Below, piece by piece: positions 1 to 64,000 of a stretch of DNA of 64,000 nt. Origin of the DNA: Shewanella violacea DSS12 (GTDB lineage: Bacteria; Pseudomonadota; Gammaproteobacteria; Enterobacterales; Shewanellaceae); the NCBI RefSeq assembly GCF_000091325.1, contig NC_014012.1, forward strand, positions 4,795,685 through 4,859,684, in the 5' to 3' direction. A model generated the notes under the pieces. That model was not told where the DNA came from and ran no database searches. It worked only from the letters and a program-made list of their open reading frames with translations. A program made the position numbers and the translations under genes. Numbering within the stretch: position 1 is the stretch's first letter; every line of letters starts with the position of its first letter.

Positions 1-1
1 A

Positions 2-133
2 GCAAAAGATGCCGGTGTTGGTTATCAGTTAGGTATAACTAACCCAGACAGTCAGAAACCCAATAAAGTATTTAAAGATTTCCCTGCAATCGAGGATTAT
101 CACCTGTTACTGGATGATCTTCTGGCAGGTTAA
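2..133 (+). CDS. yrfG: C-terminal end of a YrfG-like HAD nucleotidase (partial)
   Basis: Only the last 43 codons are present and the gene enters from the left edge. The visible tail contains GYQLGITNPDS, then DFPAIEDYHLLLDDL, then a TAA stop. This resembles the end of E. coli YrfG, a GMP/IMP 5'-nucleotidase of the HAD superfamily, which has LGVTRPDS followed by a HPSLNDYRRL-type tail. The comparison is from memory. Context supports it: in enterobacteria yrfG sits just before hslR-hslO, and those two genes occur here at 12.5-13.8 kb, on the far side of the gsp cluster. The catalytic HAD motifs lie outside the window, so activity cannot be judged. Another HAD hydrolase is possible. Confidence 0.6.
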   Translation, partial: AKDAGVGYQLGITNPDSQKPNKVFKDFPAIEDYHLLLDDLLAG

Positions 134-163
134 TTTGATTGCTATAACTTAACCACTGACATG

Positions 164-190
164 AAAAAGGCACCAATTGGTGCCTTTTCT
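164..190. terminator. bidirectional intrinsic terminator between yrfG and gspN
   Basis: A perfect stem GGCACC-AATT-GGTGCC is flanked by an A-run on the left and TTTTCTTT on the right. It lies between two convergent genes, so it can end both the yrfG-like transcript and the long gsp transcript. Confidence 0.85.
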
Positions 191-229
191 TTGCTAGAGA
201 TGAGCTTAATCCCTCAAGCTATCACTTGT

Positions 230-991
230 TTAGAGCCCGGGGACTCTACCCTGATAACTGATGGGGTAGTAACCTTGACTGTCCTTCTTACCTAGGAAAG
301 CCAATGCTTTCTTCAGATCTTCCGGCTGTGAACTGGTTTCTTTTATCTTAGCGCTAAGCTGTACCACTTTTTCAGCCTGTAGCATCAAGGTACCGCTAAA
401 ACCTAATTGATTCATGGTCTCATCTGATTTCACTTTAACGTTACCGTCGACACAGCTCAAAGCTAGCTCTATATCTCCCAGAGGGTAGTTGCCGAATTGA
501 TTTTTTACGCCGGCACTACTGAGAAATAACTTACCATTTAACTGCTCACACCAAGGAGTCCCTTGTTCGAGACGGTCGATAAACAAACTGATATCGCCAC
601 CGACTTTGGTTCTGAAAGGTAGACGAGTATTACCTAACAGGAAGCTAGTTGGCGCCTCGAATCTCAGGCCTTCGGCATCGATTCCACTCATGGAAAGAAT
701 GACTAATCCTTTACCGTTAACCGCTGAACCTCGATTGCCAATAACCAGATCTATCTTGGCTTGCCCCAGAAACAAGGCCCAAGGGCTCAACTGCCACTGA
801 ACCTGCTCTAATTGCCTATTTTGTATGGTCATCGACTCAATACTTCCCGACCATATTGAGCCAGAGACACCAGTCACACTAATATTATTAGGCAAGGGCG
901 CGAGTTTTATCGCTACACTGGCAGGTAACAGGGCCAACAAAAACACCAGATAGATACACACGCCGATAATAATCTTTTTAGCTAAATTCAC
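230..991 (-). CDS. gspN: type II secretion system protein N (GspN)
   Basis: GspN is an inner-membrane accessory protein found in a subset of type II secretion systems. The 253-residue protein has one N-terminal membrane segment (about residues 7-27, IIIGVCIYLVFLLALLP) and a periplasmic body with the family-typical GVSGSIWSGSI near residue 41 and QVQWQLSPWALFLG near residue 64. It is the last gene of the gsp cluster, 24 bases after gspM, and is followed by a strong bidirectional hairpin. Length and motifs match full-length GspN. Family membership is clear; its mechanistic role is poorly defined in general, and GspN is dispensable in several systems. Confidence 0.93.
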   Translation of the reverse strand: MNLAKKIIIGVCIYLVFLLALLPASVAIKLAPLPNNISVTGVSGSIWSGSIESMTIQNRQLEQVQWQLSPWALFLGQAKIDLVIGNRGSAVNGKGLVILSMSGIDAEGLRFEAPTSFLLGNTRLPFRTKVGGDISLFIDRLEQGTPWCEQLNGKLFLSSAGVKNQFGNYPLGDIELALSCVDGNVKVKSDETMNQLGFSGTLMLQAEKVVQLSAKIKETSSQPEDLKKALAFLGKKDSQGYYPISYQGRVPGL

Positions 992-1015
992 TACTACACC
1001 TTAATAAAACAATTA

Positions 1016-1492
1016 TTACTGGGACAATTGAATACGACGAACGCGCACTAAACCTTGCGTATCAGACTCTGCCAAATCTATGCTTTCTAAAGATAGGCCC
1101 TTCTCTTGTACCAGTTCGTTAAGGTAGCCTAGCAAGGCATCGAAAGGCACATCGTCCATCCATATTTGAATTTTCTTCCCCTGAGGCTGCATGCGAGTGA
1201 TCTCTAGGCCAAACGCCCCGGCACTCTGATTGACCGCAGCACTTAGGCTACCTCTAAAGCTGGCTTTAGTACCATTTTCTTTGAGACCGGCTATCTTATT
1301 CGCCGTCTGCTTAACAAAGTTAAGGGTGCTCTTCTGTGCCTTCAGGCCTCTTTCGGCATCTATTTCCGCATTCGATATCGGTGTCCAGATCCCCCAATAA
1401 AGAATGCCGATGACGAGAAAGACGCCACATGCGCTAACGAGCTGCTTCTCACGTAAGATGAGACCGTTCCACCACAGTTTAACGTTCTCCAT
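1016..1492 (-). CDS. gspM: type II secretion system protein M (GspM)
   Basis: GspM is a bitopic inner-membrane protein that forms the assembly platform with GspL, GspF and GspE. This 158-residue protein has a short cytoplasmic N-terminus with the typical WWNGLILREKQLV, one membrane helix (about 18-36), and a periplasmic ferredoxin-like domain ending in VRVRRIQLSQ. The gene begins one base after the gspL stop, which fits translational coupling between the two partner proteins. Length is normal for the family. Confidence 0.95.
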   Translation of the reverse strand: MENVKLWWNGLILREKQLVSACGVFLVIGILYWGIWTPISNAEIDAERGLKAQKSTLNFVKQTANKIAGLKENGTKASFRGSLSAAVNQSAGAFGLEITRMQPQGKKIQIWMDDVPFDALLGYLNELVQEKGLSLESIDLAESDTQGLVRVRRIQLSQ

Positions 1493-1493
1493 A

Positions 1494-2687
1494 TTACTTA
1501 CTCCTCAAGGTTAATGTGCTGGTGACTGAGTCTTCACCGCTGTTCATCGCACCTGAATCTAGCTTATATGAGCGAGCAACGATCTCCTTAAACTGTTCAA
1601 CTTGAGCATAACTCTTGGCGGTCACTTGCATACGAAGCTCATTACGAGCACTATCGAAACGAAGCGTTGTCGGCTTTAGCTGAGGCACCTGAGTAAATGC
1701 CTCTTCTAAACCTTCGAGCATAGAGAAGAATTCACTTCCCCCGCCACTGCCCTGCATGCTCCTTAGATGCCTATCCATTTGAGATCTAAGATTTACTATA
1801 CGTGAGGTTCCCGGGACAGCTTGTTTAAAAATAGTCTCACTCTGCTGCTGCAGACGCGCCTGCTCTGTATTCATCTGATGAATGTTGAGCCCTTTATTCA
1901 CCATGGCCAGCACCAAAGCAAGCACAATGACAATCGCAGCATTACGCCACATTTGTATATGCTTGCCATATTCACGCTTAGGGCTATAGCTTCCCGATAG
2001 AAGGTTAATCGGGGCCGATAAGATCCCTTTAGCCAGCACTAACATAGGAAGCTCAAGTTCTTGTGCTTGTACCTGAGTCCCAGCTAAGTTCAGCTCACTA
2101 TATCCAGCCACAGTTACCTGGGTCTCACTATCCGTTGGCAGCAGTTTTGGCAGTGCCATATGCAACCAATCTTCACTCAGACTCACTCCGAGTCCGGCAC
2201 CAGTCCTAAGCAAATATTCTTGATTAAACTTCATAGCCGCCCACTGGCATTGCTCAAGCGGCAAGGCTAAACAATCGGGTACGATACGTTTCGCCTTCAA
2301 ACCCGCATCACTGAGCCAAGTTAACCAGGTTTGCATCTGCTCATGGGCAACTACAGCCACACTGAGATACTCCCCCTCGCGAGGACCCGTGACAAAATGT
2401 AGGTCATCAACATTTTCTGCCAAGTTCTCTTCCAGCATGAAAGGTAATGCCTGTATCGCCTGGCGTTGACCCTTCTCGGGCAGTTCCACTTGGGTCAAGG
2501 TTATCGCCGAGGATGGAACAAGGATATCCACTGGGCGATTGCCGGCACGCTCTGTCAGGCTAGCTAATGCCTGGGCATCTTTAAGTTCACCAGAACCTAT
2601 AATCTCCTGCTCCAGCTCAGACCAAACCAGCCATGAGCAGCTTTGCTCTTGGCTTGTTCCTAAGCGGATAAATAGTCTTTCACTCAA
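1494..2687 (-). CDS. gspL: type II secretion system protein L (GspL)
   Basis: GspL recruits the GspE ATPase to the inner membrane. The 397-residue protein starts MSERLFIRLGTS and has an actin-like cytoplasmic domain with ILVPSSAITLTQVELP and the conserved ALPFMLEENLAE. A single membrane helix lies near residues 248-264, followed by a coiled stretch (NTEQARLQQQSETIFKQ) and a periplasmic ferredoxin-like domain. There is an unusually long 97-base gap between gspK and this gene, whereas neighbouring gsp junctions are mostly shorter or overlapping; no in-frame extension of GspL fills it. Confidence 0.95.
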   Translation of the reverse strand: MSERLFIRLGTSQEQSCSWLVWSELEQEIIGSGELKDAQALASLTERAGNRPVDILVPSSAITLTQVELPEKGQRQAIQALPFMLEENLAENVDDLHFVTGPREGEYLSVAVVAHEQMQTWLTWLSDAGLKAKRIVPDCLALPLEQCQWAAMKFNQEYLLRTGAGLGVSLSEDWLHMALPKLLPTDSETQVTVAGYSELNLAGTQVQAQELELPMLVLAKGILSAPINLLSGSYSPKREYGKHIQMWRNAAIVIVLALVLAMVNKGLNIHQMNTEQARLQQQSETIFKQAVPGTSRIVNLRSQMDRHLRSMQGSGGGSEFFSMLEGLEEAFTQVPQLKPTTLRFDSARNELRMQVTAKSYAQVEQFKEIVARSYKLDSGAMNSGEDSVTSTLTLRSK

Positions 2688-2784
2688 ATCTCTTCTCCAC
2701 TTGCCTCATCCTTTACCAACACAGGTTCAAACAAGGTTATGTTATTTTTATTATGCTCGCCGACGATATCAGGTAACACCAGAA

Positions 2785-3786
2785 TTATTTCTGTCCGCCA
2801 AATTGACGAGTCAAGACCTCAATCTTAGTACCATCTACTCTCAGTACGCTCTCTAGCCGGAAGTTGGCATTCTCAACTTTAGCCCCAGCATCCAACTTAA
2901 AATACTTTGATTTTATATCGAAGCTGGATTTTAAAGCCTCATTAGCCGCTATTAGGCTAGATATAGAGGAGATATTAGTAAAATCATCAATCTTTTCAAA
3001 GCCATCTGCTGGACGTTGATTGATGATACTTTCCGCCTCACCCACTGAAATTTTATTGGCAAACATGCCAGCAAGCAGTGCTGCCTGCTCGACCTTAATG
3101 GTATTCACATTCAATACTTGTGTTTTAACGCCTGGTATCACACATATATAGGGCAGCAACTTAAGATAGATATTTTGTGTATATCCCAACACGGCCCTTA
3201 ACTCGCTTCGGTGACTCATTAAGGTATTAGCCGCACGGTACGGTACCGCACGGGACTCATAATCTGCATCTTCGGCGCCAAATGGGCTAGCCGTTGAGTC
3301 TTCATCGATATAATCTTTTAGGGTATGAGTTAGCCGTTCTGCGCCGAAATCATCCATACCTAACGCGACCAACAAGCCTTTATATTGCACCGCCGCCAGT
3401 GGTAATTTAGGCTGACTGCCTCCGGCTCCCTTTTCACTCTTGGCCGATAATGCATTGAGATTGAAACAAGACTTGAGATCCGAAATTGTACCGCCTATCT
3501 CGCCATTCTCAGCGGGAAAAACCACATCGGCCTGTGCCCAATATTGTTGCAGATGCACTCTATTGTCGTCTGAGTCTTCAAAATCTTGTTTGAGTACTTT
3601 TTTAGCCAACTCTTCGGCGGAGATGGCGTACCAATATGCCTGATTATACTCGGCCAAATTCAGGGTACGGCGAACCGATAGCTGATTACGACTATTAATA
3701 TTCGTGGCGATAATCGCCACCATGGCAACGATCAACAACACCACGATAAGTGCGACGCCGCGCTGTTTAGCTGGAAGTTGATTCAC
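2785..3786 (-). CDS. gspK: type II secretion minor pseudopilin K (GspK)
   Basis: GspK caps the pseudopilus with GspI and GspJ. The N-terminus QRGVALIVVLLIVAMVAII is the class III prepilin signal with the cleavage Gly before VALI; GspK typically lacks the Glu at position +5, as here. The 333-residue length matches the large alpha-domain form. Motifs include SCFNLNAL (about residue 107), the Ca-binding-region DYIDEDS, and INQRPADGFEKIDDF, a helix-hairpin-helix-like segment. The gene follows gspJ by 67 bases. The prepilin peptidase PilD that would process it is not in this window. Confidence 0.95.
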   Translation of the reverse strand: MNQLPAKQRGVALIVVLLIVAMVAIIATNINSRNQLSVRRTLNLAEYNQAYWYAISAEELAKKVLKQDFEDSDDNRVHLQQYWAQADVVFPAENGEIGGTISDLKSCFNLNALSAKSEKGAGGSQPKLPLAAVQYKGLLVALGMDDFGAERLTHTLKDYIDEDSTASPFGAEDADYESRAVPYRAANTLMSHRSELRAVLGYTQNIYLKLLPYICVIPGVKTQVLNVNTIKVEQAALLAGMFANKISVGEAESIINQRPADGFEKIDDFTNISSISSLIAANEALKSSFDIKSKYFKLDAGAKVENANFRLESVLRVDGTKIEVLTRQFGGQK

Positions 3787-3853
3787 TAGTTAAGCACCAA
3801 GAATCTTCTAGGTGCTAGGTTTTCTACCATTCTCATAGTCATTGCCACCACCA

Positions 3854-4627
3854 TTAATTACCACTGCCCTTATTACTATTGCCGCCGTTATTGTTATTAC
3901 CGCCACCCTTATTGCTATTACCGCCGCCATTATTGTTATTACTACTGTCCTTGTTATTACCGTCGTCCTTATCTTTATTGTTATTACCGCCGTCATTACT
4001 ACTAGGAACAAGAGGCGCGCCTAATGGCAGTAAGAATTTACGTTGGATCTTGCCTAAACCCTCTAGCTCGATCTCCATGGCTATCGCTTTGGGCAACTTA
4101 GAGCCGTCGACCTTTTTTTCCCATTTATCTTCCATAAAAAAGGAGTACTGGACCGATATAACCCCTCGCATCACTATGGTCTTAATCGGCTCTGCCCCAA
4201 ATTCGGGTTCAGGATATGGATAATACCAACGCTCGAGGGCACCATCTCTAACTACATATGCCACCGACTGTATGCTGCCACGGGGTAAAATTCCATCTGG
4301 GTTAAGCCAGCCTAAACGGAAAAAGACCAAAGCCTCAGATTCGGAATCTAAAATATCTGAGCCCGTTTGAAACACACTAGTACCTCGGCCTCCCTCTAAT
4401 AATCTGGGAGTACGAGCCACCATCTGGCCTAAGTCACGCTCTAACGCACCGAAGCCTTGCTGCAGTGCCTTCAACTTATCGGAAAACTCTTTGGTGACTT
4501 CATCGTTTTTAATAACCGTACTCAATACCGCGTTTGCCGCCAAGCCAATCATGGCGAAGATTGCGATAGCGATTAACATCTCGAGTAAGGTGAAGCCCCT
4601 ATGGCTTCTATTCCGGATTAAGTACAT
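3854..4627 (-). CDS. gspJ: type II secretion minor pseudopilin J (GspJ) with Asn/Gly-rich tail
   Basis: GspJ is a minor pseudopilin of the pseudopilus tip complex. The prepilin signal HRGFTLLEMLIAIAIFAMIG is intact (Gly|Phe cleavage, Glu+5), and the body shows QGFGALERDLGQM and the conserved LVFFRLGWLNPDG. After the normal end of the fold (FLLPLGAPLVP) the protein continues for about 49 residues of Asn, Gly, Lys, Asp and Ser only (about residues 209-257, bases 3857-4003). This low-complexity tail is built from AAY/GGY-type codons and accounts for several spurious open frames in this stretch. Its start overlaps the end of gspI by 20 bases. Function of the tail is unknown. Confidence 0.93.
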   Translation of the reverse strand: MYLIRNRSHRGFTLLEMLIAIAIFAMIGLAANAVLSTVIKNDEVTKEFSDKLKALQQGFGALERDLGQMVARTPRLLEGGRGTSVFQTGSDILDSESEALVFFRLGWLNPDGILPRGSIQSVAYVVRDGALERWYYPYPEPEFGAEPIKTIVMRGVISVQYSFFMEDKWEKKVDGSKLPKAIAMEIELEGLGKIQRKFLLPLGAPLVPSSNDGGNNNKDKDDGNNKDSSNNNNGGGNSNKGGGNNNNGGNSNKGSGN

Positions 4628-5000
4628 AACTACTCACTTGAACAAGGATACGTTTATAACGGTCATCATTGCTGACACTGACACGTATCATGCGGAATTT
4701 ATCATCAGAAGTTTTCACTATCTCTTTGCGCCAATACCAATCACGGCCGGCAAGCTCCATTTCGCCATCTTTCTTGCCTATATCGGGAAATTTAGCTTCC
4801 AATCTGGCGTCGACCATCACATTGTCAGCCACCCATTGGGCATAGGTACGCTCCTCTAGGATGGGCATATTGGCAATCTGCTCTCCCAGACTCTTAGTAA
4901 TAGATACTGCCGCAATGGAAAACACAGCCAATGCCACTATCACCTCTAATAAGGTCATGCCCTTGGATTTTTTGATATTAATCTTATTAGTGTCCATCAT
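4608..5000 (-). CDS. gspI: type II secretion minor pseudopilin I (GspI)
   Basis: GspI initiates pseudopilus assembly with GspJ and GspK. The prepilin signal is KGMTLLEVIVALAVFSIAAV with Glu+5, followed by WVADNVMVDARL and DWYWRKEIVKT, as in the family. Several starts are possible: ATGs at 5018, 5009, 5000 and 4997. The 5000/4997 pair gives a leader of usual length (MMDTNKINIKKSKG) and overlaps the gspH stop by 11-14 bases, so it is preferred, though no strong ribosome-binding site distinguishes them. The end overlaps gspJ. Confidence 0.93.
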   Translation of the reverse strand: MMDTNKINIKKSKGMTLLEVIVALAVFSIAAVSITKSLGEQIANMPILEERTYAQWVADNVMVDARLEAKFPDIGKKDGEMELAGRDWYWRKEIVKTSDDKFRMIRVSVSNDDRYKRILVQVSSYVLNPE

Positions 5001-5583
5001 CGCCGCCATTAACGTCATCGTCTCGCCCCAGAGTTAAACGTCCGAGGGAATCACCAACCACTAATGCTTCAATTTCATTACCTTGATCATCTTCACTGAA
5101 GAAGCTTATCTCGAATGCACTCATCTCACCACTTGGGAACAACAAGATCTGCGGTTCAGGATACTTCTTTTTCTCCTCTTCGCTCTCCTCTTCGATGAAG
5201 TCCTCATCGAACCAAGAGTCTTGCTCTTCATCTTCCTGCACCAGAGGTAAACCATCCAAAACCAGGCTAATCTCAACCCCTTCGTCCATCTGCCGTTCGG
5301 TCAGAATACGATCTCTATCTAATGACTTCCATTTACCTTCATCGTAGAAGACATATTTATAACTGGTCTTTTCGATAACAATACCGATGAAGTGGCCACT
5401 AAGCACAGTTTCATCGAGTACCATCTCGGTAGCTGTCATAAACTGTAGTGCTGTTCTCTCTAGCTTTTTCTGTGGGTCTGCACCGCTCATAGTCATGGTT
5501 ACCGCCGAGGCGGCCAAACCCATCAAGAGCACCACTAAGAGCACCTCCATCAAGGTAAAACCTTTCTGGTGTAATTGCTTCAT
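4987..5583 (-). CDS. gspH: type II secretion minor pseudopilin H (GspH)
   Basis: GspH is a minor pseudopilin. The prepilin signal HQKGFTLMEVLLVVLLMGLA has the Gly|Phe site and Glu+5. The body has the family pattern LLFPSGEMSAFEI near the C-terminus. An acidic insertion (EEDEEQDSWFDEDF followed by IEEESEEEKKK, about residues 116-141) is striking and gives a strongly charged surface loop. The last residues DDDVNGGDDGH overlap the first codons of gspI. Confidence 0.94.
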   Translation of the reverse strand: MKQLHQKGFTLMEVLLVVLLMGLAASAVTMTMSGADPQKKLERTALQFMTATEMVLDETVLSGHFIGIVIEKTSYKYVFYDEGKWKSLDRDRILTERQMDEGVEISLVLDGLPLVQEDEEQDSWFDEDFIEEESEEEKKKYPEPQILLFPSGEMSAFEISFFSEDDQGNEIEALVVGDSLGRLTLGRDDDVNGGDDGH

Positions 5584-5678
5584 CGACTAATCCCATAGAA
5601 AGACGAGTCATGAATATGCAGACACATAGATGATGAACTCAATGGTTTCATATAATTACTGATTCAAAATGCCTGTGC

Positions 5679-6119
5679 TTACTGGAAATTATGTAGATTC
5701 CAGTTACCGATATCATCTTCTGTGCCGGCTTGACCATCTGGACCTGTGCTGAAGATATCCAGCTTGCCATTTTCGCCCGGGCTCAGTAACAAGTAATCAT
5801 TTCTCCATGGATCTTGTGGTAAACGTTTCACATAACCATCTTCACGATAATTACGCGGCTCAGGTGAGCTATTAGGTTTTTGTACCAAGGCATCCAGACC
5901 CTGCTCGGTCGTTGGATAGATGCTGTTATCCAAACGATACATGTCTAAGGCATTTTCTAAGGCTACGATATCGGAAACTGCTTTTTGCTGATCGGCCTTA
6001 TCCTTGTTTCCCATCAGGTTAGGAACAACCATAGAAGCTAGAATCCCTAAGATTACGATAACTACCATGACTTCCAGTAGGGTGAAACCTTGCTGCTTAT
6101 TTCTTATTTTCATGTACAA
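5679..6119 (-). CDS. gspG: type II secretion major pseudopilin G (GspG)
   Basis: GspG polymerises into the pseudopilus that pushes substrates through the GspD secretin. The 146-residue protein has the signal KQQGFTLLEVMVVIVILGIL with Gly|Phe cleavage and Glu+5. The hallmark segment DNSIYPTTEQGLDALVQKP and the C-terminal calcium-binding loop region (SPGENGKLDIFSTGPDGQ, then GTEDDIGNW) are all present. A good ribosome-binding site (GAGGAA) lies 8 bases before the ATG. A terminator-like hairpin sits just upstream (see 6127-6162). Confidence 0.97.
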   Translation of the reverse strand: MYMKIRNKQQGFTLLEVMVVIVILGILASMVVPNLMGNKDKADQQKAVSDIVALENALDMYRLDNSIYPTTEQGLDALVQKPNSSPEPRNYREDGYVKRLPQDPWRNDYLLLSPGENGKLDIFSTGPDGQAGTEDDIGNWNLHNFQ

Positions 6120-6126
6120 ATTCCTC

Positions 6127-6162
6127 TAAAAAAACGCTCTGAATCTCTATTTAGATCCAGAG
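6127..6162 (-). terminator. terminator-like hairpin immediately upstream of gspG
   Basis: Read on the minus strand, a 10-base-pair stem (CUCUGGAUCU pairing with AGAUUCAGAG, one G-U pair) with a 6-base loop is followed by CG and seven U residues. It lies inside the gsp cluster between gspF and gspG, directly ahead of the gspG ribosome-binding site. It has the form of an intrinsic terminator, yet gspG-N continue downstream with no other visible break. It may be a leaky attenuator or an RNA-processing/stability element. Confidence 0.6.
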
Positions 6163-6219
6163 AAAATGAATAACGAAAAGCTTATTTTACTGATAACACG
6201 ATTGTACGATTAATCCTAA

Positions 6220-7443
6220 TTAACCACTGACCATGTTATTAAGCTCTAAAATTGGCTGTAGAATAGCCAAGACGATAAATAACACTACTGTTGCCATGCT
6301 CACAACCAACATAGGTTCAAATATCCCCAGTGCTATAGTGACATTCGACTCGAACTCTCTGTCCTGATTATCTGCAGCCCGCTCGAGCATCTGTTCTAGC
6401 TGGCCACTCTTTTCACCCGAGGCGATCATATAGAGCATCATAGGCGGAAAAAGTTTCGTATTCGTCAATGCTGCACCTAAACTTGTTCCCTCACGCACTC
6501 GCGCCGTAGCCTCTTCCACCGCCGCTCTGACCTTGACATTAATCAAGACTTCGCTAGCTATTCGCATCGCATCTAGCAGGGGCACTGAGCTCGCCGCTAA
6601 GATACTCAAGGTTCTCGCGAAACGTGCCGTATTGAGTCCCTTACTGATCTTGCTAATAACCGGTAGCTTGAGGAGCAAGGAATCATACTTCATTCTATAT
6701 TCTGGTTTAGTCAGTAAGCGTTTAAACAAGACAAATGCACCGGCCACCACACCTAAAACAATAAGCCCGTAGTCTCTGACAAAGTCTGACGATGCAATCA
6801 GTAATTGAGTCGTCCAGGGTAACTGCTGGCCCATATGTTCAAACTGGCCAACCACCTGGGGCACTACCGCCGCCAGTAGAATCCCAATAACACCTATGGC
6901 CACAACGGTTAATACTATGGGATAGATCATCGCCTGAGTCATCTTGCTTTTCAGTTGCTGCCTACGTTCGGTGTAATCGGCCAAGCGATTTAGCACCACC
7001 TCCAGATGACCAGATTTTTCACCCGATGCCACCATGGCGCGATAGAGATCGTCGAAGATATGTGGGAATTCAGCCATAGAGTCGGCTAAACTATAACCTT
7101 CGACCACACGAGAGCGCACCGCCATGACCATGCTGGCCAGACGATCTTTCTCGCACTGCTGACCGACCGCTTTCAAAGCCTCCTCAATGGGAAGCCCCGC
7201 CGCAACCAGAGTGGCGATTTGACGTGTGATGAGTGCAAGTTCTGCCACGGATATACCGCGCTGAAAAAGACTTTTCCCTGCGGACTGAGCCTTAGATTCT
7301 TTCTCGATAACCGGCTTGATCTCTAACGGCATCAAGCGTTTATCTCTTAGCTGACCACGAGCATGACGAGGGGTATCCGCCTCTATCACACCTTTCTGCT
7401 GCTTTCCTTGTTTATCTAATGCTTTATATTCAAATGCAGGCAT
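6220..7443 (-). CDS. gspF: type II secretion inner-membrane platform protein F (GspF)
   Basis: GspF is the polytopic inner-membrane core protein that couples ATPase motion to pseudopilus assembly. The start at 7443 gives the canonical MPAFEYKALDKQGKQQKG and has GGAG 8 bases upstream. The 407-residue protein contains two repeated GspF domains: LALITRQIATLVAAGLPIEE and FARTLSILAASSVPLLDAM, each with a matching SGEKSGHLE / SGEKSGQLEQML motif. Membrane segments are near residues 170-195, 222-242 and 375-400. The region just upstream carries a degenerate second copy of the gene start (7430-7501). Confidence 0.96.
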   Translation of the reverse strand: MPAFEYKALDKQGKQQKGVIEADTPRHARGQLRDKRLMPLEIKPVIEKESKAQSAGKSLFQRGISVAELALITRQIATLVAAGLPIEEALKAVGQQCEKDRLASMVMAVRSRVVEGYSLADSMAEFPHIFDDLYRAMVASGEKSGHLEVVLNRLADYTERRQQLKSKMTQAMIYPIVLTVVAIGVIGILLAAVVPQVVGQFEHMGQQLPWTTQLLIASSDFVRDYGLIVLGVVAGAFVLFKRLLTKPEYRMKYDSLLLKLPVISKISKGLNTARFARTLSILAASSVPLLDAMRIASEVLINVKVRAAVEEATARVREGTSLGAALTNTKLFPPMMLYMIASGEKSGQLEQMLERAADNQDREFESNVTIALGIFEPMLVVSMATVVLFIVLAILQPILELNNMVSG

Positions 7444-7501
7444 AGAAAATCTCCACAGCTTCAATTACTTTATCTAAAACTAAGTATTCAAATACAGGCA
7501 T
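7430..7501 (-). pseudogene. relic duplicate of the gspF 5' end, forming a 23-codon leader ORF
   Basis: An ATG at 7501 lies 3 bases after the gspE stop and 6 bases after a strong GAGGAA ribosome-binding site. It encodes MPVFEYLVLDK before diverging and ending at TGA (7430-7432), 14 bases inside gspF. The true GspF start encodes MPAFEYKALDK. The first 33 bases of the two copies differ at 6 positions and lie 58 bases apart, so this is an old, short tandem duplication. The copy nearest gspE holds the better initiation site but no longer leads into gspF in frame. Confidence 0.75.
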
Positions 7502-7504
7502 GAA

Positions 7505-9076
7505 TTATTCCTCGCGAGTAACGCGTAACACCTCTTCGAGGGTGGTTTTTCCGGCCAGAACCTTACTCATGCCATCATGACGAATACTCGGTGTGGTTTG
7601 ACGAATAAGCTTCTCGATGGCTAACTCACCACGTCCTGTATGGATAAGTTCACGGATTTCGTCATTAACGATAAGCAGTTCATGAATACCCGTTCGACCG
7701 CGATAACCATTATTGCCACAAGACTTACAGCCTTCGGCGCGATATATGATCCTTTGATCATCATCAACAAGACCGAGTAACTTACGTTCACTAAGATCGG
7801 GTACATGTTCAGATTTACAATTAGGGCACAAGGTTCGAATCAAACGCTGGGCCAGCACGCCCAACAGACTCGATGAGACAAGGAAAGGCTCCACCCCCAT
7901 ATCTTGTAAGCGAGTGATGGAACCAGATGCGGTATTAGTGTGAAGAGTCGATAACACCATATGACCAGTTAATGATGCCTGGACGGCAATCTGAGCCGTT
8001 TCCAAGTCACGGATCTCACCTATCATCACCACATCGGGATCTTGTCGCAGTATCGCTCTTAGGCCACGAGCGAACGTCATGTCAACCTTAGCGTTTACCT
8101 GAGTCTGACCCACCCCCTCAAGTTCATACTCGATAGGATCTTCAACCGTAAGAATATTGGTGTCTTTGGAGTTCAGCTCGCTAAGACCAGCATATAGAGT
8201 TGTACTCTTACCCGAGCCCGTAGGACCAGTTACCAAGATAATGCCATGGGGCTTGCGGATCAATTCATCGAATTGAATACGGATCTGCTCTGTCATACCA
8301 AGTTGAACTAGGTCTAAGTTACCGGTATTTTTGTCCAGCAGGCGCAATACCACACGCTCGCCGTGACTCGACGGCATAGTCGACACACGTACATCGACGG
8401 CACGACCACCGATTCGCAGTGAGATACGACCATCTTGGGGTACTCGCTTCTCAGCAATATCCAGACGTGCCATCACCTTGATACGAGAAACCAATAAAGA
8501 TGAAAGCTTACGATTGGGCTTGAGCACCTCTTTCAACATGCCATCGACCCGGAAGCGAACAATTAGCTGCTTCTCATAGGTCTCGATATGAATATCTGAG
8601 GCTTCCTCTTTGATCGCTTCCGATAACAAGGCGTTGATCAACTTGATGATAGGCGCATCGTCATCGCCTTCGAGCAGATCCTCTGTCTGAGGTAACTCTT
8701 CGGCTAACGTATACAGGTCCATCTCATTGCCAATATCTTCCATCAACTGCTGAGCCTCGGAAGAATTAGCCTGATATGCATGAGTTAATCTAGCCTCAAA
8801 TTCGGCCGGTACCAGCTGCACCAAAGGCAGTTCACGCCCCGTGTAGCGTCTAACCTCTAGCAGAGCAGACAAAGGAGTCTCGGCGGTATGATACAAGGTC
8901 AAAGCATCGTCGACACCCGCATCTAGCACCACATAGAAACGATGAGAGAAAGCGAAGGGTAAGCGCTCCCTGCTATCGGAACGATACTCTTCATCACTGT
9001 CGATTTCAGCATCTTGCCAAACCTCTTCAGAAACTAAAGCCAGCTCATCACTCTGAGGGATTTGAGTATTACTCAT
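7505..9076 (-). CDS. gspE: type II secretion ATPase E (GspE)
   Basis: GspE is the cytoplasmic hexameric ATPase that drives the pseudopilus. The protein has N1/N2 domains, then SDIHIETYE, Walker [16 protein letters not shown], the Asp box [14 protein letters not shown], Walker [15 protein letters not shown], the His box [16 protein letters not shown], and the zinc tetracysteine formed by CPNC and [12 protein letters not shown]. The start at 9076 (MSNTQIPQ) overlaps the gspD stop by 8 bases; a start at 9088 (MITPMSNT) is also open and no strong ribosome-binding site decides. Length about 523 residues is normal. Confidence 0.97.
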
Positions 9077-11207
9077 CGGCGTTATCATCAGTATCTAGAG
9101 ACTTATCGTGTTCCTTGCTCTCGGAGATGCTCTTAAGGGCAGGGTCTGTCTTACGCATTCTTGTCTCCAGACCTTTACCCTCTTTGTAGCGCTGTAGAAT
9201 ATCATTGACCTCAGGCGGCAGGTATTCAGACTGGTTCCACTCTTCGAGTATAGGCACATCGGTATTCGGCATCAGATTAATGCCTCGCTCTTGCTGCTCT
9301 AACTGCAGCGCACGGAAATAGTTATACTTGCGACCTGCTATGCCTTCCATTGTGATGCCATCACGAATAATGGTTGGCTTGATGAATATCATCAGGTTTT
9401 TCTTCTTCTTACTGCTAGATGAAGACCTAAACAGATGGCCAATTAGCGGTAAATCACCGAGGAAAGGTACCTTCTGCACACTCTCCTGCACCTCTTCGTT
9501 GATCAGGCCACCTAAGACGACAATCTGACCCGAGTCAGCCATCACAGTAGTGGTCAAACGACGGGTTGCAAAGGTAACATCGACAGCAGTCTTACCATTG
9601 ATACCCGAAACTTCCTGCTCAATAGTCAGCTTAACTGAGCTGCCTTCGTTAATCTGGGGAATAACTTTTAACTTTACCCCCACCTCTTTACGCTCGACGG
9701 TAGTGAAAGGGTTTTCGTTGCCATTACTCGAACTCTGGCTACCGGTTAAAATGGGAACCTCGTCACCCACTATAAATGAGGCTTCCTGGTTATCTAGAGT
9801 CGTGATAGAAGGTGTCGCCAATACATTTGACTTGGTATCGCTAGATACCGCCTGAATCAAGGCTGCGAAGTCACCTGTGGCCACTCCCCAGGCCATACCA
9901 TTAACTTTACCCAACGCTTGGGCTAACAGTGTGATGTCACCGGGAGTATCCGGGTTATCGGTACAGGTTTTATTGTCGCCTGAACCTGTACATGTCTGTG
10001 AGGCTTTCTGATCCTTGGCCAACCAGACACCGGCACCAATCTCACCAATTGTCGGGCCTAAGTTATTAAACTGAGTACCACCACCCGATGCCGTAGCCCA
10101 CTGGATGCCGAAACCAACGTCATCGCCCTCGGCCACTTCAACGATTATCGCCTCGACTAATACCTGAGCACGACGAATATCCAGCTGATTGATCACGCTA
10201 TCTATGGTGCGCATCTGATCCGGTTGCGCCGTAATAACAAGGGCATTCGTCTCGGCATGGGCCATGATATTGATATCTTTACGGCGTTTATTACCACCTG
10301 GCTTACCACCACCATCTTTATCGCTGGACAGCTGATCGGCTAAGCCCATCAATACTTCGACAAGATCTTCTGCATTGGCATATCTCAGATAGCGAACCTT
10401 AGTATTACCTGTACTGGCCTGCTCCGCGTCTAGCTTCCTGATTAATTCGACCACGCGTTGACGGCCCTTCACATCACCACTGACAATCACGGCATTCATA
10501 CGCTCATCGGCAACCACTTTAGGCGCCTGACTCGACTGAGACTTGTTGCCAGTTACACGATTTAAGGTCTCTATGATACGAACTATCTCACCGGCAGATG
10601 CAAAGTTGAGGGGGACCACCTTCACTTCGGTATCGCCTTGCTTGTCGACGCGACGAACAATTTCGACCAGCTTGTTTACCACGGCCGCGCGACCAGAGAT
10701 CATCAAGACATTCGATGGATCATAGTTAACTACGTTACCGCCGCCGGCATTATCATTAAGCTGACGTAGCAGAGGGGCAAGTTGTTTCGCTTCCGTGTTG
10801 TATAGGGCCACGATGCGAGTCACCATCTCATCGCCAACACCTGGAGTATCATCATCAGCCACACGAATAGATGCTGTTTTAGCATCCTTATCTTTGATCA
10901 CCTTGATGATATTGTTATCCATCTCTACGACGGCATAACCATAGACCTGCAGCACATTGAGGAAGAATTGATAATATTGCTCATCATCGAGTAGATCATA
11001 GCTGCGGACATTGATCTTACCGCGAACCGTGGGATCGACAATAATGGTACGGTTGAGGTTTTTACCAACGATATTGATAAATTCCTGGATATCAGTTCCT
11101 TTAAAATTAGCCGCATATTGCTCTGACCAAGCAAGTGTAGGAGTTAAAAGAGCGGCTCCCATCACAAGTCCTGCAATTAATTTTCTGCGAAAACTCTTAT
11201 TATTCAT
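9069..11207 (-). CDS. gspD: type II secretion outer-membrane secretin D (GspD)
   Basis: GspD forms the 15-subunit outer-membrane channel. From the ATG at 11207 the protein starts [20 protein letters not shown] with a signal peptide probably cut after LAWS|E. N0 to N3 domains follow ([36 protein letters not shown]), then the secretin core with [44 protein letters not shown] and [15 protein letters not shown] longer frame opens at 11255 but the extra residues are not signal-like; TGGGAA lies upstream of 11207. The C-terminal S-domain is present (about 60 charged residues), so outer-membrane targeting probably uses a pilotin encoded elsewhere. Confidence 0.96.
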
Positions 11208-11305
11208 TATTTTAATTCCCATAAACCCATTAGTTCGCCCATAAGGCTCAAACAAATACTGAGGAGGTGTGAAGACTAGGAATTCGTCTCACCCTCTAAT
11301 TTTAA

Positions 11306-12214
11306 TTATTCCGGTAAACTGAACATGATCTCTATTAGCTGACCATCTCTTTCGACCATAAGAGATATTTCAGTTAATTCAGGTAACTGGGCCATCACTT
11401 CCATGGACTGGCTCATTGAAGTGAGATCATAACCATTCATAGACTTAGCAAGATCATTGGTTTTAAATCCAGCTCGTTTAAACAGCTCTCTGTCTTTGCC
11501 TGGATTCAAACGGTAGCCACTTAACTCACCGTTACGACGTACGGGTGATATGGATAAAAAGTCTGTAATTTTACCTGGATCGGCCAGTAACTCTTCACGA
11601 GACCGCTTTATATCTTGGGCTACCTGCTGATTTTTGCGCTTATCTATCTTCCTCACCGATTTGGCTCGTTGAAGTTGCTTATTAGCCTGACCGTTAGTCT
11701 CATATTTAAGACCATCGAGCATTAAGGTCTCATAACGTCCCGAATTGGTAATTATGATGCGATCGGCGTAGACCTCTTTAAGGGATGCTGAGGTGCCTTT
11801 AATCTTATCGCCTAGACCATAAGTATTCTGAGTTCCCCCAGAGGCAATAACCGCTAAGCCTTTCTGCTGTATGGTCGAGGCGACCACGCCAGTTAACTGA
11901 ATCGATAGGGAGGTTTTGGGAGCGTCAGTGATCATCTCAGCGACGGGCTCAGCCTCAGACTTAGCCGTATCGGCATCCACCTTGCCAAAAAGCGCCAGTT
12001 TTTGCAGCACTCCAATATTCACATCACTTCTGGAGCTGCTATTAACTGGCGTCGGGCGCCAGGTTTGAGCCCCATCCGATACAGGAATGAGCTTCCAGGT
12101 GATCTGGGCAAAAAGGTAAATAACAAGCACTAAAACAAGCCAAAAAGTAGCTGAACTCAAAGGCTTATGTGGTATGTCTGCGACCTTGGTAATAACTTTA
12201 TCTAATAAATCCAT
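11306..12214 (-). CDS. gspC: type II secretion protein C (GspC)
   Basis: GspC links the inner-membrane platform to the GspD periplasmic gate and takes part in substrate selection. The 302-residue protein has a cytoplasmic N-terminus, one membrane helix (about 23-40, TFWLVLVLVIYLFAQI), the HR domain (LSIQLTGVVAS, GLAVIASGGTQNTYGLGDKI) and a C-terminal PDZ-like domain (GYRLNPGKDRELFKRAGFKT). It is the first gene of the cluster and reads away from hslR, so the gsp promoter should lie within 12215-12491. Confidence 0.95.
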   Translation of the reverse strand: MDLLDKVITKVADIPHKPLSSATFWLVLVLVIYLFAQITWKLIPVSDGAQTWRPTPVNSSSRSDVNIGVLQKLALFGKVDADTAKSEAEPVAEMITDAPKTSLSIQLTGVVASTIQQKGLAVIASGGTQNTYGLGDKIKGTSASLKEVYADRIIITNSGRYETLMLDGLKYETNGQANKQLQRAKSVRKIDKRKNQQVAQDIKRSREELLADPGKITDFLSISPVRRNGELSGYRLNPGKDRELFKRAGFKTNDLAKSMNGYDLTSMSQSMEVMAQLPELTEISLMVERDGQLIEIMFSLPE

Positions 12215-12491
12215 ATTTATGTGGACCCTCTATACAGGTCTCTGTTCTGATTATAATAATTTAGTAAATCCTGACTCATGCTAACTCACACTGTTGAGCG
12301 CAACAAGAGTAACAAGCTTATAACAGCTGCATAATTGGCTAGACTAGCCAAATTATGCTAAATTTACGCGCAGAATAAGGGTGTAAAACCGACAGCTATC
12401 TTAGGTGATTCGCGAGTTTTATAGAGATTTAATTACCCAGCATGTGAACTCGCCATCATTATATAGCACTTGATTACACTACGGAGACTCA

Positions 12492-12890
12492 ATGACTAAA
12501 TCCCTCGAACCCACAAGCTCGGTCCGACTGGATAAGTGGCTTTGGGCCGCACGCTTCTATAAAACACGTGCTATCGCCAAAGAGAAGATTAATGGTGGCA
12601 AAGTGCACTATAACGGCCAACGCACCAAATCGAGTAAAATGGCTGAGTTAGATGCCGTAATAACATTAAGACAAGGCTATGACGAAAAAGAAATAGTCAT
12701 CAAAAAACTGTCAGAACAGCGACAAAAAGCAATTTTGGCACAAACTCTATACCAAGAAACACCCGAAAGCATAGCCAAGCGAGAGACATACGCAGAGGCG
12801 AGGCGGTTGAATATACTGAATAATCCAGCACCGGACCACAAACCAGACAAGAAACAACGACGCCAGCTCATACGCTTTAAAGAAGGCTAA
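12492..12890 (+). CDS. hslR: ribosome-associated heat shock protein Hsp15 (HslR)
   Basis: HslR binds free 50S subunits carrying nascent peptidyl-tRNA and helps recycle stalled ribosomes. The protein has an S4 RNA-binding domain (VRLDKWLWAARFYKTRAIAK, then INGGKVHYNGQRTKSSK) and a basic, lysine/arginine-rich C-terminal helix ending in KQRRQLIRFKEG. Length 132 matches the family. GGAG lies 6 bases before the ATG. hslO follows on the same strand, as in E. coli. Confidence 0.96.
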   Translation: MTKSLEPTSSVRLDKWLWAARFYKTRAIAKEKINGGKVHYNGQRTKSSKMAELDAVITLRQGYDEKEIVIKKLSEQRQKAILAQTLYQETPESIAKRETYAEARRLNILNNPAPDHKPDKKQRRQLIRFKEG

Positions 12891-12979
12891 GCGTTGAAAA
12901 ATTGATACCTAGCCACCATATACTAGTTTAATTGGCGCCGATACATAGGCTTCATACTAAATGTAATTGTGAGATTGAG

Positions 12980-13843
12980 ATGAGTAAAGATAATTTACAC
13001 CGCTACCTATTTGAAAATGCAGACGTTCGTGGCGAATTAGTGCAACTCGAGAAGAGTTATCAAGAAATTTTGTCTGCCCACAAATATCCAGTACAACTTC
13101 AGCACCTACTGGGCGAACTTATGGCGGCAACATCTCTGCTTACCGCGACACTGAAATTCAATGGTGATATCAGTGTACAACTTCAGGGTGACGGTCCAGT
13201 ATCACTTGCCGTTATCAATGGTAACAACCTACAACAGATACGTGGTGTAGCTCGCTGGAATGGTGACTTGAAGCAAGACGCCGATCTGCAGCAACTATTC
13301 GGCAATAAAGGCTATATGGTAATCACCCTCACGCCTACCGATGGTGAGCGTTATCAAGGTGTAGTAGCACTAGACAAGAGCACCTTAGCTGCCTGCCTCG
13401 AAGATTATTTCGCTCAATCTGAACAGTTACCTACCTATATCAAGTTGTTTGCCAATGGCCAACAAGCTGCAGGTATGTTGCTGCAAGTATTACCTAGCGA
13501 AGGTGAACATAATGTAGGTTTTGAGCATTTAGAGCAGCTTACAGCAACAGTGAAGGCTGAAGAACTGTATGATCTTGAAGCCGAAGATGTACTTCATCGT
13601 CTCTACCATCAAGAAGAAGTACGTCTTTTCGAACCGACCCAAGTCACCTTCTCTTGTACCTGTTCCAGAGAACGCACTGCTAAGGCTGTTCGCACAGTCC
13701 CTAAAACCGAAATAGATGCCATCATTGCCGAACTAGGTAAAGTTGATATGGGCTGCGAGTATTGCAACACCAACTATAGCTTCGATTCCATCGATATCGC
13801 AGCTATCTTCAGCAATGCTCAGTCTCCCGCGACTAAACAGTAA
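12980..13843 (+). CDS. hslO: redox-regulated chaperone Hsp33 (HslO)
   Basis: Hsp33 is a holdase switched on by oxidative unfolding when its zinc centre is lost. The start at 12980 gives [20 protein letters not shown], the normal N-terminus; the frame is open to 12932 but the extra residues are not conserved-looking. The four zinc cysteines are all there: FSCTCSRER (CxC) and [10 protein letters not shown] (CxxC). Length about 287 residues is normal. The gene is followed by a strong terminator. Confidence 0.97.
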
Positions 13844-13865
13844 TATAAACAATATCAATGAATCT

Positions 13866-13891
13866 AGGATGCCATAGGCATCCTTTTTTTT
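13866..13891 (+). terminator. intrinsic terminator of hslO
   Basis: Stem AGGATGCC-ATA-GGCATCCT is followed by eight T residues on the plus strand, 22 bases after the hslO stop. Confidence 0.9.
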
Positions 13892-13914
13892 ATCTCAAAA
13901 GTTATCGACTGACA

Positions 13915-14547
13915 TTAAAGCGTTATTTTCCAGCTTTTCTCTGTTTGAACCTGATGGCCTGAGATTGTTGCAATGATCTTGCTAGCGGCTTGCTGTTTTA
14001 AGAGGGGAAAATGGTCGCGGACATAGTCGTCATGATCTTCTTCGCTCAACCAATAGCTAGTAACCAGATAACGCTGAGGCTCATGGATAAATTGCCATAA
14101 GTGTCCACCCAAGAACCCCTCAAGCTTCTGCATCCCAGGATTCCAGAGATCTTGCTGCTCCTGAATAAATAGATCTGCCTTAGTTGGGCTCACCTGACAA
14201 TCGGCAATACGCATAAAACCGCAATCTGCTTGCCTATCTTCCGAGCGTTCGATAGAGCCTGGTATAGTCATCACAGCTTGTAAATATGAGACAGAAATAG
14301 CACTGTAAGTACCCGCTTGATTGGTATTCTCGGCGATAACATCGTGTTCTAACGTCATAAAAGCCTGAATGCTATTCATGTCTCGCCAAAGAGCCAAGAT
14401 AATCGCCTTGCCAGTTGTCCGCTCCCAACCTCCAAGCTGAGATATAAAACCATCACAGGGCGCCGTTTCCTGCCAAAGACCTTGCCCCTTAGAAAATTCA
14501 GGCCTCATCTGTGACGTCACATCACATCGAATATATTTAGCTATCAT
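13915..14547 (-). CDS. DUF4937-type protein with two ferredoxin-like (ABM-type) halves
   Basis: The 210-residue protein begins MIAKYIRCDV and shows FSKGQGLWQE, GFISQLGGWE and ILALWRDMNSIQAFM, which resembles DUF4937/YdbC-type proteins related to antibiotic biosynthesis monooxygenase folds. The second half repeats the pattern (LFIQEQQDLWNPGMQKLEGF, YLVTSYWLSEEDHDDYVRDH), so two dimeric alpha-beta barrel units are likely fused. No signal peptide is seen, so it should be cytoplasmic. AAGGA lies 6 bases before the ATG. It follows a small membrane-protein gene by 27 bases, so the two probably share a transcript. Substrate unknown. Confidence 0.7.
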   Translation of the reverse strand: MIAKYIRCDVTSQMRPEFSKGQGLWQETAPCDGFISQLGGWERTTGKAIILALWRDMNSIQAFMTLEHDVIAENTNQAGTYSAISVSYLQAVMTIPGSIERSEDRQADCGFMRIADCQVSPTKADLFIQEQQDLWNPGMQKLEGFLGGHLWQFIHEPQRYLVTSYWLSEEDHDDYVRDHFPLLKQQAASKIIATISGHQVQTEKSWKITL

Positions 14548-14574
14548 GTCATTCCTTAACCTAACTCAAGGTCT

Positions 14575-14913
14575 TTAAAACAAGAAATCGATTCTTCTAT
14601 GGACTGGTGAGTCGGTAAAACCTTCTGTTTCAACATCATATTTTGCCCCAATCTCGATTCGATTATAGATAGCCTCCGTGGTGATAAAGCTCTCTTCTGG
14701 AGTAACAATATAGAAGGTTGGTACACCCGAACAATTAGCTGCAGAACAAGCAGGGCTCCACTCTAGGTTTTTATTCACGACTTCAATGTTGAGCACCTGA
14801 TTACTGAGTTCAAACCAGCTGAATACAATGACACCAAGTAAGATAAATGTAGGCACCAGAAACTTGGCAATGCGTGTCAGCCGCTTAAAGTTCTCATCTT
14901 GATCTTGTGGCAT
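14575..14913 (-). CDS. small single-pass membrane protein of unknown function
   Basis: I do not recognise this 112-residue protein. It has a short charged N-terminus (MPQDQDENFKRLTRIAK), one membrane helix (about residues 18-34, FLVPTFILLGVIVFSWF), and an external domain with two close cysteines (SPACSAANCSG) that could form a disulfide in the periplasm. AAAGGA lies 6 bases before the ATG. It is the first gene of a probable two-gene unit with the DUF4937-type gene. The external domain gives no further clue. Confidence 0.65.
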   Translation of the reverse strand: MPQDQDENFKRLTRIAKFLVPTFILLGVIVFSWFELSNQVLNIEVVNKNLEWSPACSAANCSGVPTFYIVTPEESFITTEAIYNRIEIGAKYDVETEGFTDSPVHRRIDFLF

Positions 14914-15128
14914 ATATTTCCTTTATTCTTGGGAGCTGGGGAGCAACATCCAAGAATCTAAATTTAAAATGAAACTCAACATCATGATTCAACTAGCTCT
15001 AGACAGAGAATGTCATAGATGAATTAAAGCAAAATATAGGTTCAAAATCGGTATACATTTCTGCTGCCCAGCATTCAGCTCTAAACCTTGCGTACACTTC
15101 TCTGAATGGTGTTGCGATGAGGTTAGCC

Positions 15129-15347
15129 TCATCGGCCATTATGCTGGAAAAAATCTTCAGATTTAATCACTATATAGATAAATTCAGCTTCCTTGGTTTG
15201 CTCAAAGAAAACTGAGTCCCAAAAATAACGTTTTTGCGCCATCTCGTTTCTTGGGTATTCAATATGCTCACGCATATAAGTGATCAAATGCTCTAAGTGT
15301 GGACGAGAATCTGGCTGTAACTTAATTTTTAATAGCTTAGCTTCCAT
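15129..15347 (-). CDS. small DUF6176-like protein, possibly shortened
   Basis: From the ATG at 15347 the 72-residue product starts MEAKLLKIKLQPDS and continues with EHLITYMREHIEYPRNEMAQ, DSVFFEQTKEAEFIYIVIKS. This pattern (short beta strand, helix, then an F-E-x-x-x-E-x-x-Y/F strand) resembles DUF6176, a small ferredoxin-like fold. The frame is open upstream to 15401 but the extra residues look like random hydrophobic sequence. The product ends abruptly (EDFFQHNGR), shorter than I expect for the family, so it may be truncated. No good ribosome-binding site was found at either start. Confidence 0.5.
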   Translation of the reverse strand: MEAKLLKIKLQPDSRPHLEHLITYMREHIEYPRNEMAQKRYFWDSVFFEQTKEAEFIYIVIKSEDFFQHNGR

Positions 15348-15749
15348 ATTGAACAAGACCATAAACCCATAAAAAACCATCATATTCCACAATTGAAGCA
15401 TACTAGATTAAATAATTTTCACTCACCAAGACTTAAGAGTCATATCCGAACTAACAAAATATTCTAGTGTAGAGGCAACTTAGGGTATCGAAAACATGGA
15501 TGTTTTAGTTAAGCGGCCATGGATGGCTTCACAGCGTCCCGAAAAGGTACCTGCACATAAGCGAGCCGCAGGCTATTAATTACCATTCACTATGACTGCC
15601 ACATCAACTTTCCGACACTAAAAAATATACCAGCCTTCATTTCAAGGCCGAAAGTAAAGTGGCCATAACTTTAAGATCTTCTCTTGTACTCATTACAATT
15701 TTAATGAAATATATCAGGCTAATAATAAGACTAATATTGAGTACCTAAG
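15348..15749. other. gene-poor stretch upstream of the M14 peptidase; possible degenerate intergenic repeat
   Basis: No convincing gene is seen. Between about 15491 and 15575 there are two nested mini-palindromes sharing the same core, AAAACATGGATGTTTT and GCCATGGATGGC, followed by a GC-richer segment ending GCGAGCCGCAGG. This composition differs from the AT-rich flanks and looks like a piece of a dispersed intergenic element. An AT-rich segment close to 15700-15740 could hold the promoter of the peptidase gene. Confidence 0.4.
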
Positions 15750-17597
15750 ATGCGTTTCAAACACTTATCAGCCGCCATCTTGGTTAGCCTTGCGAGTTAT
15801 TCCGCTATAGCTAACGATGAAGTCGCTTCTCAGCTAGCAGAGCCCCAAATCGCTAACACTTACATCAACGATGCCATTCTGCCACCAGCTATCGAATGGC
15901 ATGGCAAGAGTGAAGCCCTGCTCCTCAATGCCGATGATGAATGGGCGACCCCCTTCGAGAAAAATGGCCTCAAGACCAGCCCAAGTTATGATGAGACCTT
16001 TGCTTGGCTGGATAAGCTCATAGCCCAGACAGACATGTTAAACAAGGTTAGCCTAGGTAAGAGCCCACAGGGACGCGATATCTGGATGATCATAGCCTCG
16101 AGTGAAGGTGCCAATACGCCAAAAACATTAGCCGAGAAGGGTAAACCTAGTGTGCTGGTTCAGGCGGGGATCCACTCAGGTGAAATAGACGGTAAAGATG
16201 CGGGCATGATGTTACTGCGTGATCTGGTACTAGGAGGTAAAAGCGAATTACTCGACAAGGCTAACCTGTTATTCGTGCCTATTTTTAGTGTCGATGGTCA
16301 CGAGCGTTCAAGCCAATATAATCGGGTAAATCAACGCGGTCCGGTGAATATGGGCTGGCGTACAACATCTAATAACCTTAACTTGAACCGAGACTATGCC
16401 AAGGCCGATGCATTAGAGATGCAGCATATGCTAAGAGCCATCAATGAGTGGCAACCGGATCTTTATATCGATGTCCATGTCACCGATGGCATCGACTATC
16501 AATATGATGTGACCTTCGGCTATAACTTGCCACAGGGACTCAGCCCAGCAAGCTATGCTTGGTTAGAAAACGATTACCGTCCACGTATCGAGTCGGCACT
16601 CACTAGCCAGGGCCATATTCCCGGTCCCTTAGTCTTTGCCATAGATAACACAGACATCACTAAAGGCATGTCCCTATGGAACGCCAGTCCACGTTATTCC
16701 AATGGTTATGGTGATGCCAGACACCTGCCGACTATCTTGATTGAGAACCACAGCCTTAAGCCCTACAAGCAGCGAGTGCTAGGGACCTATGTCATGCTCG
16801 AAGCAACACTCAAAGTAGTAGGTGAGCAGGCCACGAAATTAAAGTCAGCCATCAAGCAGGATAAATTCAACTATCAGCCAAGAGTGACACTCACCTGGAA
16901 AGATGCACAGCAGAAGCAAGGTTGGAACTTTAAGGGCATAGGATATCGCATGGAAAAAAGCCCAATCAGCGGTAATAATATCGTCAGATGGACCGGAGTT
17001 CCTAAGCTTTACCTTAACCTGCCCGTGATAGGCAATACAGTTCCAGACATCAGCGTGACTCGACCTAGTGCTTACTATATTCCGCCACAATGGACTGAAG
17101 TGATTGAGCGTTTGAAAATTCACGGGATCCGCATGACCAGGCTGCTCCAGCCAACAAAGATGAAACTGCAGCAATATGAACTCAGTGAGCCTAAATTCAG
17201 AAGCAAGGATTATGAAGGCAGACAGACGGTGAAGACCGAGGCAAGACTCGAGTCAATTGAGACCGAAATGCCTAGCGGCACGGTAAAAATCGATACCCAG
17301 CAACCCTTGGGCGATCTGGCTATCTTACTACTCGAACCCCAGTCCCCGGATTCTCTGCTGCAGTGGGGATTTTTTAACCCCATATTCACCCGTACCGAAT
17401 ATATCGAAAATTATGCCGTCGAACCTCTAGCGGCTCAAATGCTCAAGGATGACCCTAAGCTAAAGTTGGAATTCGCCACAGCCCTAAAAGATGAAGAATT
17501 TGCGGCAGACCCTAAGGCACGTCTGCGCTGGTTTTATCAGAGAAGCCCCTACTATGATGACCAGTACCAAAAATACCCGGTATTGAGACAGAAATAG
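15750..17597 (+). CDS. secreted M14-family zinc carboxypeptidase
   Basis: The 615-residue protein starts with a signal peptide (MRFKHLSAAILVSLASYSA, cut near IA|NDE), so it acts in the periplasm or outside. The peptidase M14 fold is shown by GRDIWMIIASSEG, the zinc ligands H142 and E145 in AGIHSGEIDGKDAG, the arginine in LNLNRDYAKAD (about residue 214), and the third zinc ligand H243 in YIDVHVTDG. A C-terminal region of about 250 residues beyond the catalytic fold is probably an accessory beta domain. It is transcribed alone. The substrate cannot be told; these enzymes trim peptides or peptidoglycan stems. Confidence 0.85.
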   Translation: MRFKHLSAAILVSLASYSAIANDEVASQLAEPQIANTYINDAILPPAIEWHGKSEALLLNADDEWATPFEKNGLKTSPSYDETFAWLDKLIAQTDMLNKVSLGKSPQGRDIWMIIASSEGANTPKTLAEKGKPSVLVQAGIHSGEIDGKDAGMMLLRDLVLGGKSELLDKANLLFVPIFSVDGHERSSQYNRVNQRGPVNMGWRTTSNNLNLNRDYAKADALEMQHMLRAINEWQPDLYIDVHVTDGIDYQYDVTFGYNLPQGLSPASYAWLENDYRPRIESALTSQGHIPGPLVFAIDNTDITKGMSLWNASPRYSNGYGDARHLPTILIENHSLKPYKQRVLGTYVMLEATLKVVGEQATKLKSAIKQDKFNYQPRVTLTWKDAQQKQGWNFKGIGYRMEKSPISGNNIVRWTGVPKLYLNLPVIGNTVPDISVTRPSAYYIPPQWTEVIERLKIHGIRMTRLLQPTKMKLQQYELSEPKFRSKDYEGRQTVKTEARLESIETEMPSGTVKIDTQQPLGDLAILLLEPQSPDSLLQWGFFNPIFTRTEYIENYAVEPLAAQMLKDDPKLKLEFATALKDEEFAADPKARLRWFYQRSPYYDDQYQKYPVLRQK

Positions 17598-17639
17598 CCC
17601 TAAGACGAATAAGAAGTACTCTCTAGCCGGGACAGATAA

Positions 17640-18512
17640 TTAATCCCGGCTAGTTTTAATCTGTAGCCAGAGCGACTCATGGGTAAGTGGCGTCAACTCG
17701 GGTAAATTGGTATTGCTCAGACGAAACATTTTAGAGTCTGAATACTTTTCCAGAGGAAATACATTTTTGGTGACTGGGTGGTGTTGCATAAACACCTGTA
17801 ACTTACCTTGCTTGGTTAAAGAGGTCAGTCCCTGCTCTAACCTCAGGGCTAAAGCTTCATTGTCTTTACTGACGAAGATATACATGGGGAATGGATAGCT
17901 GAGTAATATCTTATCGTAAGGGATTAAGTCCTGTTTATCAGCCCCCCCCAGCTCAGCGTAGACCTCGGTGATGCCTCGAGGAAAATAATCACATCGCCCC
18001 TGCTTGAGCATGCTATACATAAGAGCGAATTTGGTGACTCGTTCGACGCGATAGCCATTACTCTCTAAGATATCTGAGTCGGGCCATTGATCCCCCTGAC
18101 ATGCGATAAGGGCTTTTAACTGACCAGATGTGCCTATCTGCTGAAACGCTTGATACTTTTCTTCACGTATAACAGGGACTCTCACTCCCAATAAGCCTCC
18201 CATCAAGGGGACTCTAATAGCACGAAACTCCGCTTCTCTCTGTTTATTGGTTCCCGCCCAAAAGAGATCTAACCTTCCCTGTTTAAGCGCACTAAATGCC
18301 CGGTTCTGGGTATAAATCAACTCAGATTCGACCAAGCTGGCTGCACCATATTTTTCCCGAGTCAGCTCCAATATAAGGGTGATAAGATCGACATAATAGC
18401 TATAGCTAGCATCATCAGCAGACTTCTGAGGCTGAATAATGATGGGGGCAGCCCTGGTATTTGAGGCCAAAACCAAGGAAGAGATGAGTAGCAAAAGAAT
18501 AATAGCCCGCAT
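17640..18512 (-). CDS. periplasmic solute-binding protein, family 3-like
   Basis: The 290-residue protein has a signal peptide (MRAIILLLLISSLVLASNTRA|AP) and the two-lobe pattern of transporter substrate-binding domains: YYVDLITLILELTREKYG, FSALKQGRLDLFWAGTNKQRE, SMLKQGRCDYFPRGITEVYA and PMYIFVSKDNEAL. There is no transporter gene beside it, and many Shewanella paralogues of this kind are orphans thought to act in sensing or scavenging. AAGG lies 6 bases before the ATG. The TonB-receptor gene lies upstream in the same direction but is separated by a strong terminator, so this gene has its own promoter. Confidence 0.8.
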   Translation of the reverse strand: MRAIILLLLISSLVLASNTRAAPIIIQPQKSADDASYSYYVDLITLILELTREKYGAASLVESELIYTQNRAFSALKQGRLDLFWAGTNKQREAEFRAIRVPLMGGLLGVRVPVIREEKYQAFQQIGTSGQLKALIACQGDQWPDSDILESNGYRVERVTKFALMYSMLKQGRCDYFPRGITEVYAELGGADKQDLIPYDKILLSYPFPMYIFVSKDNEALALRLEQGLTSLTKQGKLQVFMQHHPVTKNVFPLEKYSDSKMFRLSNTNLPELTPLTHESLWLQIKTSRD

Positions 18513-18631
18513 AGTTACCTTTGTGAGAATAGCGATAGGTTTGAATTAGATTAGATGTATCTAAACTTACTCTAATTAAACTAACTGACTATTTTACGAC
18601 TGGCAAGCGAGGTAAAGCCAAGGCCTTACAA

Positions 18632-18662
18632 ACAAAAAAGGCTCCCAATCAATGGGAGCCTC
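18632..18662 (-). terminator. intrinsic terminator of the TonB-receptor gene
   Basis: Read on the minus strand, AGGCTCCC pairs with GGGAGCCT around a 7-base loop and is followed by six T residues. It begins about 35 bases after the receptor stop codon. Confidence 0.88.
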
Positions 18663-18695
18663 TATTCTGGGATTTATCTGTTCATATCTTAGATA

Positions 18696-20849
18696 CTAGT
18701 AATTCACGCTATATTCGAGGGCTAAACGTCGCCCGTAACCTGAAAACTGATTGCGATATTTTTCCCAAACAACTTCTTTATTCATCTGAGACACCAGAGG
18801 CTGATAGTCTGCATTAAGCAAGTTATCTATACCTAAGGTAAAGCGCCCATAGTCTGTATCGAACGTCGAGATAAGATCCACTAAGGTATAGCCATCATAG
18901 GGAGACTCATAGTAACTATAGCCAGCCTCACTTTCCCGATCGTTTTTATCCCTATCGCCCACATAGTTAACCTGCATACGTACAGAAGCCATGTCGTTGA
19001 ATCGGTAATCGGCATAGGCCGACGCCTTGATTGGGGTTATTTTTGTGCCATTCATCCAATAATCTACGCCAGTCTCACTGTTGGTGCGCTTACCTTCAGA
19101 TTGAGATACCGAGGTGCCGATCTTTATTGCCTCATTGAGGCGATAATCCAGAGTAGCCTCGAAGCCCCAAACTTTCTCATCGGCGACCACCACGGCGGCA
19201 ACGCGTTTGGCAATTAGTGCATCGACATTGTAGTCATAGGCATAACCGTCGTTGATATCGGAATAGAAGAAAGAAAGACTGCCTTGCAGGTCCTGATTTT
19301 TGAAGCGTAAACCCGTTTCATAGTAGTTTGTTTGTGTAGCTGGGATATCATCGGAAAACTCAGTAACACTGTCCACCGGCATGTCTCTCAACATACGCAT
19401 ATCAGCATGAGAATAGCCTTGAGAGAAACTGGCAAAAATATCGCTAGAGTCACTCAAGCTATATACCAGTCCTAAATTAACCAAGGGCTTATGGTACTTT
19501 AAGGTATCACCTTGTTTCTCACTAAGAATCCCTCTCTTGTATCTTTGATAATCAGGCACTTCAATCTCGAAGTTCTCATAGCGCAGACCAATTTGTAGAG
19601 TCAGATCTTCGGTGATCTGGTTCCAGTATTGGGCAAACGGGCTCAGCTTAGTCTCAGTAAGATCGCACACAGAGCAGATATATTGAGATTCAGTTATGGG
19701 AACACCGTTAACGTCTAAGCTTAGAATGACATCACGATCTCTACCTTGCTCGGTATTATCCTTACCGTATTCGAATCCATAGACTAAGCGGCTGCGATTA
19801 TCTATGGTCCACTGCATAGCAGCCTTGAAACCACTCCTGTCGGAGACAATTTCGGAGCCAGACTCATAGCCTACATTGACCTTACTCATATAAGCCGAAA
19901 GACTTAATTGCTGGCCAAATACATCATCATGATCATAGGTAACTTGTACTGTGCTTAGCTCTGTCGTTGGGTTGGGTCCACTATATGGCTGAGTCTCATC
20001 GATTTCGACCAGTCCATTATCATCGTTAACACTACGTTTATAATGCAACTTGTTCTCTATCTTGTAGTGATGAGCTAGCAGGGCTACACGACTGGAGTCC
20101 ATCTCTTGATCTAGTTTAACTAATACATCGTACTCATCCGCATCACCCATACCACCTTGGCTATTAGGCGCGCCGGGGAGCTGGTTACCGTTAGAATCAT
20201 ATAGGTTACCGCGGTCTTTACCCGATAGGTTCAACAAATAGCCTAGATCTGACTCTGTAGTGCCCGAGAAGGTCTGGGATATACTATAACCAGCATCGGA
20301 TAGCTCATCGGAAAAAGCTTCCACTCCCACACTAGTTTGCATCTCGAAGTTAGCCGTAGGTTTCTTGGTGATCACATTGATGATGGCACCCGCCTCACCA
20401 TTGCCATACATGGCGCTGGCGCCCTTGATCACTTCTATGCTCTGAATCACATCCACTGAGATTGACTGTAGATCACGGCCACCAGCTCTCAAAGTCGTTG
20501 AGATCAGCACACCATCGATCATCACTATGGCTTTACCACCACGGAAGTTCTGCCCAAAGGTTGACATAGTTTCGGTACTTGGAGAGAAGCCAGGAACTAG
20601 ATTCGAAATGATTTCTGAGAGGTTACGTGCGACAACTCGTTGAAGATCTAAATCTTGCTGAGACACGATAAAAACTGAATTAGGAGTATCACTGAGTTTC
20701 TGTGCGAAAGGAGATGCGGTGATCAGGATGTGCTCGACATTGTCAGCATCAGATGTATTTACCGCTTCTTGCTGTGCAAGAGCCGAGCCTGCAGTCAGTG
20801 CTGCAACTACGGCTAGCCCTATCATACTTAATTTCACGTTATGGTCCAT
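18696..20849 (-). CDS. TonB-dependent outer-membrane receptor, siderophore (IutA-like)
   Basis: The 717-residue protein has a signal peptide (SMIGLAVVAALTAGSALA|QQ), a TonB-box-like start (VEHILITAS), a plug domain (NSVFIVSQQDLD, FRGGKAIVMIDGVLIS, SIEVIKGASAMYGNGEAGAI) and a 22-strand barrel ending in the typical aromatic-rich strand (YGRRLALEYSVNY). The plug most resembles ferric aerobactin-type receptors, by memory of IutA. A pair of cysteines in a loop (YICSVCDLTE) is unusual. A Fur-like motif lies only 5 bases upstream of the start, which implies iron repression. No siderophore synthesis genes or TonB/ExbBD are nearby, so uptake of a foreign siderophore is likely. Confidence 0.88.
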   Translation of the reverse strand: MDHNVKLSMIGLAVVAALTAGSALAQQEAVNTSDADNVEHILITASPFAQKLSDTPNSVFIVSQQDLDLQRVVARNLSEIISNLVPGFSPSTETMSTFGQNFRGGKAIVMIDGVLISTTLRAGGRDLQSISVDVIQSIEVIKGASAMYGNGEAGAIINVITKKPTANFEMQTSVGVEAFSDELSDAGYSISQTFSGTTESDLGYLLNLSGKDRGNLYDSNGNQLPGAPNSQGGMGDADEYDVLVKLDQEMDSSRVALLAHHYKIENKLHYKRSVNDDNGLVEIDETQPYSGPNPTTELSTVQVTYDHDDVFGQQLSLSAYMSKVNVGYESGSEIVSDRSGFKAAMQWTIDNRSRLVYGFEYGKDNTEQGRDRDVILSLDVNGVPITESQYICSVCDLTETKLSPFAQYWNQITEDLTLQIGLRYENFEIEVPDYQRYKRGILSEKQGDTLKYHKPLVNLGLVYSLSDSSDIFASFSQGYSHADMRMLRDMPVDSVTEFSDDIPATQTNYYETGLRFKNQDLQGSLSFFYSDINDGYAYDYNVDALIAKRVAAVVVADEKVWGFEATLDYRLNEAIKIGTSVSQSEGKRTNSETGVDYWMNGTKITPIKASAYADYRFNDMASVRMQVNYVGDRDKNDRESEAGYSYYESPYDGYTLVDLISTFDTDYGRFTLGIDNLLNADYQPLVSQMNKEVVWEKYRNQFSGYGRRLALEYSVNY

Positions 20850-20853
20850 ACTA

Positions 20854-20875
20854 CAAATAGAAATCGTTATTATTA
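20854..20875 (-). promoter_or_regulatory. putative Fur box of the TonB receptor
   Basis: The plus strand reads CAAATAGAAATCGTTATTAT here, matching about 11 of 19 positions of the Fur consensus and almost identical to a site upstream of the ferritin gene (28662-28683). Position next to a siderophore receptor supports the call. Confidence 0.6.
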
Positions 20876-21035
20876 CTATTTAAAAAACTATAACAATGAA
20901 AACGCACAAAATTTACAATTGATCAAAAAAACCATACAAGTTAACAATCAAATAAGTGCCAGTGTTATTGCCAGCACCTTAGTATTTATCGACTCTAGGA
21001 GCATACCGCCTCCCTAGATACATAGTAAGTTTCTC

Positions 21036-21830
21036 TTAGCTAGGCTTCTTGGCAGAAATTGAATAGCTCAAAGGCACACGCTGTTGGTTATGCTCCATAA
21101 CGTATCTTAGTACTCGCTCACCAGATGCCTGAGTATGAATTTCTTCGACCAAGCCCTCGAAGCAATTATAAGGGCTAAAATCAAACTCATTATAATGTTC
21201 GAGTATCAGCCCGGCGCGAAGCAAGGCATTGATAATATCTGAGATAGAATGGGGCCAAGTGATCAAGGTATCTTTCTCTCCTGAGCAGTTCTCTGTATAG
21301 GTCCCCTCTTCATCGACATCGGGCTCAGCTTGTGAAAAGTAGCTATAACCATCGAACAAGGCTTCTAATGGATGAAACTCAACCATATACAGCTGACCGC
21401 CAGGCTTAAGGCAATCTCGGACGACTTGAGCCCATAGGTCGAGATCAGGCAACCAGCACAGGGCACCATAAGAGGTAAACACGATATCGTACTGCTTAGA
21501 CACTTTCTCAGCCGTACTATAAACGTCAGTACAGATAAACTCGGCTTCGAGACCAGCCTGCAATGCAAGCTCTTGGGCCTTTTCGATTGCCGTAGACGAG
21601 AGATCGATTCCTGTGACTTGGGCACCCTTTCTGGCCCAAGACAAGGTATCTAATCCAAAGTGGCATTGAAGATGAAGAAGAGTCTTACTTTTCACCTCGA
21701 GCTCATCAAGCTCAATCTCTTGCAGGGCACACTTACCCGATAGGAAGCCTTCAACATCATAAAATTTCGAGGCCACATGGGTGTGAGTACGCTTATTCCA
21801 CGCTGATTTATTAATTGCTAAGTAGTCCAT
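21036..21830 (-). CDS. class I SAM-dependent methyltransferase
   Basis: The 264-residue cytoplasmic protein has the Rossmann methyltransferase motifs: motif I LLHLQCHFGLDTLSWARKGA with the acidic end of strand 2 in VTGIDLSSTAIEKAQ, motif II ICTDVY and IVFTSYGALCWLPDLDLWA, and motif III CLKPGGQLYMVEFHP. The glycine-rich loop is HFGLDT rather than the classical GxGxG, a variant seen in this subfamily. It stands alone between the TonB receptor and a lipoprotein gene. The substrate is unknown; small molecules are more likely than RNA. Confidence 0.82.
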   Translation of the reverse strand: MDYLAINKSAWNKRTHTHVASKFYDVEGFLSGKCALQEIELDELEVKSKTLLHLQCHFGLDTLSWARKGAQVTGIDLSSTAIEKAQELALQAGLEAEFICTDVYSTAEKVSKQYDIVFTSYGALCWLPDLDLWAQVVRDCLKPGGQLYMVEFHPLEALFDGYSYFSQAEPDVDEEGTYTENCSGEKDTLITWPHSISDIINALLRAGLILEHYNEFDFSPYNCFEGLVEEIHTQASGERVLRYVMEHNQQRVPLSYSISAKKPS

Positions 21831-22124
21831 TGCTTAATCTCTTATATTCTATCCATAGGGAGTGACCTGATTTATAGCCCTTAAATCATGGTGATGAAAT
21901 TCGCCACATTAGAGGTCTAGAAGCTCACAGATTAATCATAGAGATTAACATTTCCACAAACATCCACCAACATATCTTAGAATAACCATATAAAACATAC
22001 AGATGAACTATTGGCATAAACACTGCAATAAGAATAACAATAGAACAGCAATGACTATGACTTCAAGTGCAGCAGAAAAACTTAAGTCTTAGCCACATAT
22101 AATTGATTTCTAAGGAACAGAAAC

Positions 22125-22877
22125 ATGACATTACGCCCAACAGTACTCGCTTCTATATTCGCCCTATCCCTATCTGGATGCATTATTAACGTGAATGCCA
22201 GTATGGATCCTTTGGAACACAGTCAGCAGGTGATGCAACTCGATGCTAACGGACTCAATGCTATGGTCGCCAATACGGGAGCCGGATCACTAGAGATAAT
22301 TGGTGTCCATGGGCTTACCAATATCATACTCGAGGCCGATATTTACACCTATGAAGAGATGGAGCCTGACTTGTCTTTGACTCAAAAAGGTAACACAGCT
22401 TATCTAGTTGCCGAATTTGACTCAAGATTCGGCTCAGGAAACTCCCCTTACATAGATCTTGTCATCAAGGTTCCGGCTAAAATGACCCTAGATATCGATG
22501 ACGGCTCAGGCAGTATCAAGCTATCTGGCATGGATGCCAATATTAAGCTTGAGGATGGCTCAGGTAGCATAGAGATCCAAGGAGGCAGAAATTTGGATAT
22601 ACAGGATGGCTCAGGCTCAATAACCCTGTCGAATGTCCAGGGTAATATCCAGCTAGAAGATGGCTCAGGTTCGATTGATATCAGCAAGGTTAATGGTGAT
22701 GTCAGTATCACAGATGGTTCCGGCTCTATGTCGGTCACGGATATTCAGGGCAAGGTCACCATAGAAGATGGTTCTGGTGGTATTGAGGTAGTTAACACTA
22801 AGGGATTAACTATTTTAGCAGCCGGTTCTGGCAGCTTGAGTTTCAAAAAGATAGATGGCCAGATCAACATTGAATAG
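22125..22877 (+). CDS. lipoprotein with a DGSGS-repeat beta-solenoid (DUF4097-like)
   Basis: The signal sequence ends in a lipobox LSGC (Cys19). After a globular part, residues about 120-245 consist of about seven repeats of roughly 18-21 residues, each with DGSGSI or a variant (DIDDGSGSIKL, KLEDGSGSIEI, DIQDGSGSITL, QLEDGSGSIDI, SITDGSGSMSV, TIEDGSGGIEV, LAAGSGSLSF). Such alternation of hydrophobic strands with D-G-S-G turns predicts a right-handed beta-helix, as in DUF4097 adhesin-like domains. AAGGAA lies 9 bases before the ATG. Outer-membrane or periplasmic location is expected; function unknown. Confidence 0.8.
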   Translation: MTLRPTVLASIFALSLSGCIINVNASMDPLEHSQQVMQLDANGLNAMVANTGAGSLEIIGVHGLTNIILEADIYTYEEMEPDLSLTQKGNTAYLVAEFDSRFGSGNSPYIDLVIKVPAKMTLDIDDGSGSIKLSGMDANIKLEDGSGSIEIQGGRNLDIQDGSGSITLSNVQGNIQLEDGSGSIDISKVNGDVSITDGSGSMSVTDIQGKVTIEDGSGGIEVVNTKGLTILAAGSGSLSFKKIDGQINIE

Positions 22878-22926
22878 CACTCATACCAATCGATATAATA
22901 AAAGTTAACTTAACAGACTTCCCGGC

Positions 22927-22958
22927 GCAGCGACTTTAGTCATTTCATGAGTCGCTGC
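22927..22958. repeat. inverted repeat between convergent genes
   Basis: GCAGCGACT and AGTCGCTGC form a perfect 9-base-pair stem around a 14-base loop, downstream of the repeat lipoprotein gene and of the PAP2 gene. It lacks a T-run, so termination is not certain. Confidence 0.45.
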
Positions 22959-23014
22959 CCACCCCAATATACACAGGAATAATCTGGCTTTATTCATGAC
23001 CGATTATGCGATGA

Positions 23015-23827
23015 TTAACACGCTAAATTAGTGACTCCATGACTCCGCTTCCAAAACTGCCAAATCAATCCGGTGCACACACTAAACCAGATCCATCTGA
23101 ACATGATCACTTGCCAGAATGCATCGGCATCTATGCCCTTATCCAGCTCACACAGTAGGAGTACAGCCAACAAGGCTAAATAACTGAATAGTCTATATTT
23201 ATCAGAGAACCGCACTAAAGGGGTAAGCAGTAGCGCCCCATAAGCGCACAGAGCACCGACGATAGCCCCCATGACAACATCAGCTGGCCAATGGGCACCT
23301 ACCATTATCCTTGAGACACCAATAAGAGCGGCGACAGAGATCAAACCCAGCTTAATTTTATTGCACTTGCTCACCAAAAAAACTGTAACCGCAAACAGGA
23401 AAGCCGTCGCGGTATGACCCGAGGGAAAGCTATTCACATGCCGGGTCTCGCCTATAATATTTAAGTATTCCAAGATCACTGCGGGTCTGGGTGAGGCAAA
23501 ATAATCTTTAATCAGAGGAACCATCAAGAGTGACAGTATGGCTGCAACCACGACTCTAAGAGTAAGCTCGGGACGCTTAATCAGATAACAGAGCACAATT
23601 GCGCCTAAAGTGGTTCCATTACCCAGATCGGTAATAGCACTAACAAGCCAAGCGGGTAACTGAGTGCCGATCCCGTTAATCAAATTGAATAACGAAAGAT
23701 TAGTTGCATCGTTTAGCGTCAGTATATGTACTACAAACAGTGCAAGTAACAGAATCTGAAATCCATAGCCAGTCAACTGCCGAGACTGCGCCTTATATCT
23801 CATTCGCCCTTGAAGCAAATCGGTCAT
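23015..23827 (-). CDS. PAP2-family membrane phosphatase
   Basis: This 270-residue protein has about six membrane helices and the complete three-part acid phosphatase signature: KDYFASPRP, FPSGHTATA and SRIMVGAHWPADV. Type 2 phosphatidic acid phosphatases remove phosphate from lipid phosphates such as undecaprenyl diphosphate or phosphatidylglycerophosphate at the outer face of the inner membrane. The C-terminal part (LFSYLALLAVLLL, WVIM-like helices) extends the core fold. It is transcribed alone. Which lipid is used cannot be read from the sequence. Confidence 0.88.
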   Translation of the reverse strand: MTDLLQGRMRYKAQSRQLTGYGFQILLLALFVVHILTLNDATNLSLFNLINGIGTQLPAWLVSAITDLGNGTTLGAIVLCYLIKRPELTLRVVVAAILSLLMVPLIKDYFASPRPAVILEYLNIIGETRHVNSFPSGHTATAFLFAVTVFLVSKCNKIKLGLISVAALIGVSRIMVGAHWPADVVMGAIVGALCAYGALLLTPLVRFSDKYRLFSYLALLAVLLLCELDKGIDADAFWQVIMFRWIWFSVCTGLIWQFWKRSHGVTNLAC

Positions 23828-23985
23828 ACCCTACCCCAGAATTTATTGACCAGAATAGGATACATTTTGAGCGTGAATTTTATGTGAAATGGCGGTCAGT
23901 CAGAGGAAATAGTGGCGGATAAAAAGCTTATCTGCTACTCAGATCACCATATCCGGCTGTTGTAACAACCAGGGAATTAACAGGC

Positions 23986-24291
23986 TTATACCTGACTCAA
24001 GCAGGTATCAGTTTGCTTATGGGCACTTATTAGGTCCAATTTTCTTTTTCGACTTAATTTTTTAACCAAAATCTCTCGCTTCAAGGCTTCAGAGTGAGTG
24101 CCAACTGGCTCGGAATACTCCAACACCAAGGGCCCCTTACCCCGAAGAAACTTGGCAGACTTAACACCACCCATTTGATGCTCACCGAAGCGGCGGCCAA
24201 CATCTATGGTCACTCCAGTATAGAGGTGACCATTGTTGCAGCGGATCATGTACAGATACCAGAGTCTGGGACTGACCTCATCTGTGGGCAT
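23986..24291 (-). CDS. GIY-YIG domain protein (YhbQ-like)
   Basis: The 101-residue protein has the GIY-YIG core as LWYLYMIRCNNGHLYTGVT, followed by the conserved arginine in GRRFGEHQMGG and SEALKREILVKKLSRKRKLDLI. These small stand-alone nuclease-like proteins (UPF0213/YhbQ group) have ill-defined roles in DNA metabolism. Its ATG overlaps the stop of the upstream S9 peptidase gene in a TAATG arrangement, so translation is coupled even though the two functions look unrelated. Confidence 0.9.
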   Translation of the reverse strand: MPTDEVSPRLWYLYMIRCNNGHLYTGVTIDVGRRFGEHQMGGVKSAKFLRGKGPLVLEYSEPVGTHSEALKREILVKKLSRKRKLDLISAHKQTDTCLSQV

Positions 24292-26528
24292 TAACCTAAC
24301 CCCAGCAGCCCAAGAAAGAAGGCATATTCCTGTGCCGTATCTTGATAACGACGATAGCGACCACTCTTGCCCCCATGCCCAGCTTCCATATCGATATGAA
24401 ACAGCAGCTTATTATCGTCTGTCTTATAGTCCCTCAACTTGGCTACCCATTTAGCAGGCTCAAAATATTGCACCTGAGAGTCATGTAATCCCGTGGTCAC
24501 CAGCAGGTGGGGATAGGCCTGCCTGGTCATTCGGTCATAGGGAGAATAGCTCAGCATATAATCGAAGTAGGTCTTCTCATTGGGATTACCCCACTCATCA
24601 TATTCATTGGTGGTTAGCGGTATGGTCTCATCGAGCATGGTAGTGACAATATCGACGAAAGGGACATGGGCCGCTACGGCGAAATACAATTCTGGCGCCT
24701 GATTGATCACTCCCCCCATCAATAAACCACCGGCACTTCCACCAGCAGCCAACACCTTTTTACTGTCACAATAACCTTGAGCGATTAATGCCTTAGTGAC
24801 ATCGACAAAATCATCGAAGCTGTGTTGCTTATTCAACATGCGACCCGAGTCATACCATGGGCGACCTAACATCTCCCCCCCTCTGACATGAGCTATGGCA
24901 TAGACTAGCCCACGATCTAACAAACTGATCGCCGAGCTATCGAAATCAGGCTCAATAGTATGACCATAGGCGCCGTAGCCATATTGATACAGAGGATTTG
25001 TGCCGTCCTTAGCAAACAGATCTTTGCGATACACCAGAGTCACGGGCACCTTAGCCCCGTCCCTAGCGGTAATAAACAATCGCTCAGCTTGATAACGTTC
25101 GCTATCGAAGTCTCCCAGCACTTTCTCCTGCTTCAGCAAGCGCCTATTCATGGACTGACTCAAGTCGTATTCATAAACAGACTCAGGTGTAGTTGGGCTA
25201 GAGTAATAGATACGCAACTTGTCACTTAGCTGACAGGCATTAACATCCAAGCCTACGACATAGGCAGGATCATTAAACGTCAACTGATAGGATGCTTGCT
25301 CATTGAAGGGACGCACTTCTATCTGACTTACACCTTGAGTACGGGTTTGCACGATTAGATAGTCTTTTAATAGCAGAATATCTTCGATACGCGTATCTGC
25401 GGCAGCGGCTATGACCTCTTGCCACTGACTCTTATCTGAAATCTGCTTTTCATTGGCTTTCATCAGCCTGAAATTTTCGGCCTGCCAATTAGTTAAGATG
25501 TAATACTCATCACCTAACTTAGATACTGAGTATTCATGACCCTCTTCTCTTGGCAATAATGGTTCAAACTGAGTTAATGGCTTATCTGCATCGAGTACAG
25601 ATACCTGGCTGGTGATGGTGCTCTCATGAAACAGCACTATACGGGTTTCATCTAGGCTCTTTCCCAGAGATATGTAATAGCTATCGTCTTGCTCTTCATA
25701 CACCAACACGTCTTGAGACTGTTCGGTGCCTAGCCTATGACGAAACACCCGATTACCTAGTAAGGTTTGCGGATCTTTCTTGATATAGAACACATGTTGA
25801 TTATCGTTGGCCCACACAGAACCACCATCTGTGCCATCCAAGACATCATCGAGTAAGCTTCCGCTATCAATGTCTTTGAAATATATCTTGTACATGCGCC
25901 TGCTGAGAGTATCTTCACCAAACGCCAGCTTAGACTCGTCATGACTGATGGACACACCACCTAAACCATAGAAATCATGGCCACTGGCCCGCACATTTAC
26001 ATCGAGTAAGACCTCTTCATTGGAATGCACATTAGCCCCTAGCTGAGCGCTCTCTGACGATAGGGCCGACGATGCCTGACTAAGTTGAATCTCGCTATCA
26101 CCTTGGCTGCGAATCATCACAGGATACTCGAAGCCCAACTGATAACGGCTAGAATACCAATGGCTATGCCACTTATAAGGCACACTAGACTCGTCTTTAT
26201 CCAACCGGCCGATCAACTCATCAAAGAGGGTTTTCTGTAACGCCTCATAGGGAGCAAATTGAACCGTTTTGTAGCGATTCTCAGCCTCCAGATGTGCCAG
26301 TATCTGAGGATCTTTTCTCTCATCATCCCTTAGCCAATAATAGTCATCGACACGCTTCACTCCATGGAGATTCATCTCAAATGGTACTTTTTTGGCTACC
26401 GGAGGAAGAAGATTATCGGCTTGTTTCATAGGTGTTTCTCTCAAGGTATCAGCGCATCCAAACGCTAGGCTTAGTATCAAGGGCGCAAATAGTAATTTAG
26501 TCTGAAATCCAAACAGGATCCGTGGCAT
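24291..26528 (-). CDS. S9 family prolyl oligopeptidase / oligopeptidase B-like, lipoprotein form
   Basis: The 745-residue protein starts with a signal sequence and lipobox (LAFGC, Cys25), so it should be membrane-anchored in the envelope, unlike cytoplasmic PtrB. The N-terminal beta-propeller (VDDYYWLRDDERKDPQ, YYISLGKSLDETRIVLFHES) precedes an alpha/beta-hydrolase domain. The catalytic triad is visible: Ser598 in AAGGSAGGLLMG, Asp683 in TGLHDSQVQYFEP, and His718 in MEAGHGGKSGRY. It resembles oligopeptidase B, which cuts small peptides after Arg/Lys. The GIY-YIG gene is coupled to its end. Confidence 0.9.
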   Translation of the reverse strand: MPRILFGFQTKLLFAPLILSLAFGCADTLRETPMKQADNLLPPVAKKVPFEMNLHGVKRVDDYYWLRDDERKDPQILAHLEAENRYKTVQFAPYEALQKTLFDELIGRLDKDESSVPYKWHSHWYSSRYQLGFEYPVMIRSQGDSEIQLSQASSALSSESAQLGANVHSNEEVLLDVNVRASGHDFYGLGGVSISHDESKLAFGEDTLSRRMYKIYFKDIDSGSLLDDVLDGTDGGSVWANDNQHVFYIKKDPQTLLGNRVFRHRLGTEQSQDVLVYEEQDDSYYISLGKSLDETRIVLFHESTITSQVSVLDADKPLTQFEPLLPREEGHEYSVSKLGDEYYILTNWQAENFRLMKANEKQISDKSQWQEVIAAAADTRIEDILLLKDYLIVQTRTQGVSQIEVRPFNEQASYQLTFNDPAYVVGLDVNACQLSDKLRIYYSSPTTPESVYEYDLSQSMNRRLLKQEKVLGDFDSERYQAERLFITARDGAKVPVTLVYRKDLFAKDGTNPLYQYGYGAYGHTIEPDFDSSAISLLDRGLVYAIAHVRGGEMLGRPWYDSGRMLNKQHSFDDFVDVTKALIAQGYCDSKKVLAAGGSAGGLLMGGVINQAPELYFAVAAHVPFVDIVTTMLDETIPLTTNEYDEWGNPNEKTYFDYMLSYSPYDRMTRQAYPHLLVTTGLHDSQVQYFEPAKWVAKLRDYKTDDNKLLFHIDMEAGHGGKSGRYRRYQDTAQEYAFFLGLLGLG

Positions 26529-26744
26529 CTAGGCATATTACACATACTTGGTAATTGATGTCCTAACTTGGCACTCTAGAATTGGAGTCTAAAGAGGATG
26601 GCGCCTCAGGTAAAGGGCCTGAGCCATCCCTTACTCTTGTCATTTTATTGAAAGAAGTGCACCATACTCACGCTCGACAGCTAATCTTGCAGGCATTGGA
26701 CTCGATTATCGAGAAGGATCCACAAGATGATGTACGAGTAAATT
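26529..26744 (+). other. gene-free upstream region of ribB with presumed promoter
   Basis: This stretch lies between the start of the S9 peptidase gene (minus strand) and the FMN riboswitch (plus strand). It must carry divergent promoters. I see no coding frame with convincing features. Confidence 0.4.
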
Positions 26745-26930
26745 CTCAGGGCGGGGTGTAACTCCCCACCGGCGGTGATAGTACTCGATTCGATTTAATA
26801 ATCTAACTCAAGTCTTAAGCCCGCGAGCGCCCAAGCAAGCTTATATTGATAAATATGAGCAGCCTGGGGTCAGCAGATCTGGTGCCTTTTACCCTATGTA
26901 AAACATCCCAGAGCCGACGGTAATGAACTT
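26745..26930 (+). ncRNA. FMN riboswitch (RFN element)
   Basis: The conserved RFN blocks appear in order: CTCAGGGCGGGGTG, then CCCCACCGGCGGTGATAG, then AGCCCGCGAGCGC, then GGTCAGCAGATCTGGTG, and finally CCAGAGCCGACGGTAATG. It lies 215 bases upstream of ribB on the same strand, the standard location in gammaproteobacteria. Binding of FMN would lower ribB expression. The long linker after the aptamer (26931-27144) probably contains the expression platform; no clear terminator with a T-run is visible in it, which favours control of translation initiation. Confidence 0.97.
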
Positions 26931-27144
26931 TCTATTAATAGCCACCAGCTTAAGTAGTCAGTCTGAGTCCGGATGAGAGAGAATGTAAGATGTAACGAGA
27001 AGCCCCACAGACATGCCCTTAATCGGTATCTGTACTCTGCTTACTCGGTTCAGCTTAAGCACCCCATTGCGAGTCAATGTCGGTGTCATTTTCTGCACGC
27101 CCTGATTCTGGAAAACCCAAAGTTGTTTATTAAGGATTTTACCC

Positions 27145-27798
27145 ATGAATCAGTCATTACTATCCCCTTTCGGCACAGCAATTGAGCGCGTCGAAGTCGC
27201 ATTAGAAGCACTACAACAAGGCCGAGGTGTTCTCGTCGTCGATGATGAAGACAGAGAAAACGAAGGCGACCTGATCTATTCGGCAGAAATGCTAACCAAT
27301 CAACAGATGGCACTGCTTATTCGTGAGGGTAGCGGCATAGTCTGCCTATGTTTAACCGACGAACGAGTCAAGCATCTCGACTTGCCACCTATGGTCGAAG
27401 ACAACTCCAGCCAGTACGGTACCGCCTTCACGGTCAGTATCGAAGCTAAGGTAGGCGTTACCACTGGAGTGTCGGCCGCTGATCGAGTCACTACCATAAA
27501 GGCTGCCACCGCCGATAACGCAGTCGCAAGTGATCTGGCACGCCCCGGACATGTATATCCACTACGTGCTCAGCCTGGTGGAGTATTGACCCGCCGTGGC
27601 CATACCGAAGGCACCATAGACCTGATGCAATTAGCCGGATTGAAACCCGCTGGCGTATTGTGTGAAATAACCAATCCGGATGGCACCATGGCGAGACTGC
27701 CTGAAATCATTCAATTTGGAGAGAAACACCATCTACCGGTACTCACCATCGAAGATATTGTGGAATTCCGTCACGCCTTGATGGCGAAGGCGAGCTAA
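27145..27798 (+). CDS. ribB: 3,4-dihydroxy-2-butanone 4-phosphate synthase (RibB)
   Basis: RibB converts ribulose 5-phosphate into the four-carbon unit of riboflavin. The 217-residue, single-domain protein (no fused GTP cyclohydrolase II) has the metal-binding and catalytic segments [16 protein letters not shown] and [20 protein letters not shown], then [19 protein letters not shown] and [11 protein letters not shown]. Length equals the E. coli enzyme. It is controlled by the FMN riboswitch upstream. As a stand-alone, riboswitch-controlled copy it may be additional to a ribBA-type gene in a main rib operon, which is not in this window. Confidence 0.97.
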
Positions 27799-27824
27799 AT
27801 TCAACTCAGTTGAATTTATTCATT

Positions 27825-27865
27825 AAGCTAAACAAAAAGCTATTATTCTGCTTTTTGTTTAGCTT
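27825..27865 (+). terminator. long hairpin terminator after ribB
   Basis: AAGCTAAACAAAAAGC and GCTTTTTGTTTAGCTT form a perfect 16-base-pair stem around a 9-base loop, 26 bases after the ribB stop. The right arm is T-rich. Confidence 0.75.
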
Positions 27866-27981
27866 TGACACGATTAACTAGATTTTTACCTGAGGGATTA
27901 CTCCTCCTTTACCGGCACAAGACCTCTAATCATATCTCCGGTAGTAGACTCTATCGTTAGCCATTTCTTGATTTTTAAAGT

Positions 27982-28008
27982 AAAAAAAAGGAGCCCGCAA
28001 GGCTCCTG
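27982..28008 (-). terminator. intrinsic terminator of the ferritin gene
   Basis: Read on the minus strand, AGGAGCC-TTGCG-GGCTCCT is followed by a run of eight T residues, starting about 26 bases after the ferritin stop codon. Confidence 0.9.
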
Positions 28009-28033
28009 TTTCGTTTCAATTGTTGGATAGAGA

Positions 28034-28561
28034 TTAAGCCGCTGGGCCAGTCATCACGCTAGCCGACTCTTGGACAGCCATCTGCGCGAGATCTTTATCG
28101 ACAAAGAATAGAGACTTGCCATCTTCACCGACCAGACGGATCTTATCGACGATAGATTTAAACAACTTCTCCTCTTCATGCTGCTCGGATACATACCACT
28201 GCAGGAAGTTGAAGGTCGAATAATCTTGATTAGTAAATGCGGCATGGGCCAACGCATTGATCTTAGATGTGATCATCTGCTCATGCTCGTAGGTATATTC
28301 GAACAAAGCCAGCAGAGAAGAAAAATCAGATTGAGGCGCTTCTATGGAACCTAACAGAGGCATGCCACCGGTCTCACTCACATAAGTAAATAGACGATGC
28401 ATATGCTGCATCTCCTCATCGGCATGAACACGCATAAACTTAGCGGCACCTTCGAAGCCTTTATCGTCACACCAAGCACTCATCTGTAAGTATAAATTAG
28501 AAGAGAAAAACTCGACATTTATCTGAGCGTTCAGTTGATCAATCATTGTTTGTGCCAGCAT
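28034..28561 (-). CDS. ftnA: non-haem ferritin (FtnA)
   Basis: Ferritin stores iron as a 24-mer cage. From the ATG at 28561 ([19 protein letters not shown] is 7 bases upstream) the protein has 175 residues. The ferroxidase-centre residues are in [29 protein letters not shown] and [18 protein letters not shown], close to E. coli FtnA. A frame from a TTG at 28573 adds four residues and is less likely. A Fur-like motif lies about 100 bases upstream. It is divergent from the RND pump genes. Confidence 0.96.
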
Positions 28562-28661
28562 TTTATTCCTCAAGTATGTATATCCAGATGCTATTTATAG
28601 CAAAGTATTATCATTAAAAAAATAAAAAGTGCAATAAAATTTACTTTAAGTCACTGTTTAT

Positions 28662-28683
28662 CAAATACAAATCGTTATCATTA
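28662..28683. promoter_or_regulatory. putative Fur box between ferritin and RND genes
   Basis: The plus strand reads CAAATACAAATCGTTATCAT here, about 12 of 19 matches to the Fur consensus, and nearly the same sequence as the site at the TonB receptor (20854-20875). For a ferritin gene Fur often acts positively or indirectly, so the sign of control is open. Confidence 0.55.
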
Positions 28684-28841
28684 AGAGCTAGAGCACAAAA
28701 TAATAACTATGGCCGGCACAATATTATTTAACCAAACAATCCAGACCTGTTAGCATTTGGTTCTTGATATTACGGATGATAAGAATATAACCACCAAGGG
28801 ATGAGAGTGCCCCAACGACTCTCTGGGTGGCAGGAAAGACT

Positions 28842-31800
28842 ATGAATCTGACTCGAATAAGCACCCACAACCCGGCAGGTACCTTAGTAACCCTGCTATT
28901 GATAATGATATTTGGCATACTCGCCATCGCTAAGTTGCCCATACAGCTATTACCCGATATTCAGCCTCCACAGATCTCCGTATATAACAACTGGCGCTCA
29001 GCTGCTCCCCAGGAGATGGAATCTAACATCATAGAGCCCCAGGAAAATGTCTTAAGACAAGTCCCGGGTGTTATTGAGATGACCTCTAATATTTCGCAAG
29101 GTTTTGGCGCCATCTCGCTGACTTTCGAAGTCGGAAATAATATGCAAGAGGCGATGATCAATGTGATCAACGCCCTAAACCAAACGCCTCCACGTCCACT
29201 GGATGCTAACGAACCTTACATCAATGTCGGAGGCGGAGGGGCACCGAATCTAGCCTCATTGCTTATTCGTATGACTCCGGATAATCCAAACACAGATTTT
29301 AGTAAGTATCAGAAGCTGATAGACGATGTGGTAGAACCTAGGCTGAGACGGATCACTGGAGTTGGTTCGGTCCAGCTACATAGCAAGCTGCCAAAAGAGC
29401 TGCATATTCTGTTCGATCCCTATCGCGCCGCCGCGCTCGGCATCACCTTAGATCAACTACGTAGCACCCTATCCCGCGCCACCAATATCTCGGGGGGCAC
29501 GGCCAATGTAGGACGACGTCAATATACGGTGAGATTTTTAGGTCAATATACCCCAGAAAACTTAGGCAAGCTGATCGTGACTTACAACGAGGGACGCCCC
29601 GTCTACCTCAACGAGCTTGCCGATGTCAGCGTATCGACCGCAGAAGTACAAGGGTTTACCAAGCGTAACGGCTACCTGGCTTATTACATCACTTTGCAAG
29701 GCACCTTCGACGCCAATACTGTGACCGTCCTCGAGGGAGTCAACCAAGCCATTGCCGAGCTTAATGAGGCAGAACTAAAAGATGCCGGGCTGATCATAGA
29801 TCTATCTTTCGATGCCTCCGTACATATTAAGCGCGCCATCCTACTGGTAAAGAGTAACTTAGCCGTAGGCGTCTTGCTGGCTTTGATCATACTGTTCGCC
29901 TTCCTGCGCAGCTTTAGAGCGACCCTGATGATTGCATCGACCATTCCAGTCGCTCTACTTATCGCATTTTTCTCGCTGGAGGCCATGGGTCGCACCCTAA
30001 ACGTGATATCCCTAGCCGGCTTGGCGTTCGCCGTGGGCCTAGTACTGGACGCCGCTATCATAGTGCAGGAAAACATCGTCAGGTTATTGCAAAAAGGCGA
30101 GCCCCTAGCTGATGCGATAGCCAAGGGAACCGAACAAGTGCGAGGCGCCTTGATGGCATCGACAGTCACTACTGTTGCCATCTTCCTGCCCATATTGTTT
30201 ATGCCCGGAGTTGAAGGCCAACTATTCTCCGACTTAGCCCTGACCCTCTCGGTCGCTGTAGTTTCCTCCTTTATCAGTGCTATCACCTTAATTCCCGTAT
30301 TTAGCCTACTATGGCTTAAGCTCCCCAAGAAAACTCAGGCCCACAGTGATAAACCAGATCTATGGCATAAACTCACCGAGTTAATACGCAAACTCACAGG
30401 TGAAAACAAGCGGGCAGCCAGTTGGTGCGGCTTACTCATTCTAGGCAGTGGTATATTAACTTTCGCCCTGATGCCCAGACCAGATTTTCTTCCCCAAGCC
30501 CGCTCAGATGGTATATTTGCCTTCTTCTCTTTGCCTCCAGGAACCAATGTGAACACCTTGGAAAGTGAGGTAGGTGAGATCATCATAGAGAGGCTTAAAC
30601 CCTATTACGATAAAGAGAAGGCCCCCTATATCAAGGGCTATAACTTCTCTATGTATGCGGCATTCAACGTGCTGTTTGTCTACCCGGAAGATCCCTCAGA
30701 AGCCGATAAGATGATCCAGCTACTCAATGATGAGATCTTAATAGGCCTGCCAGATACGCAGGCCTTCACCAACCGGGCTTCACTACTTCAATTTGGTTTT
30801 AACGGTGGCCGAGCGATCAATATCGACCTTCAGGGACCGGATATGGAGGCCTTGATGGAGTCAGCCAGTAAAGGGATGGACCTGATCACTAAGGCACTTC
30901 CCGGCGCTGTGGTCCGCCCTATCCCAGGCCTATCCATGGCTCAGCCTGAGTTACAGCTTATCCCCAACGAGCGTCGTCTGGCACAGGCCGGAGTCGACAG
31001 GACTCAGATAGCCAATGCTGTTCGAGCTTATACTTCAGGACTATTTATCGGCGAATATTTCGATGGTAATGATCGCATGGATGTTCTGCTCAAGGGACCT
31101 AAGTGGCAATATCCGGAGCAACTAGCGGCGACGCCGGTTTACACTCAAGGCGCTGGTATTCAAACCATAGGGGAACTGGCGACTATCAAGCGTACTGTCG
31201 GCCCCACTCAACTGCAAAGGGTCAATGGAAAACGCAGTGTGAGTCTACTGATTTTTCCTCCTGCTGATATGTCATTGGACGAGGCTCTGGAGATCATCAA
31301 CGACAAGGCTGTTCCTGAGTTAAAGGCCATGCTACCTGAGAATAGCTCACTCAAGTTCCGTGGCAGCGCCGATAAACTCGATAGCACCATCAGAGAGATG
31401 GGGGCTAACTTCCTGCTGGCCGTGCTTATCTTGTTCCTCCTGATGGCGGCCATGTTTAAGTCAGCCAAGGACAGCCTGCTCGTCCTGCTGTCTATGCCTT
31501 TAGCCATTTGCGGAGGCGTAGTCAGCCTGAGGTTACTTAACCTGATCAGCTTTCAGAGCCTAGATCTACTGACCATGATAGGTTTCATCATCTTACTGGG
31601 TCTTGTAGTCAACAATGCCATCTTGTTAGTTGATCAGACCCGTCAAGGCACCCGAGACGGCCTGAATATAGACGATGCCATCTATCAAGCCGTCGCCACC
31701 CGAGCCCGTCCGGTTTATATGAGCACGCTAACCTCGATATTCGGTATGCTGCCGCTTATGTTAGTGCCCGGCGTTGGCAGTGAAATTTACCGAGGCTTAG

Positions 31801-31952
31801 CCGCCGTTATCGTGGGCGGCATGACGTTCAGCGCCTTGTTTACCCTGATACTCATACCCAGCCTCTTGAAGCTTAGCCACTCCCTTACACCGCGAGCCCG
31901 CGCCTCGGACTCATTTTCACCCATTACAGAATCTAACTCAGGAGCTAAGTGA
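28842..31952 (+). CDS. RND efflux transporter, inner-membrane pump (HAE1/AcrB-like)
   Basis: The protein of about 1,036 residues starts MNLTRISTHNPAGTLVTLLL with AGGAAAG 5 bases upstream (a GTG at 28827 is in frame but less likely). It has the RND plan of twelve membrane helices with two large periplasmic loops. Helix 4 carries the proton-relay aspartate in GLAFAVGLVLDAAIIVQENI; there is one Asp where AcrB has two. TM10 carries the region GLVVNNAILLVDQTRQG. Family members export drugs or other hydrophobic compounds. The adaptor gene follows with a 1-base overlap. No TolC-like gene is adjacent. Confidence 0.92.
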   Translation: MNLTRISTHNPAGTLVTLLLIMIFGILAIAKLPIQLLPDIQPPQISVYNNWRSAAPQEMESNIIEPQENVLRQVPGVIEMTSNISQGFGAISLTFEVGNNMQEAMINVINALNQTPPRPLDANEPYINVGGGGAPNLASLLIRMTPDNPNTDFSKYQKLIDDVVEPRLRRITGVGSVQLHSKLPKELHILFDPYRAAALGITLDQLRSTLSRATNISGGTANVGRRQYTVRFLGQYTPENLGKLIVTYNEGRPVYLNELADVSVSTAEVQGFTKRNGYLAYYITLQGTFDANTVTVLEGVNQAIAELNEAELKDAGLIIDLSFDASVHIKRAILLVKSNLAVGVLLALIILFAFLRSFRATLMIASTIPVALLIAFFSLEAMGRTLNVISLAGLAFAVGLVLDAAIIVQENIVRLLQKGEPLADAIAKGTEQVRGALMASTVTTVAIFLPILFMPGVEGQLFSDLALTLSVAVVSSFISAITLIPVFSLLWLKLPKKTQAHSDKPDLWHKLTELIRKLTGENKRAASWCGLLILGSGILTFALMPRPDFLPQARSDGIFAFFSLPPGTNVNTLESEVGEIIIERLKPYYDKEKAPYIKGYNFSMYAAFNVLFVYPEDPSEADKMIQLLNDEILIGLPDTQAFTNRASLLQFGFNGGRAINIDLQGPDMEALMESASKGMDLITKALPGAVVRPIPGLSMAQPELQLIPNERRLAQAGVDRTQIANAVRAYTSGLFIGEYFDGNDRMDVLLKGPKWQYPEQLAATPVYTQGAGIQTIGELATIKRTVGPTQLQRVNGKRSVSLLIFPPADMSLDEALEIINDKAVPELKAMLPENSSLKFRGSADKLDSTIREMGANFLLAVLILFLLMAAMFKSAKDSLLVLLSMPLAICGGVVSLRLLNLISFQSLDLLTMIGFIILLGLVVNNAILLVDQTRQGTRDGLNIDDAIYQAVATRARPVYMSTLTSIFGMLPLMLVPGVGSEIYRGLAAVIVGGMTFSALFTLILIPSLLKLSHSLTPRARASDSFSPITESNSGAK

Positions 31953-33061
31953 TGAAACCTTTTATTCAAGCCAGCCTCTACCTCGGCCTATCTATTTCAT
32001 TACTGATCCCCTCTACCTTGCTTGCCGAAGAGCAAGATACTCGGGAACCGGAAGAAAAACCCCGTCTAGTGAGCGTAGTTCAGGTAGAAAACCGTGCCCT
32101 CTCACCAAAAATAATGGTCATAGGCTCGGTTCATTCCCGCAGCAATTCTAAGCTAACCGCAGGGATAGATGGCAAACTCGAATGGGTGCAGGAAGCTGGC
32201 ACCCATGTAGTCGCCGGAGAAGTCGTCGCCAGAATGGAAAAGACTCGCTTATCTCTGCAAAGAGAGCAACAGCAAGCCCAGATAGAATATGAGCATGTGG
32301 GACTCACACGATTGAATCGTGAATTACAGCGTTTAGAGCAACTGATAACCAGTAAGAATGCCTCGGAAACTGAGTTAGATAAGGCAAGATCCGACAGAGA
32401 CCTCGCCGAGGCAAATCTCAAACTCGAACAGATAAAGCTCAAGATGATAATGGACGACCTTAGACGAACTGAGGTAAGAGCCCCCTTCTCAGGCATAATT
32501 ACTCAGCGTCAGCGTCAAGCGGGCGAAGATATTAGCCGCTCTGTCTCAATAGTCTCCATCACAGACCCAGATAACTTAGAGATCCGCCTACATGCCCCGC
32601 TCAAGCATAGCCGTCGGGTAAAAGTTGGTGATGAACTCAATGTCTATCACAACGGAGGCGAGTTTCACGCCAAGATTCGTAGCTTGATCCCTGTGTCTGA
32701 TATCCGCTCTCAGACCTTCGAGGCTCGCATAGATTTACCCCTTGAGATGCAAGATGCCTTCAGTGTCGGCGAGCTGGTCTCCCTAGCCTTACCTATAGCC
32801 TCTAAAAAGCTCACGACCTTAGTGCCTAGGGATGCCATTATCCTAAGATCTACTGGGGCCTATGTATTTAAAATAAATGCAGACAACAAGGCGGAGAAGA
32901 TCCCTGTAAAGCTAGGTGACGGAGAAGGTGACTGGATAGCGGTCAAGGGCGATCTGACCTATGGTGATACTGTGGTGATCCGTGGCGCAGAGACATTACA
33001 AGATGGCCAGCAAGTAAAACAACAGCCTATCCCAGGGACTAAACTTACCACGGCTAGTTAG
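31952..33061 (+). CDS. RND pump periplasmic adaptor (membrane fusion protein)
   Basis: The adaptor links the RND pump to an outer-membrane channel. The ATG at 31952 lies in TGATG with the pump stop, and AGGAG is 8 bases upstream. The protein has a signal peptide (IQASLYLGLSISLLIPSTLLA), a lipoyl half (GKLEWVQEAGTHVVAGEVVA), an alpha-helical hairpin (about residues 105-165), the second lipoyl half (RAPFSGIITQRQRQAGEDI) and beta-barrel and membrane-proximal domains (TLVPRDAIILRSTGAYVF). The order pump-then-adaptor is the reverse of acrAB. Confidence 0.92.
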   Translation: MKPFIQASLYLGLSISLLIPSTLLAEEQDTREPEEKPRLVSVVQVENRALSPKIMVIGSVHSRSNSKLTAGIDGKLEWVQEAGTHVVAGEVVARMEKTRLSLQREQQQAQIEYEHVGLTRLNRELQRLEQLITSKNASETELDKARSDRDLAEANLKLEQIKLKMIMDDLRRTEVRAPFSGIITQRQRQAGEDISRSVSIVSITDPDNLEIRLHAPLKHSRRVKVGDELNVYHNGGEFHAKIRSLIPVSDIRSQTFEARIDLPLEMQDAFSVGELVSLALPIASKKLTTLVPRDAIILRSTGAYVFKINADNKAEKIPVKLGDGEGDWIAVKGDLTYGDTVVIRGAETLQDGQQVKQQPIPGTKLTTAS

Positions 33062-33067
33062 TTTTAA

Positions 33068-33090
33068 ATAAGTTCCTAGGACCTAGGAAC
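33068..33090. repeat. perfect inverted repeat after the adaptor gene
   Basis: AAGTTCCTAGG and CCTAGGAACTT flank a single A, an 11-base-pair palindrome 7 bases after the adaptor stop. The core GTTCCTAGGAAC is shared with a 26-base palindrome at 56830. The following sequence is only weakly T-rich, so terminator action is uncertain. Confidence 0.6.
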
Positions 33091-33262
33091 TTATTGCTCT
33101 CTCCCACTATCTCAATTCCACTTTAAGAAAAACACAGATGAAAAACTGGCGATGAGATCATAGTCTTCTGATATCAGCGTGGCATAATGTCTACTAACTT
33201 TCGCTTTTACTAATATCGCGTATATTTACGTGAAATTATAAATACCTCATTAAGGTAGTCAG

Positions 33263-34507
33263 ATGCCAACTAAAGCCGACCCATGCTCTCAACCAAGCCT
33301 CATGCATCCAGATGAAGCGATAGCACTACTACTCGCACAAGTGAAGCCCTTGCAAGACTCAGAAGTCGTACCTATTTCCCAAGGGCTAGGACGAGTATTG
33401 GCCGAAGATTTAGCATCAAGTATAGACCTGCCCCCCTTCAATAACTCGGCCATGGACGGTTACGCGTTTCGCTTCGAAGATCTTGCCAACAATGAAAGCC
33501 TGAATTTAATCGGGCAATCTTACGCAGGTCACCCATTCGAAGGTGAAGCTAAACCTAACACTTGCATCAGCATCATGACGGGGGCACCTCTGCCCGTTGG
33601 CTACGATACAGTGCAGATGCATGAGAAGGTTGAAGCCAAGGAGGAGGCTATCTTCATCCAGCCTCCTAAAGCCATAGGCGCTAACGTGCGCTATCGTGGC
33701 GAAGAGATTAAAACTGGTGGCAAGGTATTAGTCAGCGGCACTCAAATTGGCGCCGCCGAGCTTGGCGTGCTGGCCACCATAGGCACGAGCCAAATCCGCG
33801 TGACACGTCAGGTAAGAGTCGCCTTCTTCTCCACCGGAGATGAGCTTAGACCGGTAGGAACTGAGTTAGCCCCAGGCCAGATTTATGACTCGAACCGATA
33901 CAGTATTCGTGGCCTTCTCAGCCGAGCTAACGTCGAGTGGATCGATATGGGGGTAGTTAAAGATGATCCTGAGGCTATACGCGAAGCATTCAGAAATGCT
34001 TCTGCCAATGCCGACATGGTACTTACCTCAGGTGGTGTCTCAGTAGGTGATGCCGATTACACTAAACAGATACTCGATGAAGAGGGTGAAATTACATTTT
34101 GGAAGCTGGCCATCAAACCAGGTAAGCCCTTCGCCTTCGGTAAGATAAATAAAGCCATCTTCTGCGGCCTACCAGGTAATCCAGTTTCCTCCATGGTGAC
34201 CTTCTACAAACTAGTATGGCCCTTGATCAACAAGATGCAGGGACTCCCCCAGGCTAAACCACTACAGTTAAAGGCCAAATTGAAGGGCGAGTTACGCAAA
34301 TATCCGGGACGTGTTGAATATCAACGTGGCATCTTAAGCCAGGATGATAAGGGTGAATTCCAAGTCTGCTTAACTGGAGGCCAAGGCTCTGGCATGCTCA
34401 CTTCGATGAGTTTAGCCAACTGCTTCGTCATACTTGCCCAAGAGCAAGGCCATACAGCTGACGGCACACTCGTTACGGTTGAACCTTTTAATACAGTACT
34501 TTGCTAA
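33263..34507 (+). CDS. moeA: molybdopterin molybdenumtransferase (MoeA)
   Basis: MoeA inserts molybdate into adenylylated molybdopterin. The 414-residue protein has domain 1 LPPFNNSAMDGYAFRFEDL, then ISIMTGAPLPVGYDTVQMHE, the catalytic MPT-binding-like domain FFSTGDELRPVG, LTSGGVSVGDADYTKQIL and FCGLPGNPVSSMVTF, and the C-terminal beta domain. AAGG lies 8 bases before the ATG. moeB follows 92 bases downstream, the order found in E. coli. Confidence 0.97.
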   Translation: MPTKADPCSQPSLMHPDEAIALLLAQVKPLQDSEVVPISQGLGRVLAEDLASSIDLPPFNNSAMDGYAFRFEDLANNESLNLIGQSYAGHPFEGEAKPNTCISIMTGAPLPVGYDTVQMHEKVEAKEEAIFIQPPKAIGANVRYRGEEIKTGGKVLVSGTQIGAAELGVLATIGTSQIRVTRQVRVAFFSTGDELRPVGTELAPGQIYDSNRYSIRGLLSRANVEWIDMGVVKDDPEAIREAFRNASANADMVLTSGGVSVGDADYTKQILDEEGEITFWKLAIKPGKPFAFGKINKAIFCGLPGNPVSSMVTFYKLVWPLINKMQGLPQAKPLQLKAKLKGELRKYPGRVEYQRGILSQDDKGEFQVCLTGGQGSGMLTSMSLANCFVILAQEQGHTADGTLVTVEPFNTVLC

Positions 34508-34599
34508 CATAAACCCTTGGCTAGCCGTTAGCATAAGCGCTTCATCGCCAGCTGATTACTAGCCAATTTCTAGCCCAAGAAAGCATCAGGAAAACAGTT

Positions 34600-35367
34600 A
34601 TGAGTTCGACAGCCGATAACCATGATATCTTGTCTGACAGTGAGATACTCAGATACAGTCGCCAGATATCTATCAGGGCAATGGACTTCGAAGGCCAGGA
34701 AAAACTCAAACTCGCTAAGGTGCTGATTATCGGCGCCGGTGGCCTAGGCTGCGCGGCCAGCCAATATCTTGCGGTGGCGGGTGTGGGCCATATAACCTTA
34801 GTCGATTTCGATACCGTCGAATTATCCAACCTGCAGAGGCAGGTACTGCATCAAGACAAGAATATAGGTCAAGCTAAGGTTGAGTCAGCCAGAGAGAGCC
34901 TAAGTGAGCTCAACCCTCACATTCAGATAGATGTCATAGATGCACAGCTTAACGATGCCGAGATAAATAAACTAGTTGCTCAACATGGCTTAGTATTGGA
35001 CTGCACAGATAACCTGGCCGTACGCGAGCAGCTTAATAGCAGCTGCTTCAGCCATAAAGTACCGCTCGTTTCCGCCGCAGCCATTCGCATGGAGGGTACA
35101 GTTACTGTATTCGACTATCAGGATGAGCACCCCTGCTATCACTGTTTTAGCAAGCTCTTCGGTGAACAGCATCTCACCTGTGTCGAGTCTGGCATACTCG
35201 CTCCTGTGGTCGGCATGATAGGTTGTCTGCAAGCCGTCGAGGCCATCAAGGTGATAACTAACATGGGTAAGCCTCTGCTAGGACGAATCTTGATGATAGA
35301 TGCCATGACTATGGAGTTCCGCGAGATGAAACTGACTAAACAGATAAACTGTGAAGTCTGTGGCTAA
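34600..35367 (+). CDS. moeB: molybdopterin-synthase adenylyltransferase (MoeB)
   Basis: MoeB adenylates the C-terminal Gly-Gly of MoaD so that it can be thiocarboxylated. The 255-residue protein has the nucleotide-binding loop IIGAGGLGCAASQYLAVAGV, the acidic VDFDTVELSNLQRQVLH, LVLDCTDNLAVREQLN, and the two zinc-binding pairs HPCYHCF and INCEVCG. The last about 25 codons are repeated in seven downstream copies (35368-36080); each copy keeps the same C-terminal peptide and stop, so the gene itself is intact. Confidence 0.96.
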   Translation: MSSTADNHDILSDSEILRYSRQISIRAMDFEGQEKLKLAKVLIIGAGGLGCAASQYLAVAGVGHITLVDFDTVELSNLQRQVLHQDKNIGQAKVESARESLSELNPHIQIDVIDAQLNDAEINKLVAQHGLVLDCTDNLAVREQLNSSCFSHKVPLVSAAAIRMEGTVTVFDYQDEHPCYHCFSKLFGEQHLTCVESGILAPVVGMIGCLQAVEAIKVITNMGKPLLGRILMIDAMTMEFREMKLTKQINCEVCG

Positions 35368-36080
35368 TCACCTGCATGAGTCTTGTGATGATAGATGACA
35401 TTAATATGGAATTTCGTGAGATGAAGCTGACGAAACAGATAAACTGTGAAGTCTGCGGCTAATCACCTGCATGAGTCTTGTGATGATAGATGACATGACT
35501 ATGGCTATGGAATTTCGCGAGATGAAGCTGACGAAACAGATAAACTGTGAAGTCTGCGGCTAATCACTTGCATGAGTCTTGTGATGATAGATGACATGAT
35601 TATGGCTATGGCTATGGAATTTCGCGAGATGAAGCTGACGAAACAGATAAACTGTGAAGTCTGCGGCTAATCACCTGCATGAGTCTTGTGATGATAGATG
35701 ACATGACTATGGCCATGGAATTTCGCGAGATGAAGCTGACTAAACAGATAAACTGTGAAGTCTGCGGCTAATCACCTGCATGAGTCTTGTGATGATAGAT
35801 GACATGACTATGGCCATGGAATTTCGCAAGATGAAGCTGACTAAACAGATAAACTGTGAAGTCTGCGGCTAATCACCTGCATGAGTCTTGTGATGATAGA
35901 TGACATGGCTATGGCTATGGCTATGGAATTTCGCGAGATGAAGCTGACGAAACAGATAAACTGTGAAGTCTGTGGCTAATCACCTGCATGAGTCTTGTGA
36001 TGATAGATGACATGACTATGGCTATGGAATTTCGTGAGATGAAACTGACTAAACAGATAAACTGTGAAGTCTGCGGCTAG
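35368..36080 (+). repeat. seven degenerate tandem copies of the moeB 3' end
   Basis: Beginning right after the moeB stop, a unit of 95-107 bases is repeated seven times. Each unit consists of an 18-base spacer with ATCACCTGCATGAG followed by a copy of the last 25 or so moeB codons to the stop. Stop codons fall at 35460, 35561, 35668, 35769, 35870, 35977 and 36078, giving periods of 95, 101, 107, 101, 101, 107 and 101 bases. The differences of exactly 6 bases come from one to three ATGGCT hexamers inside the unit. Each unit holds an ATG-to-stop frame of 28-32 codons beginning MSLVMIDD and ending KQINCEVCG, with no visible ribosome-binding site. Most other differences between units are synonymous. 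The last unit ends in TAG and unique flanking sequence. Confidence 0.97.
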
Positions 36081-36205
36081 GGCTTAGTTCGCTCAGGTCT
36101 TAACTTTATTCAAAGAATATTTATAAAATTAACCCTTTTATGGGTATAACTCGTTATTAACACCATAAATTAGTAACTCAAGTCTTTAACGGAGAATCGA
36201 AGGAT

Positions 36206-37126
36206 ATGATTAAATCAGCCTCAACGGCATTGCTTATCGCCAGTGTCCTAATGCTTAGTGCCTGTAATCAAGATAAACCTGCCACCCCAGAAGAAACCCA
36301 AGCTTTCACCGAAAAAGTGGTAGAAGCCGCTATCGACACTGTAGTCACACTAGCCAATCCTGCCTCAGAGTATTGCATCTCTCTGGGTGGCGAGCTAAAG
36401 ATGAAGACTGAAGCCGATGGTCAAGTAGGCATCTGTCACTTACCTAGCGGTGAGAAAATCGAAGAGTGGTCTTTATACCGTAAAGCCCATAAACAAGAGA
36501 TAACTAAGGCAATCGATATGGTGAATCCAGCCGCCGCTTACTGTGAGTCTCTACAAGGAAAGCTAGATCTAAAATCGGGCATCTGTACCCTGCCTAGTGG
36601 TGAAGCCATCGAACATTGGCAACTGTTTAAGCGTGATCACAAGCAAACCCAGCCTCAGATAAGTATGGCTAACCCAGCCTCTGTTTATTGTAAATCTGTC
36701 GATGGAAAACTAGACCTAAAGTCGGGTATCTGTACTCTGCCAAGTGGTGAAGCACTGGATGAGTGGACTCTGTTCAAGCGAGATCACAAACAGGCTAAGC
36801 CTCAGATTGGTATCGCTAACCCAGCCTCAGTCTATTGTAATTCAGTCCATGGAAAACTAGACCTAAAATCGGGTATTTGTACCCTTCCAAGTGGTGAAGC
36901 ACTGGATCAGTGGACCCTGTTCAAACGTGATCACAAACAGGCTAAGCCTCAGATTGGTATCGCTAACCCAGCCTCTGTCTATTGTAAGTCTGTCCATGGC
37001 AAACTAGACCTAAAATCGGGTATCTGTACTCTGCCAAGTGGTGAAGCACTGGATCAATGGACTCTGTTCAAGCGTGATAACAAGAGTGCAGAATCGAGTT
37101 CAGATCTAGCAAAGCCAACGAGTTAA
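36206..37126 (+). CDS. lipoprotein with five tandem DUF333 repeats
   Basis: The signal sequence ends in a lipobox LSAC (Cys20). Five copies follow of a DUF333-like module of about 49 residues with the pattern NPAxxYC, GKLDLKSGIC, LPSGEAL and W-LFKRDHK. Copy 1 is the most divergent (NPASEYCISLGGEL); copies 3 to 5 are nearly identical and repeat at a 147-base period in the DNA, so the array grew recently. Each module has two cysteines that probably pair. DUF333 proteins are usually single-module, haemolysin-like putative lipoproteins of unknown function. A ribosome-binding site AAGGAT precedes the ATG. Confidence 0.88.
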   Translation: MIKSASTALLIASVLMLSACNQDKPATPEETQAFTEKVVEAAIDTVVTLANPASEYCISLGGELKMKTEADGQVGICHLPSGEKIEEWSLYRKAHKQEITKAIDMVNPAAAYCESLQGKLDLKSGICTLPSGEAIEHWQLFKRDHKQTQPQISMANPASVYCKSVDGKLDLKSGICTLPSGEALDEWTLFKRDHKQAKPQIGIANPASVYCNSVHGKLDLKSGICTLPSGEALDQWTLFKRDHKQAKPQIGIANPASVYCKSVHGKLDLKSGICTLPSGEALDQWTLFKRDNKSAESSSDLAKPTS

Positions 37127-37158
37127 CCCTCCTAGAATAACAAGGAGCGCCTGACTAG

Positions 37159-38163
37159 ATGTCGAGATTACCTATGGATCCCTCCTATGAGCTGGCTTGT
37201 GATATCAGCGATAACTGGGATTTAGAAGATTGGCGACCCATACTCGACACTATCTGTATCAGGCATGGTATTACTGCTATCCAAATGAGTCAGAACTTCG
37301 AAGGCACTAACCCTGTCTTCGAGTTGACTCTGGCTTCTGATATCAGAGGCTTAGACAATACTAACCAGTCCTTTGTTGTCAAAATTCTAGCTCCAAATTT
37401 TCACGTTCAATATCAGAGTGAATACCTGAGTCTCAAGTTACTCAATCACCACACTCTTGGGGTCAAGGTTCCTAAACTCTTGTACTTCGGGGATGTCGAC
37501 AACTGGCCCTATCTAGTGATAGAAAAACTAGATGGCATCATGCTCTCATCCGTACTCACTGAGCTTTCCATCGAAGAGCGATGCGACATAGCGCGACAAC
37601 TGGGTCACTTCAGTATGCTCTTGCATCAAGTTCCAAAGCAGAGCATCGAAGGCTTGAGGCTGGATTGGCCAGACTTTATCCGGCTACAAACCGATAAATG
37701 CTATGAGAAGCGTAAGAAGCAAGGCCTGCCAGAGCCTCTGCTTGAAGAGTTAAATGCCTATCTTGCCAGCCATAGCAACAAATTGGCTGCTAACCTAAAT
37801 AAAACAGATGCACACCTGATACATACAGATTTGCATCCGGGTAACCTATTGGTTAAGAAGCACCAAGGGCAATATCAATTTTCCGGGATCATAGATTTTG
37901 GCGATGCCTTAGCTTGCCCAGATCCGGTATTTGAATTTACCTCTCCGGCATTACTTCTCGCCCTTGGTGAACCAAAAATATTCCATGCCTATCTCGATGG
38001 CTATGAATTTAAAGGTAAACGAGATGCCAACTTACAACAACATATGATGATGCTCAGTCTCTTGAGACACACAGGTGACATGAACTACATGCTGCAACAC
38101 GTGCCAGGCTGTAGCCATGAAGAAACCTGGCAGGCCCTAGAAGCTAAGTTTTTCCCACTTTAA
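37159..38163 (+). CDS. aminoglycoside-phosphotransferase-fold kinase
   Basis: The 334-residue cytoplasmic protein has the APH/choline-kinase fold: the lysine-bearing strand SFVVKILAP, LVIEKLDGIMLSSVL, the catalytic loop LIHTDLHPGNLLVKK and the metal-binding GIIDFGDALACPDPVFEF. The substrate cannot be told; sequences of this general type occur as housekeeping sugar, amino-alcohol or small-molecule kinases as well as resistance enzymes. It follows the DUF333 lipoprotein gene by 32 bases, so they may be cotranscribed. Its end overlaps the convergent anti-sigma gene by 4 bases. Confidence 0.85.
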   Translation: MSRLPMDPSYELACDISDNWDLEDWRPILDTICIRHGITAIQMSQNFEGTNPVFELTLASDIRGLDNTNQSFVVKILAPNFHVQYQSEYLSLKLLNHHTLGVKVPKLLYFGDVDNWPYLVIEKLDGIMLSSVLTELSIEERCDIARQLGHFSMLLHQVPKQSIEGLRLDWPDFIRLQTDKCYEKRKKQGLPEPLLEELNAYLASHSNKLAANLNKTDAHLIHTDLHPGNLLVKKHQGQYQFSGIIDFGDALACPDPVFEFTSPALLLALGEPKIFHAYLDGYEFKGKRDANLQQHMMMLSLLRHTGDMNYMLQHVPGCSHEETWQALEAKFFPL

Positions 38164-38867
38164 TCAAGACTTCTAGCTTCGGCCATAAGCAGGCCCTTCT
38201 CAACCCAAAGTGAGACCTTGACCCCCTTAACCGTTATCGATAGCGGCACCTCACCTTTCTCTATCTTAGGTATCTCGCCATAAAGCTTAGGATTATAGCC
38301 AACCTCATACAGGGTCACCTTCTTGCCCTTATCCGTTTGATAACGGATCTGCGCCGCCGTGACTCCCTGAATCGAGCAGTAACGCCCACCTAACATGGAG
38401 TTTTCTTGCTTAGCAAACAAGTCGGAATCCACAACGGAGAAATCTAGCTGAGTAAAATAGTCACGCAGAGGTGCCAGTTGAGCCGATTTAAGCTCCAGAG
38501 GCTTCATCTTTATATGGTTCATAGCGACTTCGTCGGCAATCTTCCAGCTCATATCCTGACTAGCTGGATAAATATTAACACTCAATATAAATACCAAGAG
38601 CAGACTTGCAGTGAGAGCCAATAAAGAATATTTACCTCTGCTGGCTTTGAGGCGACGGCTTGCAAGCTCATGCTGCAGAACCTTGTCATCGATATTTTGC
38701 AGATGAGTCGAATCATGGTCGACCTTAGGCACAGCCTCTTCAAAATCCTCCCCTAGTAGCCGCTCAAATTTAGCCAGCTGTTCATCATCCAATGACTCCG
38801 ACTCTATATATAATTTCACCGCTTGTTTGAAGCCAGTATTCATATTCCCTGAGCCTAAATTACTCAT
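38160..38867 (-). CDS. probable membrane-bound anti-sigma factor
   Basis: The 235-residue protein has a cytoplasmic N-terminal part of about 80 residues (QLAKFERLLGEDFEEAVP), one membrane helix (residues 81-100, SLLALTASLLLVFILSVNIY) and a periplasmic domain of about 130 residues (QGVTAAQIRYQTDKGKKVTL). This layout and its start overlapping the ECF sigma stop (ATGA-type, 4 bases) identify it as the sigma factor's partner by context. It is not a classical zinc-binding anti-sigma: no HxxxCxxC motif is seen. It closes the bufferin-type operon. Confidence 0.8.
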   Translation of the reverse strand: MSNLGSGNMNTGFKQAVKLYIESESLDDEQLAKFERLLGEDFEEAVPKVDHDSTHLQNIDDKVLQHELASRRLKASRGKYSLLALTASLLLVFILSVNIYPASQDMSWKIADEVAMNHIKMKPLELKSAQLAPLRDYFTQLDFSVVDSDLFAKQENSMLGGRYCSIQGVTAAQIRYQTDKGKKVTLYEVGYNPKLYGEIPKIEKGEVPLSITVKGVKVSLWVEKGLLMAEARSLD

Positions 38868-39346
38868 GATGATGCCTCTTTAAGCCAGCCACGACTTAAG
38901 CTAACCTCGGCGACTTTCTGCTTAATCCTGTGTAATCGAGACAAGACAGTGCCCCTTGGCTGATTGAGTGCTGTGGCAATCTCGGCAGCGGTATAACCAT
39001 CGATAGCCCACAGATAGAGCACTTCTCTTTGAGCCGAATTTAATAACTCAAAGACTTGCTCGATACGTCTATGCTGGATATCTAGCGTCTCTAACGAAGT
39101 CTCATCCAAAAGGACTGGCCCTTGCTCATCTATAGGCTCGAAGGCCACCCTATTCAGACGCCGACACTCATCAACAAACTGATTACGGATAATCTTGCGC
39201 ATATAAGCATGGGAATATTCAGGCACTTTACCGTATCTGAGCCATTTTTCTAAAGCTGTCTGTAACAGGTCTTCGGCGCGCACGGAATCGGCAGTCAAAC
39301 ATAAGCTGTATCTATATAGGCTCTGTAACTGCTCGCGAGTCAGCAT
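38864..39346 (-). CDS. ECF-type RNA polymerase sigma factor
   Basis: The 160-residue protein has sigma region 2 (LYRYSLCLTADSVRAEDLLQ, YMRKIIRNQFVDECRR) and region 4 (LNSAQREVLYLWAIDGYTAA, LNQPRGTVLSRLHRIKQKV), joined by a short linker, with no regions 1 or 3: an extracytoplasmic-function sigma factor. It is directly adjacent to bufC (stop and start abut) and overlaps the anti-sigma gene. By analogy with SigF-linked bufferin operons in Caulobacter, it probably controls this operon in response to copper or envelope stress; that is inference. Confidence 0.92.
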   Translation of the reverse strand: MLTREQLQSLYRYSLCLTADSVRAEDLLQTALEKWLRYGKVPEYSHAYMRKIIRNQFVDECRRLNRVAFEPIDEQGPVLLDETSLETLDIQHRRIEQVFELLNSAQREVLYLWAIDGYTAAEIATALNQPRGTVLSRLHRIKQKVAEVSLSRGWLKEASS

Positions 39347-40105
39347 TTACCTAGCTCCCCTTAAGATAAATCCACACACCCAGCCTCTGGCTATCCATTG
39401 GGGCAAGCTGGCCATATCGAGTCCTCTGTGCATCATCTCACCTAAGCTCTCACCACAAGCTATGGCATCCAGAAGCTTAAAGTCCTGCTCAGATAAGGGA
39501 TTAACCTGAGGTTTAAACGAGTCTCGGGATACACTCAGAAAATATTCTGCATCTGAGCAGTCTATTGCCGACGGCTCATGCTGATGAACTAGCCAGATCT
39601 CATACAGTGGGAAACTAGACTCCAGAATAAAGATATCAGGCCTAAGCCCCAAAACAACATCTTGCTGTTGATCCTCCGACAAGTTAGCCATTTGAGCTAG
39701 CTGCTGACAGTCTCGGCTATCTGCGGCGTAATAGCTCAGCTGTAATGACCACTCCAGCCTGGCAACTTCAGCCAGATATCTCACCTTGTCAAATTCTGGC
39801 CCCCTCGCTATGATCCCAAGTAAAAATCGAGGAAAAGCTTCGCCATAGCTGTTCAAGTTACTTTCTACCATGGGGTGAGTGTGAATGTAGTCCACCGCGA
39901 GCCGAGAGAAACAAGTCTCTCCCACTAGTTCCTGACAAATAGGAAAGGCGATGGATAACCTTGCGGTCAACGCCTGCAATGAGTTGTTACGATACACGGC
40001 CAGCCGACTCGCCTGAGCTGGATCCACCAATGCCAATAATGCCTCATCATCCCCTCCTTGCCTCAGGGCATCGATAAAAGACTCTTGCCATTGGGCTAAG
40101 CGCAT
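39347..40105 (-). CDS. bufC: DUF2063 protein, MNIO partner (BufC/HvfC-like)
   Basis: The 252-residue protein begins with the DUF2063 putative DNA-binding-like helical domain (AQWQESFIDALRQG, LAVYRNNSLQALTARLSIAF, CFSRLAVDYIHTHPMVESNL) and then a second domain (DIFILESSFPLYEIWLVHQ). In known systems this protein forms a complex with the DUF692 enzyme and recognises the precursor peptide. Its ATG overlaps the bufB end by 10 bases. Family name and partner position make the call firm; the name bufC is assigned by context. Confidence 0.88.
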   Translation of the reverse strand: MRLAQWQESFIDALRQGGDDEALLALVDPAQASRLAVYRNNSLQALTARLSIAFPICQELVGETCFSRLAVDYIHTHPMVESNLNSYGEAFPRFLLGIIARGPEFDKVRYLAEVARLEWSLQLSYYAADSRDCQQLAQMANLSEDQQQDVVLGLRPDIFILESSFPLYEIWLVHQHEPSAIDCSDAEYFLSVSRDSFKPQVNPLSEQDFKLLDAIACGESLGEMMHRGLDMASLPQWIARGWVCGFILRGAR

Positions 40106-40965
40106 CGCTTTCCACCTGTTGTTTTCTGCTGCTGGGTTGGCACTTGGGCCGAGTCTAAAATCTCGGCCGCCAGTGATCTTTCGGCTAACAGCCTCTCGAG
40201 CAGTGGCAAGTCACTGTCCCACTCGATCATACTGGGAATATGGCCATTTTTAGCAATGAATAGCTTGAAAGCCTGCCACACTCTTTCATCCACCGGGTGA
40301 TTATGGGCATCGAGCAGGTAGTCTCCCTTATCTTGAAAACCCGCCAGATGTATCTGTTTGACTCGCTCTACCGGAATAACATCCATAAATGCCTGCATGT
40401 CCTGATTAAGGTTTTTGCTGGTAACAAAGGCGTTATTGATATCCAGTAACAAGTAGCAATCGGCTTGCCGAGCTACCGCTGCAATAAACTCTCCCTCTGT
40501 CATCTCATTAAATTGACAACTCACATAGGTAGACACGTTTTCCAACAGAATTCTTTCACCCATAAAGTCCTGCACTTGAATAATGCGCCGACTAAGATGC
40601 TCAACAGCCTCTTGGGTATAGGGTAAGGGAAGGAGATCAGGAACCTTAAGGCAAGCATTACCCGAGAAGCTGGCATGCTCTGAATACCAGAGGGCTCCTG
40701 TTTTCACCTTTAAGTCTTTAACTTGCTGCAGGTAGCTAAAATCGAGAGGATCTGGCCCGCCAAGTGACAGACCAACACCATGTAAGACTATTGGGTAACG
40801 CTCGGATATAGCCGCTAGCATATGCTTGTTTAGCCCTCCCTCGACTAGCCAGTTGTCTACCAAGAGCTCGAACCAGGGAATATCTGTCTCATGTGCAGCC
40901 AATATCTGCTGCACATGGGGGAGACGCAGGCCAATGCCTGCACCATTTAACGTCCCCCTGGTCAT
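40096..40965 (-). CDS. bufB: DUF692 multinuclear iron oxidase (MNIO; BufB/HvfB-like)
   Basis: MNIO enzymes use two or three iron ions to modify cysteines of a precursor peptide, forming thiooxazole, oxazolone or thioamide groups. The 289-residue TIM barrel shows the metal-ligand motifs in order: LHGVGLSLGG, YSEHASFSG, LLENVSTYVS, LLLDINNAFV, IHLAGFQDKGD, DAHNHPVDE and IEWDSDLPLL. The ATG sits in a TGATG overlap with the precursor gene, which couples translation. The protein ends in a short basic tail (QQQKTTGGKRCA). The exact chemistry here is inferred from the precursor type. Confidence 0.93.
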   Translation of the reverse strand: MTRGTLNGAGIGLRLPHVQQILAAHETDIPWFELLVDNWLVEGGLNKHMLAAISERYPIVLHGVGLSLGGPDPLDFSYLQQVKDLKVKTGALWYSEHASFSGNACLKVPDLLPLPYTQEAVEHLSRRIIQVQDFMGERILLENVSTYVSCQFNEMTEGEFIAAVARQADCYLLLDINNAFVTSKNLNQDMQAFMDVIPVERVKQIHLAGFQDKGDYLLDAHNHPVDERVWQAFKLFIAKNGHIPSMIEWDSDLPLLERLLAERSLAAEILDSAQVPTQQQKTTGGKRCA

Positions 40966-41249
40966 CAGGACTTTGCTGGCTTAACAGCTTTAACTTCACC
41001 ACCAGTGATCTTTTCACAGGTCCCAGCCGGTACATACAGCCACTCATTGGGCAAGTTATCGGCCTTAGACTTACCAGCACAACCATGGCTACCATCGAGT
41101 GCGCCGCAATCATTAGCGCCGGCCTTAGCAATACCCGCACATTTTTCCCACTCAGTAGGTTGATTTGGTACCGCGTTAACACCCACGGAAAGACCTGCGG
41201 CTAAGATACCCGCCACAGTTAAACCAAGCGCTTTATTTGAAGATTTCAT
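40965..41249 (-). CDS. bufA: bufferin-type precursor peptide (DUF2282, BufA1-like)
   Basis: The 94-residue precursor has a Sec-type signal (MKSSNKALGLTVAGILAAGL, probable cut VNA|VPN) followed by a short Cys-containing peptide with the DUF2282 signature: EWEKCAGIAKAGANDCGALD, GSHGCAGKS, NEWLYVPAGTCEKITGG. The four cysteines (37, 48, 57, 78) are the residues that MNIO enzymes modify in bufferins, which then bind copper in the periplasm. It lacks the EGKCG repeats of the HvfA type. It is the first gene of the operon bufA-bufB-bufC-sigma-anti-sigma. AAGGAT precedes the ATG. Confidence 0.9.
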   Translation of the reverse strand: MKSSNKALGLTVAGILAAGLSVGVNAVPNQPTEWEKCAGIAKAGANDCGALDGSHGCAGKSKADNLPNEWLYVPAGTCEKITGGEVKAVKPAKS

Positions 41250-41456
41250 CTAGTTCTATCCTTTATAAAAAGTGAAGAGTTCACCTCTATAACGAATAGC
41301 AGATAATTTTGATTGCATGAGTTTATCTATTTTAAATAAACAAAATAACTATGAACCTAAGGAATTGAAAACTAACGAGTGCGGTAGATTGAGCTTAAAG
41401 AGGTGAAATTGAACCAGATAAACTGCAGGTACAGAGGAAGACCCGTCTATAAAGAC

Positions 41457-41480
41457 AAACTCCCTCAAGTGAGGGAGTTT
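41457..41480 (-). terminator. intrinsic terminator of gltS
   Basis: AAACTCCCTCA and TGAGGGAGTTT form a perfect 11-base-pair stem with a 2-base spacer, followed on the minus strand by GTCTTT. It begins 13 bases after the gltS stop. Confidence 0.8.
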
Positions 41481-41493
41481 GGTATTTGTAAGC

Positions 41494-42717
41494 TTAACCT
41501 ATGAAGCTTAGGTAACCCTGCAAGATAATCGCGTTAACGATATCGATAAAGAAGGCACCAACGATAGGAACCACCATAAAGGCTTGAGGCGATGGACCCG
41601 TTCTGCTTACTAGTGCTCCCATGTTCATCACGGCAGTGGGCGTAGCACCCATACCGAAACCACAATGGCCACCCGCTATAACTGCGGCATCGTAATTACT
41701 ACCCATCAGGCGGAAAGTAACGAAATAGGCGAATAAAGCTAAGGTCACTGTCTGGACCAAAAGAATAGCTAACAGAGGAAGCGCCAGGTCAAATATCTCC
41801 CATAGCTTGAGACTCATCAGCGCCATAGACAGGAACAATGACAGAGACACTGAACCTAAAACATCGACACTTTCACTGTTAATCTTATAACCACGAGAGA
41901 CCTCGGTTATGTTAGTGATCACCACACCGATAAATAAAGCATAAACAAAATCAGGCATTTTTAGCCAGCTAATGTCCATGATAGCTACCAGGTTACCGAT
42001 CCACTTAGCTCCGGCTACACATAAAAGTAGGATAAACAGGACCTCAAGAATACTCTTAGCGGTAACCCTATCCTCTTCCAACTGATCGTAAGTCACTAGA
42101 TCAGGATGATCTTTATGATGATTGCCACCTATGCCATAGGATGACACGAGATTATTTTTATTAATCAATCTCTGAGCCACTGGACCACCAATGATCCCGC
42201 CCATTACCAGACCAAATGTCGCTGCAGCCATAGCAAATTCGAGCGTATTGATGCCGTAGTCTTCAGAGAAGATTTGCGCCCAAGCCGCGCCGGTGCCATG
42301 ACCGCCGGAAAGTGTAATAGAACCCGCTATCAAACCCATCAAAGGCTCTAAACCTAGGGCGGTAGCCATACTCACACCGACAGCATTCTGAATAACAATA
42401 TAAAGGGATGCGATCCCTAAGAAAATAAATACCTTTTTGCCACCCTTGAGGAGCAATTTATAACTCGCGGCGAGACCCACTGTGCTGAAAAACATCAGCA
42501 TAAGCGTATTTTGCATCGACAGTGTAAAATCCAACGAGATATTGTTGAAGTGTAAGACTGTGATGATAGTCGCGACAATAAGGCCACCAACGATAGGCTC
42601 GGGAATATTGTATTTTCTAAAGAAAGCGACATGGCGGTTAACCGAGTGCCCAATAAAAAGCACTAAGATCGCCACTAAAAACGACTCTAGTTCGCCTATA
42701 GAATAAACTGTATTCAT
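41494..42717 (-). CDS. gltS: sodium/glutamate symporter (GltS)
   Basis: GltS imports glutamate with sodium across the inner membrane. The ATG at 42717 (MNTVYSIGELESFLVAILVL) has AGGAG 6 bases upstream; a longer frame to 42783 is unlikely. The 407-residue protein has about ten to twelve helices in two inverted repeats, each with the re-entrant-loop signature: SGGHGTGAAWA and GGHCGFGMGATPTAVMNM. Further motifs are NIPEPIVGGL and AATFGLVMGGIIGGP. Length matches E. coli GltS (401). It is transcribed alone. Confidence 0.96.
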   Translation of the reverse strand: MNTVYSIGELESFLVAILVLFIGHSVNRHVAFFRKYNIPEPIVGGLIVATIITVLHFNNISLDFTLSMQNTLMLMFFSTVGLAASYKLLLKGGKKVFIFLGIASLYIVIQNAVGVSMATALGLEPLMGLIAGSITLSGGHGTGAAWAQIFSEDYGINTLEFAMAAATFGLVMGGIIGGPVAQRLINKNNLVSSYGIGGNHHKDHPDLVTYDQLEEDRVTAKSILEVLFILLLCVAGAKWIGNLVAIMDISWLKMPDFVYALFIGVVITNITEVSRGYKINSESVDVLGSVSLSLFLSMALMSLKLWEIFDLALPLLAILLVQTVTLALFAYFVTFRLMGSNYDAAVIAGGHCGFGMGATPTAVMNMGALVSRTGPSPQAFMVVPIVGAFFIDIVNAIILQGYLSFIG

Positions 42718-43122
42718 GAAACTCCTATTTGAATATGCAAAACTTTGATACCTAACTTCATGCACAAGTACTCGACCATGCAAGTATGAATTTATAGGCC
42801 TCGAAAACCCTGCTCACGTTTCTATCTGCGACGGTATTCATGTGAATTGACCGCAGATGAGTTGAGAAGCCGCACATTCTGCCATAGATCACCTGATATG
42901 GGACATTAGTGAATGGCAAAAAAGAGAAGTTTAACGGGGAAACATACATGCAGCATACAAGTTAAGTATGAATACCACACAAGTGTTAACTAGGATGAGT
43001 GGTTGTTACCGCCAAAGTGAAGATATCAAACACAATAAACAGGTAAGAACTGAAATCAGTGCGATGACTATTTAGCCCATTGAGAGGGAAATATTGAAAT
43101 TTATCTGAAAAACATGCCCATA
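42718..43122. other. intergenic region upstream of gltS
   Basis: About 400 bases with no convincing gene. The stretch nearest 42718 must hold the gltS promoter. A 63-codon minus-strand frame (42758-42949) has no ribosome-binding site and no recognisable features. Confidence 0.4.
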
Positions 43123-43290
43123 TCAGGTCTCAGAAACTGGCTCTGAATCGGTTTGTGTTGCGTCAATTTTGGCTAAACGCTCACGCTCTGCTTTGGATAC
43201 ATATTTAGGCTTATTACTCGAGTGCAGTTTCGAATTTGCCTTTTGCGATTTTTTTTTGAAATTCAGGGTTATTTTTTTTGTCCGGTTCAT
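43123..43290 (-). CDS. small DUF2986 protein
   Basis: A 55-codon gene, beginning MNRTKKITLNFKKKSQKANS and continuing KLHSSNKPKYVSKAERERL. This lysine-rich N-terminal pattern (NRxKKI, KKANxKLHxSNKPKYxSKAER) matches DUF2986, a short family widespread in Shewanella and Vibrio. The protein is very basic with a short acidic tail (TDSEPVSET) and has no signal or membrane segment. It may bind nucleic acid, but that is only suggested by charge. A poly-A tract in the coding DNA makes it prone to slippage. Confidence 0.85.
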   Translation of the reverse strand: MNRTKKITLNFKKKSQKANSKLHSSNKPKYVSKAERERLAKIDATQTDSEPVSET

Positions 43291-43474
43291 CTTTATATGG
43301 CCTAGCCTATTTAGTAATGACGTGATTATATACCCAAACTAGTTCGAAACCAGTGATGAGTTCGATTCAAATTTAGATGGCAACACCAGTCTAGATACAT
43401 CTGCAGCCCTTATGTGTACAAGCACTTTATCTGGGTCAGATCATTCTAGAACCTAGAACCTAATAAATGCCCAA

Positions 43475-43504
43475 TAAAAAACGCAGCCAATGGCTGCGTT
43501 TTTT
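43475..43504. terminator. bidirectional intrinsic terminator
   Basis: ACGCAGCC and GGCTGCGT form a stem flanked by A-rich left and T-rich right sides, so it can act on both strands. It sits 38 bases after the YqaE/Pmp3 gene stop (minus strand). Confidence 0.85.
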
Positions 43505-43541
43505 CTCTTTCAAGCCCTGATTAGCTTGTTAAATCGTGGAA

Positions 43542-43706
43542 CTACTTAGTCACGACCCATAATGCGTGTAGCAAACCAGGAATGAAGAAGAGTAGACATA
43601 AGACGATGTTGATAAGCAGATCTTTGCCCATACCCGACTTTAAAAATACCGCGACTGGTGGTAATAAAATCGCAATAACAATTAGCAGTAGTTTATTTGT
43701 ATCCAT
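43542..43706 (-). CDS. YqaE/Pmp3-family small membrane protein
   Basis: A 54-codon gene starting MDTNKLLLIVIAILLPPVAV and continuing FLKSGMGKDLLINIVLCLLF, FIPGLLHALWVV. The two helices with LLPPVAVFL and DLLINIVLCLLFFIPGLLHALWV define the Pmp3/YqaE family of membrane-potential or stress-related peptides. It is a separate transcript unit between the RluA gene (upstream in the same direction by 22 bases) and a terminator, so it may be read with that gene. Confidence 0.93.
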   Translation of the reverse strand: MDTNKLLLIVIAILLPPVAVFLKSGMGKDLLINIVLCLLFFIPGLLHALWVVTK

Positions 43707-43727
43707 GAAAAAATCTCCCTTAATAAA

Positions 43728-44402
43728 TCATTTTCGTTTAGGCCAAGCTAATTTCTCAGGCTCCGACCATATTTGCAACTGCTTTTTGGTATCAACAGCA
43801 GTAAATTGCTCCCCCTGTGATGGGTAACTCAAATATCGATAGTCTTTGCCACGAAAGCTAAAGCTTAAACTAAAGGCATGCAGGTAACCTCTATCTGATT
43901 CGGCGCCACCATAAAGATGATCTCCCAGGATTGGCACACCTAAGCTCGCCAAAGCCACTCTAAGCTGGTGCGTCTTGCCACTCAAAGGCTTAAGCAGATA
44001 CAGACGTAGGCCTTCCGCCACTGACTGAGAGAAGAATTGCGTTAACGCCGGATTTTCTGTGGTGCGCAGCAGCTTGTACATGCTACGCCTGGATTTAGCC
44101 ATATCGCCAACCACCCAGCCCTGTTTCTTCTTAGGTTTACCTGTCGCTAAGGCAACATAATATTTCTGTATCTTATGTTGGGTAAATAACTCGGTGAACT
44201 CAGCTGCTGCCCGGCTACTCTTAGCAAACAGGAGTAATCCCGAAGTCAGACTATCTAGCCTGTGCACTGAGTAGAGCTTGATAGCCAAATCTTGCTCCAG
44301 ACTTGCCATTACTCCGGCAGATCCATCTTGACTGTGAAAATGAACATTTGGAGACTTGGCGATCACTAAGAAATCATCTTCATCGGCGATGATCTGATAC
44401 AT
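43728..44402 (-). CDS. RluA-family pseudouridine synthase (TIGR01621-type)
   Basis: The protein of about 224 residues (start MYQIIADEDDF; MGDSS at 44417 is also open) has the RluA catalytic motif YSVHRLDSLTSGLLLFAKS with the catalytic aspartate, QKYYVALATGKPKKKQG, PLSGKTHQLRVALASLGVPI and GDHLYGG. It lacks an S4 domain, as in short RluA/TruC-like enzymes. It isomerises uridine to pseudouridine in rRNA or tRNA; the exact site is not known for this subfamily. Confidence 0.92.
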   Translation of the reverse strand: MYQIIADEDDFLVIAKSPNVHFHSQDGSAGVMASLEQDLAIKLYSVHRLDSLTSGLLLFAKSSRAAAEFTELFTQHKIQKYYVALATGKPKKKQGWVVGDMAKSRRSMYKLLRTTENPALTQFFSQSVAEGLRLYLLKPLSGKTHQLRVALASLGVPILGDHLYGGAESDRGYLHAFSLSFSFRGKDYRYLSYPSQGEQFTAVDTKKQLQIWSEPEKLAWPKRK

Positions 44403-44484
44403 TGAGCTATCACCCATTATTTTCTACCATTATTTATCACTACATTATTAATATTAAAGGGGTTAACCCGCCAGGTTAGTGCGC

Positions 44485-45804
44485 TTAAAAGTTAATACGG
44501 ACCACAAGACCAGGCTGGTTATCGCTGAGTGTCACCAGGGCATTATGCCTAACAAGTATCGCTTTCACCAAAGATAGACCTAAGCCTGTGCCCTTATTAT
44601 GTCGGCTCGGATCTAGCCGCACCAAACGTTCGAATACTTTTTCTTGTGCCTCACTGGGAATTCCTGGACCATTATCACGGATCTGGATCTCTTTCCCCTC
44701 TTGCACTATCTCTATGGTCGCGCCCTCACCGGCATACTTGATCGCGTTATCCACCAGATTAAATAGTGCCTGAAACAGCAGATACTTATCTCCCGTCACC
44801 TTAATATCTTCACCGGTGAAGAGTAGCAAACTCTGTTGATTCGATTCGGCCATGGCCTCAGCCATCTCAAACAGGTCTTCACACATGTCCTTGATGCTCA
44901 GCTCTTGCAGTAATAAGGTCTGTTGACCTTCCTCGATACGAGTCAGAGACAACATGGCATCGAACGTCGCCAGACAATGATCTAACTCTTCAGTCAAGAT
45001 GGCGCAGGCTTCGGGTAGCTCATGTGAAGTCTTGTCTGGAAGTTGTTCCAGACCGATTCTAAGATGAGAAAGCGGAGTCCTGAGATCGTGGGCTATGTTA
45101 TCCGTTGCCCCTCGCACCGCCATCAGATTACTCTCAAGCGTATCGAGTACACCGTTAAATTGTCCTGCCAGCATATCGAACTCATCCTGACGCCAGCTCA
45201 CGGGGAGACGTGTTGAGTACTCCCCCTTCTCAATCAAGCGACTCAGCCGGTTGTATTGCACTAGCCTACGCAGAATCGCCTTAGAGAACAGATAGCCTAA
45301 CGCCAGAGTCAAGACAACGGTCAACATCAAGGCCGTAATCGCCACATTAACGAAGCGCTCAATAAGAGTCGCTAACTGATCGGTTCTCGTGGCGATCAGT
45401 ACCGGACCGTAGCGAGTGATCACTAGGCCACCAGTCAAAATATGTAATTTATCCGGGCCACCGGTCAAGATAGGAAATTCACGGGTCTGGGGCAAAAGTG
45501 GCATATCGTCAGGAATTAAGCTTAACGCACCCACGAGATCGAATGAGTTTCGCCAAACTACTAAGGTATTTTTTGGATCTGCGGTCTTAACTTGAATAGC
45601 GAAACTTCTGCGGTTCAGAGTCAAGGCCATCTGCTGATAACGCGCCTTCTCGGCCGACAGATGTTGATCTATTTGCAACTCCTGCTCATTCATTAATTGG
45701 CGGTACATGCCAAACAGCAAGGTACCGATAATCAGAGTCACAAGAGCCGAAAATATCATGGTAATTAACCATGCACTACTCTGATATGGCTTAATGCCCT
45801 TCAC
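44485..45804 (-). CDS. sensor histidine kinase of a PepSY-linked two-component system
   Basis: The kinase has two membrane helices (near the N-terminus, SSAWLITMIFSALVTLIIGT, and NVAITALMLTVVLTLALGYL) enclosing a periplasmic sensor of about 115 residues, then HAMP, the H-box DNIAHDLRTPLSHLRIGLEQ, N-box FNLVDNAIKYAGEG, IQIRDNGPGIPSEA and GTGLGLSLVKAILVRH. The start is uncertain: no ATG precedes the first helix; GTG at 45804 (VKGIKPYQSS) and TTG at 45837 are possible, both overlapping the regulator gene. It forms an operon with that regulator and a PepSY protein. Confidence 0.92.
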   Translation of the reverse strand: MKGIKPYQSSAWLITMIFSALVTLIIGTLLFGMYRQLMNEQELQIDQHLSAEKARYQQMALTLNRRSFAIQVKTADPKNTLVVWRNSFDLVGALSLIPDDMPLLPQTREFPILTGGPDKLHILTGGLVITRYGPVLIATRTDQLATLIERFVNVAITALMLTVVLTLALGYLFSKAILRRLVQYNRLSRLIEKGEYSTRLPVSWRQDEFDMLAGQFNGVLDTLESNLMAVRGATDNIAHDLRTPLSHLRIGLEQLPDKTSHELPEACAILTEELDHCLATFDAMLSLTRIEEGQQTLLLQELSIKDMCEDLFEMAEAMAESNQQSLLLFTGEDIKVTGDKYLLFQALFNLVDNAIKYAGEGATIEIVQEGKEIQIRDNGPGIPSEAQEKVFERLVRLDPSRHNKGTGLGLSLVKAILVRHNALVTLSDNQPGLVVRINF

Positions 45805-46468
45805 GGAGGCGATAACCAGCACCTCGTACTGTCTCAATCAATTCGCCGAAGCCAAGTTCTTCAAACTTACGTCTGAGCTTAGCAATATGAACATCGATAA
45901 CATTGGTGCGAGGATCGAAGTGGTAATCCCATACAGCCTCAAACAGCAAGGTACGGCTGATCACCTGATTCGGATGCTCCATCAAATACTTGAGTAGCTG
46001 GAACTCCTTGGGCTGTAACATAAGCTCGTTACCGTCCAACGTCACCTTACGGGTTAGCAACTCCATCAGCAGGTTGCCAACCGATAGTTCAGTCTCAGTT
46101 GGTTTAGCTAAGCCTCTCAACATTAACTTTTCGGCTCGTACCAATAGTTCTGAGAAGGCAAAGGGTTTAGTCATGTAATCATCGCCACCGGCACGTAACC
46201 CTTTGACTCTCTCATCCACATGACCCAGTGCAGACAGAATTAGCACAGGAGTCTGGCTACCCGTCGCCCTTAAGGCGGCCAGTAATTTAAGTCCATCGAG
46301 TTGAGGCAACATACGGTCCAAGATCACCAGATCATATTTCATGCTAGTCGCGAGCAGTAAACCTTGATGACCATCGCTGGCCGTTTCTATGTTGTGCCCC
46401 TGCTCAACAAATCCTTTGACCACATATTCGATTGTGGTCGTATCATCTTCAACGAGTAAAATTTTCAT
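45791..46468 (-). CDS. OmpR-family response regulator
   Basis: The 225-residue regulator has a receiver domain with the phosphoacceptor aspartate in YDLVILDRMLPQLDGLKLL, the conserved threonine/serine in PVLILSALG and lysine in GDDYMTKPFAF, and a C-terminal winged helix (LQPKEFQLLKYLMEHPNQVI, RTNVIDVHIAKLRRKFEELG). It pairs with the histidine kinase encoded just after it and follows the PepSY gene by 9 bases. The target genes are probably the PepSY gene or pumps, but no operator was identified. Confidence 0.95.
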   Translation of the reverse strand: MKILLVEDDTTTIEYVVKGFVEQGHNIETASDGHQGLLLATSMKYDLVILDRMLPQLDGLKLLAALRATGSQTPVLILSALGHVDERVKGLRAGGDDYMTKPFAFSELLVRAEKLMLRGLAKPTETELSVGNLLMELLTRKVTLDGNELMLQPKEFQLLKYLMEHPNQVISRTLLFEAVWDYHFDPRTNVIDVHIAKLRRKFEELGFGELIETVRGAGYRLREGH

Positions 46469-46477
46469 GGTAATAAC

Positions 46478-47011
46478 TTAGTTCCATTTAAGCAGAGGGA
46501 GATGACGTAGAGTTTCTATATCAAAAGCTAATTTACTCTTTCCGTCGCGATTGATCAGTTTCAATTCCAGATAACTGATACCTAGGTCATGATCTAATTG
46601 TGCTTCGAGTATAAATGCTTGTTTACCTTTCATGGCCTTATTCACTAAGAAGCAGAAAGTCAGTGACTTATCTTCCATCAAGTTAACGGCGATGAGTTCA
46701 TCGCGGTCATCGGCTTCTAACTTTGCGACTTGTTGATTCACTAGGCTCCCATCCTTAGCCCTAAATTCAAACTCTGTGATGGTCTTAGCGCTGGTATCGA
46801 TCATACTCACATCATAGATCAGTTCGCCATTTTCAACTTCTATCTCAAACTCTGTGATGATACCAGGATAATCTTGCTCAACTTGTACTAGAAATACCTG
46901 TGGAGTGAGGTTACCCTCATCAGAAAGCAGATCAAGAACCGATTCTTCAGCCCAAGCAGCCACCGAAAAACCTGATAAAATAAACACTAAACCAATCAAC
47001 CAACGAGCCAT
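46478..47011 (-). CDS. secreted PepSY-domain protein
   Basis: The 177-residue protein has a signal peptide (MARWLIGLVFILSGFSVAAW|AEES) and a PepSY domain (VEQDYPGIITEFEIEVENGE, LIYDVSMIDTSAKTITEFEF). PepSY domains inhibit proteases or sense metals and envelope stress. As the first gene of an operon with a response regulator and kinase (gaps of 9 bases and an overlap), it probably modulates the sensor or is its output. Confidence 0.85.
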   Translation of the reverse strand: MARWLIGLVFILSGFSVAAWAEESVLDLLSDEGNLTPQVFLVQVEQDYPGIITEFEIEVENGELIYDVSMIDTSAKTITEFEFRAKDGSLVNQQVAKLEADDRDELIAVNLMEDKSLTFCFLVNKAMKGKQAFILEAQLDHDLGISYLELKLINRDGKSKLAFDIETLRHLPLLKWN

Positions 47012-47506
47012 TGCTCCTCCAGTAAACCTACGATGTCACTATCTTATCGTATTAAATAAAAAACAATAAATTCAATCTCACGCGCCGATTATCCAGCAAA
47101 AACAAACTCGAGAGAACTTAACTCAAAAGCGCAGACCTATGGGTTCTTTTATTCTGCCGCTAATTCTATATTATTAATTTCAATCACTTGCCGTGCCATT
47201 AACCTCGCCCTACGAGGTGACACAAGTGCCCCTAAGTGCCTAACTCTCCAGCCAAGCACACCATAGATGGACTTCACCAGGAGTATCATCTTTAGCCTTA
47301 CAGACATAGGCGGAAGTTTTGCCGAAGTGCTATCCCCGGGCCTAGTGTGCTCTGCAAATGCGGTTAGAGGTAAGTAAACAGGATAAAATAATCGAACCTG
47401 TAAATATCTTATAAAGCTTTATCACTTAAGATAAAGGCCAATTCTAAACGAATAAGGATAAAACCCCGATGGAATCAAGATTAATGTTTGATCATCATGC
47501 TTAGCA
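47012..47506. other. 495-base intergenic region with a candidate structured or repeated element
   Basis: The region separates the PepSY gene start and the modC end. Bases about 47255-47351 are GC-richer than the flanks and bounded by inverted heptamers AGCACAC and GTGTGCT. Within lies a 36-codon plus-strand frame starting MDFTRSIIFSLTDIGG (47267-47377) without a ribosome-binding site. No T-rich terminator for modC is obvious. The likely PepSY promoter lies close to 47012-47080, which is AT-rich. Confidence 0.4.
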
Positions 47507-48613
47507 CTAGGCCGGCTCTAAGATATGAATCAGTTCAGACTTGAGTGCCACCTGAGTTTCCACGCCTTTAGCCAGATCAAGTTTCTGAGCTAGGTAGATA
47601 GGCACCTCAGCGTAGATCTTGTGATCGCCGCCTCTCACACTGGCGATAAGTCTGACACTCTCCCCCATGATGATCATAGATTCGATTTTGATATCCAGCC
47701 TGTTGGCGCTTTTACTGAGTTGGCCTTGCTTGATCGAGTTAAATCTCACCCCTTGATTGGGAATGACCCAGTGCACCTTAGTGCCCACATCCAGATGTTC
47801 GCAATAACGACTGGCAATAAGCTGCTCACCAAATTTAAGCCAAGTGATCTCTAGCTCTTCCTCCTGGGCAATAACACTAGCATCGAAAATGTTACGTAAG
47901 CCCATCTGTTTGGCCACAGCTACGTTACGAGGTCGGCCCAATACTTCATGAGGCCTGCCTTGTTGCAGCATTTTCCCCTGACTGATAAGAATCATCTTAT
48001 CCGCCAACAACAGAGCCTCATTGATATCGTGAGTCACCATGATCACAGGAATAGCCAGCTGCTCTTTCAATCTAGCCAGCTCCAGATAGAGACTTTCACG
48101 GGTCTCCCTATCCACTGCTGAAAAAGGCTCATCGAGTAATAATATTGAAGGTTCCCGGGCCAGAGCCCTAGCCAGTGCGACCCTCTGACGCTGACCACCA
48201 GATAAATTCGCCGGTAATCGATCCGGTAAACCATGTAAATTCACCCGCTCGAGCCACTCCTTAGCCCTTGGCTTACGTTCCGACTTGGGAATATGGTCCA
48301 GTGCAGCCACCACATTTTCCATGGCCGTTAAGTTAGGAAATAGCCCAAAATTCTGAGGCATATAGCCTAGATGACGCTGCTGAGGTGATAGGTTTAGCTT
48401 TTTATCACTGTCATACCAGACTCGATCACCATAGTGTATCTCACCGGATTCAGGCTGATTGAGCCCGGCAATCATGCGTAACAGAGTCGACTTGCCGCCG
48501 CCAGATGGACCCACAACTGCCAACATTTCACCCGCCTTACAGGTAAATTCGGCGTCCAGCTTAATATGCTTTTCTTGTTTAATACGACAATAAAAATCGG
48601 CAATATCTTGCAC
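47507..48613 (-). CDS. modC: molybdate ABC transporter ATP-binding protein (ModC)
   Basis: ModC powers molybdate import. The 368-residue protein has Walker A VVGPSGGGKSTLLRM, the Q-loop in YMPQNFGLFPNLTAMENV, the signature NLSGGQRQRVALARALARE, Walker B SILLLDEPFSAVD and the switch histidine VIMVTHDINEALLLADK, followed by a C-terminal TOBE/MOP-like region (about residues 290-360) that binds molybdate in some homologues. It is the last gene of moaA-C-D-E-modA-B-C. Confidence 0.95.
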   Translation of the reverse strand: MQDIADFYCRIKQEKHIKLDAEFTCKAGEMLAVVGPSGGGKSTLLRMIAGLNQPESGEIHYGDRVWYDSDKKLNLSPQQRHLGYMPQNFGLFPNLTAMENVVAALDHIPKSERKPRAKEWLERVNLHGLPDRLPANLSGGQRQRVALARALAREPSILLLDEPFSAVDRETRESLYLELARLKEQLAIPVIMVTHDINEALLLADKMILISQGKMLQQGRPHEVLGRPRNVAVAKQMGLRNIFDASVIAQEEELEITWLKFGEQLIASRYCEHLDVGTKVHWVIPNQGVRFNSIKQGQLSKSANRLDIKIESMIIMGESVRLIASVRGGDHKIYAEVPIYLAQKLDLAKGVETQVALKSELIHILEPA

Positions 48614-48676
48614 TATGCATTCCCTCTTACTGTCACAGGAACTCTGGAGGGCAAATCAGTTAAAACCCAAACTAAA

Positions 48677-49357
48677 TCAGCTGTATTTCGAGCCATAAGC
48701 CCTCCCTAACCTTCTCGACATGCTCGTGGTCAGCGCAAGCACTGTGATGGCAAATAACAGCAAGACTAAGGACATTTGCCCGGCACTGGCAAAATCAAAT
48801 GCCTGGGCACTGTCGTAAATAGAGATGGCTACAGTCTTGGTCTCACCTGCAATATTACCGCCCATCATCAAGACCACACCAAATTCCCCCAACACATGAG
48901 AGAAACACAGAACCAGTGCAGTCAACACCCCAGGCCACACCAGAGGCAGTTCAATCTTGAAGAGTATTTTTAAGGGACTCATGCCACAGCAAGCCGCTGC
49001 ATCACGAACGTCTTGAGGAACCGACTCGAAAGCGCGCTGGATCGGCTGGATGGCGAAGGGAATATTGACGAAAATCGAAGCTACCACCAAACCAGAGAAG
49101 TGGAACACAAGTTGTAAGCCTAGAACCTCCTCCAGGAAACGCCCAAGCCAGGACTGGCTGCCCAGGCCCACCAGCAGGTAATAACCTATCACAGTCGGCG
49201 GCAACACTAGAGGGACCATGATCAAGGCTTCGACCCAAGATTTACCTGTAAAGTTATGATAAGCCAGAAAACGACTAGCCAATATTGCAAAGGGGATCAA
49301 GATGATGACAGTAACGCAACTTAGCTTTATCGATAACCAGAGAGCTTCCCAATCCAT
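48677..49357 (-). CDS. modB: molybdate ABC transporter permease (ModB)
   Basis: ModB forms the homodimeric channel. The 226-residue protein has about five to six helices, starting WEALWLSIKLSCVTVIILIP, and the permease motif of the EAA loop (AACCGMSPLKILFKIELPLV) that contacts ModC. VLGEFGVVLMMGGNIAGETK near residue 155 is characteristic of ModB. It begins 3 bases after the modA stop. Confidence 0.96.
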   Translation of the reverse strand: MDWEALWLSIKLSCVTVIILIPFAILASRFLAYHNFTGKSWVEALIMVPLVLPPTVIGYYLLVGLGSQSWLGRFLEEVLGLQLVFHFSGLVVASIFVNIPFAIQPIQRAFESVPQDVRDAAACCGMSPLKILFKIELPLVWPGVLTALVLCFSHVLGEFGVVLMMGGNIAGETKTVAISIYDSAQAFDFASAGQMSLVLLLFAITVLALTTSMSRRLGRAYGSKYS

Positions 49358-49360
49358 AGA

Positions 49361-50194
49361 CTAGCTGCCCGTCTCAAGTTGAGACGGCTCAGATTTAACA
49401 GACTCTGATGTATCTAGATCTGGCAAACCGAATCCAAAGTCACTGAATATCTTCCGGGCGCTATCAGACTTTAGATACTGGTAAAATTCTTTAGCGGTCG
49501 CTCCCGCCTTCTTGGTCAATATCATGCGTTGAGTAAGAGGAGCGTGTAGCGCTTCGGGGATAACCCTATAGTTCCCCATGGCCTGAAACTGCGGAGAAAT
49601 AGCTAGAGATAAGGCGATGATCCCCCCTTGAGTGGAGCCACTGACGGCAAATTGAGCCGCCTGGGAGACATTCTCGCCGTAGATCAATTTAGGCTTAAGA
49701 CTTTGCCATAAGTTTAGCCTCTGGAGAACTTCTCGGGCCCGCTCACCGTAGGGAGCATGATCTGGATTCGCGATGGCAAATCTATGCAAGTTACCCGATT
49801 TAAGCAGAGATTTTAATCCCTCCAAGTCAGAGTCGAGTTCCAGCGGGGAATTTTTAGGTGCGGCAATAGCCAGCCTGCCTATGGCATAGAGGCTACCTTC
49901 ACCTAAGCTTGCATCGTATTTCTGTAGCTGGTGAATATACTTCTCATCGGCAGAGAGAAATAGCTGGAAAGGGGCACCGTGTCTGATCTGAGCGACAAAA
50001 TTACCCGAAGAACCGTAGGAGATATTCACCTTACGGCCCCTATCTTGGGTAAACTGGTTCGCTATCTCATCGAGGGCAAACTTGATATTCGATGCCGCGG
50101 CGATCGCCGGCACATCGTCACTCCTAGCGGGTGTAGATACCAAGCTAAACACTAACACCACACATGCAGATACTAGTTTAAACCAGTGCTTCAT
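49361..50194 (-). CDS. modA: molybdate-binding periplasmic protein (ModA)
   Basis: ModA captures molybdate or tungstate in the periplasm. The protein has a signal peptide (LVSACVVLVFSLVSTPARS|DD) and the family motifs AAASNIKFALDEIANQF, ISYGSSGNFVAQIRHGAPF, LFLSADEKYI, FAIANPDHAPYGERAREVL and YGENVSQAAQFAVSG. The serine pairs (AAAS and GSSG) are the oxyanion-binding residues. A ribosome-binding site AAGGAAAGG is upstream. It is cotranscribed with moaE and modBC. Confidence 0.95.
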   Translation of the reverse strand: MKHWFKLVSACVVLVFSLVSTPARSDDVPAIAAASNIKFALDEIANQFTQDRGRKVNISYGSSGNFVAQIRHGAPFQLFLSADEKYIHQLQKYDASLGEGSLYAIGRLAIAAPKNSPLELDSDLEGLKSLLKSGNLHRFAIANPDHAPYGERAREVLQRLNLWQSLKPKLIYGENVSQAAQFAVSGSTQGGIIALSLAISPQFQAMGNYRVIPEALHAPLTQRMILTKKAGATAKEFYQYLKSDSARKIFSDFGFGLPDLDTSESVKSEPSQLETGS

Positions 50195-50242
50195 TGCCTT
50201 TCCTTACGTTACTTAGATTAGCTTGAACAAGTGAAGATACCC

Positions 50243-50710
50243 TTATTCTTTTTCCCACATTTTAGCGGCTTGGTCGTCGGCATCTTTTGCCTCGACCCAG
50301 TTTGCCCCCTTGTCGCCCGCCTCAAGCTTCCAGAATGGTGCCTTAGTCTTGAGGAAATCGATAAGGAATTCACAGGCGGCGAATGCCGCTTTTCTGTGAG
50401 CACTGGTGACACCAATAAAGACGATCTGCTCGCCCAATGTCATAGTACCTACCCGGTGAATGATGGTGACATGATTCAAGCTCCAACGCTCACGGGCTTC
50501 TGCGACTATCTTATTAAGCACAGCTTCTGTCATGCCAGGATAGTGCTCTAAGGTCAGGTCGGTCACCGCGCTGCCATCGTTAAAATCACGCACCTTGCCG
50601 ACGAAAGTCACCACGGCACCATCACTGTTATCGGCGGCGATCAGTGCATACTCATTGGGCACACTAAAATCTTCAGTCTGAACTCTGACAGCATTTAACT
50701 CAGTAGCCAC
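50243..50710 (-). CDS. moaE: molybdopterin synthase catalytic subunit (MoaE)
   Basis: MoaE with MoaD converts precursor Z (cPMP) to molybdopterin. The 155-residue protein has the motifs VVTFVGKVRDFNDGSAVTDL, LEHYPGMTEAVLNKI, VTIIHRVGTMTLGEQIVFIG, AHRKAAFAACEFLIDFLKT and KAPFWKLE with the catalytic lysine. The start is GTG at 50710, 5 bases after a perfect GGAGG that is formed by the two last glycine codons of moaD (GGA GGT), so MoaD's functional tail and the moaE initiation site share the same bases. Confidence 0.95.
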   Translation of the reverse strand: MATELNAVRVQTEDFSVPNEYALIAADNSDGAVVTFVGKVRDFNDGSAVTDLTLEHYPGMTEAVLNKIVAEARERWSLNHVTIIHRVGTMTLGEQIVFIGVTSAHRKAAFAACEFLIDFLKTKAPFWKLEAGDKGANWVEAKDADDQAAKMWEKE

Positions 50711-50711
50711 A

Positions 50712-50963
50712 TTAACCTCCGGTCACAGGAGGAAAGAATGCTACCTCATCACCGTCTACAACAGGAGTATCCCAGCTGCTAATTGTCTGATTAACCGCGA
50801 CCAATAACTTATCTGCGGCTAATACTTTAGCCCATTTATCATCTTTGGCGGCAAGTTGCGCACGTAGACCTTCGGCTGTCACCGTAGACTCACAGGCTTC
50901 AACGGCAAGTGTACTTAGGCCCAATAGCTCACGAACTTGAGCAAAAAAAAGCACGTTTATCAT
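50712..50963 (-). CDS. moaD: molybdopterin synthase sulfur-carrier subunit (MoaD)
   Basis: MoaD is the small ubiquitin-like carrier; its C-terminal Gly-Gly is adenylated by MoeB and thiocarboxylated. The 83-residue protein starts MINVLFFAQVRELLG, has the beta-grasp pattern, and ends DGDEVAFFPPVTGG with the essential double glycine. It is followed by moaE with a TAATG-like junction and preceded by moaC. Confidence 0.95.
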   Translation of the reverse strand: MINVLFFAQVRELLGLSTLAVEACESTVTAEGLRAQLAAKDDKWAKVLAADKLLVAVNQTISSWDTPVVDGDEVAFFPPVTGG

Positions 50964-50982
50964 CTTTATCTACCTTAACAAT

Positions 50983-51468
50983 CTAAGCTGTTTTAACCTT
51001 GAAATTACCCGACTTACCGCCACGCTTCTCCAGCAGGCGAGTCTGAGATATCACCATATCTTTCTGTACCGCTTTGCACATATCATATATGGTCAAAGCC
51101 GCCACAGATACCGCAGTTAAGGCCTCCATCTCTACACCGGTTTTACCCGATAACTTACAGAGGCTGGCAACACGAACCCGACTAAACTCAGGCTGAGCCT
51201 CGAGCTCTACTTCCACCTTGGTCAGCATCAATGGATGGCACAGGGGAATAAGATCCGATGTCTTCTTCGCCGCCTGAATTCCTGCAATGCGTGCGGTAGC
51301 GAACACATCACCCTTGTGGTGACTGCCGCTCATGATCATCTCCAGCGTTTCCGCAGCCATCTCTATGTAGGCTTCGGCTCTTGCTTCTCTTTCAGTGACC
51401 GCTTTATCAGTCACATCCACCATATGGGCATTACCATCGGCATTGATGTGGGTAAATTCACTACTCAT
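50983..51468 (-). CDS. moaC: cyclic pyranopterin monophosphate synthase (MoaC)
   Basis: MoaC completes cPMP formation after MoaA. The start at 51468 gives [20 protein letters not shown], the normal N-terminus, with [17 protein letters not shown]; the frame extends to 51564 but the extra 32 residues are not family-like. Catalytic and hexamer residues occur in [20 protein letters not shown] and [20 protein letters not shown], with [10 protein letters not shown]. Length of about 161 is typical. It follows moaA by 176 bases. Confidence 0.96.
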
Positions 51469-51644
51469 TAGATTTGACCTTAATTTATTCGGCAATAACG
51501 TTTTCACATGCATCATAGAGTGAGCGTCTAGGCTGCATATGAATATTGTTTGATAATTATTCAAAAAAGAATATAGAAATCATACCCGGGAGCTAATGGA
51601 TTAGCTCCTAATCTGCAGGTACTTAACTAGGCTGAAAAACAAGA

Positions 51645-52625
51645 TTAGCCACCTATGGAGGCTAAGTGTTGAGTCACACCGGTAATGCCATCGTGAAGAA
51701 AATGTGTCTCCTTCTTGGTGGCTAGCTGTCCATGGAGTCGCTCGACCAGCTCAGCCCTTTGATCTTGATGCTGCAATAGATCTCTAAGATCGACACCATT
51801 TTCGGTGAACAGACATAAGTGCAACTTACCTTTTGCCGATACTCTCAAGCGATTACAGCTAGCGCAGAAGTGCTTGTCGTAGGGCATGATCAAGCCTATG
51901 CGCCCCTTATGATCATCTCGACTGAAGTTTTGCGCCGGACCATCATCCGCTGCAGGTGTATCTAAGCTCCAGCCATCTTCGACCAGCTTAGTCCTAATAT
52001 CGGCGCCAGCAAGATGATGTGCCTTGAAGTAGTCACGGCCTAAACCTGTCTCCATCAGCTCAATAAAGCGCAGATCTATGGGGGTGCTCTTAATCCAGTG
52101 CAGGAACCTTGGCAGATCGGTATCGTTTAAGCCCTTGAGTAATACCGCATTGATCTTTACTCGTTCGAAGCCAGCCTCGAGAGCGGCATCGACACCTCGC
52201 ATCACCTCATCAAACTTGTTTTGTCCGGTGATCTGATAAAACATACGGGGATCTAAGCTATCCATCGACACATTGATGCGCCTTAAACCTGCGTCATACC
52301 AGTCTTTGGCGTTCTTCTCCAAACGATAGCCATTGGTTGTGGTGGCGATTGTCTTTATCTTGTCGTTATCGGCAACCACACGAATGATATCGGTGAAGTC
52401 TTTACGCATGGTGGGTTCACCACCTGTGATGCGGATCTTTTGCGTACCGACTTCCGAGAATGCGCCCACCAGATTTTCGATCTCATTGAGCCCAAGAAAC
52501 TGAGCACGACCATCGGGACGATAGCCATCGGGGAGGCAATATGTACATTTGAAATTGCAAACGTCGGTCACCGACAGTCGCAAATAGTGAAACCTTCGAC
52601 CAAATTTGTCTTGTAGTTGAGACAT
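51645..52625 (-). CDS. moaA: GTP 3',8-cyclase (MoaA)
   Basis: MoaA is the radical-SAM enzyme that starts molybdopterin synthesis from GTP. The ATG at 52625 gives MSQLQDKFGRRFHYLRLSVT with AAGG 4-5 bases upstream; a GTG at 52631 is in frame. The radical-SAM cluster is VTDVCNFKCTYCLPDGY, and the second 4Fe-4S cluster uses CASCNRLRVSAKGKLHLCLF. GGEPTMRKD and the MDSLDPRMF motif fit. The usual C-terminal GG is present (ASIGG). A structured leader precedes it. Confidence 0.97.
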   Translation of the reverse strand: MSQLQDKFGRRFHYLRLSVTDVCNFKCTYCLPDGYRPDGRAQFLGLNEIENLVGAFSEVGTQKIRITGGEPTMRKDFTDIIRVVADNDKIKTIATTTNGYRLEKNAKDWYDAGLRRINVSMDSLDPRMFYQITGQNKFDEVMRGVDAALEAGFERVKINAVLLKGLNDTDLPRFLHWIKSTPIDLRFIELMETGLGRDYFKAHHLAGADIRTKLVEDGWSLDTPAADDGPAQNFSRDDHKGRIGLIMPYDKHFCASCNRLRVSAKGKLHLCLFTENGVDLRDLLQHQDQRAELVERLHGQLATKKETHFLHDGITGVTQHLASIGG

Positions 52626-52642
52626 GATCACCTTTCCAAGTA

Positions 52643-52746
52643 AGGGGAGGTGTGATCATTTCTTTTCACACCCCGGTGGCGTTATTGCCACGGCTTAGCG
52701 TCCGTATCTGATGACGTAGGACAAGAAGCTCGGAGAACCGTCAGTG
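52643..52746 (-). ncRNA. structured moaA leader, candidate Moco riboswitch
   Basis: The 5' region of moaA on the minus strand holds several stems: GGTGTGA pairing with TCACACC close to the start codon, GTGGC-AATAAC-GCCAC, and a GTCCTACG/CGGAC region. Such a leader in front of the moaA operon is the location of the Moco RNA motif in gammaproteobacteria. I could not align it to the full consensus by eye, so the Moco identity is an inference from position and structure. Confidence 0.5.
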
Positions 52747-52971
52747 GCTAATTATAGGCTTTTTTGCCCTCAACCCCTAGTTTTAAAGGTGCATTTCTTG
52801 TTCCAGAATAATTGGGCGTTAATAATATGTGACAGTGCTCACATCAGTTATTCAATTCAACTAGACTAAAATCACTGTTTATTCTCTGTGCCATTAAGTG
52901 AATTTAATGTAAGGTATTGTTAACGATTAAAACACCCGTTTAACGGGGAAACGTGACCTAGAGGTGAAGTG

Positions 52972-54621
52972 ATGGAACGCGAATCGATGGAATTCGATGT
53001 CGTCATAGTTGGAGCCGGCCCGGCCGGTTTAGCAACGGCATGTCGACTGATGCAGATATCCCGAGACAGTGGCAACGAGCTTACTGTTTGTGTGGTTGAG
53101 AAAGGCTCCGAAGTGGGGGCTCATATTCTTTCAGGAGCAGTATTCGAGCCCAAGGTGCTCGGGGAACTATTTAGTGACTGGAAAGAAAAAGGCGCACCAC
53201 TTCACACTCAGGTCACTGACGACGAAATCTACATGCTAAGTTCAGATCAGAACGCTCGTCTGATGCCAAATTCCCTCGTACCTAAAACCATGCATAACGA
53301 TGGCAACTACATCATAAGTGTCGGTAACCTCTCCCGCTGGCTAGCCGAACGCGCCGAAGAGTTAGGCGTGGAGATATTTCCAGGCTTCCCCGCTAGTGAA
53401 CTCCTTTTCAATGAAGACAATAGTGTCAAAGGCATCATAATCGGCGACATGGGTGTAGGCGCCGATGGTCAACCTAAAGACAGTTATGAACCTGGCATGG
53501 AGCTACATGCTAAGTACACTATATTTAGCGAAGGTTGCCGTGGTCACTTAGGTAAACAGTTAATCGAGAAGTATCAACTGGACAAGGGTAAGACACCACA
53601 GCACTACGGACTAGGCTTCAAGGAGATCTGGAAGGTACCCAGTGAACAACATGAACTAGGTAAGGTGGTTCATACTGGTGGCTGGCCCCTCACCGAGGGT
53701 TCATCCGGCGGTGGCTTCCTCTATCATTTAGAAGATAACCAGATTGCCGTGGGCCTGATCGTCGATCTCAACTATAAAAATCCCCACCTGAGTCCTTTCG
53801 ACGAGTTTCAACGTTATAAGACACATCCTGTGATTGCCAAGCATCTGCAAGGCGGTGAGCGCATCTGTTACGGTGCCCGAGCCATCACTAAGGGTGGATT
53901 AAATTCACTGCCTAAGATGACTTTCCCCGGTGGCCTCATCATAGGCTGTAATGCAGGAACCTTGAACTTCGCTAAGATCAAGGGCACCCATACGGCAATG
54001 AAGAGCGGCATGCTAGCGGCCGAAACCATAGCCCATGCCTTACAGGTAGGTGTAGAGGGTGGTAAAGATCTCGACTGTTTTAACGAACGCTTCGAGAAGA
54101 GCTGGCTCCACAATGAGTTATACACTTCCCGCAATTTCGGTCCAGCCATGCACAAGTTCGGTACTTATCTAGGTGGTGCATTTAACTTTATCGATCAGAA
54201 CTGGTTTGGCGGCAAGTTCCCTATCACCTTAAGAGATGAGCAACCAGACTACGCACAGATGGCGGAAGTGGGTGCCTATAATAAGATAGATTATCCTAAG
54301 CCAGACGGAAAACTCAGCTTCGATAAGCTGTCATCGGTTTACCTGTCTAATACCTTCCATGAGGAAGATCAGCTGTGTCATCTTCGCCTCAAAGATGTAC
54401 GCATTCCTGTAGATATCAACCTAGTGAAATACGACGAACCGGCCCAACGCTACTGCCCTGCTGGTGTCTATGAGATCGTCGAGGAGAAAGGCGAGAGCAA
54501 GTTCGTCATCAACGGACAAAACTGCATTCACTGCAAGACCTGTGACATCAAGGACCCCAGCCAGAATATCACTTGGGTTACTCCTGAGGGCGGCGGAGGC
54601 CCTAACTACCCCAACATGTAG
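52972..54621 (+). CDS. electron transfer flavoprotein-ubiquinone oxidoreductase
   Basis: This enzyme passes electrons from ETF (fatty-acid and amino-acid oxidation) to ubiquinone. From the ATG at 52972 (AGGTGA upstream) the 549-residue protein has the FAD-binding VVIVGAGPAGLATACRL, ILSGAVFEPKVL, FSEGCRGHLGKQL, and a C-terminal 4Fe-4S ferredoxin-like domain RYCPAGVYEI, INGQNCIHCKTCDIKDPSQN with the four ligands. It is divergent from moaA and lies alone with a terminator downstream. Membrane contact is by a monotopic helical region. Confidence 0.96.
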   Translation: MERESMEFDVVIVGAGPAGLATACRLMQISRDSGNELTVCVVEKGSEVGAHILSGAVFEPKVLGELFSDWKEKGAPLHTQVTDDEIYMLSSDQNARLMPNSLVPKTMHNDGNYIISVGNLSRWLAERAEELGVEIFPGFPASELLFNEDNSVKGIIIGDMGVGADGQPKDSYEPGMELHAKYTIFSEGCRGHLGKQLIEKYQLDKGKTPQHYGLGFKEIWKVPSEQHELGKVVHTGGWPLTEGSSGGGFLYHLEDNQIAVGLIVDLNYKNPHLSPFDEFQRYKTHPVIAKHLQGGERICYGARAITKGGLNSLPKMTFPGGLIIGCNAGTLNFAKIKGTHTAMKSGMLAAETIAHALQVGVEGGKDLDCFNERFEKSWLHNELYTSRNFGPAMHKFGTYLGGAFNFIDQNWFGGKFPITLRDEQPDYAQMAEVGAYNKIDYPKPDGKLSFDKLSSVYLSNTFHEEDQLCHLRLKDVRIPVDINLVKYDEPAQRYCPAGVYEIVEEKGESKFVINGQNCIHCKTCDIKDPSQNITWVTPEGGGGPNYPNM

Positions 54622-54634
54622 CCCTATAAACACT

Positions 54635-54665
54635 AAAACGCGCTGATTAACGGCGCGTTTTTTTA
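54635..54665 (+). terminator. intrinsic terminator of the ETF-QO gene
   Basis: AACGCGC and GCGCGTT form a 7-base-pair stem followed by a T-run, 15 bases after the stop codon. Confidence 0.85.
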
Positions 54666-54921
54666 TAGCGTAAATAAGCTCTAAAGCAGTGAAAAACCAT
54701 TGCACTTATTATAATTAATAACCATAATCCCCCAATCTAATAAAAGCGTTAACAAATATTTAAACGCTAAATTTCTATCTGAACCTCAATATCCTACAAA
54801 ACCAATCTAATCGAGCAAGCAAGCCTGTGCTCAATTTTAGATCCCCGGGTCACAAACCTAATGACATTGACGCGATAGCTTTCGCTTCAAATACATACAA
54901 GTTGCGAAAAAGAAACCAAAT

Positions 54922-56820
54922 ATGCTTACTATCAAACAGAAGATATTACTGACGGTCACGTTAGCCGTGCTGTTATCCACCATACTCGTTGGTGTGCTGA
55001 GTCAACGCAGCGCTAAACAAGTCATAGAACAGCGTATGTTGACATCCGAACTGCCTAACATGTTGCTGCAGATCCGCAATAAGGTTGAGCTGGATATCTC
55101 AAGCTTAATGAATGCCGCCGAGCAGCTAGCCAACAGCCCTATGCTGATTCAATGGCTGGAAAATGGCAGGCCTAAGGCCGAAGAAGCTCTGGTAGTCAAT
55201 CAGCTGATGATGATCACTCGCCAGTATGATCTGGCACAAGCCTCCTTCGCCGACAAAGATACAGGCGCCTACTACACCCAAGACGGCTTCCTAAGAGAGC
55301 TGACCCCAGACCAAGACGCCTGGTTCTTCGACTATAAGAACAGTGGTCAAGAGCGTATGCTCAATGTGTTTACAGAGGCCAGTGGCGAGGTAAAGCTGTT
55401 TATTAATTACCAGCAGCCCTATGGACGAGGTTTAGTCGGACTGGCTAAATCTCTGGACGATATGGTTAGCCTGCTCAGTTCATTCAAGATTGAAAAGAGC
55501 GGCTTCGTCTACCTGGTCGATGCTAAGGGCGAGGTAAAACTACATCAGAAAACTCGCCATATAGGTAAAAACTTGAGTGGCATATACAATAATCAAGGCA
55601 AGAACCTGCTAAACCGCAATGAGTTTAGCCTAGCTAAGATCGATGAAAATGGTCAAACCATCTTGGTGGCCAGCAGCTATATCCCCTCCATGGACTGGTA
55701 TCTGATTGCCCAAGTGCCACAAAACGAAGTCTTCGCCATGCTCGAAGAGTCGGCCTATCAAATCCTGATCTGGAGTCTGATAATCTCTATCATACTCATC
55801 TCTCTGGCAGTCTTAGTCGCTAGCTCAATAAGCCAGCCAATATCTAAGGTCGCTAGCATGCTACAAAATATCGGTGAAGGTGAAGGCGATCTGCGTCAGC
55901 GTCTCCCCGTTAAAGGCAATGATGAACTGGCTCAATTAGCCACGGGGTTCAACAGCTTCATCAGCAAGATCCAGGCATCGATTATCGAAGTAGGGGAAAC
56001 TAGCGAGCAACTGAGTCAGTCGGCAAAAGATGTCGCCAATCAGGCACAGCAAACTCTGTCCGATAGCCAGCAGCAGAAAGATCAGACCATGATGGTTGTT
56101 ACGGCTATCAACGAGATGGGTGCCACGGTCAATGAGATCGCTGGCAATGCTGCCCTAGCTGCCGATACAGCCAGGAATGCCGACGATCAGTCTAATACAG
56201 GCCAAGAAGTTGTCACTCGCGCCCGTGAGACCATCAATCAGCTCTCACATGATGTTGAGCAAGTTGGTAATGTCATCGAGTCGCTGGCCACACATACAAC
56301 TTCTATCGGCAGTATCTTAGATGTGATCCGCGCGGTTTCAGACCAAACCAACTTATTGGCTCTCAATGCGGCTATCGAGGCGGCAAGAGCCGGAGAAGCT
56401 GGCCGTGGCTTTGCCGTGGTTGCCGATGAGGTACGCGATCTTGCATCCCGCACTTCAGCCTCAACAGATGAGGTGCAGAGCATGATCAATAACCTACAAG
56501 CGGAGGCTGCACGCGCCGTCGAGGCCATGACCCAAAGTCGGGTTCGCTCCATAGAAGGTGTCGCCGCTGTCGACGAGGCCAGCCAGTCACTGACTGGCAT
56601 AAGCGAACAGATTGGCCATATTACCGATATGAATATTCAAGTAGCTGCAGCAACGGAAGAGCAATCGACAGTAGTTGAAGACATTAATCGTAATGTCACA
56701 GAGATCAACGATATCACTCAGAGAACATCCGATACCGCCCATGCGGCTGCACAAGCGAGCCAATCATTGAATCAGTTGGCGAGCCGATTGGATACCTTAG
56801 TGGCTGGATTTAAGGTATAA
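54922..56820 (+). CDS. methyl-accepting chemotaxis protein with double-Cache sensor
   Basis: The 632-residue chemoreceptor has an N-terminal helix ([20 protein letters not shown]), a periplasmic dCache-type sensor of about 250 residues ([52 protein letters not shown]), a second helix ([20 protein letters not shown]), a HAMP domain ([20 protein letters not shown]) and the signalling hairpin tip [20 protein letters not shown]. No pentapeptide CheR tether is seen at the C-terminus. It probably senses small organic ligands such as amino or organic acids; the exact ligand is not predictable. Confidence 0.94.
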
Positions 56821-56829
56821 AATTGTATG

Positions 56830-56855
56830 AGGCCTAGTTCCTAGGAACTAGGCCT
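56830..56855. repeat. perfect 26-base palindrome after the chemoreceptor gene
   Basis: The sequence is fully self-complementary, with halves AGGCCTAGTTCCT and AGGAACTAGGCCT, 9 bases after the chemoreceptor stop and between two convergent genes. It can form a long hairpin but only a few T residues follow. Its core recurs in the inverted repeat at 33068. Confidence 0.8.
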
Positions 56856-56872
56856 TTAATCGTTTAAGTCGC

Positions 56873-57250
56873 CTAGCTTCGTGGTTTTATGAAGGTGATC
56901 GACAAGGGATACTTATAACTGATCCCTTCGCTGGCCTTCATGGCCGCTATAATCGTTAGCACGATATCGGCTATCGCCAGTAGTACAATCAGGATGAAAC
57001 CTATACCGATAAACATCAGCACACAACTTATCATCACCCAGATAATCATACTGATCTTAAAGTTCAAACAGTTACGACCACATTTATCGACAAACGGCAT
57101 CTCATCACGCTTCATCAACCAGACAATGAGCGGCCCGATCACGCTACCGAATGGAATCAAATAACCAGCGAAGCTGGCCACCTGCACCAAGAGCCCCATA
57201 TTCATCTCATCTCTGGTGAGCCCTTGTACTTCTTCCGCTTGCTCTGTCAC
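56873..57250 (-). CDS. DUF4870 small membrane protein
   Basis: The probable start is GTG at 57250 (VTEQAEEVQG) with AAGGAG 8 bases upstream; the longer frame to 57274 is less likely. The 125-residue protein has three membrane helices and the DUF4870/Tic20-like pattern (SFAGYLIPFGSVIGPLIVWL, KRDEMPFVDKCGRNCLNFKI, LLAIADIVLTIIAAMKASEG). Such proteins are widespread; the function is unknown. It is followed upstream by the MOSC gene on the same strand, separated by about 50 bases. Confidence 0.85.
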   Translation of the reverse strand: MTEQAEEVQGLTRDEMNMGLLVQVASFAGYLIPFGSVIGPLIVWLMKRDEMPFVDKCGRNCLNFKISMIIWVMISCVLMFIGIGFILIVLLAIADIVLTIIAAMKASEGISYKYPLSITFIKPRS

Positions 57251-57304
57251 TCGCTTCTCTCCTTGAAATATCACATTAATAACAACTGACTGTCTTCATT
57301 CGCC

Positions 57305-57997
57305 TTACGCTGGGCCAATGAGACGCATCTGCCAACTTTCAATTTTTTGACTCTCTAATCGCCTATGCAAGCTATTAACCCAAGAAGCTGCTAGGCCTTC
57401 GCAACTGGCCAGACGATCATAACTTTGGGCATCGAATTCGGTAGAAAAATAGATTTTCATGGCATCTCGAACACTAATATCCGTGCGACGCTCTTGCAGA
57501 TAGACACTCGCATCTTGGCGGATCTCACCGGATTTAACTACACGATAAAACCAGCCGCACAAACCACTGGTCTGCATGACTAGGGCAAACTCTTTATGAC
57601 CAAACTGGCTATTTAACTTGAAGCAAGGTGATCTTGGCTGGGTAACCTGCAGTTCGACGTCACCGATGGATATGATGTCACCGATATTAACCTGAGTCTC
57701 ATCCAAGCCCACAGTACTTATGTTCTCACCCATAGCAGGCGCATCTTTAAAACCGGCCATCATGTCCCAACGACGATACTGGCCATAATGCTCCCGGGGA
57801 AAATGATGCAGCACTCTGTCTAGACCGCCATGATGCTTAGGATCGGCCTGAGAATCACCTATGACTCGAGCGGTTTCGACTCTTAGGGCAGCCGAGGGAT
57901 TTTTATGAGATATGCCACTGGAGATCCCCGCAGTTTCGCTGAGCAGCTCCCCTAGATAAAGGCCAGACAAACGTTTCACCAGCAAGGTTGCCGACAT
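57305..57997 (-). CDS. MOSC-domain protein (YiiM-like)
   Basis: The 230-residue protein has the MOSC core: VIGDSQADPKHHGGLDRVLH, HFPREHYGQYRRW, GENISTVGLDETQVNIGDII and VTQPRSPCFKLNSQFG with the conserved cysteine that binds molybdenum cofactor. C-terminal helical segment follows. YiiM-type proteins reduce N-hydroxylated compounds using Moco. The start ATG has AAGGA 9 bases upstream. It fits the theme of molybdenum cofactor genes elsewhere in the window. Confidence 0.88.
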   Translation of the reverse strand: MSATLLVKRLSGLYLGELLSETAGISSGISHKNPSAALRVETARVIGDSQADPKHHGGLDRVLHHFPREHYGQYRRWDMMAGFKDAPAMGENISTVGLDETQVNIGDIISIGDVELQVTQPRSPCFKLNSQFGHKEFALVMQTSGLCGWFYRVVKSGEIRQDASVYLQERRTDISVRDAMKIYFSTEFDAQSYDRLASCEGLAASWVNSLHRRLESQKIESWQMRLIGPA

Positions 57998-58223
57998 CCA
58001 AGTGATCCTTTATGTATCGAATAGTAAGTTCAATAGGCTAATACAAATCTGACTCAGAGGCTATCGACATCTTGCTAAGCTTAGATGCTGCAGAAATAAC
58101 ACTAGGCAATTCCTACTGAGCTCTTGACTGGGTATAAGGTATATCGACGCTATTTATTATCTCGACAGGAGTTTCATTAGATTTATATGCCGCGACACCT
58201 TATATGACACTAGATGCGGGCAT

Positions 58224-58251
58224 AAAAAAATACCCCGTTGAGAGACGGGGC
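58224..58251 (-). terminator. intrinsic terminator on the minus strand
   Basis: On the minus strand CCCCGT and ACGGGG form a stem around six bases and are followed by TATTTTTTT. It may end the transcript of the PfkB kinase gene about 310 bases upstream, which would make a long 3' untranslated region, or end an unseen small RNA. Confidence 0.7.
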
Positions 58252-58470
58252 AAAGCACATGATAAAACGAATAATAGTTGGAAAAGTAAAGATAGATAAA
58301 CACTCTATGGCCTTAGAATATAACGACTAGATTACAGGGGGATGACTAAGGGATGAGTTATTTATGACACTAAGAGAAGCTCAAGATAGGGCAGGAAAGA
58401 AACTGGAAGGTTATAAAGAAAGCTGTAAGACAGCTCTTGCTTAAAGCAGACAAACTTTCAAGCACTCAAG

Positions 58471-58503
58471 CTGGATTCCGGCCAAAACAATACCGGAATG
58501 ACG
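58471..58503. repeat. short dispersed-type inverted repeat
   Basis: The element CTGGATTCCGG, a 12-base spacer, and CCGGAATGACG resembles the common intergenic inverted repeat of the form GTCATTCCGG...CCGGAATCCAG seen across many proteobacteria. It lies 56 bases beyond the PfkB kinase stop. Confidence 0.5.
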
Positions 58504-58559
58504 CATATCTTGTGACACTCCAGCCTTATAACTTTGTTAGCTTTAGCTTATAGCTTCCT

Positions 58560-59396
58560 CTATTCAAGATATGCCTTTAGCGCTTCTCCGGGGATTGAGC
58601 TTTTCGTCGCCACGGCGAATGCGGCCCACTGCGCGCCCTCTTTCATGGCCTCTATGATGGGAAGTCCTGTCGTCATGCCGTGAATAAGACCCGATGCATA
58701 GGCATCACCGGCTCCTGTGGTATCGACAACTGTAGAGGTAATCGCTGCTATATGGATGCTATCGTTACCGGAATAAAGCATTGCGCCAGTGGCACCATCG
58801 GTAACGATAAAGTGCTTAAGAGACTCCCCGGCTATGCTCAAGCCATATTCCCAAGGAGATAGCTCACTTCGTCCAGCCATATCAGTCTTAGACGCAATCA
58901 AAATATGGCAAGGTCTGAGTCTGTCATCTTTCGCCAGCTGAGCAAAAACTAAGCTATGATTTAAGGCGGTTTTAGCCCAGCTCACCACGCCTTCGGCGGA
59001 TGAGTTAAAATACACCGCATCCCATTGAGACCATATAGGTGGTGCGGCAAGCTCAAAAATGGGTCTTTGTGGCCTGATAATGGTACGTTCACCGTCTGGC
59101 GTCATCACCAATAACATCTCATTACTGGTTTCATTGTGCCTTTGAATAAGCTGACATTCGATGCCTTGAGTACTGGCCTCAGCCAATAACCAGTCGCCAA
59201 TTTTATCACGTCCCACCTGACTAACTAGAGCGACTCTATGATGCGCCCAGACTAATCCCAATCCAGTGTTGGCACCACCTCCACCTAGCCTTTGCCCTCC
59301 ATCCTGATAATGAAAGCGTCCGCCAGTCCGTAGGGGTTTATCCAGCCGTAAAATACGATCACAGTTCAAGTTAGCAATCAGAAGAATATTAGCCAT
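58560..59396 (-). CDS. PfkB-family carbohydrate kinase
   Basis: The 278-residue protein has the PfkB signature 1 region GGGGANTGLGLVWAHHR and the C-terminal signature VVDTTGAGDAYASGLIHGM with the catalytic aspartate. Motifs LIANLNCDRILRLDKPLRTG and TPDGERTIIRPQRP resemble ribokinase-type sugar kinases. It is transcribed separately from its neighbours. The substrate could be ribose, another sugar or a nucleoside; nothing nearby specifies it. Confidence 0.88.
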   Translation of the reverse strand: MANILLIANLNCDRILRLDKPLRTGGRFHYQDGGQRLGGGGANTGLGLVWAHHRVALVSQVGRDKIGDWLLAEASTQGIECQLIQRHNETSNEMLLVMTPDGERTIIRPQRPIFELAAPPIWSQWDAVYFNSSAEGVVSWAKTALNHSLVFAQLAKDDRLRPCHILIASKTDMAGRSELSPWEYGLSIAGESLKHFIVTDGATGAMLYSGNDSIHIAAITSTVVDTTGAGDAYASGLIHGMTTGLPIIEAMKEGAQWAAFAVATKSSIPGEALKAYLE

Positions 59397-59491
59397 TAAC
59401 AGGTTCGCAATAGAAATGTCATAAAACGATGGTAAGGGATTTTTTCTGTGTAGCCAACTCTGATTTTGTTCAATTAGGCCCTAGATTAAAA

Positions 59492-59926
59492 TTACTTAAC
59501 GATATACATGCCTTCGCTCACAGGGCGACTGAGCTTGAAGCCAAACTTCTGATACAAGGCAGGCACATCGGCCATCAAGGTAATATAAGCGCCGGTAGGT
59601 GCCTCACGATCGAGATAATTCATGATCTGCTGCATTATTTCACGCCCTAAACCTTGGCCCTGATAATCAGGGTCCACAGCGATATCGACGATTTCAAAAT
59701 TCAGCGCCCCATCACCAACCACACGCCCCATGGCAATAACCTTGTACTTAGCACTCTCATCATTCAGGCTTATATGTACGCCAAACAGACTGCGAGGCAA
59801 GCCTTTCACCACGGCATCTCTCGGTCTAGGTGTCAGCCCTGATATGAGTCTTAATCTGATAAAGTCATCTACAGGTGCGACTTTCTGTACCACTGATAAG
59901 TTAGCAACAAGCTCAGGCATAGGCAT
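59492..59926 (-). CDS. GNAT N-acetyltransferase
   Basis: The start at 59926 (MPMPELVANL) lies in a TAATG junction with the stop of the upstream GNAT gene, so the two are coupled. The 144-residue protein has the acetyl-CoA-binding signature DIAVDPDYQGQGLGREIMQ and the closing YQKFGFKLSRPVSEGMYI. No substrate is evident. A frame extending to 59947 is possible but would ignore the coupling. Confidence 0.9.
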   Translation of the reverse strand: MPMPELVANLSVVQKVAPVDDFIRLRLISGLTPRPRDAVVKGLPRSLFGVHISLNDESAKYKVIAMGRVVGDGALNFEIVDIAVDPDYQGQGLGREIMQQIMNYLDREAPTGAYITLMADVPALYQKFGFKLSRPVSEGMYIVK

Positions 59927-60477
59927 TAACCAACAAAGGGTCTCCATTCTGAAGCTAGCATGGCATATTGAAATTCACTGCCCCAAGCCCCCTTAAAAAA
60001 TACATTCTCGATAAAATGCGCTTCCCGTCTAAAGCCCACTCTCTCTAACAAGAGCCAGGATGGAATATTTTCGGCATCCGTAGTCGCTATCACTCTATGG
60101 GGCTTTAGCTCAGTAAACAGATGCGTCAGCAAACCGAGCACAGCTTCTGATGCAAACCCCTGCCCCTGAAAATCAGGCGCGAAGGTAAAACCTATCTCTA
60201 TCTGCTTTTCATCGATGAAATGAACAGCAAGATCGCCCAATAACTGGCTCTCCTCAAGGTTTTTTGTCGTGATAGCCAACTGAAACCAGTGACCAACCGC
60301 AGCAAATGGCACCCTTTGCATATCTTCGAACAAAGACAGAGCATCCTGGTAGCCATATTCACTCCAGTTCTGATACTTAGATACCTCGGGCAAGGCTCTG
60401 TAATCGGCGAAAGATTGCAAATCACTGAGCTCAAACTCACGACAGATAATGCGCTCTGTCTCAAATAGAACCTTCAT
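59926..60477 (-). CDS. GNAT N-acetyltransferase, RimJ/RimL type
   Basis: From ATG 60477 (MKVLFETERIICREFELSDL) the 183-residue protein has the RimJ-like opening TERIICREF, WSEYGYQDALSLFEDMQ, and the acetyl-CoA motif EIGFTFAPDFQGQGFASEAV, then NIPSWLLLERVGFRREAHFI. These enzymes acetylate protein N-termini or small molecules. It is followed by the second GNAT gene with a TAATG overlap, and preceded by the monooxygenase-like gene with a small gap, so the three may form one operon. Confidence 0.9.
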   Translation of the reverse strand: MKVLFETERIICREFELSDLQSFADYRALPEVSKYQNWSEYGYQDALSLFEDMQRVPFAAVGHWFQLAITTKNLEESQLLGDLAVHFIDEKQIEIGFTFAPDFQGQGFASEAVLGLLTHLFTELKPHRVIATTDAENIPSWLLLERVGFRREAHFIENVFFKGAWGSEFQYAMLASEWRPFVG

Positions 60478-60514
60478 ATTTATCATCCACAAAGTTTTGC
60501 TTAAAAGAGATTAA

Positions 60515-60793
60515 TCAAGACTGATAATAGCTCCCCTTAGGAGCCCTGCCAAAGAGTGGCATTGCGGCCTTCATCTGATCTTTCGGGAAATTATCAACTG
60601 AAGCTTTATGCGCTTCTACACTTAGCCAACGTTCGATGACGGCAAAGGATTCCGGGCTATCATATTTACGAAATACGTCATATGAAATACATCCCTTAGA
60701 CTGGGTTATGTACGAACTAAGCGATTGTAAAAAATCGTATAAATCTTCGCTCTTTCCTTCGGCAGCCTGAAACTCCCCGATACGCACAATCAT
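60515..60793 (-). CDS. small antibiotic biosynthesis monooxygenase (ABM)-domain protein
   Basis: From ATG 60793 (AAGGAAG 6 bases upstream) the 92-residue protein MIVRIGEFQAAEGKSEDLYD has the ABM fold pattern with QSKGCISYDVFRKYDSPESF, VIERWLSVEAHKAS and a FPKDQMKAAMPLF helix. A longer frame to 60859 has no good start. Family members are heme-degrading or quinol monooxygenases, or have no known activity. It is the first gene of the probable ABM-GNAT-GNAT unit. Confidence 0.85.
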   Translation of the reverse strand: MIVRIGEFQAAEGKSEDLYDFLQSLSSYITQSKGCISYDVFRKYDSPESFAVIERWLSVEAHKASVDNFPKDQMKAAMPLFGRAPKGSYYQS

Positions 60794-61151
60794 CTTAGCT
60801 TCCTTACCTTGTGGCATTATTAGTACATTCCAAACTACCTGAAACGAAATTAATTTCAATAGATTCCATCTATTGTGAGCAGCAGTGGCGAGAGAAATAT
60901 CTTCTATAAACTATAGCTTTCAATAGTTTTGTTTTTCTCACTGACTTGTAAGAGATCTCTCAAGCTCTTGCCATCCATTTGGAATCAAACTTAAAAATGA
61001 AATAACAGAAAACACTCAAACACTTGTTTTAAAATGATAATTTTAATGTGTCATTAATGTCACACAAAAAAAAAATATGAGTAGCTACATTTAATCACAG
61101 GTTATTTTGTAAAATACCTGTAGACCAAGAATGGAATTGTAGGATTGTTGA

Positions 61152-61334
61152 ATGGAATCAATAATTAATTTTGAAGAGATCTTAGATCTTGTCGGTACCC
61201 CAGAAAATAAACTCAGACGTTATCGTGCCTGTCTCAGAGAGTTTGATCGCCTCCAGTATGATGATCCTTTCATCAAACAGATCCGCAATGAGATAGTTCA
61301 TCTCGAAGCGCAGGTGAAAGCCTGTGGCTCTTGA
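61152..61334 (+). CDS. short helical protein of unknown function
   Basis: A 60-codon gene: MESIINFEEILDLVGTPENK, then LRRYRACLREFDRLQYDDPF and IKQIRNEIVHLEAQVKACGS. It is predicted to be all helical and charged, without signal or membrane segment. TAGGATTG precedes the ATG. It is followed by an inverted repeat and the convergent rlmF gene. I do not recognise the family, but coding pattern and length make it likely a real small gene. Confidence 0.6.
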   Translation: MESIINFEEILDLVGTPENKLRRYRACLREFDRLQYDDPFIKQIRNEIVHLEAQVKACGS

Positions 61335-61343
61335 GCCGAGAGT

Positions 61344-61379
61344 GATTGAATAACTCATTCGGAGTAGACTTATTCAATC
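61344..61379. repeat. inverted repeat between convergent genes
   Basis: GATTGAATAA and TTATTCAATC form a 10-base-pair stem around a 16-base loop, between the 60-codon gene and rlmF. It may terminate one or both, though no long T-run follows. Confidence 0.5.
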
Positions 61380-61387
61380 AAACCTAG

Positions 61388-62608
61388 TTACAGACGATAC
61401 TTGGCCCATAACGCCTGCTGCTTGGGGGTCAAGAAACTCCAGGCTAACACTCGAGTGAGTTTATTACCTTGAGCCATATCTATGGTCTTTACAGTAACTG
61501 CACCCGCCTTTTCGAGGGCGGCATAGCTAGGCTTCAGATTTTCTTGCTTGGATACTAGGCTAGTAAACCACAGACATTGGGTCTTAAAGTCGCTGCTCTC
61601 ACGGATCATATTAAGCAGGAACTGCTTCTCGCCACCTTCACACCAGAGCTCTGCCTTCTGACCACCGAAGTTGAGACCTGCATTTGCGTCCTTAGCCTTA
61701 GCTGGTTCACTCTTATGCCCTTTAGCCGCACGGTTAGCCGCGAGATTCTTTAGCTTACGCTGACTACCCTCACTCGCCTCGGCTAGGGACGAATGAAATG
61801 GTGGATTACATAGGGTCACATCGAATCTGTCATCAGCATTGATGATGCCATGAAATATTTTTTGAGGATCGATTTGTAACCGAGTCTTAAACTTACCCTG
61901 CAAGCTAAGATTGGCCTTAATTATCAGCTCTACATTCGCAATAGAAAGCGAGTCGACATCGCTGGCGGTAAACTGCCAACCATAAGATTGAATGCCTAAG
62001 ATGGGATAGATACCATTAGCCCCGGTGCCTATATCCAACGCCTTAATCTTGAGACCTGTCGGGATTCTATTGGTTTTAGTGGCAGTTTTAGCCCTAGTTT
62101 CAGTTAAAGCAGGGTCATTTTGTCCACTTTGAACTTCATCCCCTTGTATTGGCAGGTTTCCAGCCAATAGATCTGCAACATAATGCAGATAATCAACCCT
62201 GCCCGGAATTGGTGGACACAGAAATCCCTGAGGAATATCCCAAGACTCTATTCGATAATGAGCCATCAGTAAGGCTAGGTTAAGCGCCTTTACAGCCAAG
62301 GGGTCGGCAAAGTCTATTGAGAGGTTGCCGTAAGGGTTTGGCCTAACGAATGGCTTTAGCTCAGGGCTAGCTGCTATTAACTTATCGAAGTCATAGCCAT
62401 CCCTATGCAAGTTTCTCTCGTGAAGCCCTTTTTTATCGGCCGCTTTCACCGATCTAGGCTTAGGAGCTGCAGGCTTGCTCTTATGCTTCTGCTTATTAGA
62501 ATTTTGCTTATGAAAAGCAGATTTAGTCTGAGATTGGTTTGGCTTGCCCTTAACCGAAGCATTGCTTACATTCGATTTAGGTGCCTGTTTGGGAGCTGAT
62601 TTTGTCAT
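61388..62608 (-). CDS. rlmF: 23S rRNA (adenine-1618-N6)-methyltransferase (RlmF)
   Basis: RlmF methylates A1618 of 23S rRNA. The 406-residue protein has a lysine-rich, probably disordered N-terminus (about residues 1-62), then LHERNLHRDGYDFDKLIA, SIDFADPLAVKALNLALL, the SAM-binding KALDIGTGANGIYPILG, and the catalytic VTLCNPPFHSSLAEAS (NPPF). Total length exceeds E. coli RlmF by about 100 residues, mostly in the N-terminal extension and an inserted linker after GDEVQSGQNDP. It is transcribed convergently to the short gene at 61152. Confidence 0.95.
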   Translation of the reverse strand: MTKSAPKQAPKSNVSNASVKGKPNQSQTKSAFHKQNSNKQKHKSKPAAPKPRSVKAADKKGLHERNLHRDGYDFDKLIAASPELKPFVRPNPYGNLSIDFADPLAVKALNLALLMAHYRIESWDIPQGFLCPPIPGRVDYLHYVADLLAGNLPIQGDEVQSGQNDPALTETRAKTATKTNRIPTGLKIKALDIGTGANGIYPILGIQSYGWQFTASDVDSLSIANVELIIKANLSLQGKFKTRLQIDPQKIFHGIINADDRFDVTLCNPPFHSSLAEASEGSQRKLKNLAANRAAKGHKSEPAKAKDANAGLNFGGQKAELWCEGGEKQFLLNMIRESSDFKTQCLWFTSLVSKQENLKPSYAALEKAGAVTVKTIDMAQGNKLTRVLAWSFLTPKQQALWAKYRL

Positions 62609-62672
62609 AGGATCTCAGCCGTTGCTCGATTAACAACGGCTCATAAATAAAAGCTGATTTTATATGGCTTAA

Positions 62673-63110
62673 CTAGTCGTAAAGATATTTGGTGAACAAT
62701 AGATTAACCACAATAGGCCGGCCGACCTCTTGCTCTATGAGTCGATTGACTGTGTCATAACACTCGCGGCGGATCTCCTCACGCCCCGTTAACGACTTAA
62801 CCTTATCGGCAGTTTGACTGCCCATGATCTCCAATATCGCCGCGCGCAGGAGAGGATCGTGATGCTCTAGGGCTAACAAGTCTTCGGGGTCTTTCACCAT
62901 CAACTCTATGCCTATGCGTACGAAGCCTAGCTTCTTACCATTGGAGATATAGTTAGTGATGAGTTCGGGTTCAAACCCATAGTAGGCATAGTTATCTACT
63001 ATCTTCTCGTCTGCCGCATAAACGCCTACGCTAAAGATGCTAACAGTAAAAATTAACAAGAGGGATGCGAATTTTCTAAGGTAACCTGATCTCATATCGA
63101 ACCTTTTCAT
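62673..63110 (-). CDS. FliL-like protein
   Basis: The protein (start at 63110, MKRFDMRSGYL; 63095 is also possible) has a membrane or signal helix (FASLLLIFTVSIFSVGVYA) followed by a periplasmic domain with DEKIVDNYAYYGFEPELI, GFVRIGIELMVKDPED, DPLLRAAILEIMG and TGREEIRRECYDTVNRLI: the pattern of flagellar basal-body-associated FliL family proteins. It lies away from any flagellar cluster, next to ubiC, so it is likely a paralogue. Function unknown. Confidence 0.85.
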   Translation of the reverse strand: MKRFDMRSGYLRKFASLLLIFTVSIFSVGVYAADEKIVDNYAYYGFEPELITNYISNGKKLGFVRIGIELMVKDPEDLLALEHHDPLLRAAILEIMGSQTADKVKSLTGREEIRRECYDTVNRLIEQEVGRPIVVNLLFTKYLYD

Positions 63111-63208
63111 ATTGAACTGTATCTCCTTTGTGGCCACTAATCTTTCTGGTTATCCTATAACGGCATGTTAGACTGCAGCTGTTCAAGCCGTACTGTACCG
63201 AGAAATAG

Positions 63209-63772
63209 ATGAGTGTGACTAGGTTAAGCTTCCCCTATGGTGAATCAATTCAATGGTTTTCGCCAGAACAAATCTCTGAACTCCCAGATTCCCCACTAAG
63301 TGAATGGTTACTTTCATCTGGAAGTTTAACCCAAAAGCTGCGCTCCCACTGTACTAAGTTCGAAGTAAAAGTACTCGGAGAGGGAACTCTAACCCCTTTC
63401 AATGGTGAATTCCCAGCCCAGAGACAAGCTTGGGTGCGTGAAGTATTGTTATGTCTGGATGGAGTTGCCTGGATTTTTGCCCGAACCTTGATCCCGGCTA
63501 ACTTGCTCGATAAGAAGGAAACCGAATTCCTCACCTTAGGGGCCCGCCCTTTAGGTGAACTGCTTTTTTCCAACAATGACTTCACTCCCGGCAAGATAGA
63601 AGTGGCTCACTTTACTCCCTGCCATAGGTTAGCTCAATTAACTGAATCCCTTAAACAGCCGGTAACACGTGAACTATGGGGGCGTCGCCGCTACTTCTCA
63701 TATGATGATGAGCAGCTTATCGTCAGTGAAACCTTTTTACCTGCGGCCCGGAAAATCATAGAACAGATGTAA
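63209..63772 (+). CDS. ubiC: chorismate lyase (UbiC)
   Basis: UbiC splits chorismate into 4-hydroxybenzoate and pyruvate, the first step of ubiquinone synthesis. The 187-residue protein has WLLSSGSLTQKLRSHC, the active-site segment WVREVLLCLDGVAWIFARTL, LGARPLGELLF and ELWGRRRYF with the conserved arginine and glutamate. Divergent from the FliL-like gene; ubiA is not adjacent in the window. A strong bidirectional terminator follows. Confidence 0.95.
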   Translation: MSVTRLSFPYGESIQWFSPEQISELPDSPLSEWLLSSGSLTQKLRSHCTKFEVKVLGEGTLTPFNGEFPAQRQAWVREVLLCLDGVAWIFARTLIPANLLDKKETEFLTLGARPLGELLFSNNDFTPGKIEVAHFTPCHRLAQLTESLKQPVTRELWGRRRYFSYDDEQLIVSETFLPAARKIIEQM

Positions 63773-63806
63773 ACTTTTGGTTTTTAGTTAAAGAATCATA
63801 GAAAAC

Positions 63807-63834
63807 AAAAAACGCCCAAATGGGCGTTTTTTTA
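63807..63834. terminator. bidirectional intrinsic terminator after ubiC
   Basis: AAAACGCCCA and TGGGCGTTTT form a 10-base-pair stem around two A residues, with extra A and T residues outside, between convergent genes. Confidence 0.9.
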
Positions 63835-63868
63835 GTTAAGACATAGAAAGTCTAAATGAGCTGTCAAT

Positions 63869-64000
63869 TTAACTAGAGGCTCTTCTAAATCCCAATAGAG
63901 CCAATAAACCTAAGCTTAACCAACCTAGGCTACCACCGCCAGAGCCACTGGAAGGAGGCGTCACTGGCGGAATAATCACAGGAGGGGTCACAGCCGCTTC
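63869..64000 (-). CDS. C-terminal end of a GlyGly-CTERM surface or secreted protein (partial)
   Basis: The last 43 codons of a gene entering from the right edge are present. They contain a Pro/Ser linker (PPVIIPPVTPPS), a glycine-rich motif (GSGGGSLG), one membrane-like helix (WLSLGLLALLGF) and a basic end (RRASS): the tripartite GlyGly-CTERM sorting signal. Such proteins are cut by rhombosortase and exported through type II secretion, whose genes lie at 0.2-12.2 kb. The catalytic domain is outside the window, so the enzyme class is unknown. Confidence 0.9.
   Translation of the reverse strand, partial: EAAVTPPVIIPPVTPPSSGSGGGSLGWLSLGLLALLGFRRASS

Follow-up and report, generated by a model that had tools for sequence, protein, structure and literature searches.

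Tandem copies of gene 3' ends downstream of moeB and of other genes in Shewanella violacea DSS12

Bacterial minisatellites, or VNTRs, are head-to-tail copies that change in number by RecA-independent slippage, and integrative elements that restore the 3' end of a gene leave that end present twice. In partial tandem gene duplications with concerted evolution, part of a gene is duplicated and homogenised by recombination (see also PMC3449122 and PMC3857721). Silent C-terminal cassettes, for which Neisseria mafB is an example (see also PMC4287609), are downstream copies of a 3' part that are open to recombination. The locus described here, downstream of moeB in S. violacea DSS12, has features in common with each of them: its head-to-tail units repeat the 3' end of an intact gene, differ by slippage of hexamers within the unit and seem to recombine with the gene. 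Stop-spanning arrays of this kind were found behind many unrelated genes of the same genome, where repeats of gene ends outnumber those of gene starts. Searches of open-access papers revealed no account of a class like this. Positions given without a locus name are those of the window, which is the whole stretch of 64,000 nucleotides that was analysed.

The moeB array and the moeB loci of relatives

The product of moeB matches Pfam PF00899 (E 9.1e-79), and a moeB match was present in 129/129 Shewanella genomes, although that of G112 (52% complete) reached only E 5.6e-15. Downstream of the intact gene, the seven tandem copies of its 3' end that the sequence-only reading had proposed were confirmed at 35368-36080. 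The units are 95, 101 or 107 bases long, all 2 modulo 3, and each holds an ATG-to-stop mini-frame of 28, 30 or 32 residues ending in INCEVCG, also as proposed (Table 1). Stop codons end at 35367 (moeB), 35462, 35563, 35670, 35771, 35872, 35979 and 36080. Tandem Repeats Finder (TRF) reported a single array (35305-36079, period 101, 7.6 copies, 92% matches, score 1274), that is, one unit repeated head-to-tail over at least two periods, as in a minisatellite. The units directly adjoin one another and no integrase-bearing element lies between the duplicated ends, which distinguishes them from a mobile element. When a 201-base piece of the array was searched against the 4,962,103-base chromosome (one contig), all 6 matches fell within the array.

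Table 1. Features of the moeB locus, in positions of the window.
Feature	Position	Strand	Description
moeB	34600..35367	+	255 aa, ThiF family; intact ORF whose tail is repeated
Parental tail	35291..35367	+	last 77 nt of moeB, homologous to the copies (tail-versus-copy alignment)
Tail copy 1	35368..35462	+	95 bases; mini-frame from 35376, 28 aa
Tail copy 2	35463..35563	+	101 bases; mini-frame from 35471, 30 aa
Tail copy 3	35564..35670	+	107 bases, one extra hexamer; mini-frame from 35572, 32 aa
Tail copy 4	35671..35771	+	101 bases; mini-frame from 35679, 30 aa
Tail copy 5	35772..35872	+	101 bases; mini-frame from 35780, 30 aa; E-to-K
Tail copy 6	35873..35979	+	107 bases, one extra hexamer; mini-frame from 35881, 32 aa
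Tail copy 7, outermost	35980..36080	+	101 bases; mini-frame from 35988, 30 aa; TAG end
Unit spacer, first of seven	35368..35385	+	read as former moeB 3' flank, by comparison with S. benthica DSM 8812 (L037)
Unique sequence 3' of array	36081..36205	.	relatives' gene between moeB and lipoprotein gene missing

Within a core of 17 codons, the copies differ among themselves at four silent sites and one replacement site (the E-to-K of copy 5), and all of them differ from moeB at two further silent sites. The last 17 residues are therefore those of MoeB in every copy with this sole exception, and the array offers no alternative protein ends of the silent-cassette type. Over the whole mini-frame 5 silent and 5 replacement changes were counted within the array, the upstream part contributing replacements, so that the statement that most substitutions are silent holds for the core but not for the full frame. 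Copy 1 carries ATTAAT where the other copies have ATGACT/ATGGCT-type hexamers, and copy 7 shares AAA and ACT with moeB. The outermost copy does end in TAG as had been noted; of the original flank thought to follow it, only about ten bases resemble the flank of relatives (by eye), and beyond them the relatives carry about 1 kb with another gene that is absent here.

Among named relatives, the nearest to this genome are two strains of S. benthica. One of this species, DSM 8812, carries a single extra moeB tail, which has a nearly identical spacer and is joined to ATGATAGATG inside moeB at the same point. That spacer contains two TCTNGTG heptads compared with a single TCTTGTG in the window, a 7-base difference that shifts its ATG out of frame with moeB, so that it opens a 21-aa peptide; a later ATG there is in frame. 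Extra moeB tails thus number seven in the window, one in DSM 8812 and none in KT99, DT_112, G073, G074 and G028, a variation in copy number among relatives that is typical of minisatellites and that was also seen for the pilC- and cysH-like arrays described below. Repeats were also counted at related moeB regions, a check that the sequence-only reading had called for: a clear repeat was found only in DSM 8812 (score 105) and in the window (98), while 74/76 moeB loci tested had none, the third-ranked locus scoring 28 against a shuffled maximum of 23 for that locus. Expansion by slippage or recombination, one of the explanations first offered, is supported by the one-copy form in DSM 8812 and by the differences in tail-array copy number between species.

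In a tree of moeA and moeB, the window fell outside a group formed by DSM 8812, KT99, DT_112, G073 and G074 (support 82/87), and DSM 8812 is the sole member of that group with an extra tail behind moeB. A shared origin of the two moeB arrays would therefore need several losses or a transfer, and they may instead have arisen independently at the same junction. The unit itself would be the moeB tail plus its native 3' flank up to the heptad, rejoined to TCTTG inside moeB.

The region 3' of moeB also differs in gene content. A DUF2057 gene follows moeB in DSM 8812 and, by eye, in G073, G074 and G028; the window lacks it, and a DUF333 gene lies 125 bases after the array. The gene found 3' of moeB in relatives, absent from the window, is truncated in DT_112, a MAG in which a similar flank is followed by TCTAGAN heptads and then by sequence from within the next gene; in KT99 it seems, by eye, to be interrupted by what may be a small transposase gene. 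The loci compared were L038 and L039. Heptameric TCTAGNN tandem repeats occur in 14/24 Shewanella genomes and 0/16 others (reversed pattern, 0/40), and such arrays lie 3' of moeB in several relatives (L037, L039, L011, L013). The DUF333 lipoprotein-like gene of the window (36206-37126) has five DUF333 matches and internal repeats of 147 bases; its length varies among relatives and no match was seen beside moeB in DT_112. Elsewhere in the window, at 3857-3956, short-period tandem repeats of 18, 21 and 42 bases overlap.

The array might act as a regulatory or transcript-stability element in the 3'-UTR of moeB. It begins directly after the stop codon, probably within the transcript, and the fold of copy 6 is more stable than those of its shuffled versions (z -3.4). 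The other three of the four folded stretches gave z values between -1.3 and -1.8, and an Rfam search of 33000-38500 returned 0 matches up to E 1, so the suggestion of a regulatory RNA found no support. As most moeB loci do without an extra tail and the sister arrays have no common motif, we regard such a role as very improbable.

Tail repeats behind unrelated genes

The survey covered the window and 60 stretches, each of 20 kb, distributed along the chromosome, together 1.264 of 4.962 Mb or about a quarter, and used mechanically called ORFs of at least 100 aa. The last 75 nt of each ORF were compared with the next 400 nt (tail test) and, as the mirror test, the first 75 nt with the previous 400 nt (head test), at a score threshold of 44. 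Tail repeats were found in 22/964 ORFs and head repeats in 5/935 (two-sided p 0.0015). Contrary to the earlier view, the moeB array is not a lone case but belongs to a class present in this genome, and the search for other gene tails amplified likewise, which had been recommended, recovered tails of unrelated genes. Scaling from the 21 cases outside the window gives, roughly, 87 tail repeats per genome. None of the 964 shuffled downstream flanks reached the threshold. Miscalled start codons were considered as a cause of the low head count, and allowing alternative in-frame starts raised it only from 5 to 6 (tails versus heads, p 0.0037). The five ORFs with a 5'-end repeat upstream (L143, L148, L169, L174, L249) are the mirror case.

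In 800 kb sampled from seven other Shewanella genomes, the same test gave 0/645 tails and 1/634 heads (3 heads with flexible starts), heads there outnumbering tails. The tail excess is hence seen in this genome and not in those seven (Fisher p 2e-5). Among 61 moeB neighbourhoods (56 Shewanella, 5 Ferrimonas) there were 4/632 tails, one of them DSM 8812 moeB itself, and 0/599 heads; pooled with the seven genomes this makes 4/1277 tails (p 2e-5 against this genome). The samples of close relatives yielded 1/163 tails and 1/158 heads for DSM 8812, 2/93 and 0/92 for KT99, and 0/50 and 0/49 for DT_112, and the 244 ORFs of 24 non-Shewanella loci (five of these loci also among the 61) included one head repeat and no tail repeat. 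A seed-and-extend search classified the repeats of this genome (864 kb) as 15 stop-spanning, 6 start-spanning, 18 non-coding and 7 in-gene, the corresponding counts for the seven other Shewanella genomes (800 kb) being 1, 1, 9 and 4. By TRF only, 4/15 arrays were stop-spanning in 464 kb here and 2/9 in 980 kb of 80 loci elsewhere.

Proteins of 21 of the 22 array genes were scanned against Pfam (L255 was left out); 19 matched at E 1e-10 or better, each to a different family, and L141 and L158 had no match. The families include T2SSF (the gene we take to be pilC), serine dehydratase, thioredoxin, dual-specificity phosphatase, PhoU, PAPS reductase (presumably cysH), MCP, MurJ, class II tRNA synthetase, RuvX, BCCT and GGDEF. 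The thioredoxin-like array (L142:3764-4043) seems to be built of the gene tail fused to the head of the next gene by a stop/start overlap, with three 31-aa mini-frames each starting on the previous stop codon; a similar array is present in G073.

A dedicated 3'-end mechanism, such as an element directed at gene ends or the copying of 3' ends from mRNA, would account for the excess of gene ends over starts (22 versus 5). No shared motif or element was found among the 22 arrays, the single cross-array match being 21 bases long (E 0.001). A shared target site or mobile element was rejected on the same ground, since the best 6-mer (p 2e-4 among 960 6-mers seen) is about at chance level. Start-spanning and non-coding repeats are raised in this genome as well (6 and 18 in 864 kb, against 1 and 9 in 800 kb), and in L140 the unit extends, by eye, beyond a hairpin and T-run that resemble a terminator, which a copied mRNA end would not do. 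On these data a dedicated mechanism appears very improbable, and we would attribute the asymmetry between stops and starts to selection.

Two other candidate causes were discarded. Loss of repair genes is not indicated, as 7/7 genomes searched, this one included, have the MutS, exonuclease I, RecJ and SbcD families; the sbcD match of KT99 is split in two with an internal stop (G015:C105:19754-20480), possibly a sequencing error. Operon position makes no difference either, the next ORF being co-directional for 12/20 array genes and 600/900 others (two of the 22 array genes have no next ORF in their stretch). With the same sets, the median downstream gap was 562 bases behind the array genes and 111 behind the 900 other ORFs.

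Probable exchange between the copies and the parent gene

Four array genes, pilC, cysH, the thioredoxin-like gene and murJ, were traced into six relatives with the threshold of 44. A pilC tail repeat was found in G074, DSM 8812, G073, KT99 and, just, in G028 (44), DT_112 having a short piece only (27). The cysH repeat is present in G074 and DSM 8812 and not in KT99, DT_112, G073 or G028; the thioredoxin-like repeat is present in both genomes that have the gene (G073, G074); and the murJ repeat is present in DSM 8812 and DT_112 and not in KT99, G073 or G028. G074 was left out of the murJ scoring, its murJ match being split in two with an internal stop (G074:C1:4895676-4897231), where a sequencing error is possible. 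In a wider set of 32 pilC loci (30 of 58 matched genomes plus KT99 and G028), a tail repeat was found in seven, the seventh being that of G041 (S. hanedai), and there was none in G082 and G125, whose PilC proteins are more similar.

These arrays bear on the objection that the repeats are an assembly artefact or due to chance. Tandem arrays are error-prone in assembly, which lends the first some plausibility. The moeB units, however, differ from one another in length and sequence, and separate assemblies of other species show arrays behind pilC, cysH, the thioredoxin-like gene and moeB, while none of the shuffled flanks of the survey reached the threshold. Either explanation is extremely improbable.

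Over the last 36 nt, copies are closer to their own gene than to the copies of other species in 4/4 genes, as is characteristic of concerted evolution with the parent gene: 0.926 versus 0.794 for pilC, 0.916 versus 0.888 for cysH, 0.912 versus 0.833 for the thioredoxin-like gene and 0.958 versus 0.876 for moeB. This finding agrees with the earlier remark that the MoeB C-terminus would not be altered by recombination. At 36-75 nt from the stop, the own gene is still closer in 3/4 genes. The thioredoxin-like gene shows the reverse (own gene 0.856, other species' copies 0.960), an indication that those two arrays have a common ancestor; only for this gene, then, can a 3' part under exchange be clearly told from an ancient 5' part. 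As judged from these identities, the copied tails seem to keep exchanging sequence with the parent gene.

Variation among copies was then compared in 33 arrays, the 22 of this genome and 11 behind the same genes in relatives. The p-values of these pooled sites are rough, since copies and sites are not independent and relatedness was ignored. Segregating sites by codon position 1/2/3 numbered 35/41/94 in all; they numbered 13/12/47 in the last 33 nt (p 3e-8) and 19/27/38 farther out, where the bias is weak (p 0.015). At 145/153 segregating sites one of the states is that of the own gene. Near the stop, 11/13 indels are not multiples of three and break the frame; over the whole tail 28/69 are multiples of three with gaps merged, and 16/110 under another gap scoring, so that this count depends on the scoring. 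A copy was taken to keep the frame when it retained at least 0.7 of the tail protein score. This was the case for 0/10 copies with an identity below 0.80, 2/10 at 0.80-0.85, 17/22 at 0.85-0.90, 8/9 at 0.90-0.96 and 14/14 at 0.96 or above, identity and indels being partly linked in this comparison.

The same data allow one to weigh whether the copies are translated, functional mini-proteins that carry the MoeB zinc-pair peptide and are under purifying selection. Seven of seven moeB mini-frames are open, and most changes in the pooled arrays are at third positions. A dN/dS-type check across units, as the sequence-only reading had suggested, showed a silent excess in pooled frame-intact copies (61 silent versus 34 replacement changes, for 275 versus 895 sites), a test that is biased by its restriction to such copies and was replaced by the unfiltered codon-position counts. 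Selection on the copies would likewise be compatible with the weak third-position bias far from the stop and with the open frames of the moeB array. Direct selection on mini-proteins predicts indels that keep the frame, and is disfavoured because most near-stop indels break it. In the sister arrays low-identity copies lose the frame, so that frame-keeping across species and in old copies, expected of small proteins, is not seen in the class, although the moeB array itself keeps its frame. Furthermore, the spacer ATG of DSM 8812 is out of frame, no Shine-Dalgarno-like stretch precedes the ATGs of the array (by eye), and the class spans unrelated genes. Mini-proteins are consequently unsupported as a general function, and we consider them very unlikely. 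The pattern is that predicted by exchange with a constrained gene, in which variants near the stop would mostly have passed through the gene.

Proposed origin and comparison with known systems

Taken together, we consider it likely, with a probability of about three in four, that a stop-spanning tandem duplication persists, that unequal exchange enlarges it, and that it undergoes concerted evolution with the gene, whose constraint filters the variants. A first duplication would arise by illegitimate recombination or slippage between short repeats, in the case of moeB probably the TCTNGTG heptad of the 3' flank and the TCTTG inside the gene. With one breakpoint in the gene and the other in its 3' flank, such a duplication would be close to neutral because it leaves the whole gene upstream, and so could persist; duplications that span a start would be rarer because they probably disturb expression. 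At moeB, about 77 nt of gene and about 18-25 nt of 3' flank would have been duplicated and amplified to seven extra copies by unequal exchange. Misaligned recombination between the tail and its copies would alter the copy number and swap 3' parts, and as the gene tolerates mainly silent changes it would serve as a selective filter, making the copies look coding without any use as protein. A bolder proposal, which we consider unlikely, is that tail arrays form a standing compartment of this Shewanella clade, with about 85-90 genes by extrapolation, in which exchange outlasts species and a recombinable reserve of functional 3' ends would restore damaged tails.

A single curiosity has thus become a countable class. 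The quarter of this chromosome that was sampled holds 22 stop-spanning tail repeats, and the 800 kb from seven relatives yielded none by that test and one by the seed-and-extend method. Three questions can now be tested: why gene ends retain duplications more than starts do, how fast a living gene and its tandem copies exchange, and whether tail arrays lengthen intergenic DNA, as the median gaps might suggest. The class also carries a warning that third-position bias and open frames are no proof of translated small proteins when copies recombine with a gene.

Compared with the systems named at the outset, tail arrays differ from minisatellites and VNTRs in that the unit is the gene's own 3' end with its stop codon, and in that they recur behind many unrelated genes of one genome and seem to stay tied to the gene by continued exchange. 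Unlike integrative elements, they have no element between the copies and consist of tandem units of about 100 bases. With respect to partial tandem gene duplication, the differences are an excess at gene ends, in about 2% of the ORFs sampled, and the probable role of the intact gene as a selective filter, features for which the literature searches gave no earlier description. Finally, silent C-terminal cassettes hold alternatives, whereas tail-array copies encode the same tail, and exchange therefore changes almost nothing in the protein.
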